A DNA stretch of 42,540 nt. It comes from a virus. How positions within the stretch are numbered: position 1 is the stretch's first letter; the number at the start of each line of letters is the position of its first letter. The position numbers were made by a program, and so were the translations under genes. The stretch covers positions 1 to 42,540 of IMG/VR virus record IMGVR_UViG_3300050190_000038. One strand, given 5' to 3'. A model generated the notes under the pieces. The model had not been told where the DNA came from. It did not search any database and saw nothing but the letters and a program-made list of their open reading frames with translations. Positions 1-42,540 of the stretch are shown in pieces.

Positions 1-23
1 GTGGTCAAAAGTATATTTAAAAG

Positions 24-53
24 AAAAGAGCAACTATCAAAAATTGCTCTTTT
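24..53 (-). terminator. tRNA terminator hairpin, left copy
   Basis: A 10-bp perfect stem (aaaagagcaa / ttgctctttt) is followed on the minus strand by a T-rich stretch. It lies just downstream of the tRNA 3' end and is repeated at 42389-42418. Confidence 0.8.
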
Positions 54-65
54 GCTTGGTATCAT

Positions 66-127
66 TGGTGCCGAAGGTGGGAGTCGAACCCACACGTCTT
101 TTGAGGACGCTGGATTTTGAGTCCAGT
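66..127 (-). pseudogene. Truncated tRNA-Leu 3' fragment at attL
   Basis: This is the 3' half of tRNA-Leu(CAA): 3' half of the anticodon arm, variable arm, T arm, acceptor 3' strand and encoded CCA. The 5' half is replaced after base 127 by phage sequence, so it cannot make a tRNA. It is the displaced end of the target gene; the intact copy is at 42431-42518. Confidence 0.9.
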
Positions 128-271
128 AAAAGAATTTTTTGTTACCTTTAGGAAACCTTTAACACCGGGCTTTTTGGGAAGGTTGATTTTATGGGATTTT
201 TAAGTTATGTAGTATTTGATATATTTTAAATAATTTCCTTTCGGATATATTTAATTTTTTTATACCGCTTA

Positions 272-295
272 TGGTGGTCAAATTGGTGGTCAAAA
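272..295 (+). repeat. Left pair of 12-bp tandem repeats, candidate integrase arm sites
   Basis: Two head-to-tail copies of tggtggtcaaaw lie at 272-283 and 284-295. The same pair with the same 12-bp period lies at 42352-42375 next to attR. Paired short repeats on both sides of an att core are what arm-type binding sites of tyrosine integrases look like. The role is inferred. Confidence 0.6.
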
Positions 296-318
296 AAAAG
301 CCCCGGTTAGGGGGCCTT
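292..318 (-). terminator. Rho-independent terminator of the attL-side operon
   Basis: On the minus strand a GC stem (GGCCCC...GGGGC with a 5-nt loop) runs into eight T. It begins at the stop codon of the gene at 317-646 and would end the five-gene operon that starts near 1735. Confidence 0.85.
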
Positions 319-646
319 AGCCTTTCCACTTGTTACCGCATTTCATGCAGTACATTTCTACCTTATTCTTGCCGACAGCTCCTGCCAGTAATCCCAACGG
401 GCCGAGCAACACCCCGCCAACGACAGCTTTCCCTAGGCCAAAACCTTTCTGCATAGGTTGCACCGATATAGATCCGCACTTTGGGCAATACGCAATTCCT
501 TGCGCGTCTAGTTCTTCCTTTTTCTTCTTAACCTCTTCGGTTTCCGGTGCTCGTTTTAATTTCTCTTTCTCCATATTTTCCCTAAATTTAACTAGGTTTG
601 GGTTTTCCCTGCTGAAACTCTGCTTTAAAGCGTCTTTAAACCCCAT
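317..646 (-). CDS. Zinc-ribbon protein with glycine-rich hydrophobic middle
   Basis: A 109-residue protein of unknown function. The start at 646 is chosen because AAAGGGGTGA lies at the right distance; a GTG three codons upstream has no site. The N-terminal third is charged and helical (EKEKLKR...EEVKKKKEE). A zinc ribbon is formed by CPKC and a C-terminal CMKC, split by a Gly/Val/Leu-rich stretch that could be a glycine-zipper membrane hairpin. Last gene of the attL-side operon and closed by a terminator. Zinc binding and membrane insertion are inferences; no enzyme motif is visible. Confidence 0.75.
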   Translation of the reverse strand: MGFKDALKQSFSRENPNLVKFRENMEKEKLKRAPETEEVKKKKEELDAQGIAYCPKCGSISVQPMQKGFGLGKAVVGGVLLGPLGLLAGAVGKNKVEMYCMKCGNKWKG

Positions 647-687
647 GTAGATCACCCCTTTCTATTGCTCTTGGTAGACATTTCCAC

Positions 688-885
688 TCATTCTCCATGA
701 AGCTTCTTATAATCCTCGACCTGGCGCCTGGTCCACAGAGGCCCCATAGCTAGCCTCATGATCGGCTCAGGGAAAACGCCTCGGCTGAGGTAGGTGGCGA
801 CCCTGCGCCTGTCCCAGCCAAGCAGGATGGCCACCTCAGTGAGGCCGAGTAAGTCGCGGGGATCAACCTTTCGCATGGCTATCAT
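688..885 (-). CDS. Small MerR/AlpA-like helix-turn-helix protein
   Basis: 65 residues, almost entirely one winged-helix unit: 'LTEVAILLGWDRRRVATYLSRG' type recognition (split here as LTEVAILLGW then DRRRVATYLSRG), then FPEPIMRLAMGPLW and RRQVEDYKK, the layout of helix_turn_helix_17/AlpA excisionase-like proteins. The start at 885 (or 876) lies inside the end of the gene at 863-1066 and has no clear own ribosome site, so it is probably translationally coupled. It could be the regulator of its own operon, whose promoter carries a 12-bp palindrome, or an excisionase; its place 560 bp from attL and far from int makes the first a fair guess. Confidence 0.75.
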   Translation of the reverse strand: MIAMRKVDPRDLLGLTEVAILLGWDRRRVATYLSRGVFPEPIMRLAMGPLWTRRQVEDYKKLHGE

Positions 886-1066
886 CTAAGCGCTGTGCTA
901 ATGTGTCTAGCGCATCCTGGAGAGTTTTGAAACCTGCTCCGCGTTTGTCGATTAGATTGCTATTGAGGTCGTCTAAGTACCACCTGTCTGCCCGGTCATC
1001 ACTCGTGCCCGTAAAGCTACCCCTGATTACCCGATATCCTGATTTTTTAGCCTCTTCAATTGTCAT
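863..1066 (-). CDS. Hypothetical small protein of attL-side operon
   Basis: 67 residues, mixed charge, no family recognised. It begins MTIEEAKKSGYRVIRGSF and carries YLDD..LIDKRGAGFKTLQDAL, a pattern like short phage proteins built from a small beta sheet plus helix. The ribosome site AAGGAG is 7 bases upstream. It starts 2 bases after the gene at 1068-1223 and overlaps the HTH gene downstream. Confidence 0.7.
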   Translation of the reverse strand: MTIEEAKKSGYRVIRGSFTGTSDDRADRWYLDDLNSNLIDKRGAGFKTLQDALDTLAQRLDDSHAKG

Positions 1067-1067
1067 T

Positions 1068-1223
1068 TTATTGCTCCTTTTTGTTTTCGTATTTCTTCAA
1101 TTCTTCGCAGACCTTTTCGGCTTCATCTTCTGTCAACTGATACTCTTTTATCAACTGATCTTTGTCGCTGGCTCTCCAGCCTCCGTCATACAGTGCCGCT
1201 GCGCTACTCGATATGTCTTTCAT
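1068..1223 (-). CDS. Hypothetical 51-residue acidic-helical protein
   Basis: Starts at ATG 1223 behind AAGGAG. The protein has a GGWRASD motif followed by a helix-turn-helix-like amphipathic stretch (DQLIKEYQLTEDEA, EKVCEELKKYENK). I recall similar GWR..D..LxxEYxLTxEEA small proteins in anaerobe genomes but no function. It sits in the middle of the attL-side operon with tight spacing on both sides. Confidence 0.72.
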   Translation of the reverse strand: MKDISSSAAALYDGGWRASDKDQLIKEYQLTEDEAEKVCEELKKYENKKEQ

Positions 1224-1255
1224 AATGTTCTCCTTCTGCCGGGGCTACCGGCTAA

Positions 1256-1690
1256 TCAATCGTCGTCGTAGTCGCTAGAATCATCTCCGTGTACCTCATC
1301 GTGATACGCAGCCGCTTCCCTTGCCTTAGCCTTCATTTCAGGAGTATCCCAATGTTTTAACATTTCCTTAACTTCTTCTAGGTTTTGCGGATCACCATGC
1401 CACGGTTTAACGGGATCTTTTTCAAAGTTTCTGACAGGAGTTTTTTCCCATTCGCCGCCAGCGGATCGAGATTCGATATTACCACCGCCGGTGTATGAAG
1501 GGCTGGGCGTCGGTTCGGCTTCTTGACGTTTAATTTCTTCGATGATAGCAAGTCTGTTGCATGTTAAATATTCAACTTCTTCTTTTGTGAACCGCGGGCA
1601 ACTTAACGTACTCTTGAACCTTTCTTCGCCACTTTCGATTACGATTACTAAACCGAACTCCAACACCGCTTGCTTGATGTCATTTACCAT
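1256..1690 (-). CDS. Hypothetical protein with acidic tail, first gene of attL-side operon
   Basis: 144 residues. The N-terminal 60 residues look globular, with FTKEEVEYLTCNR and IEEIKRQEAEP. A Pro/Gly/Ser-rich linker (about 62-80) follows, then a helical segment and a very acidic end (DDSSDYDDD). A strong RBS (GAGGAGG) and a consensus promoter about 45 bp upstream show it is expressed by itself in the lysogen. An acidic tail can mimic DNA or bind basic partners, but that is speculation; no family is recognised. Confidence 0.7.
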   Translation of the reverse strand: MVNDIKQAVLEFGLVIVIESGEERFKSTLSCPRFTKEEVEYLTCNRLAIIEEIKRQEAEPTPSPSYTGGGNIESRSAGGEWEKTPVRNFEKDPVKPWHGDPQNLEEVKEMLKHWDTPEMKAKAREAAAYHDEVHGDDSSDYDDD

Positions 1691-1734
1691 TTTGTTTTCC
1701 TCCTCTGCATTATTTATCTTTATCTGTTGTACCT

Positions 1735-1763
1735 ATCATACTATATATAGTTGTATCTGTCAA
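1735..1763 (-). promoter_or_regulatory. Consensus sigma-A promoter with palindrome in spacer
   Basis: On the minus strand the -35 TTGACA (1758-1763) and -10 TATGAT (1735-1740) are separated by exactly 17 bp. The spacer edge carries the perfect 12-bp palindrome actatatatagt (1740-1751), a good operator candidate. It drives the operon 1690 to 317. Confidence 0.85.
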
Positions 1764-1820
1764 CACATATTTAAAAATAGATCAGGTTTTTTAGTAAATA
1801 TATTTTTAATTTCTGCATTT

Positions 1821-1956
1821 CTCTCCGTGCAATTCCTCATATTATCAGGCCAACCCCGCTCACCCTAAATTTCTGCCACGAACGGAGTACCCCGAAGGTA
1901 ATCATGCACGTGTGGGGGTCGAATCCAACACAGGGCAAATATGAAGGTCTGGAGAG
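1821..1956 (-). ncRNA. Structured RNA-like element, copy 1
   Basis: Bases 1929-1952 match 16606-16629 at 22 of 24 positions, and the homology continues into ATGATT plus a short hairpin (1888-1900) whose closing base pair differs in a compensatory way between copies. A 6-bp long-range stem (1821-1826 with 1951-1956) may enclose it. It fills the gene-free stretch 1764-2039 upstream of the attL-side operon. No known RNA family is recognised. Confidence 0.4.
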
Positions 1957-2039
1957 ATTTGGTCTTTTTACGCTAATATTATACGTCGTAAAAGGACAAA
2001 TGGGCATAAAAAAAGACCCCGCCGTGGAGGTCTTAAAGG

Positions 2040-2456
2040 TCAATTAAATCTTTCACTTAACCAAGTAGCTAAACTTTCTATATATGAATCTCTTTCCATT
2101 TCAGAAAGTTTTATAGTTGCTACTTCAACTGTTTTGTTATATCCTTCTTCATCATCCAAGTTATCTTCATAACCGTTAACATCCAGAAAAACTATGGCAC
2201 TTTGTATTCCAACTCGTTTGTTACCATCTACAAAACAATGATCATTAGTGAAAAAATACATTAACATAGCTGCCTTATGAAATATTGTTGGATATTTGTC
2301 ATAGCCGAAATGCGGATATTGTTGTCCTAAAATGCTTTCAATACGATCAATAGTATAATCATAATAACCAGCATCTCCACCAAACTTCTTAATTGCTTGG
2401 TCATGGATTAACTCAATATGTTCTCTTGATAAATACCGAATTTTACTAGCACCCAC
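2040..2456 (-). CDS. doc: Doc-type Fic family toxin
   Basis: 138 residues, the length of Doc (death-on-curing). The Fic core is HCFVDGNKR at residues 73-81, with the Lys in place of the second Gly that marks Doc kinases (the P1 Doc enzyme phosphorylates EF-Tu). The N-terminal REHIELIHD is also typical of Doc. The GTG start lies 3 bases after the stop of a small basic gene and has no clear ribosome site, so translation is probably coupled to it, as in toxin-antitoxin pairs. It lies outside the late operon, after the holin terminator, so it is cargo rather than a virion gene. Confidence 0.85.
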   Translation of the reverse strand: MGASKIRYLSREHIELIHDQAIKKFGGDAGYYDYTIDRIESILGQQYPHFGYDKYPTIFHKAAMLMYFFTNDHCFVDGNKRVGIQSAIVFLDVNGYEDNLDDEEGYNKTVEVATIKLSEMERDSYIESLATWLSERFN

Positions 2457-2458
2457 AA

Positions 2459-2614
2459 TTATTTTGTTAATTTGCTCATCATTATAGAATGTTTTTTATT
2501 AGATTTGACAATAGATTTAATTACATCAGAAGTTTTGGTTTTTGATAAAGAAGTATTGTTTTTGATTGCCAACATTTTATCACCCTTTTTCTTAAACGGA
2601 TATTTCTTGTCCAT
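2459..2614 (-). CDS. Small basic protein, candidate antitoxin of the Doc toxin
   Basis: 51 residues, very Lys/Ser/Thr rich (MDKKYPFKKKGDK... then SDVIKSIVKSNKK). ATG at 2614 is preceded by GAAGGTGA. It ends 3 bases before the Doc start, the usual antitoxin-toxin order. It does not look like Phd, and no DNA-binding fold is obvious, so the antitoxin role rests only on position. High A+T compared with the tail genes suggests separate acquisition of the pair. Confidence 0.6.
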   Translation of the reverse strand: MDKKYPFKKKGDKMLAIKNNTSLSKTKTSDVIKSIVKSNKKHSIMMSKLTK

Positions 2615-2675
2615 ATCATATCACCTTCTAAATAGTCTTTCAATACTATATGCTTAGTTTTACCCAAAAAGAGAT

Positions 2676-2710
2676 AAAAAAATAAGCCCCCGCCGTAGCG
2701 AGAGCCTTTT
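2676..2710 (-). terminator. Terminator of the lysis/late transcript
   Basis: On the minus strand an 8-bp stem (GCUCUCGC with GCGGGGGC, two G-U pairs) and a UACG loop run into a T-rich tract (TTATTTTTTT). It follows the holin gene and separates the late operon from the Doc pair. Confidence 0.75.
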
Positions 2711-2724
2711 TGACTGATTTTTTT

Positions 2725-2807
2725 GTTGTCCGCCAACTGTAAGCACATACGTCTTACAAGTATCGAGTTTTTCTGTTGCTCGCCAACGGTAGGCACATAC
2801 GTCCTAG
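2725..2807 (-). repeat. Tandem 50-bp repeat of paired hairpins in holin 3' region
   Basis: Two units 50 bp apart each contain GTTG-5nt-CAAC (2725-2737; 2775-2787) and a stem with the invariant loop cacatacgt (2739-2757; 2789-2807). In the second stem an A-T pair in unit 1 is a G-C pair in unit 2, a compensatory change. They lie between the holin stop and the terminator. Confidence 0.6.
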
Positions 2808-2857
2808 AAGTGTTTCGGATTTTATCAGTGTCAGTCCACCGTAATAGGTTATTTATT

Positions 2858-3337
2858 TTAGACCGGAGCAACTTCAGCAGGAGTATCATTAACCGGATCG
2901 GGGGCAGGTTCAACCGGAACCACTTCGACCGGAACAACAGGAACAACTTCGACAGGAACAACCGGAGCAACCGTTACCATGCCAGCGGCGAAAACTTCCT
3001 TAAACTCGCCCAAGGCACCCTCGATCAACCCCTCAATTTCAGGGGGTGTCAACTCGATACCTTTGGCCTGACATTGGACAGCTAGAAATTCAGCAGCTTT
3101 CATAAACTTATCTGGGCCAGTCATGTCTATAAACTTTTGCTGCACGTAGTGGATGGCCAGTTCTGCGAAACTTTGTTTCAGCCCCAACTCAGTCTGAAAT
3201 AAATCGGCCTCGTTTTGGGCCTTGTTGATCCCTTCGCTGACGGTTTTCTTGTGCAAAAACCGAGTAGCGAAACCAGCCAAACTCACCATAGCCAGATAGA
3301 GCACCATTTGGATTACCTGGATATAAATTACTTTCAT
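2858..3337 (-). CDS. Holin, LLH family
   Basis: 159 residues. One N-terminal membrane helix (about 5-27, VIQMVLYLAMVSLAGFA) is followed by a long charged helical region and QLELTPPEIEGLIEGAL-like sequence, the layout of the phage LLH-type holin family. The C-terminus ends in a low-complexity repeat of VVPVEVVPV units (about residues 122-150), encoded by short tandem DNA repeats at 2890-2970 that could vary in number. Holins of this kind permeabilise the membrane to release the amidase encoded just upstream in the same operon. Starts 13 bases after the amidase stop. Confidence 0.8.
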   Translation of the reverse strand: MKVIYIQVIQMVLYLAMVSLAGFATRFLHKKTVSEGINKAQNEADLFQTELGLKQSFAELAIHYVQQKFIDMTGPDKFMKAAEFLAVQCQAKGIELTPPEIEGLIEGALGEFKEVFAAGMVTVAPVVPVEVVPVVPVEVVPVEPAPDPVNDTPAEVAPV

Positions 3338-3349
3338 GGTTTCTCCTCC

Positions 3350-4078
3350 TTATTTTAGGTATTGTGCGGACACAAACCCACCATGTGCACCAAAATAGAT
3401 ATTTACCCAGCCGTTCTTTATCCATCCGACCTGTATTCTACTGCCATAATTTACCCGCCCAATAATCGCATATTTAGTACCAGCACCCGATCTCACATTC
3501 AAATAGGGTTTTGCCGTTACCGTCATCATGTGTGCGGGCACAATAATAGGAGTAGGCGGGCTTACGGGTGCAGGGGCAGGAACAGGCACGACCTGCCTGG
3601 GTGTTAGGTCTGCAAACAACCTAGCCCAAGGAAACCTGGGCCCGGGGCAATTAGGACGATTGACCGAGTCAATCCGATAGTGCCCAATCAGGTGATTGTT
3701 GTCGCAAGGAATGCCATGTTTGGCCGTAAGCTCCCGCGTCAGTGCCAGTAACGATTGATACTGCGCCTCGGTTAGTGTCCCGTCAAAGCCCTCGTTTTCA
3801 ATACCACTCGTGTAAAAATTTGGATTTGATCCATCATATAAAGCCCAATTCGGTCGATTTACAGCACCGGCGTGCCAGGCCTCATCGGCATCCCTGACCA
3901 TCTGGTAGATGGCCCCGCTCCTACAAACCAAATACTGCGCCGATGCCTGTGCTACTGGATTCCGCAGCCAGTTCAGGCAACCTGGAGCCAGACCTGCTGT
4001 AATATGGTAAACAATAGCAATCTTTTTTCGGGTGCTGATGTGGAAGTTCGGGCTTGGTGCCCATGTTTCCGTTGGCAT
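3350..4078 (-). CDS. Endolysin: N-acetylmuramoyl-L-alanine amidase with SH3 domain
   Basis: 242 residues. Residues about 10-160 form an Amidase_2 domain that cuts the MurNAc-L-Ala bond in peptidoglycan; zinc ligands are His25 (VYHIT), His133 (IGHYRID) and Cys144 (NCPGP). A Pro/Ala/Val linker (170-190) leads to a C-terminal SH3-type wall-binding domain (LNVRSGAGTKYAIIG). The start at 4078 fits AAAGGAG 9 bases upstream better than the ATG at 4087. It has no signal peptide, so release depends on the holin next to it. Confidence 0.93.
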   Translation of the reverse strand: MPTETWAPSPNFHISTRKKIAIVYHITAGLAPGCLNWLRNPVAQASAQYLVCRSGAIYQMVRDADEAWHAGAVNRPNWALYDGSNPNFYTSGIENEGFDGTLTEAQYQSLLALTRELTAKHGIPCDNNHLIGHYRIDSVNRPNCPGPRFPWARLFADLTPRQVVPVPAPAPVSPPTPIIVPAHMMTVTAKPYLNVRSGAGTKYAIIGRVNYGSRIQVGWIKNGWVNIYFGAHGGFVSAQYLK

Positions 4079-4092
4079 GTTCTTCATCTCCT

Positions 4093-4329
4093 TTACTTAA
4101 CTTTAAATAAGGTAGTTAAAAACATTATCACGTTCGTTGTTACAAACGCTATAAAGGTATATTCAATTATTCGTACACTTGTCGTAATTGTAGCCAAAGT
4201 CACTTCTTGTCTAATACTAATTTTTTCTATTTCTGCAATCTTATCGGCCATAACGGTTTCTCTAATCCCCATATCGATACTTTCCTTTTCGAGATAGGCA
4301 AGCCTTATATTTGTTACATCATCATTCAT
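4093..4329 (-). CDS. xhlA: XhlA-like hemolysin/holin-associated protein
   Basis: 78 residues with the XhlA layout: N-terminal coiled coil (VTNIRLAYLEKESIDMGIR...), then one C-terminal membrane helix (IIEYTFIAFVTTNVIMFLTTLF) and a basic tip. XhlA proteins act with holin and amidase in host lysis. The start overlaps the stop of the preceding small gene by ATGA. Confidence 0.8.
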   Translation of the reverse strand: MNDDVTNIRLAYLEKESIDMGIRETVMADKIAEIEKISIRQEVTLATITTSVRIIEYTFIAFVTTNVIMFLTTLFKVK

Positions 4330-4448
4330 AAGATCATTTCCTTTGAGGTTTTATCTCCACCACCAGGTATACCACCACCACATGGAATGCACCTCCCTTT
4401 TTGCCAATCATAAAACCGCCAGCAATCGGTACTTTTCCATCCATCCAT
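4326..4448 (-). CDS. Tiny Trp/Cys/Gly-rich protein before xhlA
   Basis: 40 residues with a Trp/Tyr-rich N-terminus, a CIPC pair and two GGG clusters. ATG at 4448 has GGGGGTGG 9 bases upstream, and the stop overlaps the xhlA start by ATGA, which argues that it is translated. Function unknown; it may just couple translation of the lysis genes. Confidence 0.6.
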   Translation of the reverse strand: MDGWKSTDCWRFYDWQKGRCIPCGGGIPGGGDKTSKEMIL

Positions 4449-4494
4449 ATGTCATCCCACCCCCTATATTTATTTTTCGAATTGCGTTACAATA

Positions 4495-4560
4495 AAAATG
4501 CAGGCCGCGGTGGTATCGCAACCCGCTCCGGGGCCACCCCCTTGCGGGGGCCTGCATTTT
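4495..4560 (-). terminator. Large compound hairpin upstream of lysis genes
   Basis: A perfect 12-bp stem (4495-4506 with 4549-4560) encloses a second hairpin with a 5-bp C/G stem and TTGC loop (4537-4550). The minus-strand exit has a T run. It lies in the gap between the tail and lysis genes and could work as a terminator or processing site. Confidence 0.6.
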
Positions 4561-4628
4561 GCCAATCAAAAAACCGTCTGGAGGCGGCTAACAGTCGTTG
4601 TTTTGTTGCGCATAATAAGTCAAATGTT

Positions 4629-4681
4629 CAATAGAAGGGCAAAGAAAAAACACCCTCTGCGGTGTCTGCTTTGCCCTATTG
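4629..4681 (-). terminator. Terminator after the tail genes
   Basis: The inner minus-strand hairpin ACACC-6nt-GGTGT runs into six T (4645-4666); flanking arms (4629-4644 with 4668-4681) pair to make a longer stem. It starts 5 bases after the last tail-module gene. Confidence 0.8.
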
Positions 4682-4685
4682 GAAA

Positions 4686-4835
4686 TTAAACTATCGGTAC
4701 AATTTTGTCCTGAAATCCGTCTGCCACTAAAATCGCGTCAACATCATCTTTTAACGGCAAGTATCTTGCAATTGTGAAAACTGCGAGGTAATCTAATCTA
4801 CCTTGTTCAATGCCATGTGCTAAATATAAAGCCAT
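4686..4835 (-). CDS. Short tail-module protein (XkdX-position)
   Basis: 49 residues (MALYLAHGIEQGRLDYLAVF...). ATG 4835 has GGAGG 8 bases upstream. Short proteins of this shape often follow tail fiber genes in Firmicute phages. Function unknown. It is the last gene before the tail terminator. Confidence 0.65.
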   Translation of the reverse strand: MALYLAHGIEQGRLDYLAVFTIARYLPLKDDVDAILVADGFQDKIVPIV

Positions 4836-4861
4836 GCTTTCCACCTCCCTTCAACTCCTTT

Positions 4862-5140
4862 CTAAAAGTTCATTATAATAAAATCAATTGCGCCTTGGGT
4901 TTCGGTAATTTGTTCTTCGACTGACCTTATCTTTTCAGCATCAATAAACGGTCTATCTACATAATCCCAAAACAGTTCACCCGTTACTGGATTTAGATAC
5001 AGAACCACATCCTTACCATCAATATTAATCGGAGGATTTGGGGGAGCTACTGCGGATATAGTAACAGTTTGTGAGCCATCTTTAAAAGATCCATCAACTT
5101 TTACCTTTGTGCCTGATATTGGTGTTCCAACTATAATCAT
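4862..5140 (-). CDS. Hypothetical tail fiber-associated protein
   Basis: 92 residues. The N-terminal half is beta-rich (VDGSFKDGSQTVTISAV), the middle has DVVLYLNPVTGELFWDYVDRP and the C-terminus is a short coiled coil (AEKIRSVEEQITETQ). Proteins with 'NPxTGExxWxYV' in this place after the fiber gene are common in Firmicute phages (XkdW-like) with no assigned role. Strong RBS (AAGGAGG). Confidence 0.7.
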   Translation of the reverse strand: MIIVGTPISGTKVKVDGSFKDGSQTVTISAVAPPNPPINIDGKDVVLYLNPVTGELFWDYVDRPFIDAEKIRSVEEQITETQGAIDFIIMNF

Positions 5141-5160
5141 TTAATATTACCTCCTTAAAC

Positions 5161-6819
5161 TTACCATAAAATTACTACTTTGCCGTTAGCACCAGCACCA
5201 CCATTCCCACTGCTACTACCGCCAGCACCGCCGCCGCCACCTACGGCACCTCCAGCACTGCCGTTACCGGTACCACCACCAGCGCCACCAACACCACCAG
5301 TATTACCATTACCACCAGCACCACCATTAATACTAGTGCCAGTAGGAGTATATATAATCTTATAATAATTGCCACCACCACCAGCACCACCATAACCGCC
5401 ACCAGTACCAGCAGCACCGCCATAACCACCATTACTAGCACTAACACCACCAGCACCGCCACCGCCAGCATAAGTAGCCACCGACGAATTACCACCAGCA
5501 CCACCATTAATACTAGTGCTACTACCGCCAGCACCGCCGCCGCCACCAGCACCAACAACAACAGCAAGTGTATCAGCAGGGGTTACATTAATAATACTTG
5601 TATAGGCACCGCCACCGCCACCACCGCCAGCACAATAAGAAGTGCTCCCGCCACCACCGCCGCCGCCAGCACCAGCAGCACTAAACACTACTTGAGTTAC
5701 ATTAGCTGGGACAGTAAATGTATATGTTCCAGGTGTTGCGTAAAATTGGGAATTATGGGGGATTGTAAATGTTCCTGTTAATCCAGTGTCATTGTCGTTG
5801 CTAAACGTCTGTCCTGCTAGTACATCCGCAACGAGTGCTGTACCCTCTGCACTAGCTTTGATAAAAAAACAATCACTTGCCAACTTGTACCAAACAGTAT
5901 AAGCCTTGCCTATCGTTAAGGATGGGGAAAGAACTGTACCAGGCTTATAGAAAGGCTTTCCGTTGATTGTTTTTGATGTACTTGCATTAGTTGTGCTTGC
6001 AATAAATGTCTTTGTGTAGCCATCTGTCAACGTTGCAGTTGTTAGCGTTAATGCGGTTGCCGTTCCTCCTGCCAGTTGATACGCTACATCCACCTGATGC
6101 GTAGTAAGGGCATCGGCGTTCCCTTTCACAGTTTGGTTCGTCCACCCTGTTCCTTCCAGGGTGGTTATCTGATTAGCTAAAGTAGGATCAATATCACCCT
6201 TGGGACCAACTTCACCCTGGATCCCCTGAATGCCTGTATCACCCTTGATGCCCTGAATACCAGTAGAACCTTGTCCACCAGTTAAACCAATATCACCTTG
6301 AATACCCTGAATACCTTGTATACCTGTTGCTCCAGTATCACCAGTATCACCCTTTGCCCCCGTAGCGCCAGTTGCTCCATCAATATAGTCAACGCCCTTG
6401 ACGGGGGTATATCCGGCAGCACCTGTATCACCTTTGTAAACTGCTGAACCTGGTAACCCTGTTTCACCCTGAATGCCCTGAATGCCTTGAATACCTGCAT
6501 CACCAGTTAAACCCGTTGAACCTACTGCTCCTGTAAAGCCTATTTCTCCTTGGATACCTTGAATACCATCTGTACCATTAGTTCCTGTCGCTCCAGTATC
6601 ACCTTTGATACCAGCAATACCCTGATCGCCTGTAGTACCTTGAGGGCCAGTTGCTCCGGTATCACCCTTAAAAACTGCTGAGCCTGGTTCACCCTGGATA
6701 CCCTGAATACCTTGTTCCCCCTTAATGCCATTTGCAATTATACCTTCTATTTTTAATTCAGGTGCAATCACACCTACAACACTTACTGGAGAGTCTATTT
6801 TTCCTATTAAATCACTCAT
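5161..6819 (-). CDS. Tail fiber adhesin: collagen-like stalk and polyglycine tip
   Basis: 552 residues. Residues about 34-210 are collagen-like Gly-X-Y repeats with many GIQGIQGxxG units, which form trimeric stalks in phage fibers. A beta-rich linker (about 235-350) follows. Residues about 385-545 are dominated by runs of Gly separated by Ser/Ala/Thr/Asn (AGGGGGAGGSS type), starting with a PGTYTFTVPANVTQVVF strand. Such glycine-rich tips resemble polyglycine-II host-binding adhesins of other phages (for example the gp38-type tip). Likely the receptor-binding fiber. The DNA repeats make copy-number change easy. It overlaps the upstream gene by 8 bases. Confidence 0.85.
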   Translation of the reverse strand: MSDLIGKIDSPVSVVGVIAPELKIEGIIANGIKGEQGIQGIQGEPGSAVFKGDTGATGPQGTTGDQGIAGIKGDTGATGTNGTDGIQGIQGEIGFTGAVGSTGLTGDAGIQGIQGIQGETGLPGSAVYKGDTGAAGYTPVKGVDYIDGATGATGAKGDTGDTGATGIQGIQGIQGDIGLTGGQGSTGIQGIKGDTGIQGIQGEVGPKGDIDPTLANQITTLEGTGWTNQTVKGNADALTTHQVDVAYQLAGGTATALTLTTATLTDGYTKTFIASTTNASTSKTINGKPFYKPGTVLSPSLTIGKAYTVWYKLASDCFFIKASAEGTALVADVLAGQTFSNDNDTGLTGTFTIPHNSQFYATPGTYTFTVPANVTQVVFSAAGAGGGGGGGSTSYCAGGGGGGGAYTSIINVTPADTLAVVVGAGGGGGAGGSSTSINGGAGGNSSVATYAGGGGAGGVSASNGGYGGAAGTGGGYGGAGGGGNYYKIIYTPTGTSINGGAGGNGNTGGVGGAGGGTGNGSAGGAVGGGGGAGGSSSGNGGAGANGKVVILW

Positions 6820-7153
6820 AGGTTATTTCCCCCGTTATGGAAAATTTGCTTGGAGTTATAATTGTTTTGACTGTGCCGTCAGCCTTTGTCAACTGAATAT
6901 CATAAAAATAATTACCATAAAGTGCGTCTTTTGTATCAAGATGATCAATAACCACAATCGCTGTACCATTATCAAATACGGTTATAATTTTTTGTAATAT
7001 TTTTACAGTTGCAAGTGTATTTTCTTTGACTGTAAAATAAATAGTATCACCAACGACTAAAGGGATATTTACTCCTAAAGCATCAGTATAAAAGACAGTA
7101 AAACTTTCGCTGTCTCCCCGGGTCATGCTCATACTGCTCCCAGTAACTTGCAT
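6812..7153 (-). CDS. Baseplate/tail accessory protein
   Basis: 113 residues, beta-rich. The start MSMTRGDSESFTVFY region and TPSKFSITGEITYE end are like the N-terminal Ig-type domain that links fibers to the baseplate (BppU-type) in Firmicute phages. ATG 7153 has AGGAGG 8 bases upstream; the GTG at 7162 is less well placed. It lies between the large tail protein and the fiber, so it probably joins the two. Confidence 0.65.
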   Translation of the reverse strand: MQVTGSSMSMTRGDSESFTVFYTDALGVNIPLVVGDTIYFTVKENTLATVKILQKIITVFDNGTAIVVIDHLDTKDALYGNYFYDIQLTKADGTVKTIITPSKFSITGEITYE

Positions 7154-7165
7154 TATTGCCACCTC

Positions 7166-10100
7166 CTATTTTGCTTTCAAAATAGCTAGTTTTAAAGCAT
7201 CAACTTCATTCTTCAACTCTTGAATTGCCTTACTTAACATAGGGATTATTACGGTTTCATTTGGCTGATACAAAGAAGGTTTTTTATTACCTTTAGCGTC
7301 CTCTCCTTGTTCCACCTCAAAGGCCATGCTTTCATCAATTTCCAATAATTCCTGTGAAACATAACCTATCCTGCAATGTGCACCACCATGCTCTTTTTTC
7401 CAATCAAACTGCCTGTGTTTTATCAACATGATTTTAGCTAATGCCGTTTCGGTCATATCTTGTATATTGTTTTTTAAGCTTTTATCTGATGCCCAAGTAG
7501 TTGCCCCGTAAACAGTGCCACCGCCAGCTAAGGTTATTTGCAGGTAACTAGGAGGAGTACCACCTGTCATATGTTCAAGTTCTATAATTTGTGCAGAAAC
7601 TTTTGAATATGGACAAATACCACCATTAGACCAGACATTATGCGCAGCAACAATTTCTCCTTCAGTATTTATGTTACCACTTAGTGTGACTCCACCTGGG
7701 GCAGTAATTGCAATACCTCCGACTACTCCATATCCTAATACTATTTGAGCACCGTAACCAATAAGCATTAAACCAGATCCAGAAGCAAAGCATCCGTTTG
7801 GATTTGAATTAGTAAAAGCTATTGAACCCATCCAAACCCCGCTAAAGGCTCCTTGAGGTACTATACTGGCATAATTATTGCCACTGTCTGCCGTTATTGT
7901 GAGGCTCAAAGCTGAATTTTTATATATACTCAATCCTGCCGTAGTCATGGTTGCATATACTGTTGAGTCACTTTGAGATATTATCTTATAAACACTTAAG
8001 TTCGTAACATTTATTCTATCCGCAGTGATTGATCCTGCGGCTATCTGAGTAGCAGTTATTGTACCAGCAGTTATTTGTGTAGCAGTAATAGTACCAGCAA
8101 CTATTTTAGCTGCTGTAATTGTATTTGCAGCTATCTCGTTTGCTGTTATTGTACCTGCTAAAATTTGAGCCGCAGTAATAGTGTTAGCAACTATTTCGTT
8201 TGCTGTGATGACATGTGATGCAATTTCTCTAGCAGTAATAGCGTCAACAACAATTTTATCCCCTGTGATCGTGTTTGCAGATATTAGTGTGTTAGTTATA
8301 GTCCCAGGCGTAATATCACCACCTAGAATAGTCCCATCTAGGATATTTGCTGTGGTAATTGCCCCATTGGATATCTGGGAACCATTTATCGTGCCAACAG
8401 TAATATTTGCAGCGTTTAAGTGATTTACCGTAATTACCGCTGCATCGATTGTTCCAGCAGATATTTTATTTGCAGATAACGTTACGATTTTTCCATCTGT
8501 TATGCTGCCATCAGCGATCTGGGTAGTCCCTATTGCTGCAAGTCCTACAACTGCGTTATCAATTATGCCATTAGTGATATGAGCGAAATTAGCACTCAAA
8601 TTATTAATGCTAGCTACATCAATGGTTGCATTATCAATAACCCCGTTTGTGATATGCGCTGTGGTAGTTTCAAGCGTGGTAATTCTGGCTGTGCTGGCGC
8701 TTAATTGCGTTATTGTTGCACTGTCAGCTTCGAGAGTAGTAATCCTCGCTGTAGAGGTCGTTAAGTCTGTTACGTCCGCCTTATCTGCCGTGAGGGTTTC
8801 TATGCTTGCATTAACAGCCGTTAGCTCTGTTATAATCGCCTTAGTCACGATTAAAGTGCCAATGGTCGCAATAGCAGCACTTAAATTATCCACATTAATC
8901 GCAGCGATATGAGCATTGGTAAGATCACCTGATACCGAGGATGCAACAACCGAGCCTGTCGTATCCGTTGCCGTTGCCACTGTATTCGCAGCGTCGGACA
9001 CTCGCAGGATAATGTCCTCAAGCCTTGCGATACGGTTTGCAATCTGGATAGTTGAGCGTTCTGGCTCTTCGGGGTAGCGGTCAATCTTTACGATACGTTG
9101 CAATTCTCGAACATTCTTACTCTCACTCAAAAGGGTAATAAAATCCCCAAGGGCAAAGTCAAGCAGTCCCCAGGTATCAGACACATTAGCCAGATCGACA
9201 ATGCTTGCAGAATATGCCCGGGTGGGCTTGGATAGGTAGGCAAGGCGTTCTGCCGCGTCATCAAGTAGGGTCTGTGCTGCTACATCTATTTTTATCTTTG
9301 CTTTGTCCACAAATAAGGTAAGGAGTGCAATTCGGGCTAAATAATAAAAGTCAAAATTCTGCTTGCATTCATTGCCACCAATAGTAGTTTCTGTGGTTGT
9401 ATCTGCAATTAAAGGAGTAATATAGGCATTCAAAACATTATAAGTATCATCATAGGCGGTTTTTTCAGTTGTTATCTCAAAGGTAGTTGCTTGAGTATCG
9501 TTTAAAGCAAATTCGGTGGTAATGGCTGTCATTTCTGTGCTTATGCTACTTTTTTCTTCTCCTGTTAATTTATTATCAGCAACGATACCCTCAATCCAAA
9601 AATCTTTTGCAGTAGCATCTACTTGGCAAGTAGTTAGTGCTGTGTTTAATGCTACCAGATCAACATTAGACGTATAGCGGTTATCAATCCAGTACCCAGT
9701 TATTACCTTATTACTGTACTGATAATTGGATACATAATTGATACCATCATTGATAGTTGTGATATCCAAGTTGTTTAAGCCAATTGGGACTAAACGTGTG
9801 ATATAGTCATTTGTATTGCTTTGAGATTGCAATGTTTGCAAATTAAGTTGTTCTGCAAAATATGCACCTCTGTCTGCACCTTGTTTTTGGTGGATATTTA
9901 CGGTCTTGTGAACAGAGTCATACTTGATCTCGCAGGCATAAGACTTTGTAATCTCTGCCATCACATCATATGCCGAGCATTGAGCTTTTCGCACCGTGCG
10001 CAACTTGGTAACATCGCAGAACCCGACCGTCCAGCCAGTGCCCGCAAGAGCGAGGTTTGCACTATCCTCAGGCAATTGTTCGACAGTTTCGAAATTTGTT

Positions 10101-10378
10101 ATTAGATGCCCCTTCAGGTCTTCCAGGTTGATCCGGCAGACAAACTGCGCCCACTCTACCCCATCTTTGGCGCCCTGGGCATTTATCTCCTTGATGACAT
10201 ACTCATTGCCCTCGTTGCGAATATAGCATTCAAAGGCGATTTGGGGATATTGAGGATCGGCGATGGGATACGAAAAGTAAAGCAGGTCGTCTATGTTGAC
10301 CGCCTGCTCGATGTAATAGTCTTTGTAGTTCGTCAAGGCACCTATTTTATCGTGGTTGGTATTATATAAAATGAGCAT
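7166..10378 (-). CDS. Tail-associated protein (Tal-like) with S74 intramolecular chaperone
   Basis: 1070 residues. The N-terminal ~370 residues match the prophage endopeptidase tail/Tal type baseplate hub (LILYNTNHDKIGAL..., DYYIEQAVNIDDLLYFSYP). Residues about 450-800 are repeats of Ile-Thr-Ala-x type (TITANEIAANTITA), a trimeric helical/beta stalk. The last ~110 residues are a Peptidase_S74 intramolecular chaperone, with Ser964 and Lys969 in SDKSLK and a coiled-coil end; S74 domains help fibers trimerise and then cut themselves off. It therefore combines hub and side-fiber roles. Strong RBS GGAGG. Confidence 0.85.
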   Translation of the reverse strand: MLILYNTNHDKIGALTNYKDYYIEQAVNIDDLLYFSYPIADPQYPQIAFECYIRNEGNEYVIKEINAQGAKDGVEWAQFVCRINLEDLKGHLITNFETVEQLPEDSANLALAGTGWTVGFCDVTKLRTVRKAQCSAYDVMAEITKSYACEIKYDSVHKTVNIHQKQGADRGAYFAEQLNLQTLQSQSNTNDYITRLVPIGLNNLDITTINDGINYVSNYQYSNKVITGYWIDNRYTSNVDLVALNTALTTCQVDATAKDFWIEGIVADNKLTGEEKSSISTEMTAITTEFALNDTQATTFEITTEKTAYDDTYNVLNAYITPLIADTTTETTIGGNECKQNFDFYYLARIALLTLFVDKAKIKIDVAAQTLLDDAAERLAYLSKPTRAYSASIVDLANVSDTWGLLDFALGDFITLLSESKNVRELQRIVKIDRYPEEPERSTIQIANRIARLEDIILRVSDAANTVATATDTTGSVVASSVSGDLTNAHIAAINVDNLSAAIATIGTLIVTKAIITELTAVNASIETLTADKADVTDLTTSTARITTLEADSATITQLSASTARITTLETTTAHITNGVIDNATIDVASINNLSANFAHITNGIIDNAVVGLAAIGTTQIADGSITDGKIVTLSANKISAGTIDAAVITVNHLNAANITVGTINGSQISNGAITTANILDGTILGGDITPGTITNTLISANTITGDKIVVDAITAREIASHVITANEIVANTITAAQILAGTITANEIAANTITAAKIVAGTITATQITAGTITATQIAAGSITADRINVTNLSVYKIISQSDSTVYATMTTAGLSIYKNSALSLTITADSGNNYASIVPQGAFSGVWMGSIAFTNSNPNGCFASGSGLMLIGYGAQIVLGYGVVGGIAITAPGGVTLSGNINTEGEIVAAHNVWSNGGICPYSKVSAQIIELEHMTGGTPPSYLQITLAGGGTVYGATTWASDKSLKNNIQDMTETALAKIMLIKHRQFDWKKEHGGAHCRIGYVSQELLEIDESMAFEVEQGEDAKGNKKPSLYQPNETVIIPMLSKAIQELKNEVDALKLAILKAK

Positions 10379-10398
10379 TTAAGTGCCCTCCTACCTGA

Positions 10399-10572
10399 TT
10401 ATTTTATGTCTGCTGCGAATGATTGATCACCAAGACTGATAATACTAATGGTTGACTTCATGGCGATAACCTGCTTAATGATCTGCTCGCCCACCTTGAT
10501 CTGTACTAGGTAATTCCCGGAGTCTTTGCCAGGATCAATAGTCTTCGGTATGTCCTGTTCGATCTCTTTCAT
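10399..10572 (-). CDS. Hypothetical protein between Dit and Tal genes
   Basis: 57 residues (MKEIEQDIPKTIDPGKDSG... then IKVGEQIIKQVIAMKSTI). AAAAGGAAG precedes ATG 10572. No family recognised. Its place between two baseplate genes suggests a small baseplate or tail assembly role. Confidence 0.65.
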   Translation of the reverse strand: MKEIEQDIPKTIDPGKDSGNYLVQIKVGEQIIKQVIAMKSTISIISLGDQSFAADIK

Positions 10573-10588
10573 TGATTAACACTTCCTT

Positions 10589-11785
10589 TTAGATAAATTT
10601 TGGCTTATATGATATCTGCACATAACCAGTACTATGGTCAATGCCCACGGTATTCGATCCAGGCTGTAGAACAGGGAAGGCCCAGAGGTCGGCGTCACTA
10701 AATTTATTAACAATGCCCGATCCTGTACCCTTTGAATAGTAACAGTTGAGGCTAACAACCTGTGATCCAATCGTTGGCGTGACACCCCAAACACCATCTG
10801 CACCATAATGCTGTATCCAGAGGATCTCGATAATATTCCAACCGGCGTTCAGGGTCATTGTAGCCGAGGCAGTCCCATTATTATTGTCAGCGTGATAATT
10901 GTGGCTATAAACTAAGCTCCCATTGCAATAAACACTAGCACCATCATCATGATAAAAATTAAATGATATGCTCTTTCCGGTTGTAACGTTTACGGCAGTT
11001 TTGAGATACCCAAGATAATCATATCCAAGACCATATACAAGAGTGTTCCCGTCTGGTATGAGCTTTTGTGAATAAGGGGATCCGGCTGGGATAGTGGCAT
11101 AAACTGGAGCAATATGGATATCTGTGTCATCCGGGTTAGCAAAGGCTGACATGTTGTACTTCCGGAAATTCCACTTATTTGCTCCAGTTGCTACGGTCAA
11201 GGTCGTATCAATATCTGCTTCGGTCACTGTGCATTTTTCACCATCAATCACAACCGGAGTATTAGCGTGTAGGTTGCTGACTGTGATCGGGCTTTTGCTT
11301 AGTCCTGTCAAAACTGCCGATATTGTGTCAATCGTCGGAGTGAGTGTTACCACTGCGGGGGTTGGGAGATTGCCTGAAACGGTTATGGCTTTAGATGTTA
11401 TGCCGTTCATTGTTTCAATCACGGCTGGTTTGTAGGCATAGCCGCTTTTTAGTTCAATATCAAGTGTGTACACAACTGATGTCTTCCTTATGTGGCTTTT
11501 ATTAACAACTAGGCAATCATAATAAAAAGATAAATCATCAAATTTTACTGTACACTTCTCAAACTGATTGACTAGATTACTGATGTCGTTGAGGCAGCTT
11601 TCATCATCGATGTCTTTTATTAGGAGTTGTATTTTTATTTGCTTATATTGCTCTTTCTTGCCTAGGTACAACGGGCTAATGGATGTTCTGAGCCAGTCAT
11701 CATAAGTTATGACTCCGGCGGTTTGTATGTCTTTTGTCAAATATTGTGCGTGGAAACTTGCTATGTCGATGTTATTTACTAACAT
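10589..11785 (-). CDS. dit: Distal tail protein (Dit) with inserted PA14-like domain
   Basis: 398 residues, longer than a simple Dit of about 250. Residues 1-120 are the siphovirus tail component N-terminal domain. Residues about 130-205 start the C-terminal galectin-like domain, which resumes at the end with FPVLQPGSNTVGI and ISYKPKF. Between them, about 222-345, is a PA14-like carbohydrate-binding module: NFYHDDGASVYCNGS carries the DDG loop (residues 280-282) and NAGWNIIEILW is the usual core strand. This is an 'evolved Dit' that can bind cell-surface sugars at the tail tip. The gene overlaps the tape measure stop by one base. Confidence 0.88.
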   Translation of the reverse strand: MLVNNIDIASFHAQYLTKDIQTAGVITYDDWLRTSISPLYLGKKEQYKQIKIQLLIKDIDDESCLNDISNLVNQFEKCTVKFDDLSFYYDCLVVNKSHIRKTSVVYTLDIELKSGYAYKPAVIETMNGITSKAITVSGNLPTPAVVTLTPTIDTISAVLTGLSKSPITVSNLHANTPVVIDGEKCTVTEADIDTTLTVATGANKWNFRKYNMSAFANPDDTDIHIAPVYATIPAGSPYSQKLIPDGNTLVYGLGYDYLGYLKTAVNVTTGKSISFNFYHDDGASVYCNGSLVYSHNYHADNNNGTASATMTLNAGWNIIEILWIQHYGADGVWGVTPTIGSQVVSLNCYYSKGTGSGIVNKFSDADLWAFPVLQPGSNTVGIDHSTGYVQISYKPKFI

Positions 11786-14700
11786 TAACCCGCCCTCCTT
11801 TGTATCAGCACCGCTGCCTGATTCATAAAGTAATCTATACTCTGATTGTCGGGAAAGGCGTATGTGCCATTGAAGTTTATAGTGGTAACGCTTGATGGTA
11901 ATATTTTCCCGCCACTATTAGCATAAGGGTTTTCCGATTTGGGCACGATCATTTCGCCCTGATGCGCTTGGATTATCATATCGGTGGGAAGGTATCGGTC
12001 ACCTACTGCCTTGCTGGGAAGATCCCCCATACCTGTGCCCTTTGTTTGGGTGATGGTTACACCGGCCTTAAAATTTATTGCCTTAGGGTTCCAACTTTCC
12101 CACCATCTTTTGAGTTTATCCCAGTTATTAAGCATCTCCCCGGTAGTAGTATCTACGCTTTTACTTACATCTTTGTTCATACCTGTAACTTTATCAACTA
12201 CTCCTTTTCTTAGTCCTTCGGCATGTATAATACTTTCATCTTTTTGTCTCTTTGCATCTGCAATAAGCTTAGTGGCCTGATCAGCAGTAATTTCGTGCGT
12301 TCCATCTCTCTGGAGAATGATATTGGCTACGACTTTTTCATATTCTTGCTGTGCTGCGGTGACTGACCCGTCTCTTTGGTGATTAGCGTTTTTAATTATT
12401 TCGCCTGCTTGTTCTGCTGTAATATTCGCACCGTAATCTTTTAGTCTTTGTAATATCACCTTTGACTGTATTTCGGAATCAGACAGGCTGGTAACAGCAT
12501 TGGTTTTCATCGTATTTTGAATTGTATTTATTTTTTGCTGCTCATCAAGAGTTAATGCTCTTTTTTCATTGCTGGCTTTAGTTATAATATCTCGTATCTG
12601 GGCATTATAAACATCTTCTTGGGTTTTCTTATTGGCATTATCTTGCGTCATCTTAGTTAATATCGCAGCCTCTTCCACAGTAGACAATGCACTGCTCTTA
12701 TTAAAAAATGCCTGCATAGTAGTATATTGATCGGTATAATGTTTGTCCATCCCGGTTTTTATTTGTAAATTCATCTGTGTGTAAATACTAATTAAACTGT
12801 TGGCCGTATTTTGAGATATTACAGTGCTGTTTACATAAAGATCGGCTAAGCTTTGGGATGCTTTAGCGTCTAGCTCCATATATGCCCCTACGGCCTTTTT
12901 TGTACCCTCGGTTATTTTAACGGATGTCTCATTCATGCTTCCAGCCATTTGCGTGCCTGACGTAACTACCCTGTCTGCAAACAAGTTCACCGCAGGAGTA
13001 GCCTCTTTAGACATAACTGCCGCAACAGCTACGCCTATGGCGATAACCGCCGCAATCCCTGCTATAAACGGCAACAAAGGCAATAATGCTGCTCCTAATG
13101 CTGTTCCTAAGCCTGCCATTACTGTCGTTGTGCCTGCTGTTGCTACGCCTAAGCCTGCCACTGCCGGGGTAGCTACTGCCGCCGTTGCCGTGGTTATCCC
13201 TAATGCAATACTGGCAGCCCCGCAAAATTCAGCAATCCCGCCAGCAACTGTCATTAGAGTACCACCAACAGCTAATAAAGGCCCCGCTACGGCCACTAGC
13301 AGTCCTGTTACTATTATTGTTTTTTGCATTGCAGGACTAAGACTGGAGAATTTGTTGGCTAGATCTTCAATCGTTTTGGCAAGATCTCTTAAGGTTGGTG
13401 CGACAGCCTGCTCTATTTTAATTGCTGCCGTTTCTAAGCTACCCATCATCTGCTCTATACTGGATTTTGCATTATCTTGCATAGTTTTTGCCATTTCCTT
13501 GGCAGCACCATCAGAAGATTTAAAGGATTTCGTTAGTTCGTCAAATTTGGCAGGGCCTGCATCCATGACTACCATCATTCCAGAGATTGCTTCTCTCCCG
13601 AATATGGTGGCTAATGCATCCGCTTTCTTTTCTTGTGTTAGATTCTTCGTGGATTCTTTAAGCCGATCTATTACATCCCTAAAGGGTAACATTTTCCCCG
13701 TAGCATCAAATGCATTAAAGCCAATTGCCTTCATCGTGTCTGCTGCTTGGCTACTGGGACTCGCTAAGGCAATTAACGAGGCTCTCAGCGTCGTTCCGGC
13801 TTGCTCGCCTTTTATTCCCGCATTGCTCATTATGCCGATTGCCGCCGAGACCTCTTCAATGCTCATGCCCAGGGCGTGTGCTGGCGGGGCGGCGTACTTC
13901 AATGCCATTCCCAAGTCTGTGACTTCTGCATTTGTGCCAGCCGCTGTCTTGGCTAACACGTCCGCAACATGACCGCTTTGCCCCGCGTCTAAGCCAAAAC
14001 CCCTCAGGGCACTAGAAGCTATATCAGATGCAGTTGCTACGTCTAGGCCACCACTCGCTGCAAGATCTAGCAGCCCAGGCATTGCTTTCATGATTTCTTC
14101 TACGCCAAACCCGGCACTTGCTAAATTGCCCATACCTTCTGCTGCTTGCATTGCCGAGAAGGCCGTATCTTGCCCTAGTTGTATCGCCTGATCATTTAAT
14201 TTCTTAAAACCTTCGCCTGTTGCACCACTCATAGCTTTAACTCTAGACATTGCACTGTCGAAGTCCATCCCTAGTTTGGCCGCTGCAATTCCAATGCCAA
14301 CGATAGGCAGGGTTAACCCTATTGTCATTTTCTTACCGACGCCGAGCATCCCTTCTCCTACGGTTTTCATTCTGGCGCCTGCGTCATTTAGTGTGTTCCC
14401 CATTTTAGTCCAACTGCTACTCTGGATGGCTATGTTTTTATTCGTTTTGTCAAGTTCAGTTTCCATATTGCTTAACGCAGTCTTGGCCTTGTTTAGCTTA
14501 ATTTCCAAGTCCTGAGTAGCTTTTGCATCAGAGCCTTTTGCTGTAACGCTCTTCTGATAGGCAGTCTCTAGCACTGCTACCTTTTGTTTTTGCAGATCCA
14601 TTGACTTAGTGAGGTTGTTGCCTTTTAGTTGTAATCCTTCCAGGCCTTTGCCGTTTGCGCCTAACGCAGCGGTATTAGCCTTAAATTCTGCGTCCAAGGC

Positions 14701-14793
14701 CTTCAAGGAGTTGTTTATTTTATTAACGCCTTCCTGGAAACCTGTGTTATCAAGTGCTATTTTTACTGCAAGACTTCCAATTTCTTCGGCCAT
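11785..14793 (-). CDS. Tail tape measure protein
   Basis: 1002 residues, the length ruler of the tail tube. N-terminal coiled coil (1-125), then a TP901-type core (MGMDFDSAMSRVKAMSGATGE, LASAGFGVEEIMKAMPGLLDL), hydrophobic segments near 490-620 (LLVAVAGPLLAVGG, LLPLLPFIAGIAAVIAIGV), a helical region and a short C-terminal basic end. At about 1000 residues and 1.5 A per residue the tail would be near 150 nm (family rule, not measured). AAAGGAGG precedes ATG 14793. Confidence 0.95.
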   Translation of the reverse strand: MAEEIGSLAVKIALDNTGFQEGVNKINNSLKALDAEFKANTAALGANGKGLEGLQLKGNNLTKSMDLQKQKVAVLETAYQKSVTAKGSDAKATQDLEIKLNKAKTALSNMETELDKTNKNIAIQSSSWTKMGNTLNDAGARMKTVGEGMLGVGKKMTIGLTLPIVGIGIAAAKLGMDFDSAMSRVKAMSGATGEGFKKLNDQAIQLGQDTAFSAMQAAEGMGNLASAGFGVEEIMKAMPGLLDLAASGGLDVATASDIASSALRGFGLDAGQSGHVADVLAKTAAGTNAEVTDLGMALKYAAPPAHALGMSIEEVSAAIGIMSNAGIKGEQAGTTLRASLIALASPSSQAADTMKAIGFNAFDATGKMLPFRDVIDRLKESTKNLTQEKKADALATIFGREAISGMMVVMDAGPAKFDELTKSFKSSDGAAKEMAKTMQDNAKSSIEQMMGSLETAAIKIEQAVAPTLRDLAKTIEDLANKFSSLSPAMQKTIIVTGLLVAVAGPLLAVGGTLMTVAGGIAEFCGAASIALGITTATAAVATPAVAGLGVATAGTTTVMAGLGTALGAALLPLLPFIAGIAAVIAIGVAVAAVMSKEATPAVNLFADRVVTSGTQMAGSMNETSVKITEGTKKAVGAYMELDAKASQSLADLYVNSTVISQNTANSLISIYTQMNLQIKTGMDKHYTDQYTTMQAFFNKSSALSTVEEAAILTKMTQDNANKKTQEDVYNAQIRDIITKASNEKRALTLDEQQKINTIQNTMKTNAVTSLSDSEIQSKVILQRLKDYGANITAEQAGEIIKNANHQRDGSVTAAQQEYEKVVANIILQRDGTHEITADQATKLIADAKRQKDESIIHAEGLRKGVVDKVTGMNKDVSKSVDTTTGEMLNNWDKLKRWWESWNPKAINFKAGVTITQTKGTGMGDLPSKAVGDRYLPTDMIIQAHQGEMIVPKSENPYANSGGKILPSSVTTINFNGTYAFPDNQSIDYFMNQAAVLIQRRAG

Positions 14794-14814
14794 CTAAATT
14801 ACCTCCTTTCGGGC

Positions 14815-14842
14815 ATAATAAAAAGCACCCAAACGGGTGCTT
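14815..14842 (-). terminator. Terminator between lipoprotein and tape measure genes
   Basis: Perfect 8-bp minus-strand stem AAGCACCC-GTTT-GGGTGCTT followed by TTTATTAT. It ends the lipoprotein transcript, yet lies inside the late operon, so late transcription must read through or restart. Confidence 0.85.
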
Positions 14843-14865
14843 GAAGGTTCAATATGTTTGTTCCC

Positions 14866-15342
14866 TTATATCCGTTCCCATGTCCAACATGCAATCGTTG
14901 GCATTCCTGTTTTTTGGTCAGGCGATCCTACTTTGCCGTATATTTTAACCATATCTCCATCTTTCAATCCGTATACGCCGGATGCATTTGTAACTACATA
15001 CATACCGAATCCGTCACCCTCAACCGTAGTTAACTCAAAATAAGGGCTTCCCTCTACAGGTATAAATACCTTTCCTTCTGTAAAAACAGGCTTCCCTACG
15101 AATTTATCAATGTGCCCATTAATCTCAACAAAATCGGCCTTAACTGCATCCTTTTTTAATTGAGCATTTAGCACCTCTTGATTAGCGTCAGCCACCTTTT
15201 GATCAGCGGCTTCCTCTTTTAGTTGCGCCTTTTGGGCAACTGCCGCCTTCTGAGCAGCTGCTTCCTGTTGTGGTACGGTTGCGCCACATCCTACCGATGA
15301 GAGCATTAGCCCAACCACTAACAACCACACGATCTTTCGCAT
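14866..15342 (-). CDS. Exported lipoprotein (moron) with OB-like domain
   Basis: 158 residues. A signal peptide (MRKIVWLLVVGLMLSS) ends in lipobox SVGC, so the mature N-terminus would be lipidated Cys19. Residues 25-65 are an Ala/Gln/Lys coiled coil; residues about 80-155 look like a tRNA_anti-like/OB barrel (GKVFIPVEG, YVVTNASGVYGLKDGDMVKIYGKVG). It sits between the tail chaperone and tape measure genes but has its own promoter and terminator, as lysogenic cargo does. Known prophage lipoproteins such as Ltp of phage TP-J34 block DNA entry of other phages by acting on the tape measure protein; a superinfection-exclusion role here is an inference. Confidence 0.8.
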   Translation of the reverse strand: MRKIVWLLVVGLMLSSVGCGATVPQQEAAAQKAAVAQKAQLKEEAADQKVADANQEVLNAQLKKDAVKADFVEINGHIDKFVGKPVFTEGKVFIPVEGSPYFELTTVEGDGFGMYVVTNASGVYGLKDGDMVKIYGKVGSPDQKTGMPTIACWTWERI

Positions 15343-15383
15343 TTTTCAGCCCACCCCTTTATGTCTTTTCTAAAACTGCATAT

Positions 15384-15412
15384 ATTATATCACAGAGTGG
15401 GAATAATTACAA
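15384..15412 (-). promoter_or_regulatory. Extended -10 promoter of the lipoprotein gene
   Basis: Minus-strand TTGTAA (15407-15412), 17-bp spacer, then TGATATAAT with a perfect -10 at 15384-15389. The -35 overlaps the stop codon of the frameshifted tail chaperone. The start codon is about 40 bp downstream. Confidence 0.85.
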
Positions 15413-15879
15413 GATGTTCAAAACATTTGCTACGTTTGTTTTATACTCCTTGCTGGCTTTGTAAAGCAATAGGTCTATATACCAATAAAGATCCATCTCA
15501 TCTATGTCATTTAGTTTCCAACCATCATCCATTAAGCCCAAATACATCTCTTGTATCCAATCCCGCAGAGATAACACATCTTCAGTATTGCCTCCGCTTA
15601 CTCGTTTTTTGATTCGAATTTATCTGTAACCCCACCGACGATCCCATTAATGCTTTCGGTCAGGGTGGGTATTAATTTGTCGGCGTCTAGGCCATCATAC
15701 AGATCGTCCCGGGTAAACTTACTCCCATAAAATTCCACTATTACATCCACAAGCGCATCCAGATCCTTGGTTTTCAAGTCACTAAAATTAATCTTTTCAT
15801 TGATTTCTAAGGCCTTCCTGAACATTCTAGCCTTTACTGTGTTTGCTACGTACGTCTTGCCGTTTAACATTATTTGCAT
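15407..15879 (-). CDS. Tail assembly chaperone GT fusion, made by -1 frameshift
   Basis: Translation of the G gene reaches the slippery heptamer A AAA AAC (minus strand, 15604-15610) three codons before its stop. A -1 shift there continues for 65 codons in the overlapping frame to the stop at 15407, giving a 157-residue fusion. The extension is acidic and Trp-rich (RDWIQEM, GWKLNDIDEMDLYW), as in T domains that recruit the tape measure protein. The order G, GT, tape measure and the heptamer agree with lambda-type programmed frameshifting. Confidence 0.85.
15598..15879 (-). CDS. Tail assembly chaperone G
   Basis: 93 residues. MLNGKTYVANTVKARMFRKALEI start and a helical body with LDALVDVIVEFYG are typical of siphovirus gpG-like chaperones (phage TAC families). 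It binds and keeps the tape measure protein soluble during tail assembly. Its last codons contain the frameshift site that makes the GT form. Confidence 0.85.
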   Translation of the reverse strand: MQIMLNGKTYVANTVKARMFRKALEINEKINFSDLKTKDLDALVDVIVEFYGSKFTRDDLYDGLDADKLIPTLTESINGIVGGVTDKFESKNE

Positions 15880-15910
15880 TTTTTATTCCTCCTAATATTT
15901 AAAATAAAAA

Positions 15911-15928
15911 AGGGGCATTGCTGCCCCT
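15911..15928 (-). terminator. Hairpin terminator after the major tail protein gene
   Basis: Perfect 7-bp stem AGGGGCA-GCAA-TGCCCCT on the minus strand followed by TTTTTATTTT, 5 bases after the tail tube stop. A partial terminator here would raise tube protein output relative to the genes downstream. Confidence 0.85.
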
Positions 15929-15932
15929 GATG

Positions 15933-16508
15933 TTATACTCCGGTTGTTTTATATACGGTTGTTAGAAAGTCAACGATCGGGGTCGTAGCGCTGTCCTCGT
16001 CCATTGTATACTTCCAAACCTTATCTGACGATCTCGGCATAAACGAGCCTTTTAATTTTGCCGTGCTGAATTTCGCCTTATCTTCCTGGGTCGTTACGTC
16101 TTCAGCTAAATCCTCAAACTTGCCTTTTAACAGCCATACGTACCGATATTTCCCGTTGCCTTTTTTGATTTTAAAGCCTAGGGCGACATATGGTGCCAGG
16201 TCGTCATGACCGTATTTCAGCACACCGCCAAGAGGATCCAGGGTGTGGCCTAATAGCGCTGCCTGCACCTCAAGTGGTAAGTCCTGGGTTTCGAACTCAA
16301 CATCTACATCACCCAGGGTCGTAACCCGCTCAACCGCAATATTATCGGCATAAATCGTGTCCGCGCTAACTTTTGGCGTTACCTTCACATTAATCAGTGG
16401 GGATATAGGTGCTACCGTCCCATATGTCCCTAGCGCCTCGTCTGTGAGTGTTGCATAAACTAAATCTTCGACACCGATTGCGGCACTGTGTTTTACTGTT
16501 TCTGGCAT
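15933..16508 (-). CDS. Major tail (tube) protein
   Basis: 191 residues. MPETVKHSAAIGVEDLVYATLTDE and the central KVTPKVSADTIYADN, VERVTTLGDVDVEFE, GLFKIKKGNGKYRYVWL-like segments match the phi13-type major tail protein family, which polymerises into the tail tube. AAGGAGGT precedes ATG 16508. It is preceded by a structured element and followed by a terminator hairpin, so its expression seems specially tuned. Confidence 0.9.
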   Translation of the reverse strand: MPETVKHSAAIGVEDLVYATLTDEALGTYGTVAPISPLINVKVTPKVSADTIYADNIAVERVTTLGDVDVEFETQDLPLEVQAALLGHTLDPLGGVLKYGHDDLAPYVALGFKIKKGNGKYRYVWLLKGKFEDLAEDVTTQEDKAKFSTAKLKGSFMPRSSDKVWKYTMDEDSATTPIVDFLTTVYKTTGV

Positions 16509-16557
16509 TTTAAATTACCTCCTTGTTTTCTTTTGTTTAGTGGGTCAACACGCTGCC

Positions 16558-16633
16558 AACGCCACACCCTTAAGGGGAATCATACCCGCAGGGCCTCGCT
16601 CTCGGCACAGGGCAGATATGAAGGTCTGGCGTT
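16558..16633 (-). ncRNA. Structured RNA-like element, copy 2, in leader of tail tube gene
   Basis: A perfect 7-bp stem (16558-16564 with 16627-16633) encloses CCAGACCTTCATATCTGCCC, also found at 1.9 kb with 22 of 24 matches in the core, and a hairpin after ATGATT (CCC-5nt-GGG) that corresponds to ACC-5nt-GGT in copy 1. The gap 16509-16644 has no gene. It could be a 5' leader regulator of the tube gene or a small RNA. Confidence 0.45.
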
Positions 16634-16644
16634 AAAAGGGCAGT

Positions 16645-16977
16645 TTAAATTATTTCTTCATTCATGACAACCCTTAAAACCTTGTGATATGTTAAAATAT
16701 CTGCCTCATACATTTCCGTTTCGTAGCTTCTCCTGAATCCAGCGGCAGTCAATAGTGTTTTTGCTTGTGCTACTATGCTGGTATAGTCAACTTTTGACCA
16801 CACATCTACTTGTAAAAAGTGTTCTGTATTTGTTTCGTTGTTGTCGCTGTAACTTGCACCCTGCTGCATATATTCAAAAAAGGTTATATATGTTGTCGCT
16901 GCCCCTTTGTAGTTTTGGAAGCTTACCGGGATATTTAGAGGAGTTAAGGCGTCCATTATTTGTTTGTTGACACTCAC
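16645..16977 (-). CDS. Tail terminator/completion protein
   Basis: 110 residues. Short alpha-beta fold with DVWSKVDYTSIVAQAKTLLTAAGF in the middle, as in tail-to-head joining proteins of the SPP1 gp17/lambda gpU type (DUF3168/DUF806-like). These form the ring that ends tail tube growth. GTG start, overlapping the previous stop as GTGA. Order between the gp10-like and tube genes is standard. Confidence 0.8.
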   Translation of the reverse strand: MSVNKQIMDALTPLNIPVSFQNYKGAATTYITFFEYMQQGASYSDNNETNTEHFLQVDVWSKVDYTSIVAQAKTLLTAAGFRRSYETEMYEADILTYHKVLRVVMNEEII

Positions 16978-17360
16978 CTCAACCCCCCCTTTAATACGTC
17001 TTTTATGATCTCTTGCACTTTGCTTTTATTCTTTTCATATGCAGGCCCCAGAAACGGCCTCGCTGGCTTTATCGTAGTTCCAAACTCAATAAATTTCCCA
17101 TAGAATATCTTGCTAATATCACCACGATCAACCCCAACAAGAACGTATCTAATGCCATCTTTAGTTTTGATTCCGCTTGTTTCAAGGCCTATCCTTAGTT
17201 TTCCAGTCCTGTCAGCAAATGCGCTGGTGCTCTTGGCATCTTCTAAGACAGGTACTGCTGCTGCTTTGAGTGCCGTATTGGTTAATTTGTTAACGTTGGC
17301 GTTAATGGCATTGAGTTTAGCAATAATGGCGTCAACGCCTTCCATTCTTATCTCCGCCAT
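16974..17360 (-). CDS. HK97 gp10-like tail completion protein
   Basis: 128 residues. MEGVDAIIAKLNAINANVNKL, a central GVDRGDISKIFYGKFIEFGT and PARPFLGPAYEKNKSKVQEII are the features of the HK97 gp10 family (FxExGT..hpAxPFLxPA). Works in head-tail joining/tail completion. One base separates it from the head closure gene. Confidence 0.9.
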   Translation of the reverse strand: MAEIRMEGVDAIIAKLNAINANVNKLTNTALKAAAVPVLEDAKSTSAFADRTGKLRIGLETSGIKTKDGIRYVLVGVDRGDISKIFYGKFIEFGTTIKPARPFLGPAYEKNKSKVQEIIKDVLKGGLR

Positions 17361-17714
17361 TTAAGCCACCACCAGCAGTGTCTTGACTTCCATGGATACA
17401 TGCTCAAATTTCACATCGTCAACAAAAGTGATATTGAAAAGCGCGTTGTTGAATTTGACCCTGAATAGCTTGGTCGTGTCTTTGCCTTCTGCATTCACCG
17501 TTTCATCCAGATCCTTTAAATACCTTATTGTGAATTTAACTGTGTCCTCTGCGTTCACGGCAGCGGCCTGGAAATACTCCCTGCCGGATAAGTTGCTCAC
17601 CGCGGACCACACTGTCTTGAGGTCTCCCCATGCCTCTTCAGAGAAGCCGTTTTCGTTCGTGGTTATGGTTAGTCTTTGGATGGTTATCCTGTGTTTTGCG
17701 TCATTGACGTTCAC
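17361..17714 (-). CDS. Head closure/head-tail joining protein
   Basis: 117 residues. ITIQRLTITTNENGFSEEAWGDLKTVWSAV and GREYFQAAAVNAEDTVKFTIRY are hallmarks of the phage head-tail joining family (SPP1 gp16-like). It forms the stopper ring under the adaptor. It overlaps the adaptor gene by 4 bases. Confidence 0.9.
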   Translation of the reverse strand: MNVNDAKHRITIQRLTITTNENGFSEEAWGDLKTVWSAVSNLSGREYFQAAAVNAEDTVKFTIRYLKDLDETVNAEGKDTTKLFRVKFNNALFNITFVDDVKFEHVSMEVKTLLVVA

Positions 17715-17989
17715 GGGATCACCACCGGCTGATTGTACTTGAGGCTAAAGATTATACTGTCGAGCGAATAGCTAATCTTGGTGGCTTTAAATTCTACATA
17801 TAATTCTCGGTTATCGTACCAATGTTTTGCCAGCAATTTCACGGCTCGTGTATATAGGGGGTTTATGTAGTTTTCCAAAATTCCAGCATTAGACAGATAT
17901 GCCTCAGCAGATTCTTGTATTTCCGCGAGCAAAGTATCTTCTTCCGTCCCATCCACTCTGCAATACAGTTTAAGTTCTTCCAGTGTCAT
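17711..17989 (-). CDS. Head-tail connector (adaptor), gp6-like
   Basis: 92 residues. MTLEELKLYCRVDGTEEDTLLAE followed by helical AVKLLAKHWYDNRE is the DNA-packaging/connector family (HK97 gp6-like). The ring binds the portal. ATG 17989 has GGGGGTGG upstream; the longer GTG start at 18019 would add a proline-rich head not seen in the family. Confidence 0.88.
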   Translation of the reverse strand: MTLEELKLYCRVDGTEEDTLLAEIQESAEAYLSNAGILENYINPLYTRAVKLLAKHWYDNRELYVEFKATKISYSLDSIIFSLKYNQPVVIP

Positions 17990-18036
17990 GCTTTCCACCC
18001 CCTTAAAGGGAAGGGGCACAAGACCCCTGCTAAAGA

Positions 18037-18336
18037 TTAATCAGCAACCATTATTCCGGCTGTTTTAAGTTTTAATAAAAGCCCATTGAAGTCTATCAAT
18101 AGCAGTGGCACCGTTGTCGCCGTACTAGCCAGTTGATTTGCTACTTTGCCCGCAGTTAACTTTGGAGTCAATAAAGCATCAGCTTCGGCTTTTGTATATG
18201 CGTCTATTATTTTCCCTGTGAACTCCGTAAGGAGGCCACCTACTTTTACAACTGCGTCTGATGCAATGTCTAACTCACCGCCAATAACGGTACGATCCCC
18301 GCCTTTGTCCTCATAATTTTTTGGTATGTAAGGCAT
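18037..18336 (-). CDS. Head fiber-like protein
   Basis: 99 residues. MPYIPKNYEDKGGDRTVIGGELDI and the end (LLIDFNGLLLKLKTAGIM) match small proteins annotated as head fiber in Firmicute phages, found directly after the capsid gene. They decorate the capsid surface. Function by family and position only. Confidence 0.75.
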   Translation of the reverse strand: MPYIPKNYEDKGGDRTVIGGELDIASDAVVKVGGLLTEFTGKIIDAYTKAEADALLTPKLTAGKVANQLASTATTVPLLLIDFNGLLLKLKTAGIMVAD

Positions 18337-18362
18337 ATGTTTTCCTCCTTATTAAATATTTT

Positions 18363-18381
18363 AAGGGGCGATTAAGCCCCT
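18363..18381 (-). terminator. Hairpin after the capsid gene
   Basis: A 6-bp stem AGGGGC-7nt-GCCCCT on the minus strand, 5 bases past the capsid stop, followed by a weak A/T-rich exit. It resembles the hairpin after the tube gene and may tune capsid expression or mRNA decay. Confidence 0.55.
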
Positions 18382-18385
18382 ATTA

Positions 18386-19519
18386 TCAAACGATTGTAAG
18401 CTGGCCGTAAACTACCGCGCTAACGTCGAGAGTTGCAATAGTATCACGCACGATGGCACGGATATCAGTTCTATTCTGGGTAAAGGCGGATCCGCCGATA
18501 TTCGTGGCCAGTAATGACATTTGCATGCGGTCAAAGAGGATACAGAACTCATGCAGGTCACCCATGAATAACGGTGCCTTGGTGGCTACGGTAGGCAGTT
18601 GTTTATTCGTAATAACGACAACTTGCTTCCCGATTAGGGTTTTCCCGCTGGCATTGGTAACATCAGTCTTTAAGACGTAGTTGCCATCGCCATCTTTCAG
18701 GGTATCCAGGAGATTGAAGCCGTCCTGGTTGGTAACTACGACTGCTCCGGCAGCGATCATCGGGTCGAGGGTTACATTAATGGCCTTTTTGATATCGTCA
18801 AACCCAGCGATTGCAACTGGCGCAAGAGTCTGGAGCTTGGTGACGATCATTAAGTTCCGGGTTGCAATGGACTTTCTGAGCATCCACTGTTCTAGATAGG
18901 CCATTAAGTTTTGGTCCGTGTCGTTCATGAGATTGTTCGGCACCGGCAGGATACCGCCTTTGTCAGTAATGGTATACGGCACGTTGGTAAATTGTGGCGT
19001 TGAGGCTGCTGGCACGTCGTTACCTTCGGTAAATACTGCGAAGGGGACAATGTCGGCATACAATTCAACGACTCGAGAACCAGTAAGGGTACTAACGGGT
19101 TCAACGTTGACGTAGTTTTCCAGGATTGGTAGGTCACGCTTCAAAATGTTAATGCGGGTCTGGATGTCCTGGGGGATGATAAATCCACCATCGGCACCGC
19201 TTAAAGATGATAAGGCTGCCCTAGATTCTAGCAGGCTGGCTTCGGCCTCAGTAACCTTGCGGCCACGGAATGCCTTTAAGAAGGCGGCCTTGTACTCTTC
19301 TTCTTCGCTCATCTTGCTCTCGGCATTCGGGACATTAACCGGAATATCGATCCGGTCCTGTGCTTCAACTTCAACCTGTAGATCGGCTTTCTTCTGGAGA
19401 TCCCGAACCTCAACCATAAGTGCTTCGGCGTCAGAGACTTTGTCTTCCACTAGCAACGCCTTCACCTGATCTTTTTTAGCATTTAATGCTTCAAAGATAA
19501 TACGTAATTCCTTAGTCAT
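18386..19519 (-). CDS. Major capsid protein, HK97 fold
   Basis: 377 residues. Residues 1-75 are a coiled coil (delta domain acting as scaffold: LRIIFEALNAKKDQVKALL, EVRDLQKKADLQ). The rest is the HK97 fold, with ALSSLSGADGGFIIPQDIQTRI at the P-domain start and DLHEFCILFDRMQMSLL near the end. The delta domain is expected to be removed by the ClpP-like protease encoded upstream. Strong RBS (AAGGAGGA). Confidence 0.95.
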   Translation of the reverse strand: MTKELRIIFEALNAKKDQVKALLVEDKVSDAEALMVEVRDLQKKADLQVEVEAQDRIDIPVNVPNAESKMSEEEEYKAAFLKAFRGRKVTEAEASLLESRAALSSLSGADGGFIIPQDIQTRINILKRDLPILENYVNVEPVSTLTGSRVVELYADIVPFAVFTEGNDVPAASTPQFTNVPYTITDKGGILPVPNNLMNDTDQNLMAYLEQWMLRKSIATRNLMIVTKLQTLAPVAIAGFDDIKKAINVTLDPMIAAGAVVVTNQDGFNLLDTLKDGDGNYVLKTDVTNASGKTLIGKQVVVITNKQLPTVATKAPLFMGDLHEFCILFDRMQMSLLATNIGGSAFTQNRTDIRAIVRDTIATLDVSAVVYGQLTIV

Positions 19520-19538
19520 TATTTTATCCTCCTTAAAA

Positions 19539-20279
19539 TTAGAGCTGTAATTCCAGCTCGATTTTCTGTTTTGTCAATATGTCTGGGCCTGGGCCTGGTT
19601 CCGGTTCGGGTTCAGGTTTGGGTTCTTCCTTAGCCTCAACCTTGATAAACTTGGGAGCATTCTTATACCGTGCCACAAATTCAATATCCTGAACGCTTGC
19701 AGCAATGGCTTTTTCTTCGCCTAGGACGTCGCAAAAACCGAGGTCAAAGCATTCCTGAGCCGTTAGCCATGTCTCGGCGTCTAACAGTGCCACGAGATCC
19801 TCCTGCTTCATGTCCGTGGCTTTCGATAAGTAGGCTTCCTGAAGGGTCAACCCAATCTTATCCAGGTCATCAGCCATCTTGCGAAAGTCCGTGGCATTTC
19901 CCATGGCAATCGACCAAGCATTGTGGATCATAAGCAAGGAGTTCTTTGGCATAGTCACTACATCCCCTGCCATAGCCACAACTGATGCAATCGAGGCCGC
20001 TAGTCCGTCAATGAATACATTTACCTGTGCCTTATGCCTTTTTAGCATTGCATAGATGGCATTACCGGCAAATACATCGCCACCAGGGCTGTTGATGTAT
20101 ACGTTTAGGGTGCTTATATCTCCCAACGCAGCCAATTCTTCCTGGAATCCCTTAGGTGTGATCTCTGTCCCATCACTGAGCCAGTCAGTATTTGAGTTTG
20201 CGATCTCTCCGTAGATATATAACTCGCCTTCATTGTCGGCCAGAGCCTTAAACTCCCAGAACTTTTTAGCCGTTTGCAC
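19539..20279 (-). CDS. ClpP-like prohead protease
   Basis: 246 residues, S14 peptidase. NSPGGDVFAGNAIYAML holds the oxyanion glycines; the nucleophile is Ser96 in GLAASIAS and the base is His119 in MIHNAW. It matures the HK97-type capsid. After residue ~200 comes an acidic Pro/Glu tail (EPKPEPEPEPGPGP). GTG start, 9 bases after AGGAGG, overlapping the portal gene by 14 bases. Confidence 0.93.
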   Translation of the reverse strand: MQTAKKFWEFKALADNEGELYIYGEIANSNTDWLSDGTEITPKGFQEELAALGDISTLNVYINSPGGDVFAGNAIYAMLKRHKAQVNVFIDGLAASIASVVAMAGDVVTMPKNSLLMIHNAWSIAMGNATDFRKMADDLDKIGLTLQEAYLSKATDMKQEDLVALLDAETWLTAQECFDLGFCDVLGEEKAIAASVQDIEFVARYKNAPKFIKVEAKEEPKPEPEPEPGPGPDILTKQKIELELQL

Positions 20280-21531
20280 TTTTACTCACCTCCTTGCCTG
20301 GGGTTTTTGCCTTCTCTAACTGGTATTGATCGGCCAAGGATATATTAATGTGGTTCAAATCAACCCTGTGTTGATCTCCGTCGGTTCCTATGTCCTCCAT
20401 GTCCTCAAGTTCCCTTACCTCATTGACTGAGTACGCCCCAATCCCCGTCATTTCTCTGTAGTAAGTGGCCCGACTTGCCGAGTCACCACGCAAGGCGCTG
20501 TCAAGGTTAAACTTGATATAGTGATCTTTGTCCTTCGGGGTGGAGAACAACTTAAAGGTGAACTCTTCTTCCCATGACACCAATGCTGGCTGTATACAGT
20601 CAGATATAAAATCCATGGACTGGCTTTCAATGTTGCTAAAGGTTGCCCTATCAAGTTCGGCCAGCTTATGAAGAGGGACATTGAAAATCTTCGCTATCTC
20701 TGCGACGTTGAATTTCCCGGTTGCGATAAACTCGGCATCGGCCAAGGGCATTGAAATGCTTTGATACTCCATCCCCGCATCGATGACCGCAACGCCCCCA
20801 GCGTTATTGACACCGCCATTCGCTTTCTGCCATTCGGCTCTAAGTGCGTCCTTCGCAGGGCTTCCGATTGCGGCGGGAGTTGTGATAATCCCCTTCGTGG
20901 CTGTTCCGTTTTTATAAAACCCACCAATGAATTTATTACTGGCCATCATTACGCCAAGGGTTTCACGCGCCACCTGTATTGGCGATTTTCCTCTCACGCC
21001 ATCCAAGGATAGATACGGCAGTTTGATAATTTCCGACTCCTGCAAGCGCATTGTCCTGTTGTTCAGCGTGGTTATATAAGTGTACAGGCCTGTCTCAATG
21101 TCCCTGTATGGCTGTGTAACATCTGGATGCAACAACCACAATGCGATGATGTTTCCTCGTCTGTCCGGTTCCATGTAGACGTAGGCGTTTCCCCAAAGGT
21201 TTTGATGAACTGAGATCGTGTGTTTGAACGTGAATGGGGTTGTGAATTGGTTAGGTCGGATTTCTAATAATTTAGATACCTGATGGGCCTTGTCTCGCTC
21301 TCTGCCAGTTGGTGTGGTCTTGAATACTTGCATGGGCAGTTTTGCAATCGCGTTTGATTTGATATTTACGCAAGCGTAAACCGTAGCAATCTCTAGTGAA
21401 CTTACGGCAGTGACCGCTTCTCCGCTTGATGTCGTTGTACCGCCGCCGAGCAGGTCAATTAGCCATTGAGCAGGATCGGTCAGCCCGCTGGTGTCCATGT
21501 TTTTAACGTTTAAAAGCCTATTAAATAACAT
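20266..21531 (-). CDS. Portal protein, HK97 family
   Basis: 421 residues. VSSLEIATVYACVNIKSNAIAKLP at the start and the long helical core with NVAEIAKIFNVPLHKL are the phage portal (HK97 gp3) family. The dodecamer is the DNA entry channel. It overlaps the protease gene. AAGGAG lies 12 bases before ATG 21531. Confidence 0.95.
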   Translation of the reverse strand: MLFNRLLNVKNMDTSGLTDPAQWLIDLLGGGTTTSSGEAVTAVSSLEIATVYACVNIKSNAIAKLPMQVFKTTPTGRERDKAHQVSKLLEIRPNQFTTPFTFKHTISVHQNLWGNAYVYMEPDRRGNIIALWLLHPDVTQPYRDIETGLYTYITTLNNRTMRLQESEIIKLPYLSLDGVRGKSPIQVARETLGVMMASNKFIGGFYKNGTATKGIITTPAAIGSPAKDALRAEWQKANGGVNNAGGVAVIDAGMEYQSISMPLADAEFIATGKFNVAEIAKIFNVPLHKLAELDRATFSNIESQSMDFISDCIQPALVSWEEEFTFKLFSTPKDKDHYIKFNLDSALRGDSASRATYYREMTGIGAYSVNEVRELEDMEDIGTDGDQHRVDLNHINISLADQYQLEKAKTPGKEVSKSANG

Positions 21532-21540
21532 CTACTCTAA

Positions 21541-21732
21541 TCACTCCTTTCTAGGTGACCTGCGGGCCAGTATTAAACCAAACCCCAGACAGATAAACCC
21601 CAAGGTATATATACCGGCCACTATATTCAGCATGAATGTGGCCCTTACGATCAGTGCTAGACCGAGTAAAATAAAAAAGTCCTCGGCATATGCACCAAGG
21701 AACATGAGGATTATTATTATTATTTTTTTCAT
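21541..21732 (-). CDS. Small two-helix membrane protein between TerL and portal
   Basis: 63 residues, two hydrophobic helices (MKKIIIIILMFLGAYA, and ALIVRATFMLNIVAGIYTLGFICLGFGLIL) and a basic end. A DUF1056-type membrane protein is often found here in Firmicute phages; role unknown. Good RBS (AGAGGTGA). Confidence 0.8.
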   Translation of the reverse strand: MKKIIIIILMFLGAYAEDFFILLGLALIVRATFMLNIVAGIYTLGFICLGFGLILARRSPRKE

Positions 21733-21743
21733 GGCTTCACCTC

Positions 21744-23441
21744 TTAGAAACTAAATCCTTCGCTGAGTATGTGGGCTTCCAGGTCAATCCCTATCCCTAA
21801 CACCATCGCCCTGACATGTGCATTAATAACTGATGCAATGGGGTCTATCCTCTGGGTGCTCTTGGACTTATCTAGCATAAATGTCTCGTTTGGCGCCATC
21901 CTTGTTACTGCATTACCTATCGCCCAGGTTAGAACTGGGTTTCTATTGTGTGCTACGTTTCCCCTGTATACCTCTTCCCGGAAGCTTTTAGTAGGCTCTC
22001 CGAGCGTTTGCATCCCCTGCCGGATATCGACGCAGACATAGCCTTGGTTTGTCATTTCTGTGCCAAACATGTTGGCATTCCACTTGTCATAACAGAGTTC
22101 TTTAGGGATGCATCCGTATTTTTCGTTTGTGGAATTGATGTAGTCGATGACGTATGCGTAGTCCACAACTTCCCCAGGCGTCAGCGTGATCCAGCCTTGC
22201 TGTGCCCACAAATCATAAGGAACCTTATCCATTGCCGTTTTTTCATTGAGTTTTTCCTCGGGCATAAACGAATGACAGAGCACATAGTATTTACCGTCAA
22301 TTTTAAACTCATGCGCCACGCTGGTAAGGTCTAAAGTGGCCGATAGATCGGTGCCGATAATGCAATCCCTACCCCTAAACATCTCCATGTCAAAGCCTTG
22401 GCCGCATTTAGCCCACTTTGATAGGTCCATATACCCAAACTCCCTCATCTGAACCCACACATTAACCGTTTTTGTAAGGAAGTCACGCATCTTTTCGGGC
22501 GCTTCAAGTGCTAGGTTCAGCCTTTTCCGGATGGAATTAACACCCTCTGGGTAAGAGCAAACGATTGGATTTGCTTTTTCCCAGTTTGACTCATCTTTTA
22601 CATCATTACCTTCGTCAAGTTCATTGATCATTACGAAGTAGTTATTGTTTTCATACGGGTTATCAGGGTCAAGGATGTGTGAAACAAGCTTATATTCAAC
22701 GGAATAGCATGGGTTGGCAAGGTTGAACCCTGCGGTCGTTATGATCATTAGCAGCGGTTGGGGTCTTGCTACCATTCCGCTGTCCATGATGTCATACATC
22801 TCGCTAGTTTCATGAGCATGGTATTCATCAATGATCGCACACTGCGGATTAAATCCGTCGCCCTTTTTACCGTCCTCCTTGGACAATGCTTCCATGACAG
22901 ACCCTGTTTTTATGTGTTTGATTTGGCTGTATGCAACTTTAAACTTGCCTTTCAACTCGGGACATCCACTTAACATCGCTTCTGTTTCTTCCCAGACGAT
23001 CCTGGCCTGTTTCCGCTTGGTTGCGGTACAGTAAACCTCAGATGCGCCTTCGCCAAAAGCCATAAGTTCATAACTTCCAACACAGGACAGGCTTTGACTT
23101 TTTGCGTTCTTGCGCCCAACTTGCCAGTATGCTTTGTTGAACCTTCGGTATCCTGTGTCCTTATGGATCCATCCGTAGATATTGCCAAATACAAACTTTT
23201 GAATTATGTGGGGTTCAATGTGCTGACCTTTGAGCACACCTTTACGGTGCTTAAATAATCGCATCCAGTCAAGGAATCTTTCTGCTTTTTCATCTGCAAA
23301 TATAAAAGGGAACCCTTCGGTCCCTTGTCTCGCTATGTCATCTAAGAATCTTTGACAGGCCCATTTATGTTTCTGACATGCAATGATCTGACCGGCTATG
23401 ACGTCGTTGGAGTAATCAATTAGCTCTTCCATCGTTCCCAT
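21744..23441 (-). CDS. terL: Terminase large subunit
   Basis: 565 residues, Terminase_1 family. ATPase: Walker A-like VGRKNAKS near residue 108 and Walker B CAIIDEYH near 205. Nuclease: first Asp in IGTDLSATLDL near 350 with later acidic residues. It packages DNA into the prohead and cuts it. Start overlaps the stop of TerS by one base. Confidence 0.96.
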   Translation of the reverse strand: MGTMEELIDYSNDVIAGQIIACQKHKWACQRFLDDIARQGTEGFPFIFADEKAERFLDWMRLFKHRKGVLKGQHIEPHIIQKFVFGNIYGWIHKDTGYRRFNKAYWQVGRKNAKSQSLSCVGSYELMAFGEGASEVYCTATKRKQARIVWEETEAMLSGCPELKGKFKVAYSQIKHIKTGSVMEALSKEDGKKGDGFNPQCAIIDEYHAHETSEMYDIMDSGMVARPQPLLMIITTAGFNLANPCYSVEYKLVSHILDPDNPYENNNYFVMINELDEGNDVKDESNWEKANPIVCSYPEGVNSIRKRLNLALEAPEKMRDFLTKTVNVWVQMREFGYMDLSKWAKCGQGFDMEMFRGRDCIIGTDLSATLDLTSVAHEFKIDGKYYVLCHSFMPEEKLNEKTAMDKVPYDLWAQQGWITLTPGEVVDYAYVIDYINSTNEKYGCIPKELCYDKWNANMFGTEMTNQGYVCVDIRQGMQTLGEPTKSFREEVYRGNVAHNRNPVLTWAIGNAVTRMAPNETFMLDKSKSTQRIDPIASVINAHVRAMVLGIGIDLEAHILSEGFSF

Positions 23442-23980
23442 TATACTTCGCCAAACCCTCTCGCTGCCAGGGGATCGACCTTCACCGGCTCCTTCTTGGG
23501 GATGTTTTTAATCTTGGCCAGGGGATTGAGGAATGTGCGATCCTCTATCTTGAGTAAACTGTCCATCTTCTTGTTAATCGCTGTCTCAAGTTGTAACAGT
23601 GGATTAAGTTTCAATATCTTCTCTATTTGGTAGGATAATTCTTCTGGGAGCACATCGCTATATTTTGACCAGTCTGCTTCCAATGCTTCAAGATGCTTTC
23701 TGTCATCCAAGAGCCGCAGGTATTCACTATGTGTCATACAGTATCTAGCCAATACGCCAACATCACCAGATGAAACATAGTCTGCGTCCTTGTAGATAAC
23801 AAGAACTTCCTTCCAGCGCTTGTATGCATTAACGTCATCTTTTACATAGTCAGGGCACCTAAAGTATTTGGTTCCTGTTTTAATCTGAGTAGCGTTTCTC
23901 TGCTCGATCACTGCCTTGGATAAGTGGCTGCGACCATTTGCTAGTATTAAGTTAACCGGCTGCGCATTTCTGCCACCCAT
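23441..23980 (-). CDS. terS: Terminase small subunit, P27 family
   Basis: 179 residues from ATG 23980, chosen because AAGGAG is 8 bases upstream and the MGGRNAQPVNLILANGRSH start fits the family. LSYQIEKILKLNPLLQLETAINKK is the usual oligomerisation helix region. It recognises the packaging site. Confidence 0.9.
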   Translation of the reverse strand: MGGRNAQPVNLILANGRSHLSKAVIEQRNATQIKTGTKYFRCPDYVKDDVNAYKRWKEVLVIYKDADYVSSGDVGVLARYCMTHSEYLRLLDDRKHLEALEADWSKYSDVLPEELSYQIEKILKLNPLLQLETAINKKMDSLLKIEDRTFLNPLAKIKNIPKKEPVKVDPLAARGFGEV

Positions 23981-24087
23981 AGCCACCACTCCTTTTCCAA
24001 AAGTTTTAAAAATAGGAATTTTCACACGCTGAGCCAACCAGCGACTTTCTAGTGTCATTTTTTCAGGTTTAATGACCTGGGGGTATA

Positions 24088-24453
24088 CTATCCTCTGCCT
24101 TTATGCGCCTTTTGATGACAACTATTACATAAACATACAATATTACTTAATACTAACATCTTAGACTGATCGTCTTTAATGTAAACGATATGATGAACTA
24201 CATCAGCAACTGTTACCTTATCATCTATCAAGCAACGCTGACACAACCCATGATCCCTACTCATTGCCATCGCCCTAACCTTGGCCCAAGACTTACCAGC
24301 ATAGAACGCTTGCTCTGCCTTATCTGTTCTACATCTCTTGTACTCTGTGTGTTGTTCTTGTGGCGTATGGACATGAGCAGGACAGTAACCATGTGCATCT
24401 CTAGTCAACTCATTGCATCCTATCTGTCGGCATGGGCGATACGCACGCATCAT
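24088..24453 (-). CDS. HNH endonuclease beside terminase
   Basis: 121 residues. CRQIGCNELTRDAHGYCPAH is a first zinc site; the HNH core is LCQRCLIDDKV...ADVVHHIVYIKDD...NIVCLCNSCHQKAH. HNH proteins directly upstream of TerS are needed for specific cleavage in HK97-type cos phages. ATGATG start overlaps the preceding stop. Confidence 0.92.
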   Translation of the reverse strand: MMRAYRPCRQIGCNELTRDAHGYCPAHVHTPQEQHTEYKRCRTDKAEQAFYAGKSWAKVRAMAMSRDHGLCQRCLIDDKVTVADVVHHIVYIKDDQSKMLVLSNIVCLCNSCHQKAHKGRG

Positions 24454-24638
24454 CCCTGGTCTATCTCTTCTATTGTTACTTTGAATAGCACTCCCTGTAA
24501 CAGTATCATCCGGGCAACCTGCGCCATCTCACTGCCTGCAACATCTAGTTTTATTCGGGAGCCATCGCCTTTGGCGCCACCGATGTTCAGAGCACTCTGT
24601 ATTGGTGGCAGACTGGCTAAAAACGTGATAACCTCCAT
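24450..24638 (-). CDS. Hypothetical phage protein
   Basis: 62 residues (MEVITFLASLPPIQSALNIGG...) with strong RBS GGAGGA. It looks like a small beta/alpha protein with SRIKLDVAGSEMAQVARMILLQG; such proteins occur beside phage HNH genes without known role. It overlaps both neighbours. Confidence 0.7.
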   Translation of the reverse strand: MEVITFLASLPPIQSALNIGGAKGDGSRIKLDVAGSEMAQVARMILLQGVLFKVTIEEIDQG

Positions 24639-24877
24639 GCTTGTCTCCTCCTAGTTATCGTATAAAATATGTCCTTTTGTATCTGTCCATTGTGTGCTTT
24701 AGTATGGCAGATGCAGCACAGTGTAATGAGGTTAGCCGGAATGTCAGGGCCAAACGCTCCACGACTAGCAATATGGTGCACACTGAGATTCCACATACTG
24801 CCGCAAACCTCACACCTATCCGATCTAACTGACTCGATTGCCTGCTTATCTACTATTCGATGCGGTTTGGGTATCAT
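24617..24877 (-). CDS. Small HNH nuclease
   Basis: 86 residues. RCEVCGSMWNLSVHHIASRGAFGPDIPANLITLC and CHTKAHNG make an HNH/zinc nuclease fold. It is the first gene after the early terminator and opens the late region. Together with the HNH at 24088-24453 it flanks a 62-residue gene. Its role (packaging or free-standing) is open. Confidence 0.85.
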   Translation of the reverse strand: MIPKPHRIVDKQAIESVRSDRCEVCGSMWNLSVHHIASRGAFGPDIPANLITLCCICHTKAHNGQIQKDIFYTITRRRQAWRLSRF

Positions 24878-24900
24878 TTACATCATCCTTTAATGGTTTA

Positions 24901-24932
24901 GACTGGGGTGTCTTAGCTGTTGTTCCCCAGTC
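24901..24932. promoter_or_regulatory. Perfect 8-bp inverted repeat at early/late junction
   Basis: gactgggg (24901-24908) and ccccagtc (24925-24932) are perfect complements around a 16-nt loop. It lies between the early terminator and the first packaging gene. Candidates are a cos element or a late-gene control site. There is no T tract, so it is not a simple terminator. Confidence 0.45.
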
Positions 24933-24942
24933 ATGTATGGGC

Positions 24943-24980
24943 AAAATAAAAGGCCCCCTCATAAATTAATCGGAGGGGCC
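24943..24980 (-). terminator. Terminator at end of early region
   Basis: Minus-strand stem GGCCCCTC / GAGGGGGCC followed by TTTTATTTT. It closes the early operon after the gene at 25049-25243. Confidence 0.85.
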
Positions 24981-25048
24981 GGTAATAATATGAAGTGTGC
25001 TGGGCTATCACCAGCAACCGTGGGCCTAGTGCCCATCATGCTTGGTTT

Positions 25049-25243
25049 TCACAATTGTTTCCCCCATACCTCAGAACATTCAGCGCAGCCACCATCATAT
25101 AATGCCGTTGGGCTTGTTTCAATTATTCTAGTTATCTTATAGCCTTCATATGGCCAATCACTCTTATCGCCTATTTTATAGGATACAGCCGTGTGCGTAA
25201 GGAAGAGCAATCTCTCCCCCATAAGGCGGTATAACCAGTCCAT
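25049..25243 (-). CDS. Hypothetical protein at end of early region
   Basis: 64 residues (MDWLYRLMGERLLFLTHTAV..., DWPYEGYKITRIIETSPTAL). AGGGGG lies 8 bases before ATG. Unknown function. The end contains a C-x-x-C (GGCAECSE). Confidence 0.6.
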   Translation of the reverse strand: MDWLYRLMGERLLFLTHTAVSYKIGDKSDWPYEGYKITRIIETSPTALYDGGCAECSEVWGKQL

Positions 25244-25254
25244 ATCAACGCCCC

Positions 25255-25845
25255 CTATGCAAACGATAGTTGCAAAACTGACTTTGTATACCCTAAATAT
25301 TTAATTATTTTTGCTTGTCTGCTCTTGCTATAAAATGTTTGTTTAGTATACCAGCCTAGTGCATCTTGGCTACACTTGCTAGAGTTGCAACTGTTACAAG
25401 CGGCCACAATATTATTTTTTACATACCACCCGCCCTTAGTTACTGGAACAAAGTGATCTTGAGTAAGTGGTAGTTCCCTATTGCAATAACAGCACCTATT
25501 ATCAAAATGTAGTTTGGTTTCTTCCCATTGTAAAACAGTCAATGTGCGAGGCAAGTTGCGTTTTTTTGCCTTGTGTCTATGTGTGGTAATATTACATTCT
25601 TCTGCGTGTTCTTGTCGATATCGTTTCTTGCGTTCAGTAATGGCGTCTTTGTTGGCTAATCGATATTGTTTCGTCTGTTTAGTAATGGCGTCTTTATTAA
25701 TTAAATGTTTTTGCTTCGCATACTCAGCCATACATCTTTTGCATTCTGCCCGAAGAATGCGTTTCGCCTTATATTTCCATCCAAAATACTCGTTTGTGGC
25801 AGGGTATTCTTTTCCGCATTTACTGCAAATTTTCATAGTAGACAT
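25255..25845 (-). CDS. Zinc-ribbon HNH nuclease, paralog 1
   Basis: About 196 residues from ATG 25845 (AGGCGG 11 bases upstream). N-terminal CSKCGKEYPATNEYF and CKRCMAEYAK zinc ribbon, a repetitive charged helix (units like NKDAITKQTKQYRLA), then the HNH core with CCYCNRELPLTQDHFVPV and CNSCNSSK. It is a close paralog of 35259-35954. Free-standing HNH genes in phages often behave as mobile or homing nucleases; that is an inference. Confidence 0.85.
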   Translation of the reverse strand: MSTMKICSKCGKEYPATNEYFGWKYKAKRILRAECKRCMAEYAKQKHLINKDAITKQTKQYRLANKDAITERKKRYRQEHAEECNITTHRHKAKKRNLPRTLTVLQWEETKLHFDNRCCYCNRELPLTQDHFVPVTKGGWYVKNNIVAACNSCNSSKCSQDALGWYTKQTFYSKSRQAKIIKYLGYTKSVLQLSFA

Positions 25846-25954
25846 AAAAACAAATACCGCCTTTCGTATTTTCCTTATCTGTAAAGAGTGGAAGGACATT
25901 AAGGCTAATGCCCTTGTCAAAACGGGTAATTAATCCGTTTCTATCCACATTTAT

Positions 25955-25981
25955 ATTATATCATACTCTTTCATTGGGCAA
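25955..25981 (-). promoter_or_regulatory. Extended -10 promoter before HNH paralog 1
   Basis: Minus-strand TGATATAAT with -10 at 25955-25960 and a weak -35 (TTGCCC, 25976-25981, spacer 15). It could make the HNH gene independently expressed. Confidence 0.55.
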
Positions 25982-25994
25982 CCATTATTACTAC

Positions 25995-26207
25995 CTACTT
26001 AATTGCATCTATTGCATCTATTGCGTCATCATTATTTATATCCATCCGTGTCATACAAAGAGGGTCACTTAAGCCACTTATTGGTACCTCTCTGTCCTTG
26101 CGCCTTTTTAATTGCCTGTTCGATAAATAAGGATTCTCTAATTTACCTCTTTTATCAAACTCAGGGTCGTTATATTTAAGCCAGTACCAAGCCGCATCTT
26201 GTGACAA
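25995..26207 (-). CDS. Hypothetical basic protein with Asp-Ala-Ile repeat tail
   Basis: 70 residues with TTG start; AGAGGTG is 8 bases upstream. Middle is basic (RQLKRRKDREVP); the end is DAIDAIDAI, coded by a 9-bp tandem repeat. Function unknown. It lies between the sigma-like gene and the HNH gene. Confidence 0.65.
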   Translation of the reverse strand: MSQDAAWYWLKYNDPEFDKRGKLENPYLSNRQLKRRKDREVPISGLSDPLCMTRMDINNDDAIDAIDAIK

Positions 26208-26237
26208 GTTAATACACCTCTCTATAGTATTAGTAAG

Positions 26238-26280
26238 CCTAGTTTTAGATGATTATACAACCATCTAAATTAAATAACTT
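26238..26280. promoter_or_regulatory. AT-rich perfect hairpin/palindrome
   Basis: An 8-bp perfect inverted repeat (tttagatg / catctaaa) with a 10-nt centre lies just after the sigma-like gene. It has no T tract and could be an operator or mRNA-stability element. Confidence 0.35.
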
Positions 26281-26588
26281 GAAATGTTTTTTGTCAGGCG
26301 GTGGATTTTACTAGCAACCGCCTGTTGGCTTACCTGATATTTTTCTGCAATTTCTTCTTGAGAATAACCCTCTAGCCAGAGCCTTAGATAGGACCCCTGT
26401 TTTTGGGTGGCCTCATGTTCTACCGCGCCCATCAGATCAAGAAATATAGCGTGTGCAACTCCATCTCCTCTACCTGCGCAGTTTAGTAGGTCATTGAGGT
26501 GCATCAACAACGATTTGATCACACCCGGATTATCATAGTTGGCTTTATTCAACAAGGCATAATTAATCACGGTCTCCCCCTGTTTCAT
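26265..26588 (-). CDS. Sigma region 4-like late regulator
   Basis: 107 residues. The C-terminal half, YLRLWLEGYSQEEIAEKYQVSQQAVASKIHRLTKNI, is a sigma-70 region 4 type helix-turn-helix. Proteins of this size just upstream of terminase genes (ArpU-like) are transcription activators of late genes in Firmicute phages. That role fits its place at the early/late junction. Confidence 0.8.
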   Translation of the reverse strand: MKQGETVINYALLNKANYDNPGVIKSLLMHLNDLLNCAGRGDGVAHAIFLDLMGAVEHEATQKQGSYLRLWLEGYSQEEIAEKYQVSQQAVASKIHRLTKNISSYLI

Positions 26589-26601
26589 CCTCGCCCTCCC
26601 A

Positions 26602-26763
26602 CTATAGAACCATCAATACGTACCAGAAAAACGCTGCATATGCGATTGAAATTAGACATCCGATGCCATGTTCTGCCTTGTTCTTGTCATTAGTAAATAT
26701 ACACAGAACCACATTCAACGAACTCAAGAAAAATAACGTCCATCCAGTAATTTCAAATAACAT
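26602..26763 (-). CDS. Two-helix small membrane protein
   Basis: 53 residues from ATG 26763 behind GGGGAGGAG. Two hydrophobic helices (WTLFFLSSLNVVLCIF and IGCLISIAYAAFFWYVLMVL) with a short charged loop (NDKNKAEH). Overlaps the upstream gene by 11 bases. Too short for most gene finders. Could be an immunity or lysis-timing peptide; unknown. Confidence 0.65.
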   Translation of the reverse strand: MLFEITGWTLFFLSSLNVVLCIFTNDKNKAEHGIGCLISIAYAAFFWYVLMVL

Positions 26764-26953
26764 TGTTTTTCTCCTCCCCTAACAGGTTTTTTGGAATATA
26801 GAGCCATTCTCCGCATTCCCCTTGTTTTCCATCATAACTCTGGCAATTCCCGCAGTTATCGATTACCCTCGTCTCAAATTCAGACATCGGCCGGTAGTCT
26901 TTCCGCAACTCCCAAAACTGGCAACCGTTTGTGTAGGTTCGCTGATACTCCAT
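26753..26953 (-). CDS. Hypothetical Cys-containing early protein
   Basis: 66 residues. CGNCQSYDGKQGECGEW is a knuckle of four Cys/near positions that could bind zinc. Start at 26953 abuts the previous stop. Common type of phage early protein without role. Confidence 0.65.
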   Translation of the reverse strand: MEYQRTYTNGCQFWELRKDYRPMSEFETRVIDNCGNCQSYDGKQGECGEWLYIPKNLLGEEKNNVI

Positions 26954-27313
26954 CTATAAGGCACCGGCTTCCCTGTCTTGCTGTAACTGTGTCGCCCTTA
27001 TGGCTTCTTCTCCCCTGCCAAAATATTCCGCTAGCCCAAGGCTGACAGGGTAATCACCTTTTAAACTTTGATCGAATACTTTTGTTAGGTACTTTCTCAT
27101 CTCATTTATGCCTGGGTATTTATAAATAACATTGTGTACGCAATCCGTGTCGCGGGAGATGGGCAACAAATACCCATCAAATTCGATGTGCTTACAGCCC
27201 CACGGGTTATGGTGATCTTCTGTCAACATATATATTTTCGTTCCCTTGTATATCTCAATTTTCACCGTCTGTTTATTTTCAATCCCGTTTTGATAAATAC
27301 ATTTCTTTAGCAT
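26954..27313 (-). CDS. Hypothetical early protein
   Basis: 119 residues, mixed alpha/beta (TVKIEIYKGTKIYMLTEDHHNPWG, YKYPGINEMRKYLTKVFDQ). No family recognised. Tight spacing with neighbours supports translation. Confidence 0.65.
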   Translation of the reverse strand: MLKKCIYQNGIENKQTVKIEIYKGTKIYMLTEDHHNPWGCKHIEFDGYLLPISRDTDCVHNVIYKYPGINEMRKYLTKVFDQSLKGDYPVSLGLAEYFGRGEEAIRATQLQQDREAGAL

Positions 27314-27633
27314 GTTCGATCACCCTCACTCCCTAATGTGGCATCAAGGGAAAGAGCATTATTAACAAGTTTGCGTTGTCTCCTACCTAAACCCCATCTA
27401 AGAAGGGTCTCTAATGCTCCTCTTATCACTACAGCCTGTGTCTCTAACTCAGCAATCCGGGCATCCTTGGCGGCGATATCCCAGACAAGAGGATTGGTGC
27501 CGACTAGGATTGGATATTCCCAGACTCCTTTTCCGGGGATGATTTTTACTTCTCCGTCCCAATATTTAACCTGATAATCTCCGTCCTCACGCTGGAAAAC
27601 AGCCCTTGCTATTTTTTCTATATCAACTTTCAT
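27307..27633 (-). CDS. Hypothetical early protein
   Basis: 108 residues. VKYWDGEVKIIPG and a short coiled coil (AAKDARIAELETQAVVIRGA) are seen; the latter is common in phage proteins of the DUF551 neighbourhood. Overlaps the next gene by 7 bases. Unknown function. Confidence 0.65.
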   Translation of the reverse strand: MKVDIEKIARAVFQREDGDYQVKYWDGEVKIIPGKGVWEYPILVGTNPLVWDIAAKDARIAELETQAVVIRGALETLLRWGLGRRQRKLVNNALSLDATLGSEGDRTC

Positions 27634-27973
27634 CCTTTACATCTCCTGTCTGATCTAGGTCAAGGTTAAAGTATTTAAACCAACAATATGCAGCTAGAAA
27701 TGGTTTGTTAATTACGCAAATATCATCACAACCGAGAGCATCGGCAAGCTCCTCATCATCTGTGGATGCACAAGGACAACACCCGAGAGTATCAGCAATC
27801 GTCCTACAGGCCTTTCCGGCCACCTTCTCATTCGCCTTCAACCTCTCTAGTAGGCGCTTGTTTTCCTTCTCCAATAATTCCGTTTTGTGAGCCAACTGAT
27901 AGATAAACTGCTCGGCCCGTGGAGATAATGGTTTTTTGTACTTCTCGTTTTCGATCAGGTCTTTGTCGCTCAT
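27623..27973 (-). CDS. Hypothetical coiled-coil early protein
   Basis: 116 residues. Residues 17-50 are a coiled coil (YQLAHKTELLEKENKRLLERL); the middle has five Cys (CCPC, CDDIC). No family recognised. Confidence 0.65.
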   Translation of the reverse strand: MSDKDLIENEKYKKPLSPRAEQFIYQLAHKTELLEKENKRLLERLKANEKVAGKACRTIADTLGCCPCASTDDEELADALGCDDICVINKPFLAAYCWFKYFNLDLDQTGDVKDES

Positions 27974-27992
27974 TTTGACTCCTCTCTTTGGT

Positions 27993-28652
27993 TTAATATT
28001 TAGGGTACAACGGATCTACGATCTGTAGCTCTCTGACTTTTGCCCACTCCAACGCCATAATGTCTTGCGTTTTTCGGGTTTTACTGGCATTGGCCTCTCC
28101 TCCTAATTTATTTATAACAAATGGACCTCTCACCCCTGCGATGAATCTTTCAGCAGCTTCCAGGGCCAGCCTTACCCTATCTTCTGGTGGTTGTCCCTCC
28201 GTACTGTATAGCGACCCAAGGGCTATCTGGGCCCCGCATCCTACGGCATGATATTTAGCGACCTGTTCCGCTACCTGGTAATCATCCTCTATCTCAAATA
28301 GGCGGCCATTATAGCCAACAAGAAAGCTTCCACCACTTTCCTCCTCGTCTTTTTTTGTTGCGAAGCCACCATCTTTTAAGCATTGCCTGACTGCATCAAC
28401 GAAATATGTCACCATATATTTATAGATGCCCATCCTCTCGCCAGTCCCGGTAAGACAGGGATGTTCCGGCGGATTGAATTTATAGCGCAGTAGTTGCCCC
28501 ATCCTAAATGAGGATGTAAAGCCCATCAGGAAGGGTCCATTCCTGAATACTTTCTGATCGGCTCTCACGCTGAGCTGATAACCCCCAACTCCTGCGCTAT
28601 CACCACCGATATAAACATTGCCGCCGTCCAGCAGTCCAACAATACAGGTCAA
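27993..28652 (-). CDS. Proteasome-like (HslV-type) N-terminal threonine hydrolase
   Basis: 219 residues with TTG start and GGGAGG 8 bases upstream. The protein starts Met-Thr-Cys-Ile-Val; after Met removal Thr becomes residue 1. Asp17 (in GGDS) and Lys33 (in DQKVF) then sit at exactly the places of the Thr1-Asp17-Lys33 triad of proteasome beta subunits and HslV. GFTSSFRMGQLL matches the region around Gly47. So it is probably an active Ntn peptidase. No unfoldase partner is seen nearby, so it may use a host AAA protein or act on a peptide or protein freely. The last residues (ALEWAKVRE..VDPLYPKY) recur in the next gene upstream. Confidence 0.82.
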   Translation of the reverse strand: MTCIVGLLDGGNVYIGGDSAGVGGYQLSVRADQKVFRNGPFLMGFTSSFRMGQLLRYKFNPPEHPCLTGTGERMGIYKYMVTYFVDAVRQCLKDGGFATKKDEEESGGSFLVGYNGRLFEIEDDYQVAEQVAKYHAVGCGAQIALGSLYSTEGQPPEDRVRLALEAAERFIAGVRGPFVINKLGGEANASKTRKTQDIMALEWAKVRELQIVDPLYPKY

Positions 28653-28686
28653 CTATTTTTCCTCCCTCACTCTTGCCCACTCTGCT

Positions 28687-28896
28687 TTAATATTTCGGAT
28701 ATAATGGATCGACGTTCTGTGTCTCTCTCACCCTTGCCCACTCTAATGCCCTTTCAACGGCTAATTCCAGGGTGTCCCCTAGTCCCCAAGCATATGGCAT
28801 ATAGTCCTCCAGATATAGCTTACATTCGAACGCGCCGGTCGGTGTTAACTCTAAACGCCAACGCTCAAAGTTTTTAAGGATATTTATATCAATCAA
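28687..28896 (-). CDS. Small early protein sharing its tail with the proteasome-like protein
   Basis: 69 residues, TTG start behind a nine-G run. WRLELTPTGAFECKLYLED forms a possible small sheet. The last 19 residues (LEWARVRETQNVDPLYPKY) are nearly the same as the end of the proteasome-like protein encoded next; part of the same DNA (EWARVRE) is found again right after its stop. Function unknown. Confidence 0.7.
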   Translation of the reverse strand: MIDINILKNFERWRLELTPTGAFECKLYLEDYMPYAWGLGDTLELAVERALEWARVRETQNVDPLYPKY

Positions 28897-28949
28897 TCGA
28901 CATCCCCCCCCCTCATCTAGCTATCTAACAACCGTTAATAAATCTAGGA

Positions 28950-29198
28950 TCAGGGGTCGAACCCATCAATCGTATCTTCCCATCGTCTCAATTCCTCCTT
29001 AGATCCTCTAAGCCACCAATAACCTGCGGCGTGAAAGCACTCACAGCCTGGCAATATCGTTTTATCAAAATAGCGAGCCACCTTGCACCAATCGAATAAG
29101 AGAAGATATACCTTGGTTTTATCAATTCGACAATTGTCGATCCCAAGTGTATCGAGCAAAACCTCAGGGTGGATTTTCATGCTTATGCGTATGTTCAT
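28950..29198 (-). CDS. Hypothetical early protein
   Basis: 82 residues (MNIRISMKIHPEVLLDTL..., YFDKTILPGCECFHAAGYWW). GAGGAGG lies 10 bases upstream of ATG 29198. A second ATG is 6 codons in. No family recognised. Confidence 0.65.
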   Translation of the reverse strand: MNIRISMKIHPEVLLDTLGIDNCRIDKTKVYLLLFDWCKVARYFDKTILPGCECFHAAGYWWLRGSKEELRRWEDTIDGFDP

Positions 29199-29200
29199 GC

Positions 29201-29386
29201 TCAGTCTGCCTCCTCTATCCCCAGCGCCCTAGCCCAACAATCAGGGCAATCTCGCTGGTCAGTTTCACAGTCGGTGGCATCTGACAAGCCAAACGAATAT
29301 GGACATCCTGCCTTGACGATAAGTCTGCCTATTTTCTCTTTATCGACCTGCTCAATTAAGGCATCAACCATTTCTCCGTAATCCAT
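29201..29386 (-). CDS. Four-Cys small protein family, paralog P4
   Basis: 61 residues: MDYGEMVDALIEQV, CPYSFGLSD, DC then CPDCWARAL. Four Cys in C..C..CxxC layout suggest one zinc site. It is one of four related genes in this prophage (29201, 29990, 32353 and 34227). I know similar phage proteins but no function. Confidence 0.78.
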   Translation of the reverse strand: MDYGEMVDALIEQVDKEKIGRLIVKAGCPYSFGLSDATDCETDQRDCPDCWARALGIEEAD

Positions 29387-29388
29387 TT

Positions 29389-29778
29389 CTAATACGCCTC
29401 CCTGAAATTAATCTGCGGATATTTATGTAACAACAATTTTTTCTTTAACCTGTAAACATCGGTTTTAAATTTAGATGATGCTTTTACATCAATCACCACA
29501 ACCTTGCCATCAGAATAAATCACCATAAAATCAGCAATATAGAAAATCGGCCTATGTCTATGCCCTTCCTGATCGGTAAATCCTTCTTGAAGTAGGATTC
29601 CAGGCTGTAATTTTATATCACTAATTTCCCCGACCTTCTGCAATAATACCAATTCGGAGTATTTGGCGGCCTCTTTCTTTGAGTCAAAGATGTGGCCATC
29701 AATCTCGGTTTTCTTATTGTGGTACTTTGCCGGTGCTACGCCTAGCTTTTTGAGTTGCTCCTGTGATAATTTGGTCAT
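29389..29778 (-). CDS. DUF1064 PD-(D/E)XK nuclease
   Basis: 129 residues from ATG 29778 (GGGGGAG 8 bases upstream). KYHNKKTEIDGHIFDSKKEAAKY start is the DUF1064 signature. Active-site residues Glu36, Asp83 (IADF) and Asp97-x-Lys99 (VIDVKA) form a PD-(D/E)XK core. Family members sit in phage replication regions and are likely junction or structure-specific nucleases; the exact substrate is not known. Confidence 0.88.
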   Translation of the reverse strand: MTKLSQEQLKKLGVAPAKYHNKKTEIDGHIFDSKKEAAKYSELVLLQKVGEISDIKLQPGILLQEGFTDQEGHRHRPIFYIADFMVIYSDGKVVVIDVKASSKFKTDVYRLKKKLLLHKYPQINFREAY

Positions 29779-29993
29779 GATATTTCTCCCCCTGCCAACG
29801 GGCACCAGATAGGGCTAGAACGAAAATCACGGCCCTTTATAATCCTGTTATGGCCTCTATTACCTGTCCACTCATACCTTTCGGTTACTTCTGGATGTCT
29901 GCAACTGTGGCAATATCTCGGGGGATCAATATTTTCACTGGTTAATCGTCGATATATATGGAAATTGCACTCTTTGCATTTTGGTTTGGTCAT
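29775..29993 (-). CDS. Zinc-finger-like early protein
   Basis: 72 residues. CKEC (6-9), CHSC (28-31) and a single Cys near the end in IWCPLAGG, the 'WCPL' ending common to small phage proteins. Starts by ATGA overlap with paralog P3. Confidence 0.72.
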   Translation of the reverse strand: MTKPKCKECNFHIYRRLTSENIDPPRYCHSCRHPEVTERYEWTGNRGHNRIIKGRDFRSSPIWCPLAGGEIS

Positions 29994-30205
29994 GATATCT
30001 CCTCCTCTAGCTCTAGTGCCTTAGCCCAGCAATCGGGGCAAACATTGTTCCGGTAATCTCCGCAATTCTCAGTTATGGGCAATTCAAATAAACTTGGGCA
30101 CATTTGCCCAACAAGAATCCCTCCAATTCTCCTACCCATAATTCTACTTAATTCCTCTTCGCCGACCTTTTCAATTAAGGCATCAAACATCTTTTTATGA
30201 TCCAT
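29990..30205 (-). CDS. Four-Cys small protein family, paralog P3
   Basis: 71 residues from ATG 30205, behind AGGAGGAGGG. MDHKKMFDALIEKVGEEEL, CPSLFELP, then C and CPDCWAKALELEE. It has an extra ~9 residues between the helix and first Cys relative to the other paralogs. Confidence 0.78.
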   Translation of the reverse strand: MDHKKMFDALIEKVGEEELSRIMGRRIGGILVGQMCPSLFELPITENCGDYRNNVCPDCWAKALELEEEIS

Positions 30206-30228
30206 TTTCAGCCCTCCTCCTGCCAACT

Positions 30229-31551
30229 TTACTGACCGACTTGCATTCTCGGTTCGTCGTTCTCTGGTCGGCATAATATCCGCTTCCAGGGAATTTTTAG
30301 GTCTCCGATATATGCCCCGTCCCGCGCCTTTGCTATATTTATCACGACCTCAGCCTCATCCCAGGGAATTGTCGTGTCATAATAATTATCCCGGGAGAGA
30401 AACATAATCTCATCTGCAATTTCTTCGGCTTGACCGGAATCCCGGAGATCCTCCATCCCTGGGCGCTTATCCTCTTTTTTTTCGACTGATCTTGATAACT
30501 GCCAGAGCATCAAGACCGGTATGTTTAACTGTATCGCCAGATCCTTCGTCCGGTTGATAATCGTACTCATGCGCTCATACCCAGAAGCGTTCGTCCGATC
30601 ATCCAACTGCATCCTGCCAGCGTGATCTATGACAAGAAACTGTGCTGCGCCTCGGACTTGCTCCACTCTGACTAACCGGGACAGTTTATCTGGCGTGTTA
30701 GCGCCAGTATTCACTCTGAATTTAGGCATATACTCCATAATCGTTTCCCGGGCATTGCGAATTTTCCCCTGTTCAAACCCGCTAAATAGTCCATTCCTGA
30801 ACTTTCGGAGTGATACGCCGCTCTGATATGCTAACAGTCTTTTCCAGAGTTGGTTTTTGGGCATTTCGTAACTCATATACAATGTCTCCCAGCCTAGTTC
30901 CACGGCATTAAGCGCTATCTCCACGGCCAGAGCAGATTTTCCGACTGATGTTCTTGCGGCCAACAAACACACTTCCCCGGGCCTAATTCCACCACAAAGT
31001 GCCCGATCTATCTCGGTTATCCCTGTGCAAACGCCTCCTTGTTCATTGTTACCTGTCAGCATTTGCTCAAGGTCAATCCCCTCGCAGACACTACTCGTAT
31101 CGGAGGTGGCATTCTCATCAAAACTCAGGGCGTTTAGCAAATAGGTCTCCAATTTGTCATACTCTGCACCTTGACTGAATTCTTGTGCAACGGTTATAAG
31201 TGTTGCACAGAGTTTCCTACCTCGCCTGTGCTCATGCAGGATGTCGATATAGTGTGGCATCCGATTGGGTATGCACCCCCGACTTTGCAATTCCACGAGT
31301 TCTGATATTTTTACATCCGGTAATTGAATATTTACGAGTACTTCGTCTGGCGTTATACCTTCGGCCATCATGCTTAAAATGGCCTGAAATATCTGTTTGT
31401 AAGTCGGGACTGAGAAGTCACTTGGCGTAATATCATCAAGATAAGCCAATGTCCTATCTTGATAAAGATCGCTTAACAGAGCACCTATAACCACTGCTTC
31501 AGCCTCTGGACTGGCTGGGGGAACTAGCCTTTTGTCTTCCGTGTTGCTCAC
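30229..31551 (-). CDS. dnaB: DnaB-like replicative helicase
   Basis: 440 residues. N-terminal DnaB domain (PPASPEAEAVVIGALL...), then RecA-type motor with Walker A ARTSVGKSA (Lys205), Walker B LVIDHAGRMQ, and later DLRDSGQAEEIADEIMFLSRD. It unwinds DNA at the phage fork. GTG is the only possible start (TAA two codons before); AAAGGAG lies almost on top of it, so initiation may depend on coupling with the overlapping upstream gene. Confidence 0.95.
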   Translation of the reverse strand: MSNTEDKRLVPPASPEAEAVVIGALLSDLYQDRTLAYLDDITPSDFSVPTYKQIFQAILSMMAEGITPDEVLVNIQLPDVKISELVELQSRGCIPNRMPHYIDILHEHRRGRKLCATLITVAQEFSQGAEYDKLETYLLNALSFDENATSDTSSVCEGIDLEQMLTGNNEQGGVCTGITEIDRALCGGIRPGEVCLLAARTSVGKSALAVEIALNAVELGWETLYMSYEMPKNQLWKRLLAYQSGVSLRKFRNGLFSGFEQGKIRNARETIMEYMPKFRVNTGANTPDKLSRLVRVEQVRGAAQFLVIDHAGRMQLDDRTNASGYERMSTIINRTKDLAIQLNIPVLMLWQLSRSVEKKEDKRPGMEDLRDSGQAEEIADEIMFLSRDNYYDTTIPWDEAEVVINIAKARDGAYIGDLKIPWKRILCRPENDEPRMQVGQ

Positions 31552-32347
31552 GCTCCTTTAAAATCTTGAGTTCGTCAGGGTCAATTACGATATCGTGCGA
31601 TAGTTGCTGTTTTAGCTGGGCCGCCGCATTGGATATATTCAGCCATTTATCGACGTTCTTATCGTTCCGGGTGATATATTCCAGTGTGGCATAGTTCCGG
31701 TTGCGGTCGTTACTCCCCATCATCATGGGATCCCGTTTCATCGCAAGGCTGGCCCTTTTCATTTGATCAACCGTATAGGTTTTTAATCTTGTTGCTAAAC
31801 TGTCTGCATATGTCTGCATCCGATAATTAGTTTTAAATTCCGCATTGAACCAGTCAACGAAATTGACAAGAGTATCTTTATTACTTAAGTGCTTTACTTG
31901 CTTTACTTGCTTGTTTGTTGTCGCTGCTTTGTCGCTGCTTTGTCGCTGCTTTGTCGATTGCTTTGTCGCATAGTTCTCTTGTAGTTGATAAAAGTCATAT
32001 TTAGCAAGGGTTATCAGACGATAATGGCTTGTCGATTGGTTTGTCAAAAATCCCATGTTTTCTAAATTTACTAGACATGTACGTATTTTTCTTATTGAAG
32101 ATCCCAGCCCAAAATACTTATTTAAGCTGGCTAGTGACGTAATCATTTGGCCTCGTTTAATGGTAATAAATTGCTTTAGGTGACTATCCCACCAGTCATT
32201 ATCTTTATGGTTTGCCATCATGATCAACATGACCATCATGGCCTTTTGTTCCAGGGTGAGAGCTGCCCATGTCTTGCTCTGCTTGTATGTGGCACGGGCT
32301 AAAACAATGTAACCCTCATCCGTTTTTTGGTCGAACCCTTCCTCCAT
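31499..32347 (-). CDS. Replisome organiser/helicase loader
   Basis: 282 residues. N-terminal winged helix (ATYKQSKTWAALTLEQKAMMVMLIMM, KRGQMITSLASLNKYFGLGSSIRKIRTCLVNLENMGF) and a C-terminal 'phage C-terminus' domain (VNFVDWFNAEFKTNYRM..YATLEYITRNDKNVDKWLN) as in DnaD/phage 2220 type replication proteins. It should bind the origin and load the helicase encoded next. The linker (about 133-155) is coded by an iteron-like repeat, so the origin is probably inside the gene. Confidence 0.85.
   Translation of the reverse strand: MEEGFDQKTDEGYIVLARATYKQSKTWAALTLEQKAMMVMLIMMANHKDNDWWDSHLKQFITIKRGQMITSLASLNKYFGLGSSIRKIRTCLVNLENMGFLTNQSTSHYRLITLAKYDFYQLQENYATKQSTKQRQSSDKAATTNKQVKQVKHLSNKDTLVNFVDWFNAEFKTNYRMQTYADSLATRLKTYTVDQMKRASLAMKRDPMMMGSNDRNRNYATLEYITRNDKNVDKWLNISNAAAQLKQQLSHDIVIDPDELKILKEREQHGRQKASSPSQSRG
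31891..31970. repeat. Iteron-like repeats, candidate replication origin
   Basis: gctttactt occurs twice in tandem (31891-31908); gctgctttgtc occurs three times head to tail (31923-31955), then gattgctttgtc and a further tgtcg. A related gtcgattg/gtttgtc pair lies near 32028-32045. Internal repeats in the organiser gene are a typical origin for Firmicute phages. Confidence 0.65.
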
Positions 32348-32352
32348 GGTAC

Positions 32353-32526
32353 CTACTCCTCTTCCAGCCCCAGCGCCTTAGCCCAACACCTGCGGCATCC
32401 TTTTCCACAATCCTTAGTATCAGGTAAGCCAAATGCATGTGGACATCTTAGCCCAACGGTAAGCCAACCCATTTTCTCTTTGCCGATCTTCTCAGTCAAC
32501 TTGTCAAACAGCTTTTCATAATCCAT
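32353..32526 (-). CDS. Four-Cys small protein family, paralog P2
   Basis: 57 residues. ATG 32526 has GGGAGGG 6 bases upstream; stop 5 bases before the organiser gene. MDYEKLFDKLTEKIGKEKMG, CPHAFGLPD, DC and CRRCWAKALGLEEE align with the other three paralogs and are closest to P1. Confidence 0.78.
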   Translation of the reverse strand: MDYEKLFDKLTEKIGKEKMGWLTVGLRCPHAFGLPDTKDCGKGCRRCWAKALGLEEE

Positions 32527-32553
32527 TTTCAGCCCTCCCTTTCCTCGCCATTA

Positions 32554-33687
32554 CTACCCTGCGCCTAATCTATTGAACAGTGGCGCATCGTTTACAATTC
32601 TCCGCTCCGCCATCTCCACATATTCCGGGTTCAATTCAAGGCCGATGAAACGGCGCCCATGTCTGAGCGCAACCATCCCCGTGGTGCCAGAGCCACAGAA
32701 GGGGTCTAGGATGATCGATCCGGTGCTGCCATCATTCGGGCAGGTACAGGTAGGTTGCCAGTTATCCGTTGCCCTGGTTGTCGGTGCCCATCCGGTACTG
32801 TCTGTTTTGGTTGGTGTGTTCCCTGGTTGATGAGCCGCTTCCCGATTGTTGATATGTCCCGTTTTTTCCACCTCTCTCTCCCATGGCGCTCCGCATACCG
32901 GGCAGGCTTGCGGTGATGATCCAGCCAGGATGCAAGGCTCTACTAGCTTCGATGGAAAGGTAGCAAAGTGGGCTTCTGAAAAACCTTCAGTTGCGATAGT
33001 CCAAACATCTCGCTTGTTGCGGGTGTTTTTCTGAGACAATTCTTCTTTTGTTTTATCAGGCATCCAGGACACTGTGCCTGGGTTTTTCTTTTTGGTTGTT
33101 TGATCTCCCCATCTCTCCCATGCAGCCGGTTCCTTAATCGCCTCGGCATCGTAGTAATACTGCTGGCTCTTAGCCAGCAGGAAGATATATTCATGGCTCT
33201 TTGTTGGCCTATCGGTTACACTCTCTGGCATTGGATTTAATTTATTCCAAATTATGTCACTCCTGAGATACCAGCCATCGGCCTGTAATGCAAATGCGAC
33301 TCGCCAGGGTATTCCACAAAGATCCTTCGGCTTGAGACCCAATGGAACCTTAGTACCGTGGCTATTGCCTACATCACGCCACTTGTCATCAGGGACTTGG
33401 TAAGTTCTGTTCGCGGCGTAACTGTCCCCTAAGTTCAGCCACAGCACCCCATCATCCCGCAGTACCCGCCACACTTCCCGGAAAACCGTAACCAAGCAAT
33501 CTACATATTCCTCCGGGGTCGGTTCTAGTCCGATCTGTCCATCACAGCCGTAATCTCTCAGCCCCCAATACGGCGGCGAGGTTACAACGGTCTGTACGCA
33601 ACCATCCGGCATTAACCGTAATAGATCGAGGGAATCACCCTGGTCTATTGTCCATGAATGTTTGCCTGTAAGAACATCAGCGATCAT
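32554..33687 (-). CDS. Orphan DNA methyltransferase, beta class (N6/N4)
   Basis: 377 residues. Motif IV is [11 protein letters not shown] at residues 37-47; motif I ([10 protein letters not shown]) is at 328-337, so the order is that of beta-class amino-methyltransferases. SPPY is more usual for N4-cytosine enzymes but N6-adenine is possible. Between about 245 and 310 is a Cys-rich insert ([11 protein letters not shown]) typical of phage enzymes. No restriction gene is next to it, so it probably protects phage DNA or regulates. Confidence 0.92.
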
Positions 33688-33908
33688 TTCTGTGCCTTCC
33701 TCTCAATCCGCTCCCCCTGCCCTAGCGGCCTAAAATACCGGCATACCAACCGTCCCCAACGTCTCTGCTTGCTCCATCGCAGGCAGCCATGTCGTTCTAC
33801 CTGGCCATAGTCCATCTGCCATGGGTGAATGCTATATGTGCACCTTGCTACCGGGACGTATATCGCACGTTTAACATCGTATAATTCACGATCAATCGCT
33901 ACTGACAT
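33684..33908 (-). CDS. Hypothetical basic early protein
   Basis: 74 residues, rich in Arg, Trp and Tyr ([24 protein letters not shown]). Starts inside the end of the preceding gene and overlaps the methyltransferase start. No family recognised. Confidence 0.65.
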
Positions 33909-34230
33909 CTTCTACCAGCCTTTCCATGTGTCCGCATTTCGGGCACCATATAATGTCGTATGGGCTGCCTCCGAAATAAAGAGGATGCATCTCGCTGCCG
34001 CACTGTGGACATATCATGATTATTTCTCCCCCCCCCCATAATTCCTCTTCGGTAATCGACATCTGCTTCCGCTCAGTCCATCCAGTCGGGAACCACTCCG
34101 GGTATAGTTGCCGCACCATCGCCGCCAGGGACGTGCCTGCGTATTTGCCTTTGACACTGGCTGCCGTGCAGGCGGTGCAGTATTTGGTGTTATACTCGGT
34201 TAGTTGGCCGCAGGTAAGACAATTACTCAT
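33892..34230 (-). CDS. Double zinc-ribbon protein interrupted by a G10 tract
   Basis: 112 residues as read. N-terminal part: CLTC and CTAC (zinc site), then LAAMVRQLYPEWFPTGW. C-terminal part: MICPQCGSEM...WCPKCGHMERL, a complete zinc ribbon. They join at LWGGGEII, coded by ten G (34028-34037). With nine G the first part would stop at once (GGEK then stop) and the second would start at its own ATG (34018) behind GGGGGAG. So it may be one fused gene, two genes, or a phase-variable junction. Confidence 0.7.
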   Translation of the reverse strand: MSNCLTCGQLTEYNTKYCTACTAASVKGKYAGTSLAAMVRQLYPEWFPTGWTERKQMSITEEELWGGGEIIMICPQCGSEMHPLYFGGSPYDIIWCPKCGHMERLVEDVSSD

Positions 34231-34418
34231 TCCCCCGCCTCATCCAGCCCCAGCGCCTTAGCCCAACACCTGCGGCAAATTTGCGGGTAAGTTCCACATT
34301 CTTTGACATCTGACAAATCGAATGAATGTGGGCATCTTTTTTCAACAATAATCCAACCTAATTTCTCTTTACCAAGCTTCTCAGTCAATACATCAACTAT
34401 TTTTTTATAATCCATCAT
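34227..34418 (-). CDS. Four-Cys small protein family, paralog P1
   Basis: 62-63 residues; ATGATG start (34418 or 34415) behind GGGGGAGG, overlapping the 3D gene stop. MDYKKIVDVLTEKLGKEKLG, CPHSFDLSD, EC, CRRCWAKALGLDE. The four paralogs share the helix, the four Cys and the CWAKAL end. Confidence 0.78.
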   Translation of the reverse strand: MMDYKKIVDVLTEKLGKEKLGWIIVEKRCPHSFDLSDVKECGTYPQICRRCWAKALGLDEAGE

Positions 34419-34828
34419 TTCGCCTCCCCCTCAATTTTCACAACTACTACTCGTCGGCCCCACGTTAGACATGCGCTCCTACTCGTCAGAAAAATGTCTA
34501 TCCGATTATTCTTGATATCCCGTCCAGTGTCTTCAGCAACGTATTTTTTCCCCTCTATGAGAAGTATCGAACCCAGGGGGATCACCCGAGGGTCAACGGC
34601 CACGGTCCCCCTGCTTGGCACTGTGCCGGTATATGTCCGGTGACCTGTGTAGGTATAGGCAGTTGCCACTATCATCAACGTCCTGCTCGTATCACTCCGG
34701 GACGGTTCCTGCGCTATCATTACGGGTCTCTGCGTTTGCCTGATGATTGCCGGCCTTGGTATGGTGTCCAGGCGCAGGTAGGTCGGTAGCAAACAGATGC
34801 TCAGGAGTACGAACAAAGGCAAAGACAT
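34415..34828 (-). CDS. Exported 3D-domain protein
   Basis: 137 residues. Signal-like N-terminus (MSLPLFVLLSICLLPTYL), then a 3D domain: ATAYTYTGHRTYTGTVPSRG, VAVDPRVIPLG, AEDTGRDIKNNRIDIF, with the three conserved Asp. 3D domains resemble MltA-type murein lytic enzymes. It is unusual in an early operon; it might remodel the wall of the host or of the lysogen. Confidence 0.82.
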   Translation of the reverse strand: MSLPLFVLLSICLLPTYLRLDTIPRPAIIRQTQRPVMIAQEPSRSDTSRTLMIVATAYTYTGHRTYTGTVPSRGTVAVDPRVIPLGSILLIEGKKYVAEDTGRDIKNNRIDIFLTSRSACLTWGRRVVVVKIEGEAK

Positions 34829-35136
34829 TATTTTCGGTCGGATATGATCACTCCCTCTGCTTTAATCTTGAGCCTATATCTGCGTATCCGATTATTTACT
34901 GTGCTCTCAGTCAGCCCGAATACCTCGCCAATCTCCCGATAATACATTCCCGACTCCCACATTTCAAACATCTCCTCGATATCTAGTTCCACCTCGGAGC
35001 GACTGGCATAGTGCACACTCAGCCGCTTTCCGTGGCGGATATAGTCAATAGCTTGCTCTACCTTCCTTTTTGTCAGGATGCATAGAGCCAGGGCACACCA
35101 GTTTTCCTCAATTACATTTTCCGTACACTTATGCAT
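34828..35136 (-). CDS. HTH protein (sigma/ECF region 4-like)
   Basis: 102 residues. FEMWESGMYYREIGEVFGLTESTVNNRIRRYRLKI is a helix-turn-helix like resolvase/sigma region 4. N-terminal part is helical with two Cys. It probably regulates or binds phage DNA. ATG 35136 is preferred to the GTG just before it. Confidence 0.75.
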   Translation of the reverse strand: MHKCTENVIEENWCALALCILTKRKVEQAIDYIRHGKRLSVHYASRSEVELDIEEMFEMWESGMYYREIGEVFGLTESTVNNRIRRYRLKIKAEGVIISDRK

Positions 35137-35302
35137 CACTTTTTACCTCTTCCTCTTCTTCCGGGCAGTCTTCGCAATTTATCCGGTGTGACTCATCACA
35201 GAGAGCATCGGGCGGGATGGAGTTCATCCATGACTTCATCCATCTCTGCATTTCACAGTTACCTTTGAGACCTTCGTACGGGCATAGTCCTGTGTAGCAC
35301 AT
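35129..35302 (-). CDS. Cys-rich small protein
   Basis: 57 residues from ATG 35302 (GAGGTG 6 bases upstream). CYTGLCPYEG...C, C, and NCEDCPEEEEE; an acidic tail. Overlaps the HNH gene end and the HTH gene start. Confidence 0.7.
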   Translation of the reverse strand: MCYTGLCPYEGLKGNCEMQRWMKSWMNSIPPDALCDESHRINCEDCPEEEEEVKSDA

Positions 35303-35954
35303 TCTTGTCACCTCGCATAAAAGTTTTGGTAGGGGCCGAAACCCCTAAGTATTTTAATATTTTTGCTTCTCTTACTTTGCTATAGAATGTTTGTTTACTG
35401 AACCAGCCTATTGCCTCTTGGGTACGCTTGCGAGAGTTACAGTTTTTGCAGGCGGGCACGATATTGGTTTTCGCATACCACCCATCCTTACCTAATGGGA
35501 TAAAATGATCTTGTTCTAATGGCAATTCTCTATTGCAATAACAGCATCTATTGTCAAAATATTCTTTTGTTTCTTCCCACTGGGAAACTGTCAATGTACG
35601 GGGCAGGTTGCGTATTCTTGCATTACGTTTATGCTTGCGAATACGCCATTCTTCTAGGTGCTCTTGTTGGTATCGCTTCGCATACTCATTGGCAACTTCT
35701 TTGTTTTTATCACGCCACTGTTGCATGCGTTCTTTATTGGCTAAATTATATTGCTTTATAGCTTCTTCATTGTCTACCCGGTATTGCTTCCTATGTTCAG
35801 CGATGGCTTCTTTATTGTCTAAGTTGTATTGCCTCTTCCGTTCAGTAATGCATCTTTTGCATTGTGTATTAAGGGTGTGATTCGCCTTGTTGGTCCAATA
35901 AAAATACTCATTTGTGGCAGGAAATTCTTTTCCGCACTTACTGCAAATTTTCAT
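35259..35954 (-). CDS. Zinc-ribbon HNH nuclease, paralog 2
   Basis: 231 residues from ATG 35954 behind GAGGTG. Same plan as 25255-25845: CSKCGKEFPATNEYF, CKRC, repeated charged helix (NKEAIAEHRKQYRVDNEEAI), HNH core CCYCNRELPLEQDHFIPL and CKNCNSRK. The helix has more repeat units than paralog 1. The C-terminal tail after ILKYLG differs, so the ends are not under common constraint. Confidence 0.87.
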   Translation of the reverse strand: MKICSKCGKEFPATNEYFYWTNKANHTLNTQCKRCITERKRQYNLDNKEAIAEHRKQYRVDNEEAIKQYNLANKERMQQWRDKNKEVANEYAKRYQQEHLEEWRIRKHKRNARIRNLPRTLTVSQWEETKEYFDNRCCYCNRELPLEQDHFIPLGKDGWYAKTNIVPACKNCNSRKRTQEAIGWFSKQTFYSKVREAKILKYLGVSAPTKTFMRGDKNVLHRTMPVRRSQR

Positions 35955-35998
35955 AAAATATAACACCTCGCCCACTTGGGATTATCGTGGTATCTAAA

Positions 35999-36637
35999 TT
36001 AAAACGGTGGTTCTTCTTCATTGATTATGTCGTCGTTATCTGTAGACTGCGGCTCCGGTGTGCCCGATTTCTGGCAGGTGAAACATAATGGCCGCCCGAG
36101 TTTTTGAGTGGAATAGTCTAATTCCTTTTTGGTAATAGCCTTTCCGCACTTGGAGCAGGTAGGGTGCAAGTAATCCGTTTCCTTGGTTGTAGGTGTGGTA
36201 GGTTTCGGTTGCGTAGTAGGTGTGCCAGGTGTCGCTTGTGCTGGCTTTGCTACTGTTGGCTTGCCTGTGGTGGCATCTAGGGCATCATGTTCAGTAATTT
36301 CCAGAACCGCCATGTATAAATACCTACGGCTATATGTTTCAACTGCGCCTAGGTTTTGAATCGGATGACAACCTTTTAATTCTGTGGCTGCCATCGGAGA
36401 GGTAAAGGTCAGCATTTCTTCTGGCTTTTCTGCGTTGACTAGAACCATTGTTGCCATTTCGGCATTGAAGGTGATAACCGGGCAAAGTTTATTATTTGCA
36501 AATAGTTGATTTGCGGCCGGTAAAAAGTCAGACAATTCGTAATAGTCATATCCGGCGAACTTATTCAGGCCTGATTTTTTCAGGTTCTTGTCTTGCAGTT
36601 CGATCCGGCATTTTAGTAACTTTTCATAGATATTCAT
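35999..36637 (-). CDS. erf: ERF-family single-strand annealing protein with SSB-like tail
   Basis: 212 residues from ATG 36637 (TAATG overlap with the previous stop). ERF core: FAGYDYYELSDFLP, LKGCHPIQNLGAVETYSRRYLYMAVLEI. Pro/Thr linker 125-153. Zinc ribbon with Cys161, 164, 185 and 188. The last residues NDDIINEEEPPF look like the acidic SSB tip (DDDIPF type) that recruits repair proteins. Anneals single strands in phage recombination. Confidence 0.88.
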   Translation of the reverse strand: MNIYEKLLKCRIELQDKNLKKSGLNKFAGYDYYELSDFLPAANQLFANNKLCPVITFNAEMATMVLVNAEKPEEMLTFTSPMAATELKGCHPIQNLGAVETYSRRYLYMAVLEITEHDALDATTGKPTVAKPAQATPGTPTTQPKPTTPTTKETDYLHPTCSKCGKAITKKELDYSTQKLGRPLCFTCQKSGTPEPQSTDNDDIINEEEPPF

Positions 36638-36924
36638 TAAATGATCCCCTTCCAGTTTTCGTCCCAATATTTTTGGAGCTTACACCCCTGGCACCTAATG
36701 TCGTCAAACTTGATGCCTTTGTTCTCGTCGCATAGGTTGCATAGTTGGTTCACTAGGTCGGTTGCCTTTGCCTCGTCGCTATCCGGGTAGGTGCAGTCCC
36801 GACAATATATATTCGGGTTGTTCCTGTCCAGATAGCCTGTCTCGTAATAGTTACATCCGAAGCAGGACACGATCTGCTCGTTGGTGTGCTCGCAGGCAAA
36901 AGGTTCCGGCTCAGTCTTTATCAT
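36637..36924 (-). CDS. Multi-CxxC early protein
   Basis: 95 residues from ATG 36924. Four CxxC pairs (CFGC, CRDC, CNLC, CQGC) and single Cys/His: two zinc sites are likely. Unknown function. Coupled on both sides. Confidence 0.72.
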   Translation of the reverse strand: MIKTEPEPFACEHTNEQIVSCFGCNYYETGYLDRNNPNIYCRDCTYPDSDEAKATDLVNQLCNLCDENKGIKFDDIRCQGCKLQKYWDENWKGII

Positions 36925-37072
36925 TGCCACACCCATCCTTTTCCCACTGGTCTTCGTACTGGTCGCAGTCAAGACTGTTGGGGTCATATTCTGTCAACGT
37001 CAAGACGTGGCGGGTACATTTAGACCCGATATTCCAGGAGCAATATTCCCAGGGGCATTTCACTTCGGTCAT
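36911..37072 (-). CDS. Cys/Trp-rich 53-residue protein
   Basis: Begins MTEVKCPWEYCSWNIGSKC and ends DQWEKDGCGNDKD. ATGA overlap with the previous gene. Five Cys suggest a small metal site. Below usual gene-finder length. Confidence 0.65.
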   Translation of the reverse strand: MTEVKCPWEYCSWNIGSKCTRHVLTLTEYDPNSLDCDQYEDQWEKDGCGNDKD

Positions 37073-37353
37073 TGAGATTCACCTCCTTCGACCTTGCGTA
37101 CGCAGAAAAAACGAGCCTTATTCAGCATCGCATCTAACTGTTCCGGGTATTCCGAATGCTTTAGAACGGTAGTTTTGTAGTGATCAAACGTAGCAAGGAA
37201 GGACTCCTCTGTCAGGTGAATCCCAAAACTGCTTTCTACACTAATCAGTTTCCTATTGCCATACTCCTTAAAGAACTCGGTGCGCATATCGGCCCAACAT
37301 TGCAGGGTCTCGGCGGATATGGCCTTGCCTGGATCCTTTTTTGTAGTGTTCAT
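37069..37353 (-). CDS. Hypothetical early protein
   Basis: 94 residues, helical (TLQCWADMRTEFFKEYGNRK, SFLATFDHYKTTVLKHSEYPEQL). No family recognised. ATGA overlaps on both ends. Confidence 0.65.
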   Translation of the reverse strand: MNTTKKDPGKAISAETLQCWADMRTEFFKEYGNRKLISVESSFGIHLTEESFLATFDHYKTTVLKHSEYPEQLDAMLNKARFFCVRKVEGGESQ

Positions 37354-37475
37354 TTGGCAACACTCCCTTCCTTATCTTCCATCGGCTCCCAGTTCTCAAA
37401 TTCAGGGCAAAATTTACAGGGCCATAAATAGATGGAGAACCATTCGAACTTGCAGGTCGTACAACGCTTATCCAC
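37350..37475 (-). CDS. 41-residue zinc-finger-like peptide
   Basis: GTG start inside the previous gene's end (GTGGATAA); GAGGTC 8 bases upstream. CTTC and CKFC pairs 11 residues apart form a likely zinc knuckle. Ends in an ATGA overlap. The unbroken overlap chain supports translation. Confidence 0.6.
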   Translation of the reverse strand: MDKRCTTCKFEWFSIYLWPCKFCPEFENWEPMEDKEGSVAK

Positions 37476-37581
37476 GCCAATCGACCTCGCTCTCTTTAGT
37501 TTCTTTTTCCCATCTGTCACAGGCCACTATCGCCATGACAAACAACCCTATAAAACATCCGAACCACACCAGTTGAGTCAT
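37468..37581 (-). CDS. 37-residue single-helix membrane peptide
   Basis: Sequence begins MTQLVWFGCFIGLFVMAIVA and ends in charged residues. One membrane helix. Weak RBS (GGGTGG). It overlaps the next GTG start by 8 bases. Confidence 0.55.
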   Translation of the reverse strand: MTQLVWFGCFIGLFVMAIVACDRWEKETKESEVDWRG

Positions 37582-37636
37582 CTTGCCACCCGCCTCACTC
37601 TGATATTTTTTAATCGACCTTGCCTGCGGTCTTTTT

Positions 37637-37840
37637 CTACTCTTCGCATAATAAAACCGTTATGCAACCCATGCCCGTGGCTAGTATTTGGAATACTTTT
37701 CTGTGACCGTATCCGATATTTATTTCCCAATCTTTCCCTTTCATTACTCCGGCCAGCGCTGCGGGAGAAACACTTTCCCCTATGTATAGCCTGATCTTTG
37801 TTATACCCGCCGATGTGCGTAAAACTTCGCTAAATGTCAT
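37637..37840 (-). CDS. Hypothetical early protein
   Basis: 67 residues (MTFSEVLRTSAGITKIRLYIG, KDWEINIGYGHRKVFQILATG). RBS GAGAGGAG. Short beta protein; no family recognised. Confidence 0.65.
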   Translation of the reverse strand: MTFSEVLRTSAGITKIRLYIGESVSPAALAGVMKGKDWEINIGYGHRKVFQILATGMGCITVLLCEE

Positions 37841-37861
37841 TTGGTTTCTCCTCTCTCGTTT

Positions 37862-38632
37862 TCATCCGACCGCATATTTTGCTTGATATTTCCGGACAAT
37901 CCCCTCAAAAATGGGCTTTAGTTTCGGATCTCGTTCGATAACTTCGAGTTTCGTCATAGCCTTGCAAGCCGTCTTAGTTGCCCCTTGCCCTTGTAATCTC
38001 TCGCATAGCCGTGTTAAACGAGTTTGAAGGTTTACCCTTGCTAAGTCCTCTAGCTCCTTGTATAAGTCGCCATAAAATACAAGATAACTCAAACCGTATT
38101 CCTGACAGATACCGCGCATTTTGGTATTCATGGCCTGTCTCCAATCCTTGTCAATTGGAGCTGTGAAAATATCAAGGGCAGTAGTTATTTGCCGACTCGC
38201 CTTGTTTGCAACTTCGAGTGCGGTATTTGCCTTGCGCTCAATCTCTACGGTAACCTGGGCAAGTCCAGCTAGTATTTCTGCTTGTGTCATTTGCTTAGGA
38301 CGCCTTGCTCTGTTTTCAACTTCGATAAAGTATTTGCGGATAATGCGACCCTGCTCGTTGTTTTCAACCATTGCAATTTCTTTAGCGGTGTCCATTGTCA
38401 GGGCGTATTCGGTTCTTGGTTTTCCTGCTTTGCCATCCGACCTATCCGCCAAAATTGGCGTATAGTCTTCACCTTCAACAAACTCATACTTTTCAATACG
38501 ATCCTTAATCCAATTACTAAAATCCTTGCCTACCTCTAAAAACTCATGCAATTCTCTTGCGTCAACAACCCCACCGACTTCACCCTCATAAATCGGTATC
38601 AATCCATTTTCAATAATTGTTAAATTGTTCAT
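37862..38632 (-). CDS. AntA-type phage antirepressor
   Basis: 256 residues. N-terminal AntA domain: VVDARELHEFLEVGKDFSNWIKDRI, YTPILADRSDGKAGKPRTEYALTMDTAKEIAMVENNE. Coiled middle (116-150) and C-terminal ORF6C-like domain (MRGICQEYGLSYLVFYGDLYKEL). AntA domains are associated with control of lysogeny by acting on repressors. Strong RBS (AAGGAGG). Confidence 0.9.
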   Translation of the reverse strand: MNNLTIIENGLIPIYEGEVGGVVDARELHEFLEVGKDFSNWIKDRIEKYEFVEGEDYTPILADRSDGKAGKPRTEYALTMDTAKEIAMVENNEQGRIIRKYFIEVENRARRPKQMTQAEILAGLAQVTVEIERKANTALEVANKASRQITTALDIFTAPIDKDWRQAMNTKMRGICQEYGLSYLVFYGDLYKELEDLARVNLQTRLTRLCERLQGQGATKTACKAMTKLEVIERDPKLKPIFEGIVRKYQAKYAVG

Positions 38633-38657
38633 GTTTCCTCCTTAAAATTTAATATTT

Positions 38658-38683
38658 ACAGGATTCCCCTCTTTGGTGTCGAA
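38658..38683 (+). promoter_or_regulatory. Sigma-H-like promoter, copy 1
   Basis: acagg (38658) and gtcgaa (38678) are 20 bases apart and match the RnAGGAwww-N11-RnnGAAT form of sigma-H promoters, as in spoVG, except the last base. The same element, with 28 of 34 bases identical, is at 39196-39221. Confidence 0.55.
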
Positions 38684-38714
38684 GTTGATAGAATATTGAG
38701 AGGAGGTGAATTAT

Positions 38715-38885
38715 ATGCCTAAGAAATCGCCTTGGTATTCCATAAAGCAGTCTGTGCATCCCGTACATCATGACAACTCTAATTGCAACACCGGAAACAA
38801 CATCGAAAAAGAAAATATCAGACAGGGAACCGGTGGACATCCGCTTTGTGACGAATGTGCAAGACTAAACAAAGAGGGAAAATAG
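38715..38885 (+). CDS. Plus-strand 56-residue Cys/His protein (moron)
   Basis: Starts MPKKSPWYSIKQSVHPVHHD and ends HPLCDECARLNKEGK with an RQGTGG motif in between. AGGAGGTGA precedes ATG. It runs against the early operon and sits behind the sigma-H-like element. HxxH, CxT and CDEC could bind a metal. I recall similar small proteins in anaerobic Firmicutes, role unknown. Confidence 0.72.
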   Translation: MPKKSPWYSIKQSVHPVHHDNSNCNTGNNIEKENIRQGTGGHPLCDECARLNKEGK

Positions 38886-38892
38886 TCATTCA

Positions 38893-39168
38893 TTAGAATG
38901 TCATTTCCCAGTATGGACCAGTTGGCTCACCGTCGAGAATAGTCCATATGCGACCTAATTTTGAGGGTTTTAATCCGTTTTGCAGAGCAATTGCAAGCGC
39001 TTTGAAACCCTCTTCTCTGTGCCCAAAAAAGCGAACTGTAGGTTCAGGGTAACAATGCCCTATACCGCCCTCACATGACTCATAAGTTTCAATTCCACCC
39101 TCGACAAGAATCTCAACCTCGTGTTTAATTCCCTTGTCGAGCGGTGGAGAATATTCTGTGGTTTCCAT
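38893..39168 (-). CDS. Conserved phage hypothetical protein
   Basis: 91 residues: METTEYSPPLDKGIKHEVEIL, ETYESCEGGIGHCYPEPTVRFFG. A sequence type I know from many phages with no assigned function. RBS AGGAGGA; its start leader is nearly the same as that of 39463-39669. Confidence 0.75.
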   Translation of the reverse strand: METTEYSPPLDKGIKHEVEILVEGGIETYESCEGGIGHCYPEPTVRFFGHREEGFKALAIALQNGLKPSKLGRIWTILDGEPTGPYWEMTF

Positions 39169-39195
39169 TGTGTTTTTCCTCCTTTTAAGATATTT

Positions 39196-39221
39196 ACAGG
39201 TTTTTCCTCTCTTGCGTCGAA
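39196..39221 (+). promoter_or_regulatory. Sigma-H-like promoter, copy 2
   Basis: acagg (39196) and gtcgaa (39216), again 20 bases apart, before the second plus-strand small gene. The flanking atatttacagg and gtcgaagt are identical to copy 1. Confidence 0.55.
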
Positions 39222-39272
39222 GTGGGTAAGTTGTTTAGGTTACCAAGTTCTTGACGAAGGGAGGTGATTACG

Positions 39273-39470
39273 TTGGATAAGGTTAAAAATTGTATACTTG
39301 AGTTCTATAAAACAAACGGCAAAAACATTGCTATGGATTTCAATTATGTTGTAACGTCTACTGGGCTTTCAGAATCCGACGTTGATAAAGCTTTGCGACA
39401 GCTTCTTCATGCAGGATTCATCAAGAACCCGTTATTTGCGGATAATGTCCCAATAAACTTCACTATTTAG
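39273..39470 (+). CDS. Plus-strand small winged-helix-like protein (moron)
   Basis: 65 residues. TTG at 39273 is chosen because GGGAGGTGA is at the right distance; GTG at 39264 lies in the RBS itself. VVTSTGLSESDVDKALRQLLHAGFI is a winged-helix-like unit. Ends at a strong terminator. May be a regulator expressed from the prophage. Confidence 0.7.
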   Translation: MDKVKNCILEFYKTNGKNIAMDFNYVVTSTGLSESDVDKALRQLLHAGFIKNPLFADNVPINFTI

Positions 39471-39669
39471 TTTCATCGTTTTGTAAATGTCGGCTGAAAT
39501 AGTCGGCATTTTTTTTGTCTTCAACCTGCAATTCTTCAATTGTGTGACTTTCAAAATATTCTTCTGAGTAAAACATAGGCGTCATTCCATACACCTTGAA
39601 ATACTTGAACCTTGGGTTAAATTCTCTGATACCGTTTTCTTTTAAATAACTCGTTTTGATTGCATCCAT
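39463..39669 (-). CDS. Hypothetical early protein
   Basis: 68 residues (FNPRFKYFKVYGMTPMFYSEEYFES). RBS GGGAGGA. Its end overlaps by 8 bases the convergent plus-strand gene. No family recognised. Confidence 0.65.
   Translation of the reverse strand: MDAIKTSYLKENGIREFNPRFKYFKVYGMTPMFYSEEYFESHTIEELQVEDKKNADYFSRHLQNDETK
39485..39516 (+). terminator. Terminator of plus-strand small gene
   Basis: An 11-bp stem AAATGTCGGCT / AGTCGGCATTT (two wobble pairs) followed by eight T, 15 bases after the gene stop, inside the convergent gene. Confidence 0.85.
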
Positions 39670-39689
39670 TGTGTTTTTCCTCCCTTTTT

Positions 39690-40343
39690 TTATGCTATTT
39701 TCCCGATCATCTGCCTATTGAGCAGCATTGCTTTAATTTGGTAGTAATCCAGACCCATTTCGCATAACACTGAAATCTGATTTTGCAGTTTTGCAATACG
39801 CCCAATTTCATCGGCTGTCATGTAATCAATCGCAGCGGCTGTCTTGCTTGCTCCCCTGTCCTTCCGTATCTGTGCTGCATTTCTGTCTGTGACAAACTTA
39901 TAAGCTAAATCGGTATAGGTCTTGTAATCCCACCTGCTGTGATCCGGGTTGTCGCTAATAACATCTGTTAACTCTCTGCGGATGGGTCTTAATTGTTCAC
40001 GACCGATTTGGCGGTGTTGGAGTTCGGAGCGCATTGCGTAGAATTGACGGACAAGTTCGGTTTTGAATTGGATAACTGGTTCGGTGTTTTTGAGGAATGT
40101 AATTAATAGCGTTGCTTGTTCTTCATTGAGGTGAAAAATTTTCTCATATTTTATCCCTCTTGCTTTTTTCACTGCCCGCATTTCAAATGCGACCTGTCCA
40201 AACTGTTTTAACCTAGATTCATGCTTTAAGATTATTTGTTGTACTGCATGGTGTTTAATTTCTGCGGACATGGCGATAATGTCACTTGTTGTCAATGGTA
40301 TTGCCTTAATGTTGTTTGGCTTTAAAAACACTAAATCGTTCAT
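39690..40343 (-). CDS. rha: Rha family phage regulatory protein
   Basis: 217 residues from ATG 40343 (GGGAGG 5 bases upstream). TTSDIIAMSAEIKHHAVQQII, RLKQFGQVAFEM and LNEEQATLLITFLKNTEPVIQFKTELVRQFYAM are Rha domain features; the C-terminal part is ORF6C-like. Rha proteins regulate lytic growth in lambdoid phages. First gene after cro. Confidence 0.85.
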   Translation of the reverse strand: MNDLVFLKPNNIKAIPLTTSDIIAMSAEIKHHAVQQIILKHESRLKQFGQVAFEMRAVKKARGIKYEKIFHLNEEQATLLITFLKNTEPVIQFKTELVRQFYAMRSELQHRQIGREQLRPIRRELTDVISDNPDHSRWDYKTYTDLAYKFVTDRNAAQIRKDRGASKTAAAIDYMTADEIGRIAKLQNQISVLCEMGLDYYQIKAMLLNRQMIGKIA

Positions 40344-40388
40344 AGGTTCCTCCCTTTCCTTTTCCATAATTTCTTCTCATTGGTTACG

Positions 40389-40411
40389 TTTGTTTCCTTT
40401 TGGATACTTAC
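40389..40411. promoter_or_regulatory. Outlying operator-like site
   Basis: tttccttttggatactt matches the core of the three tandem units upstream of cro (consensus tttccttttgggta). It lies at the 3' end of the Cro-like gene. Confidence 0.4.
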
Positions 40412-40617
40412 GAGGCAAAAAAAAGGGTAGCGGGATCAGTGTCCAAGATATCACAGATAATTTTGGCTTCACTCAAGGTAAAATCCCTGTGCCCGTTTTC
40501 TTTCCGGTTATAACTGCAATACGTTATTCCTATGGCCTCTGCCATTTCTACCTGCCGTAACCCCTTTCTTGCCCGACAGGCTTTCAGTTCCATGTTTTTG
40601 CGTGTCTTTTTTGACAC
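40408..40617 (-). CDS. Cro-like XRE regulator
   Basis: 69 residues, HTH_3: ELKACRARKGLRQVEMAEAIGI, YNRKENGHRDFTLSEAKIICDIL. GTG start with GGGGAG about 10 bases upstream. Divergent from the repressor, so probably turns off repressor transcription and starts the lytic program. Confidence 0.85.
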   Translation of the reverse strand: MSKKTRKNMELKACRARKGLRQVEMAEAIGITYCSYNRKENGHRDFTLSEAKIICDILDTDPATLFFAS

Positions 40618-40631
40618 TTTTTCATCTCCCC

Positions 40632-40858
40632 TTGATTTGTGTGTTTTCTTTTGGCTACTTCAAGTATACCATAATATTTCTTGCAATCATTGTTTTGGGC
40701 ATAAATATTTTTTATATTTTTTGCCTCCTTCTTGATAATGTGTTCCCTTTGGGATACTTCAAGTATAGCATAGATATTCTTGCGGGCACCCCTTTGGCAT
40801 AAATATTTTTTACATTTTTTATCTACTGGTTGATAATATGTTTCCTTTTGGGTATAAT
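40632..40858. repeat. Operator array: three tandem ~98-bp promoter/operator units
   Basis: Units begin at 40632, 40732 and 40830 with ttgat. Each has (t)ttyyctttkgg-type operator sequence; units 1 and 2 then have tacttcaagta, a perfect inverted repeat, and later cataaatattttttayattt. The last unit is truncated by the repressor promoter. The repressor and Cro-like protein should bind here. Confidence 0.75.
40830..40858 (+). promoter_or_regulatory. Repressor promoter
   Basis: TTGATA (40830-40835), 17 bp, TATAAT (40853-40858). The operator-like sequence cctttt-ggg is in the spacer, so the repressor would control its own gene. Confidence 0.88.
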
Positions 40859-40879
40859 ACATGCAGGAGGTGATTTGAC

Positions 40880-41209
40880 ATGAGCAATACAATTTCATTA
40901 AAAACCTTTGCAAAACGGTTGAAACAACTAAGAGAAGAGTGCCATTTAACCCAGGACGATTTAGCAGTTGAGGTTGCTCTGAAAAAGTCAACTCTGAGCA
41001 AATATGAAAATGAACTTAGAGAACCTCGGTTGGGCAATGTAGAAAGATTAGCTGATTTTTTTGATGTGAGCGTCAACTGGTTAATGGGATATTCGGATAT
41101 CCGGGACAAAAATATTGATTCAGGCAATCTAATTGATATTTTTAATAAGTTATCGGATTGCCGTAAGCAAGAGTTGTTTACTTTTGCTACTTATCTAAGA
41201 CACAAATAG
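40880..41209 (+). CDS. XRE-family CI-like repressor (short)
   Basis: 109 residues. FAKRLKQLREECHLTQDDLAVEVALKKSTLSKYENELREPRLGNVERLADFFDVS is a classic HTH_3 domain. The remaining C-terminal ~35 residues are only an oligomerisation-length helix (LIDIFNKLSDCRKQELFTFATYL), with no LexA-type protease, so induction probably needs an antirepressor. AGGAGGTGA precedes the ATG. Confidence 0.88.
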   Translation: MSNTISLKTFAKRLKQLREECHLTQDDLAVEVALKKSTLSKYENELREPRLGNVERLADFFDVSVNWLMGYSDIRDKNIDSGNLIDIFNKLSDCRKQELFTFATYLRHK

Positions 41210-41225
41210 GTGAGGGGGTTAGAAA

Positions 41226-42341
41226 TTGGCTGCAATCAGTAAAAGGAAGGATGGCCGGTGGCAAGCTATTATTGATTTACCACCGGATTTGAAAACAGGA
41301 GAGAGGAAACGCAAGTGGATATATGCTGATAAGCGCCCAGAAGTCAGGCGGATGGCTACCAAACTAGAGGAGCAGGTAGCCTCCGGCAACTATATTGATT
41401 CATCGAAACTAACCATTGAAGGGTACCTGCTTACCTGGGTCAAGGATTATTGTGCCGATCTATCGCCTACCACTGTAGATGCATATAAGACATACATCAA
41501 AGGCCATATCATACCCGCTATCGGTAAGATTAAACTGCAGAACATAAAACCTTTGGATATCCAGCGATTCTATAATGGTGAATCCGAAAGAGGTTATAAA
41601 GGAAATACGATCAGGCAAGAGCATATAATTCTGAATAGAGCGTTAAAAGACGCGGTAAAAAACAGCATGATCCAATACAACCCGGTGGATCGGGTTGATA
41701 AACCCAAGCCCAATGATTTTGAGCCGGATGTCTATGATGAGGATAATTTTATTAACCTGATGAATGCGGTTGTTGGTACAGATGACGAGGTTCCAATATT
41801 GCTGGCCGGTATCTTGGGTTTAAGACGTGGGGAGATATTCGGTTTGAGGTGGTCTGACATCGATTTCAAGGAGCAGGTTATCTCAGTTAGGCAAACTCTC
41901 GTCTATGCAGGCGGCGAGCTGATGTTCAAACCCCCGAAAAGCAAAAAGGGTCTGCGGTCAATCACTATCCCTGCTAACCTGGCACCTGTGCTTAAAGATC
42001 ACAGGAAAAGACAAATGGCAATAATGCAGCCAACCGAAGGATCTCATGGCCTCGTTTGCTGCCGCCAGGATGGGGGGCAGATGAATCCTCGCTCATACAG
42101 CACGCATTTCAGGGAATTGCTTGAAAGACATTCTCTCCCCCACATACGATTTCATGACCTGCGCCATTTCAACGCAACCATGATGATGAAATATAAGATC
42201 GATGTCAAGGTGGCAGCGAAACGATTAGGCCATGCTGATCCAGGTATGACCCAAAGGATTTATCAGCACGTGCTCAATGATATGGATGTAGAGGCAGCAG
42301 AAAAGCTGAATCATATCTTGGAACATTGGAGTCAAAAGTAA
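41226..42341 (+). CDS. int: Tyrosine integrase
   Basis: 371 residues, TTG start with GAGGGGG 7 bases upstream. N-terminal arm-binding domain (ISKRKDGRWQAII), SAM-like core-binding domain (65-155), catalytic domain with Arg200 (GLRRGE), Lys238, His310-x-x-Arg313 (HDLRH), His336 and Tyr346. It catalyses attP x tRNA-Leu integration. It ends next to attR as expected. No separate excisionase is recognised beside it. Confidence 0.96.
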   Translation: MAAISKRKDGRWQAIIDLPPDLKTGERKRKWIYADKRPEVRRMATKLEEQVASGNYIDSSKLTIEGYLLTWVKDYCADLSPTTVDAYKTYIKGHIIPAIGKIKLQNIKPLDIQRFYNGESERGYKGNTIRQEHIILNRALKDAVKNSMIQYNPVDRVDKPKPNDFEPDVYDEDNFINLMNAVVGTDDEVPILLAGILGLRRGEIFGLRWSDIDFKEQVISVRQTLVYAGGELMFKPPKSKKGLRSITIPANLAPVLKDHRKRQMAIMQPTEGSHGLVCCRQDGGQMNPRSYSTHFRELLERHSLPHIRFHDLRHFNATMMMKYKIDVKVAAKRLGHADPGMTQRIYQHVLNDMDVEAAEKLNHILEHWSQK

Positions 42342-42351
42342 AAGTGATTTA

Positions 42352-42375
42352 TGGTGGTCAAAATGGTGGTCAAAA
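42352..42375 (+). repeat. Right pair of 12-bp tandem repeats, candidate arm sites
   Basis: tggtggtcaaaa twice (42352-42363, 42364-42375). The second copy runs into the 127-bp repeat. Same pair at 272-295. Confidence 0.6.
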
Positions 42376-42492
42376 GTATATTTAAAAGAAAAGAGCAACT
42401 ATCAAAAATTGCTCTTTTGCTTGGTATCATTGGTGCCGAAGGTGGGAGTCGAACCCACACGTCTTTTGAGGACGCTGGATTTTGAGTCCAGT
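42366..42492. repeat. attR: attR: right copy of 127-bp direct repeat
   Basis: Identical to 1-127. On this side the tRNA is complete, so the phage end supplies the tRNA 3' half and its terminator (42389-42418). Confidence 0.9.
42389..42418 (-). terminator. tRNA-Leu terminator, right copy
   Basis: Second copy of the aaaagagcaa/ttgctctttt hairpin, downstream of the intact tRNA. Confidence 0.8.
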
Positions 42493-42518
42493 GCGTCTGC
42501 CAATTCCGCCACTTCGGC
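42431..42518 (-). tRNA. tRNA-Leu (anticodon CAA)
   Basis: Minus-strand sequence starts GCCGAAGTGGCGGAATTGG, has a CTCAAAA anticodon loop (anticodon CAA, reading UUG), a long variable arm, GGTTCGACTCC T arm, acceptor partner CTTCGGC, discriminator A and encoded CCA. It is the intact target gene. Confidence 0.97.
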
Positions 42519-42540
42519 ATAGATTTGTTTAAACAACAAT

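Follow-up and report, generated by a model that had tools for sequence, protein, structure and literature searches.

Among the 22 new proteasome-like groups described by Fuchs, Alva and Lupas in 2021 are PPH, proteins of about 140 aa from phages and their hosts that are without helix H2, and AAH, known from alpha-proteobacteria, Actinobacteria and phages, for which there is evidence that phages carried it into Firmicutes and Bacteroidetes (PMC8665760). AAH entered that survey without a function and without informative gene context (PMC8665760). The nearest solved relative is BPH: mass spectrometry showed that it loses its Met, its Thr1 reacts with epoxomicin, its S1 pocket is hydrophobic and no unfoldase is known for it; its authors discuss its lack of activity in vitro (PMC5777263). 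Our literature search for a characterised phage proteasome homolog returned nothing beyond the 2021 survey.

Here, we examine a proteasome-like gene in a window of 42,540 bases, a single IMG/VR record that may be a fragment. Its kind is already known, since AAH and PPH are catalogued and PHROGs holds a matching cluster (phrog_1040), and the gene itself is an ordinary member. The part worth following is its gene context across phages, which goes beyond the 2021 survey.

The gene and its catalytic residues

The Ntn gene occupies positions 27993..28652 on the minus strand and encodes 219 aa. It begins with TTG (28650-28652, minus) and has a good ribosome-binding site, a Shine-Dalgarno-like GGGAGG read from the sequence 8 nt 5' of the start (28661..28666, minus). 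Strand and length agree with the initial annotation, and the Thr1/Asp17/Lys33 spacing after Met is exactly the one it claimed, far beyond chance. On the minus strand, the codons lie at 28647..28649 for Thr1 (the putative nucleophile, bared by Met removal), 28599..28601 for Asp17 and 28551..28553 for Lys33. Among 180 aligned relatives from other phages and from bacteria, 178 have Thr at position 1 and the other 2 have Ser, with Asp17 and Lys33 each present in 180/180. The relatives comprised 82 IMG/VR loci, 80 loci from one genome per bacterial species, and named phages; 14 diverse phage homologs proved too divergent when aligned for the collection scans, for which the six closest rows were used.

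An ATG, GTG or TTG stands directly 5' of residue 1 in 180 of 183 rows (two of the others are cut and one has AAT), so that these proteins do without a propeptide, and loss of Met would leave Thr1 at the N terminus. That Met1 would be removed follows from the known preference of methionine aminopeptidase. The deposited annotation of Moorella phage MTATph1 (OR602862; L006:8001-8558) starts the gene at 8043, 14 codons past the TTG that stands before the catalytic Thr, and thereby loses Thr1.

The oxyanion-hole glycine is also in place: Gly43 (28521..28523, minus), the equivalent of proteasome Gly47 and HslV Gly45, aligns with the HslV 'AGF' and is invariant in the 110-row alignment (column G44). 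Ser47 had been considered as a lost oxyanion glycine and was dropped, as the HslV alignment puts that glycine at the invariant position 43. The gene is under purifying selection, with pairwise dN/dS of 0.03-0.32 in close pairs, in phages and bacteria alike.

Fold and family assignment

Searched singly, the window protein matches phrog_1040, 'peptidase HslV family', at E 8.8e-24, a broad cluster that also matches cellular HslV and proteasomes. Pfam and NCBIfam searches with the same protein gave no match, and the NCBIfam HslV models thus do not fit it. A tblastn relative was found in 178 phage records. When a profile of 110 relatives was compared with solved chains, the matches were to BPH (1e-4), HslV (8e-4) and the prokaryotic proteasome beta subunit (1e-3), with Thr1 falling on the mature Thr1 and Gly43 on the oxyanion glycine of HslV. 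AlphaFold, run from the same 110-relative alignment, predicts an alpha-beta-beta-alpha fold (mean pLDDT 92, pTM 0.82) with helices H1 at 49-58, H2 at 76-94, H3 at 141-150 and H4 at 156-170. Against the PDB, Foldseek places BPH first (5ovs, E 5.5e-11, TM 0.67/0.78), followed by HslV, proteasome beta and Anbu. The structure prediction proposed earlier as a check therefore returned an Ntn fold, and relatedness to proteasomes and HslV with an intact triad is borne out by both profile and fold matches.

We draw a distinction between AAH and PPH, which are both phage-borne and belong to the same group I. The window protein matches AAH and not PPH, an assignment made from features and distribution. 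As in AAH, it has a compact core of about 180 aa with H1-H4, Thr1/Asp17/Lys33, and neither insertions nor a propeptide, whereas PPH has only about 140 aa and is without the H2 seen here at 76-94. Its bacterial relatives include Azospirillum, Skermanella, Mesorhizobium, Actinoplanes and Frankia. This core, H2 and these relatives argue for AAH rather than PPH, and the distribution over Azospirillum and its kin, Actinoplanes, Frankia and phages, including those of Firmicutes, is likewise that of AAH.

Departures at the active site and possible partners

Fold, triad and oxyanion glycine are common to HslV and the window protein, but the equivalent of proteasome Asp166 is not kept. Where BPH and HslV have a conserved Asp near 166, 92/110 relatives have Ser and the window protein has Ile, while the Ser129 position is Cys in 101/110 and in the window protein. 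BPH (PDB 5ovs, 5ovu), nearest in both fold and sequence profile and likewise with a Met-Thr start, is only 19-23% identical to the window protein; it keeps the Asp where AAH has Ser and has Ser139 where AAH has mostly Cys. An intact triad by itself is no proof of peptidase activity.

Around the S1 pocket, Gly20, Asp31, Phe35, Thr45 and Arg49 are invariant or near-invariant by alignment (Asp31 near-invariant, Arg49 invariant). In contrast to the hydrophobic S1 of BPH (PMC5777263), AAH has conserved charged residues near S1, which, judged from sequence, makes a different and narrower specificity likely.

Might the phage subunit need a partner? The initial annotation noted no unfoldase gene nearby, and AAA and AAA_2 (Pfam) are indeed absent from the record, which may be a fragment; no HslU partner was found in it either. 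One explanation is that the subunit docks early on a host AAA+ unfoldase of the HslU/ClpX type, steering degradation towards a regulator of the host or the phage. Relatedness to HslV, the absence of an unfoldase from the record and the fact that many bacteria carry HslU/ClpX speak for such docking. However, the nearest solved relative, BPH, has no known unfoldase (PMC5777263), the 2021 survey saw no co-occurring AAA+ for these families (PMC8665760), and AAH stands alone in Azospirillaceae and Actinoplanes. Capture of host HslU or ClpX, as the annotation had suggested, is conceivable yet unsupported here, and we regard the docking explanation as quite unlikely. Nor does the record resemble a 20S proteasome, as there is no paired alpha subunit: it holds a single phrog_1040 match and no second proteasome-like gene.

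A different chemistry was also weighed, in which the protein is a connectase-like ligase or transpeptidase whose Thr1 forms an acyl-enzyme and hands it on to a second amine, for instance one on a head protein. The Thr1 chemistry would be the same, and connectase shows that the fold is capable of it (PMC8665760); charged conserved residues lie near S1, and the gene sits among head genes in relatives described below. Connectase, however, has a two-helix insertion between S3 and S4 and lacks H1/H2, whereas the AlphaFold model of the window protein has no such insertion and keeps both helices. This tells against a connectase-type ligase, which seems to us highly improbable.

A C-terminal tail of probable local origin

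The window protein differs from other AAH in a C-terminal extension of 37 residues (183-219; 27996..28106, minus), which has no counterpart in any relative fetched and for which AlphaFold predicts, at lower confidence, a helix at 187-210. Residues 199-219 (21 residues) are 81% identical to the end of an upstream 69-aa ORF (28687..28896, minus), which ends ALEWARVRETQNVDPLYPKY; the nearly shared ending of about 20 residues reads ALEWA[KR]VRE..VDPLYPKY. At the DNA level this is a 71-nt direct repeat, D2, with copy 1 at the end of the Ntn gene (27986..28056, minus) 79% identical to copy 2 at the end of the 69-aa ORF (28680..28750, minus). The simplest account is a recent duplication that lengthened the Ntn gene.

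Several further observations concern this stretch. A third EWARVRE fragment lies at 28665-28682, in the gap before the Ntn start, and overlaps the ribosome-binding site. Annotated DenV-like pyrimidine dimer glycosylases from Vi01-like phages match the 69-aa ORF weakly (31%, E 0.1), which probably has no meaning. Two small neighbouring ORFs (29201-29386 and 29990-30274) have two repeat blocks in common (D1, 72%; D4, 83%) and look like duplicates. Elsewhere, homologs from Vibrio and Pseudoalteromonas phages (L010, L011, L014, L020) carry unrelated-looking C-terminal extensions of 110-210 residues.

Genomic neighbourhood in the window

The window phage is temperate. The record has an integrase (41226-42341, plus), the sole exception to the minus strand among the named module genes, along with antirepressor-like genes and a DnaB-type helicase. 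On the minus strand are the major capsid protein (18386..19519) and portal protein (20266..21531), both identified with our own HMMs, the terminase large subunit (21744..23441), nearest to those of Geobacillus temperate phages at 66%, and the terminase small subunit (23441..24058), 3.9 kb downstream of the Ntn gene. A sigma-region-4-like regulator (26265..26588, minus) comes between the Ntn gene and these packaging genes. The Ntn gene thus falls outside the head module proper, upstream of the regulator, with the replication module on one side and the packaging module on the other. Among the matches listed, none places an AAH in the Geobacillus temperate phages, the closest TerL relatives, which marks the Ntn gene as accessory.

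That the protein is made early, as first annotated, is unsupported: the gene sits between replication and packaging modules and many relatives are inside the head module. Promoter and terminator scans near the Ntn gene stayed at shuffle level, and no statement on timing therefore rests on them.

Association with the head and packaging module in small phages

Portal genes were scanned for in whole contigs of at least 25 kb, using one locus per Ntn group (75% identity; 26 groups). Loci had been picked by similarity to the window protein and not by context, and where a group held more than one locus we took the closest, which introduces a small bias. The Ntn gene was within 1 kb of the portal gene in 8/26 groups (1.2 expected under random placement), within 2.5 kb in 11/26 (3.1 expected) and within 4 kb in 16/26 (4.8 expected), counts that were reached in 0 of 5000 simulations. 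In small phage contigs, AAH genes thus show clustering with the head/packaging module.

The placement itself varies. The Ntn gene lies between TerL and portal in L024-L027, L031, L040, L063 and L098; between portal and a head protease or capsid gene in L001, L029, L035, L048, L079 and L094; and just upstream of TerL in L037, L055, L061, L073, L091, L130, L141 and L145. Mapped on the tree, head-module placement changes about 20-22 times, with at least 6 changes forced by well-supported branches, so that this placement was reached several times.

Could the head module simply be a permissive insertion site for moron-like cargo that serves the lysogen or host and not virion production? The gene is accessory in its lineage, its positions within the head module vary, and it looks domesticated in bacteria, under purifying selection, all of which would suit cargo. 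Against this, the gene is codirectional in 24/26 groups and sometimes, as in L079 and L031, overlaps or abuts the portal gene, an arrangement that points to expression with the late genes; it is common in large phages too. We consider cargo unlikely.

Large phages and bacterial chromosomes

Neither large phages nor the copies on bacterial chromosomes show the link to the head module. In large phages the Ntn gene is found near genes for RNR, PhoH, dCMP deaminase, NAD metabolism, DHFR, thymidylate synthase or DNA ligase. In T5-like phages and Geobacillus virus E3 it adjoins DHFR/thymidylate synthase (L009:4513-6579, L019:2288-4579, L007:5761-8582), and an NAD-dependent DNA ligase gene follows it directly or one gene later in a clade mostly of large viral contigs (L045, L049, L059, L060, L064, L072, L077, L083, L084, L089, L093 and L102).

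Such neighbours would suit a small-molecule amidase tied to nucleotide metabolism, acting for example on a gamma-glutamyl or folate-related compound: DHFR and thymidylate synthase adjoin the gene in the phages just named, and RNR, PhoH, dCMP deaminase, NAD metabolism or DNA ligase are nearby in others. Yet these blocks are so dense with metabolism genes that adjacency says little, an amidase would not explain why small phages have the gene in the head module, and the nearest folds are BPH and HslV, not a small-molecule Ntn hydrolase. An amidase is very unlikely in our judgement.

Aeromonas phage 4L372D (NC_048771; L023:5737-7190) carries tandem proteasome-like genes, one AAH and one PPH-looking, possibly a two-subunit assembly in one phage.

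Purifying selection also acts on the bacterial copies (L104-L183; Azospirillaceae, Actinoplanes and others), each of them a conserved single gene with little synteny around it. In Azospirillum, neighbours of the chromosomal copies are shared only between closely related species, and among the Actinoplanes copies the Ntn gene is itself the sole shared gene. The bacterial copies look as if they had been domesticated.

Proposed role

What, then, might phage AAH do? The reading that we favour, at somewhat better than an even chance, is a BPH-type ring of threonine peptidase subunits, independent of ATP and narrow in specificity, that is recurrently co-expressed with head assembly. It builds on the homology, fold, triad, purifying selection and gene context described above. 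Host methionine aminopeptidase would take off Met1 and expose Thr1, which, activated by Lys33 and Asp17 and with Gly43 as the putative oxyanion-hole glycine, would attack an amide bond in a peptide or in an unfolded segment. Most likely, the subunits would stack into a double ring like the tetradecameric one of BPH, and this ring may work on a narrow set of substrates with no AAA+ unfoldase. In small, mostly temperate phages, repeated placement with head and packaging genes suggests that the action of AAH is probably late, at a step close to virion assembly or directed at its by-products. Against this reading stand the loss of Asp166, the mostly Cys occupancy of the Ser129 position and the location of the window gene 3.9 kb upstream of the small terminase gene.

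We put forward more tentatively, as a possibility well short of even, that phage AAH, derived from the proteasome, takes part in virion morphogenesis. On this view, a ring-forming peptidase (or ligase) would have entered the late head module on many occasions, there to trim a head protein or clear scaffold fragments. Through its clustering with portal, terminase and capsid genes, phage AAH gains a concrete context that can be tested, and this would matter if proteasome relatives share in virion assembly.
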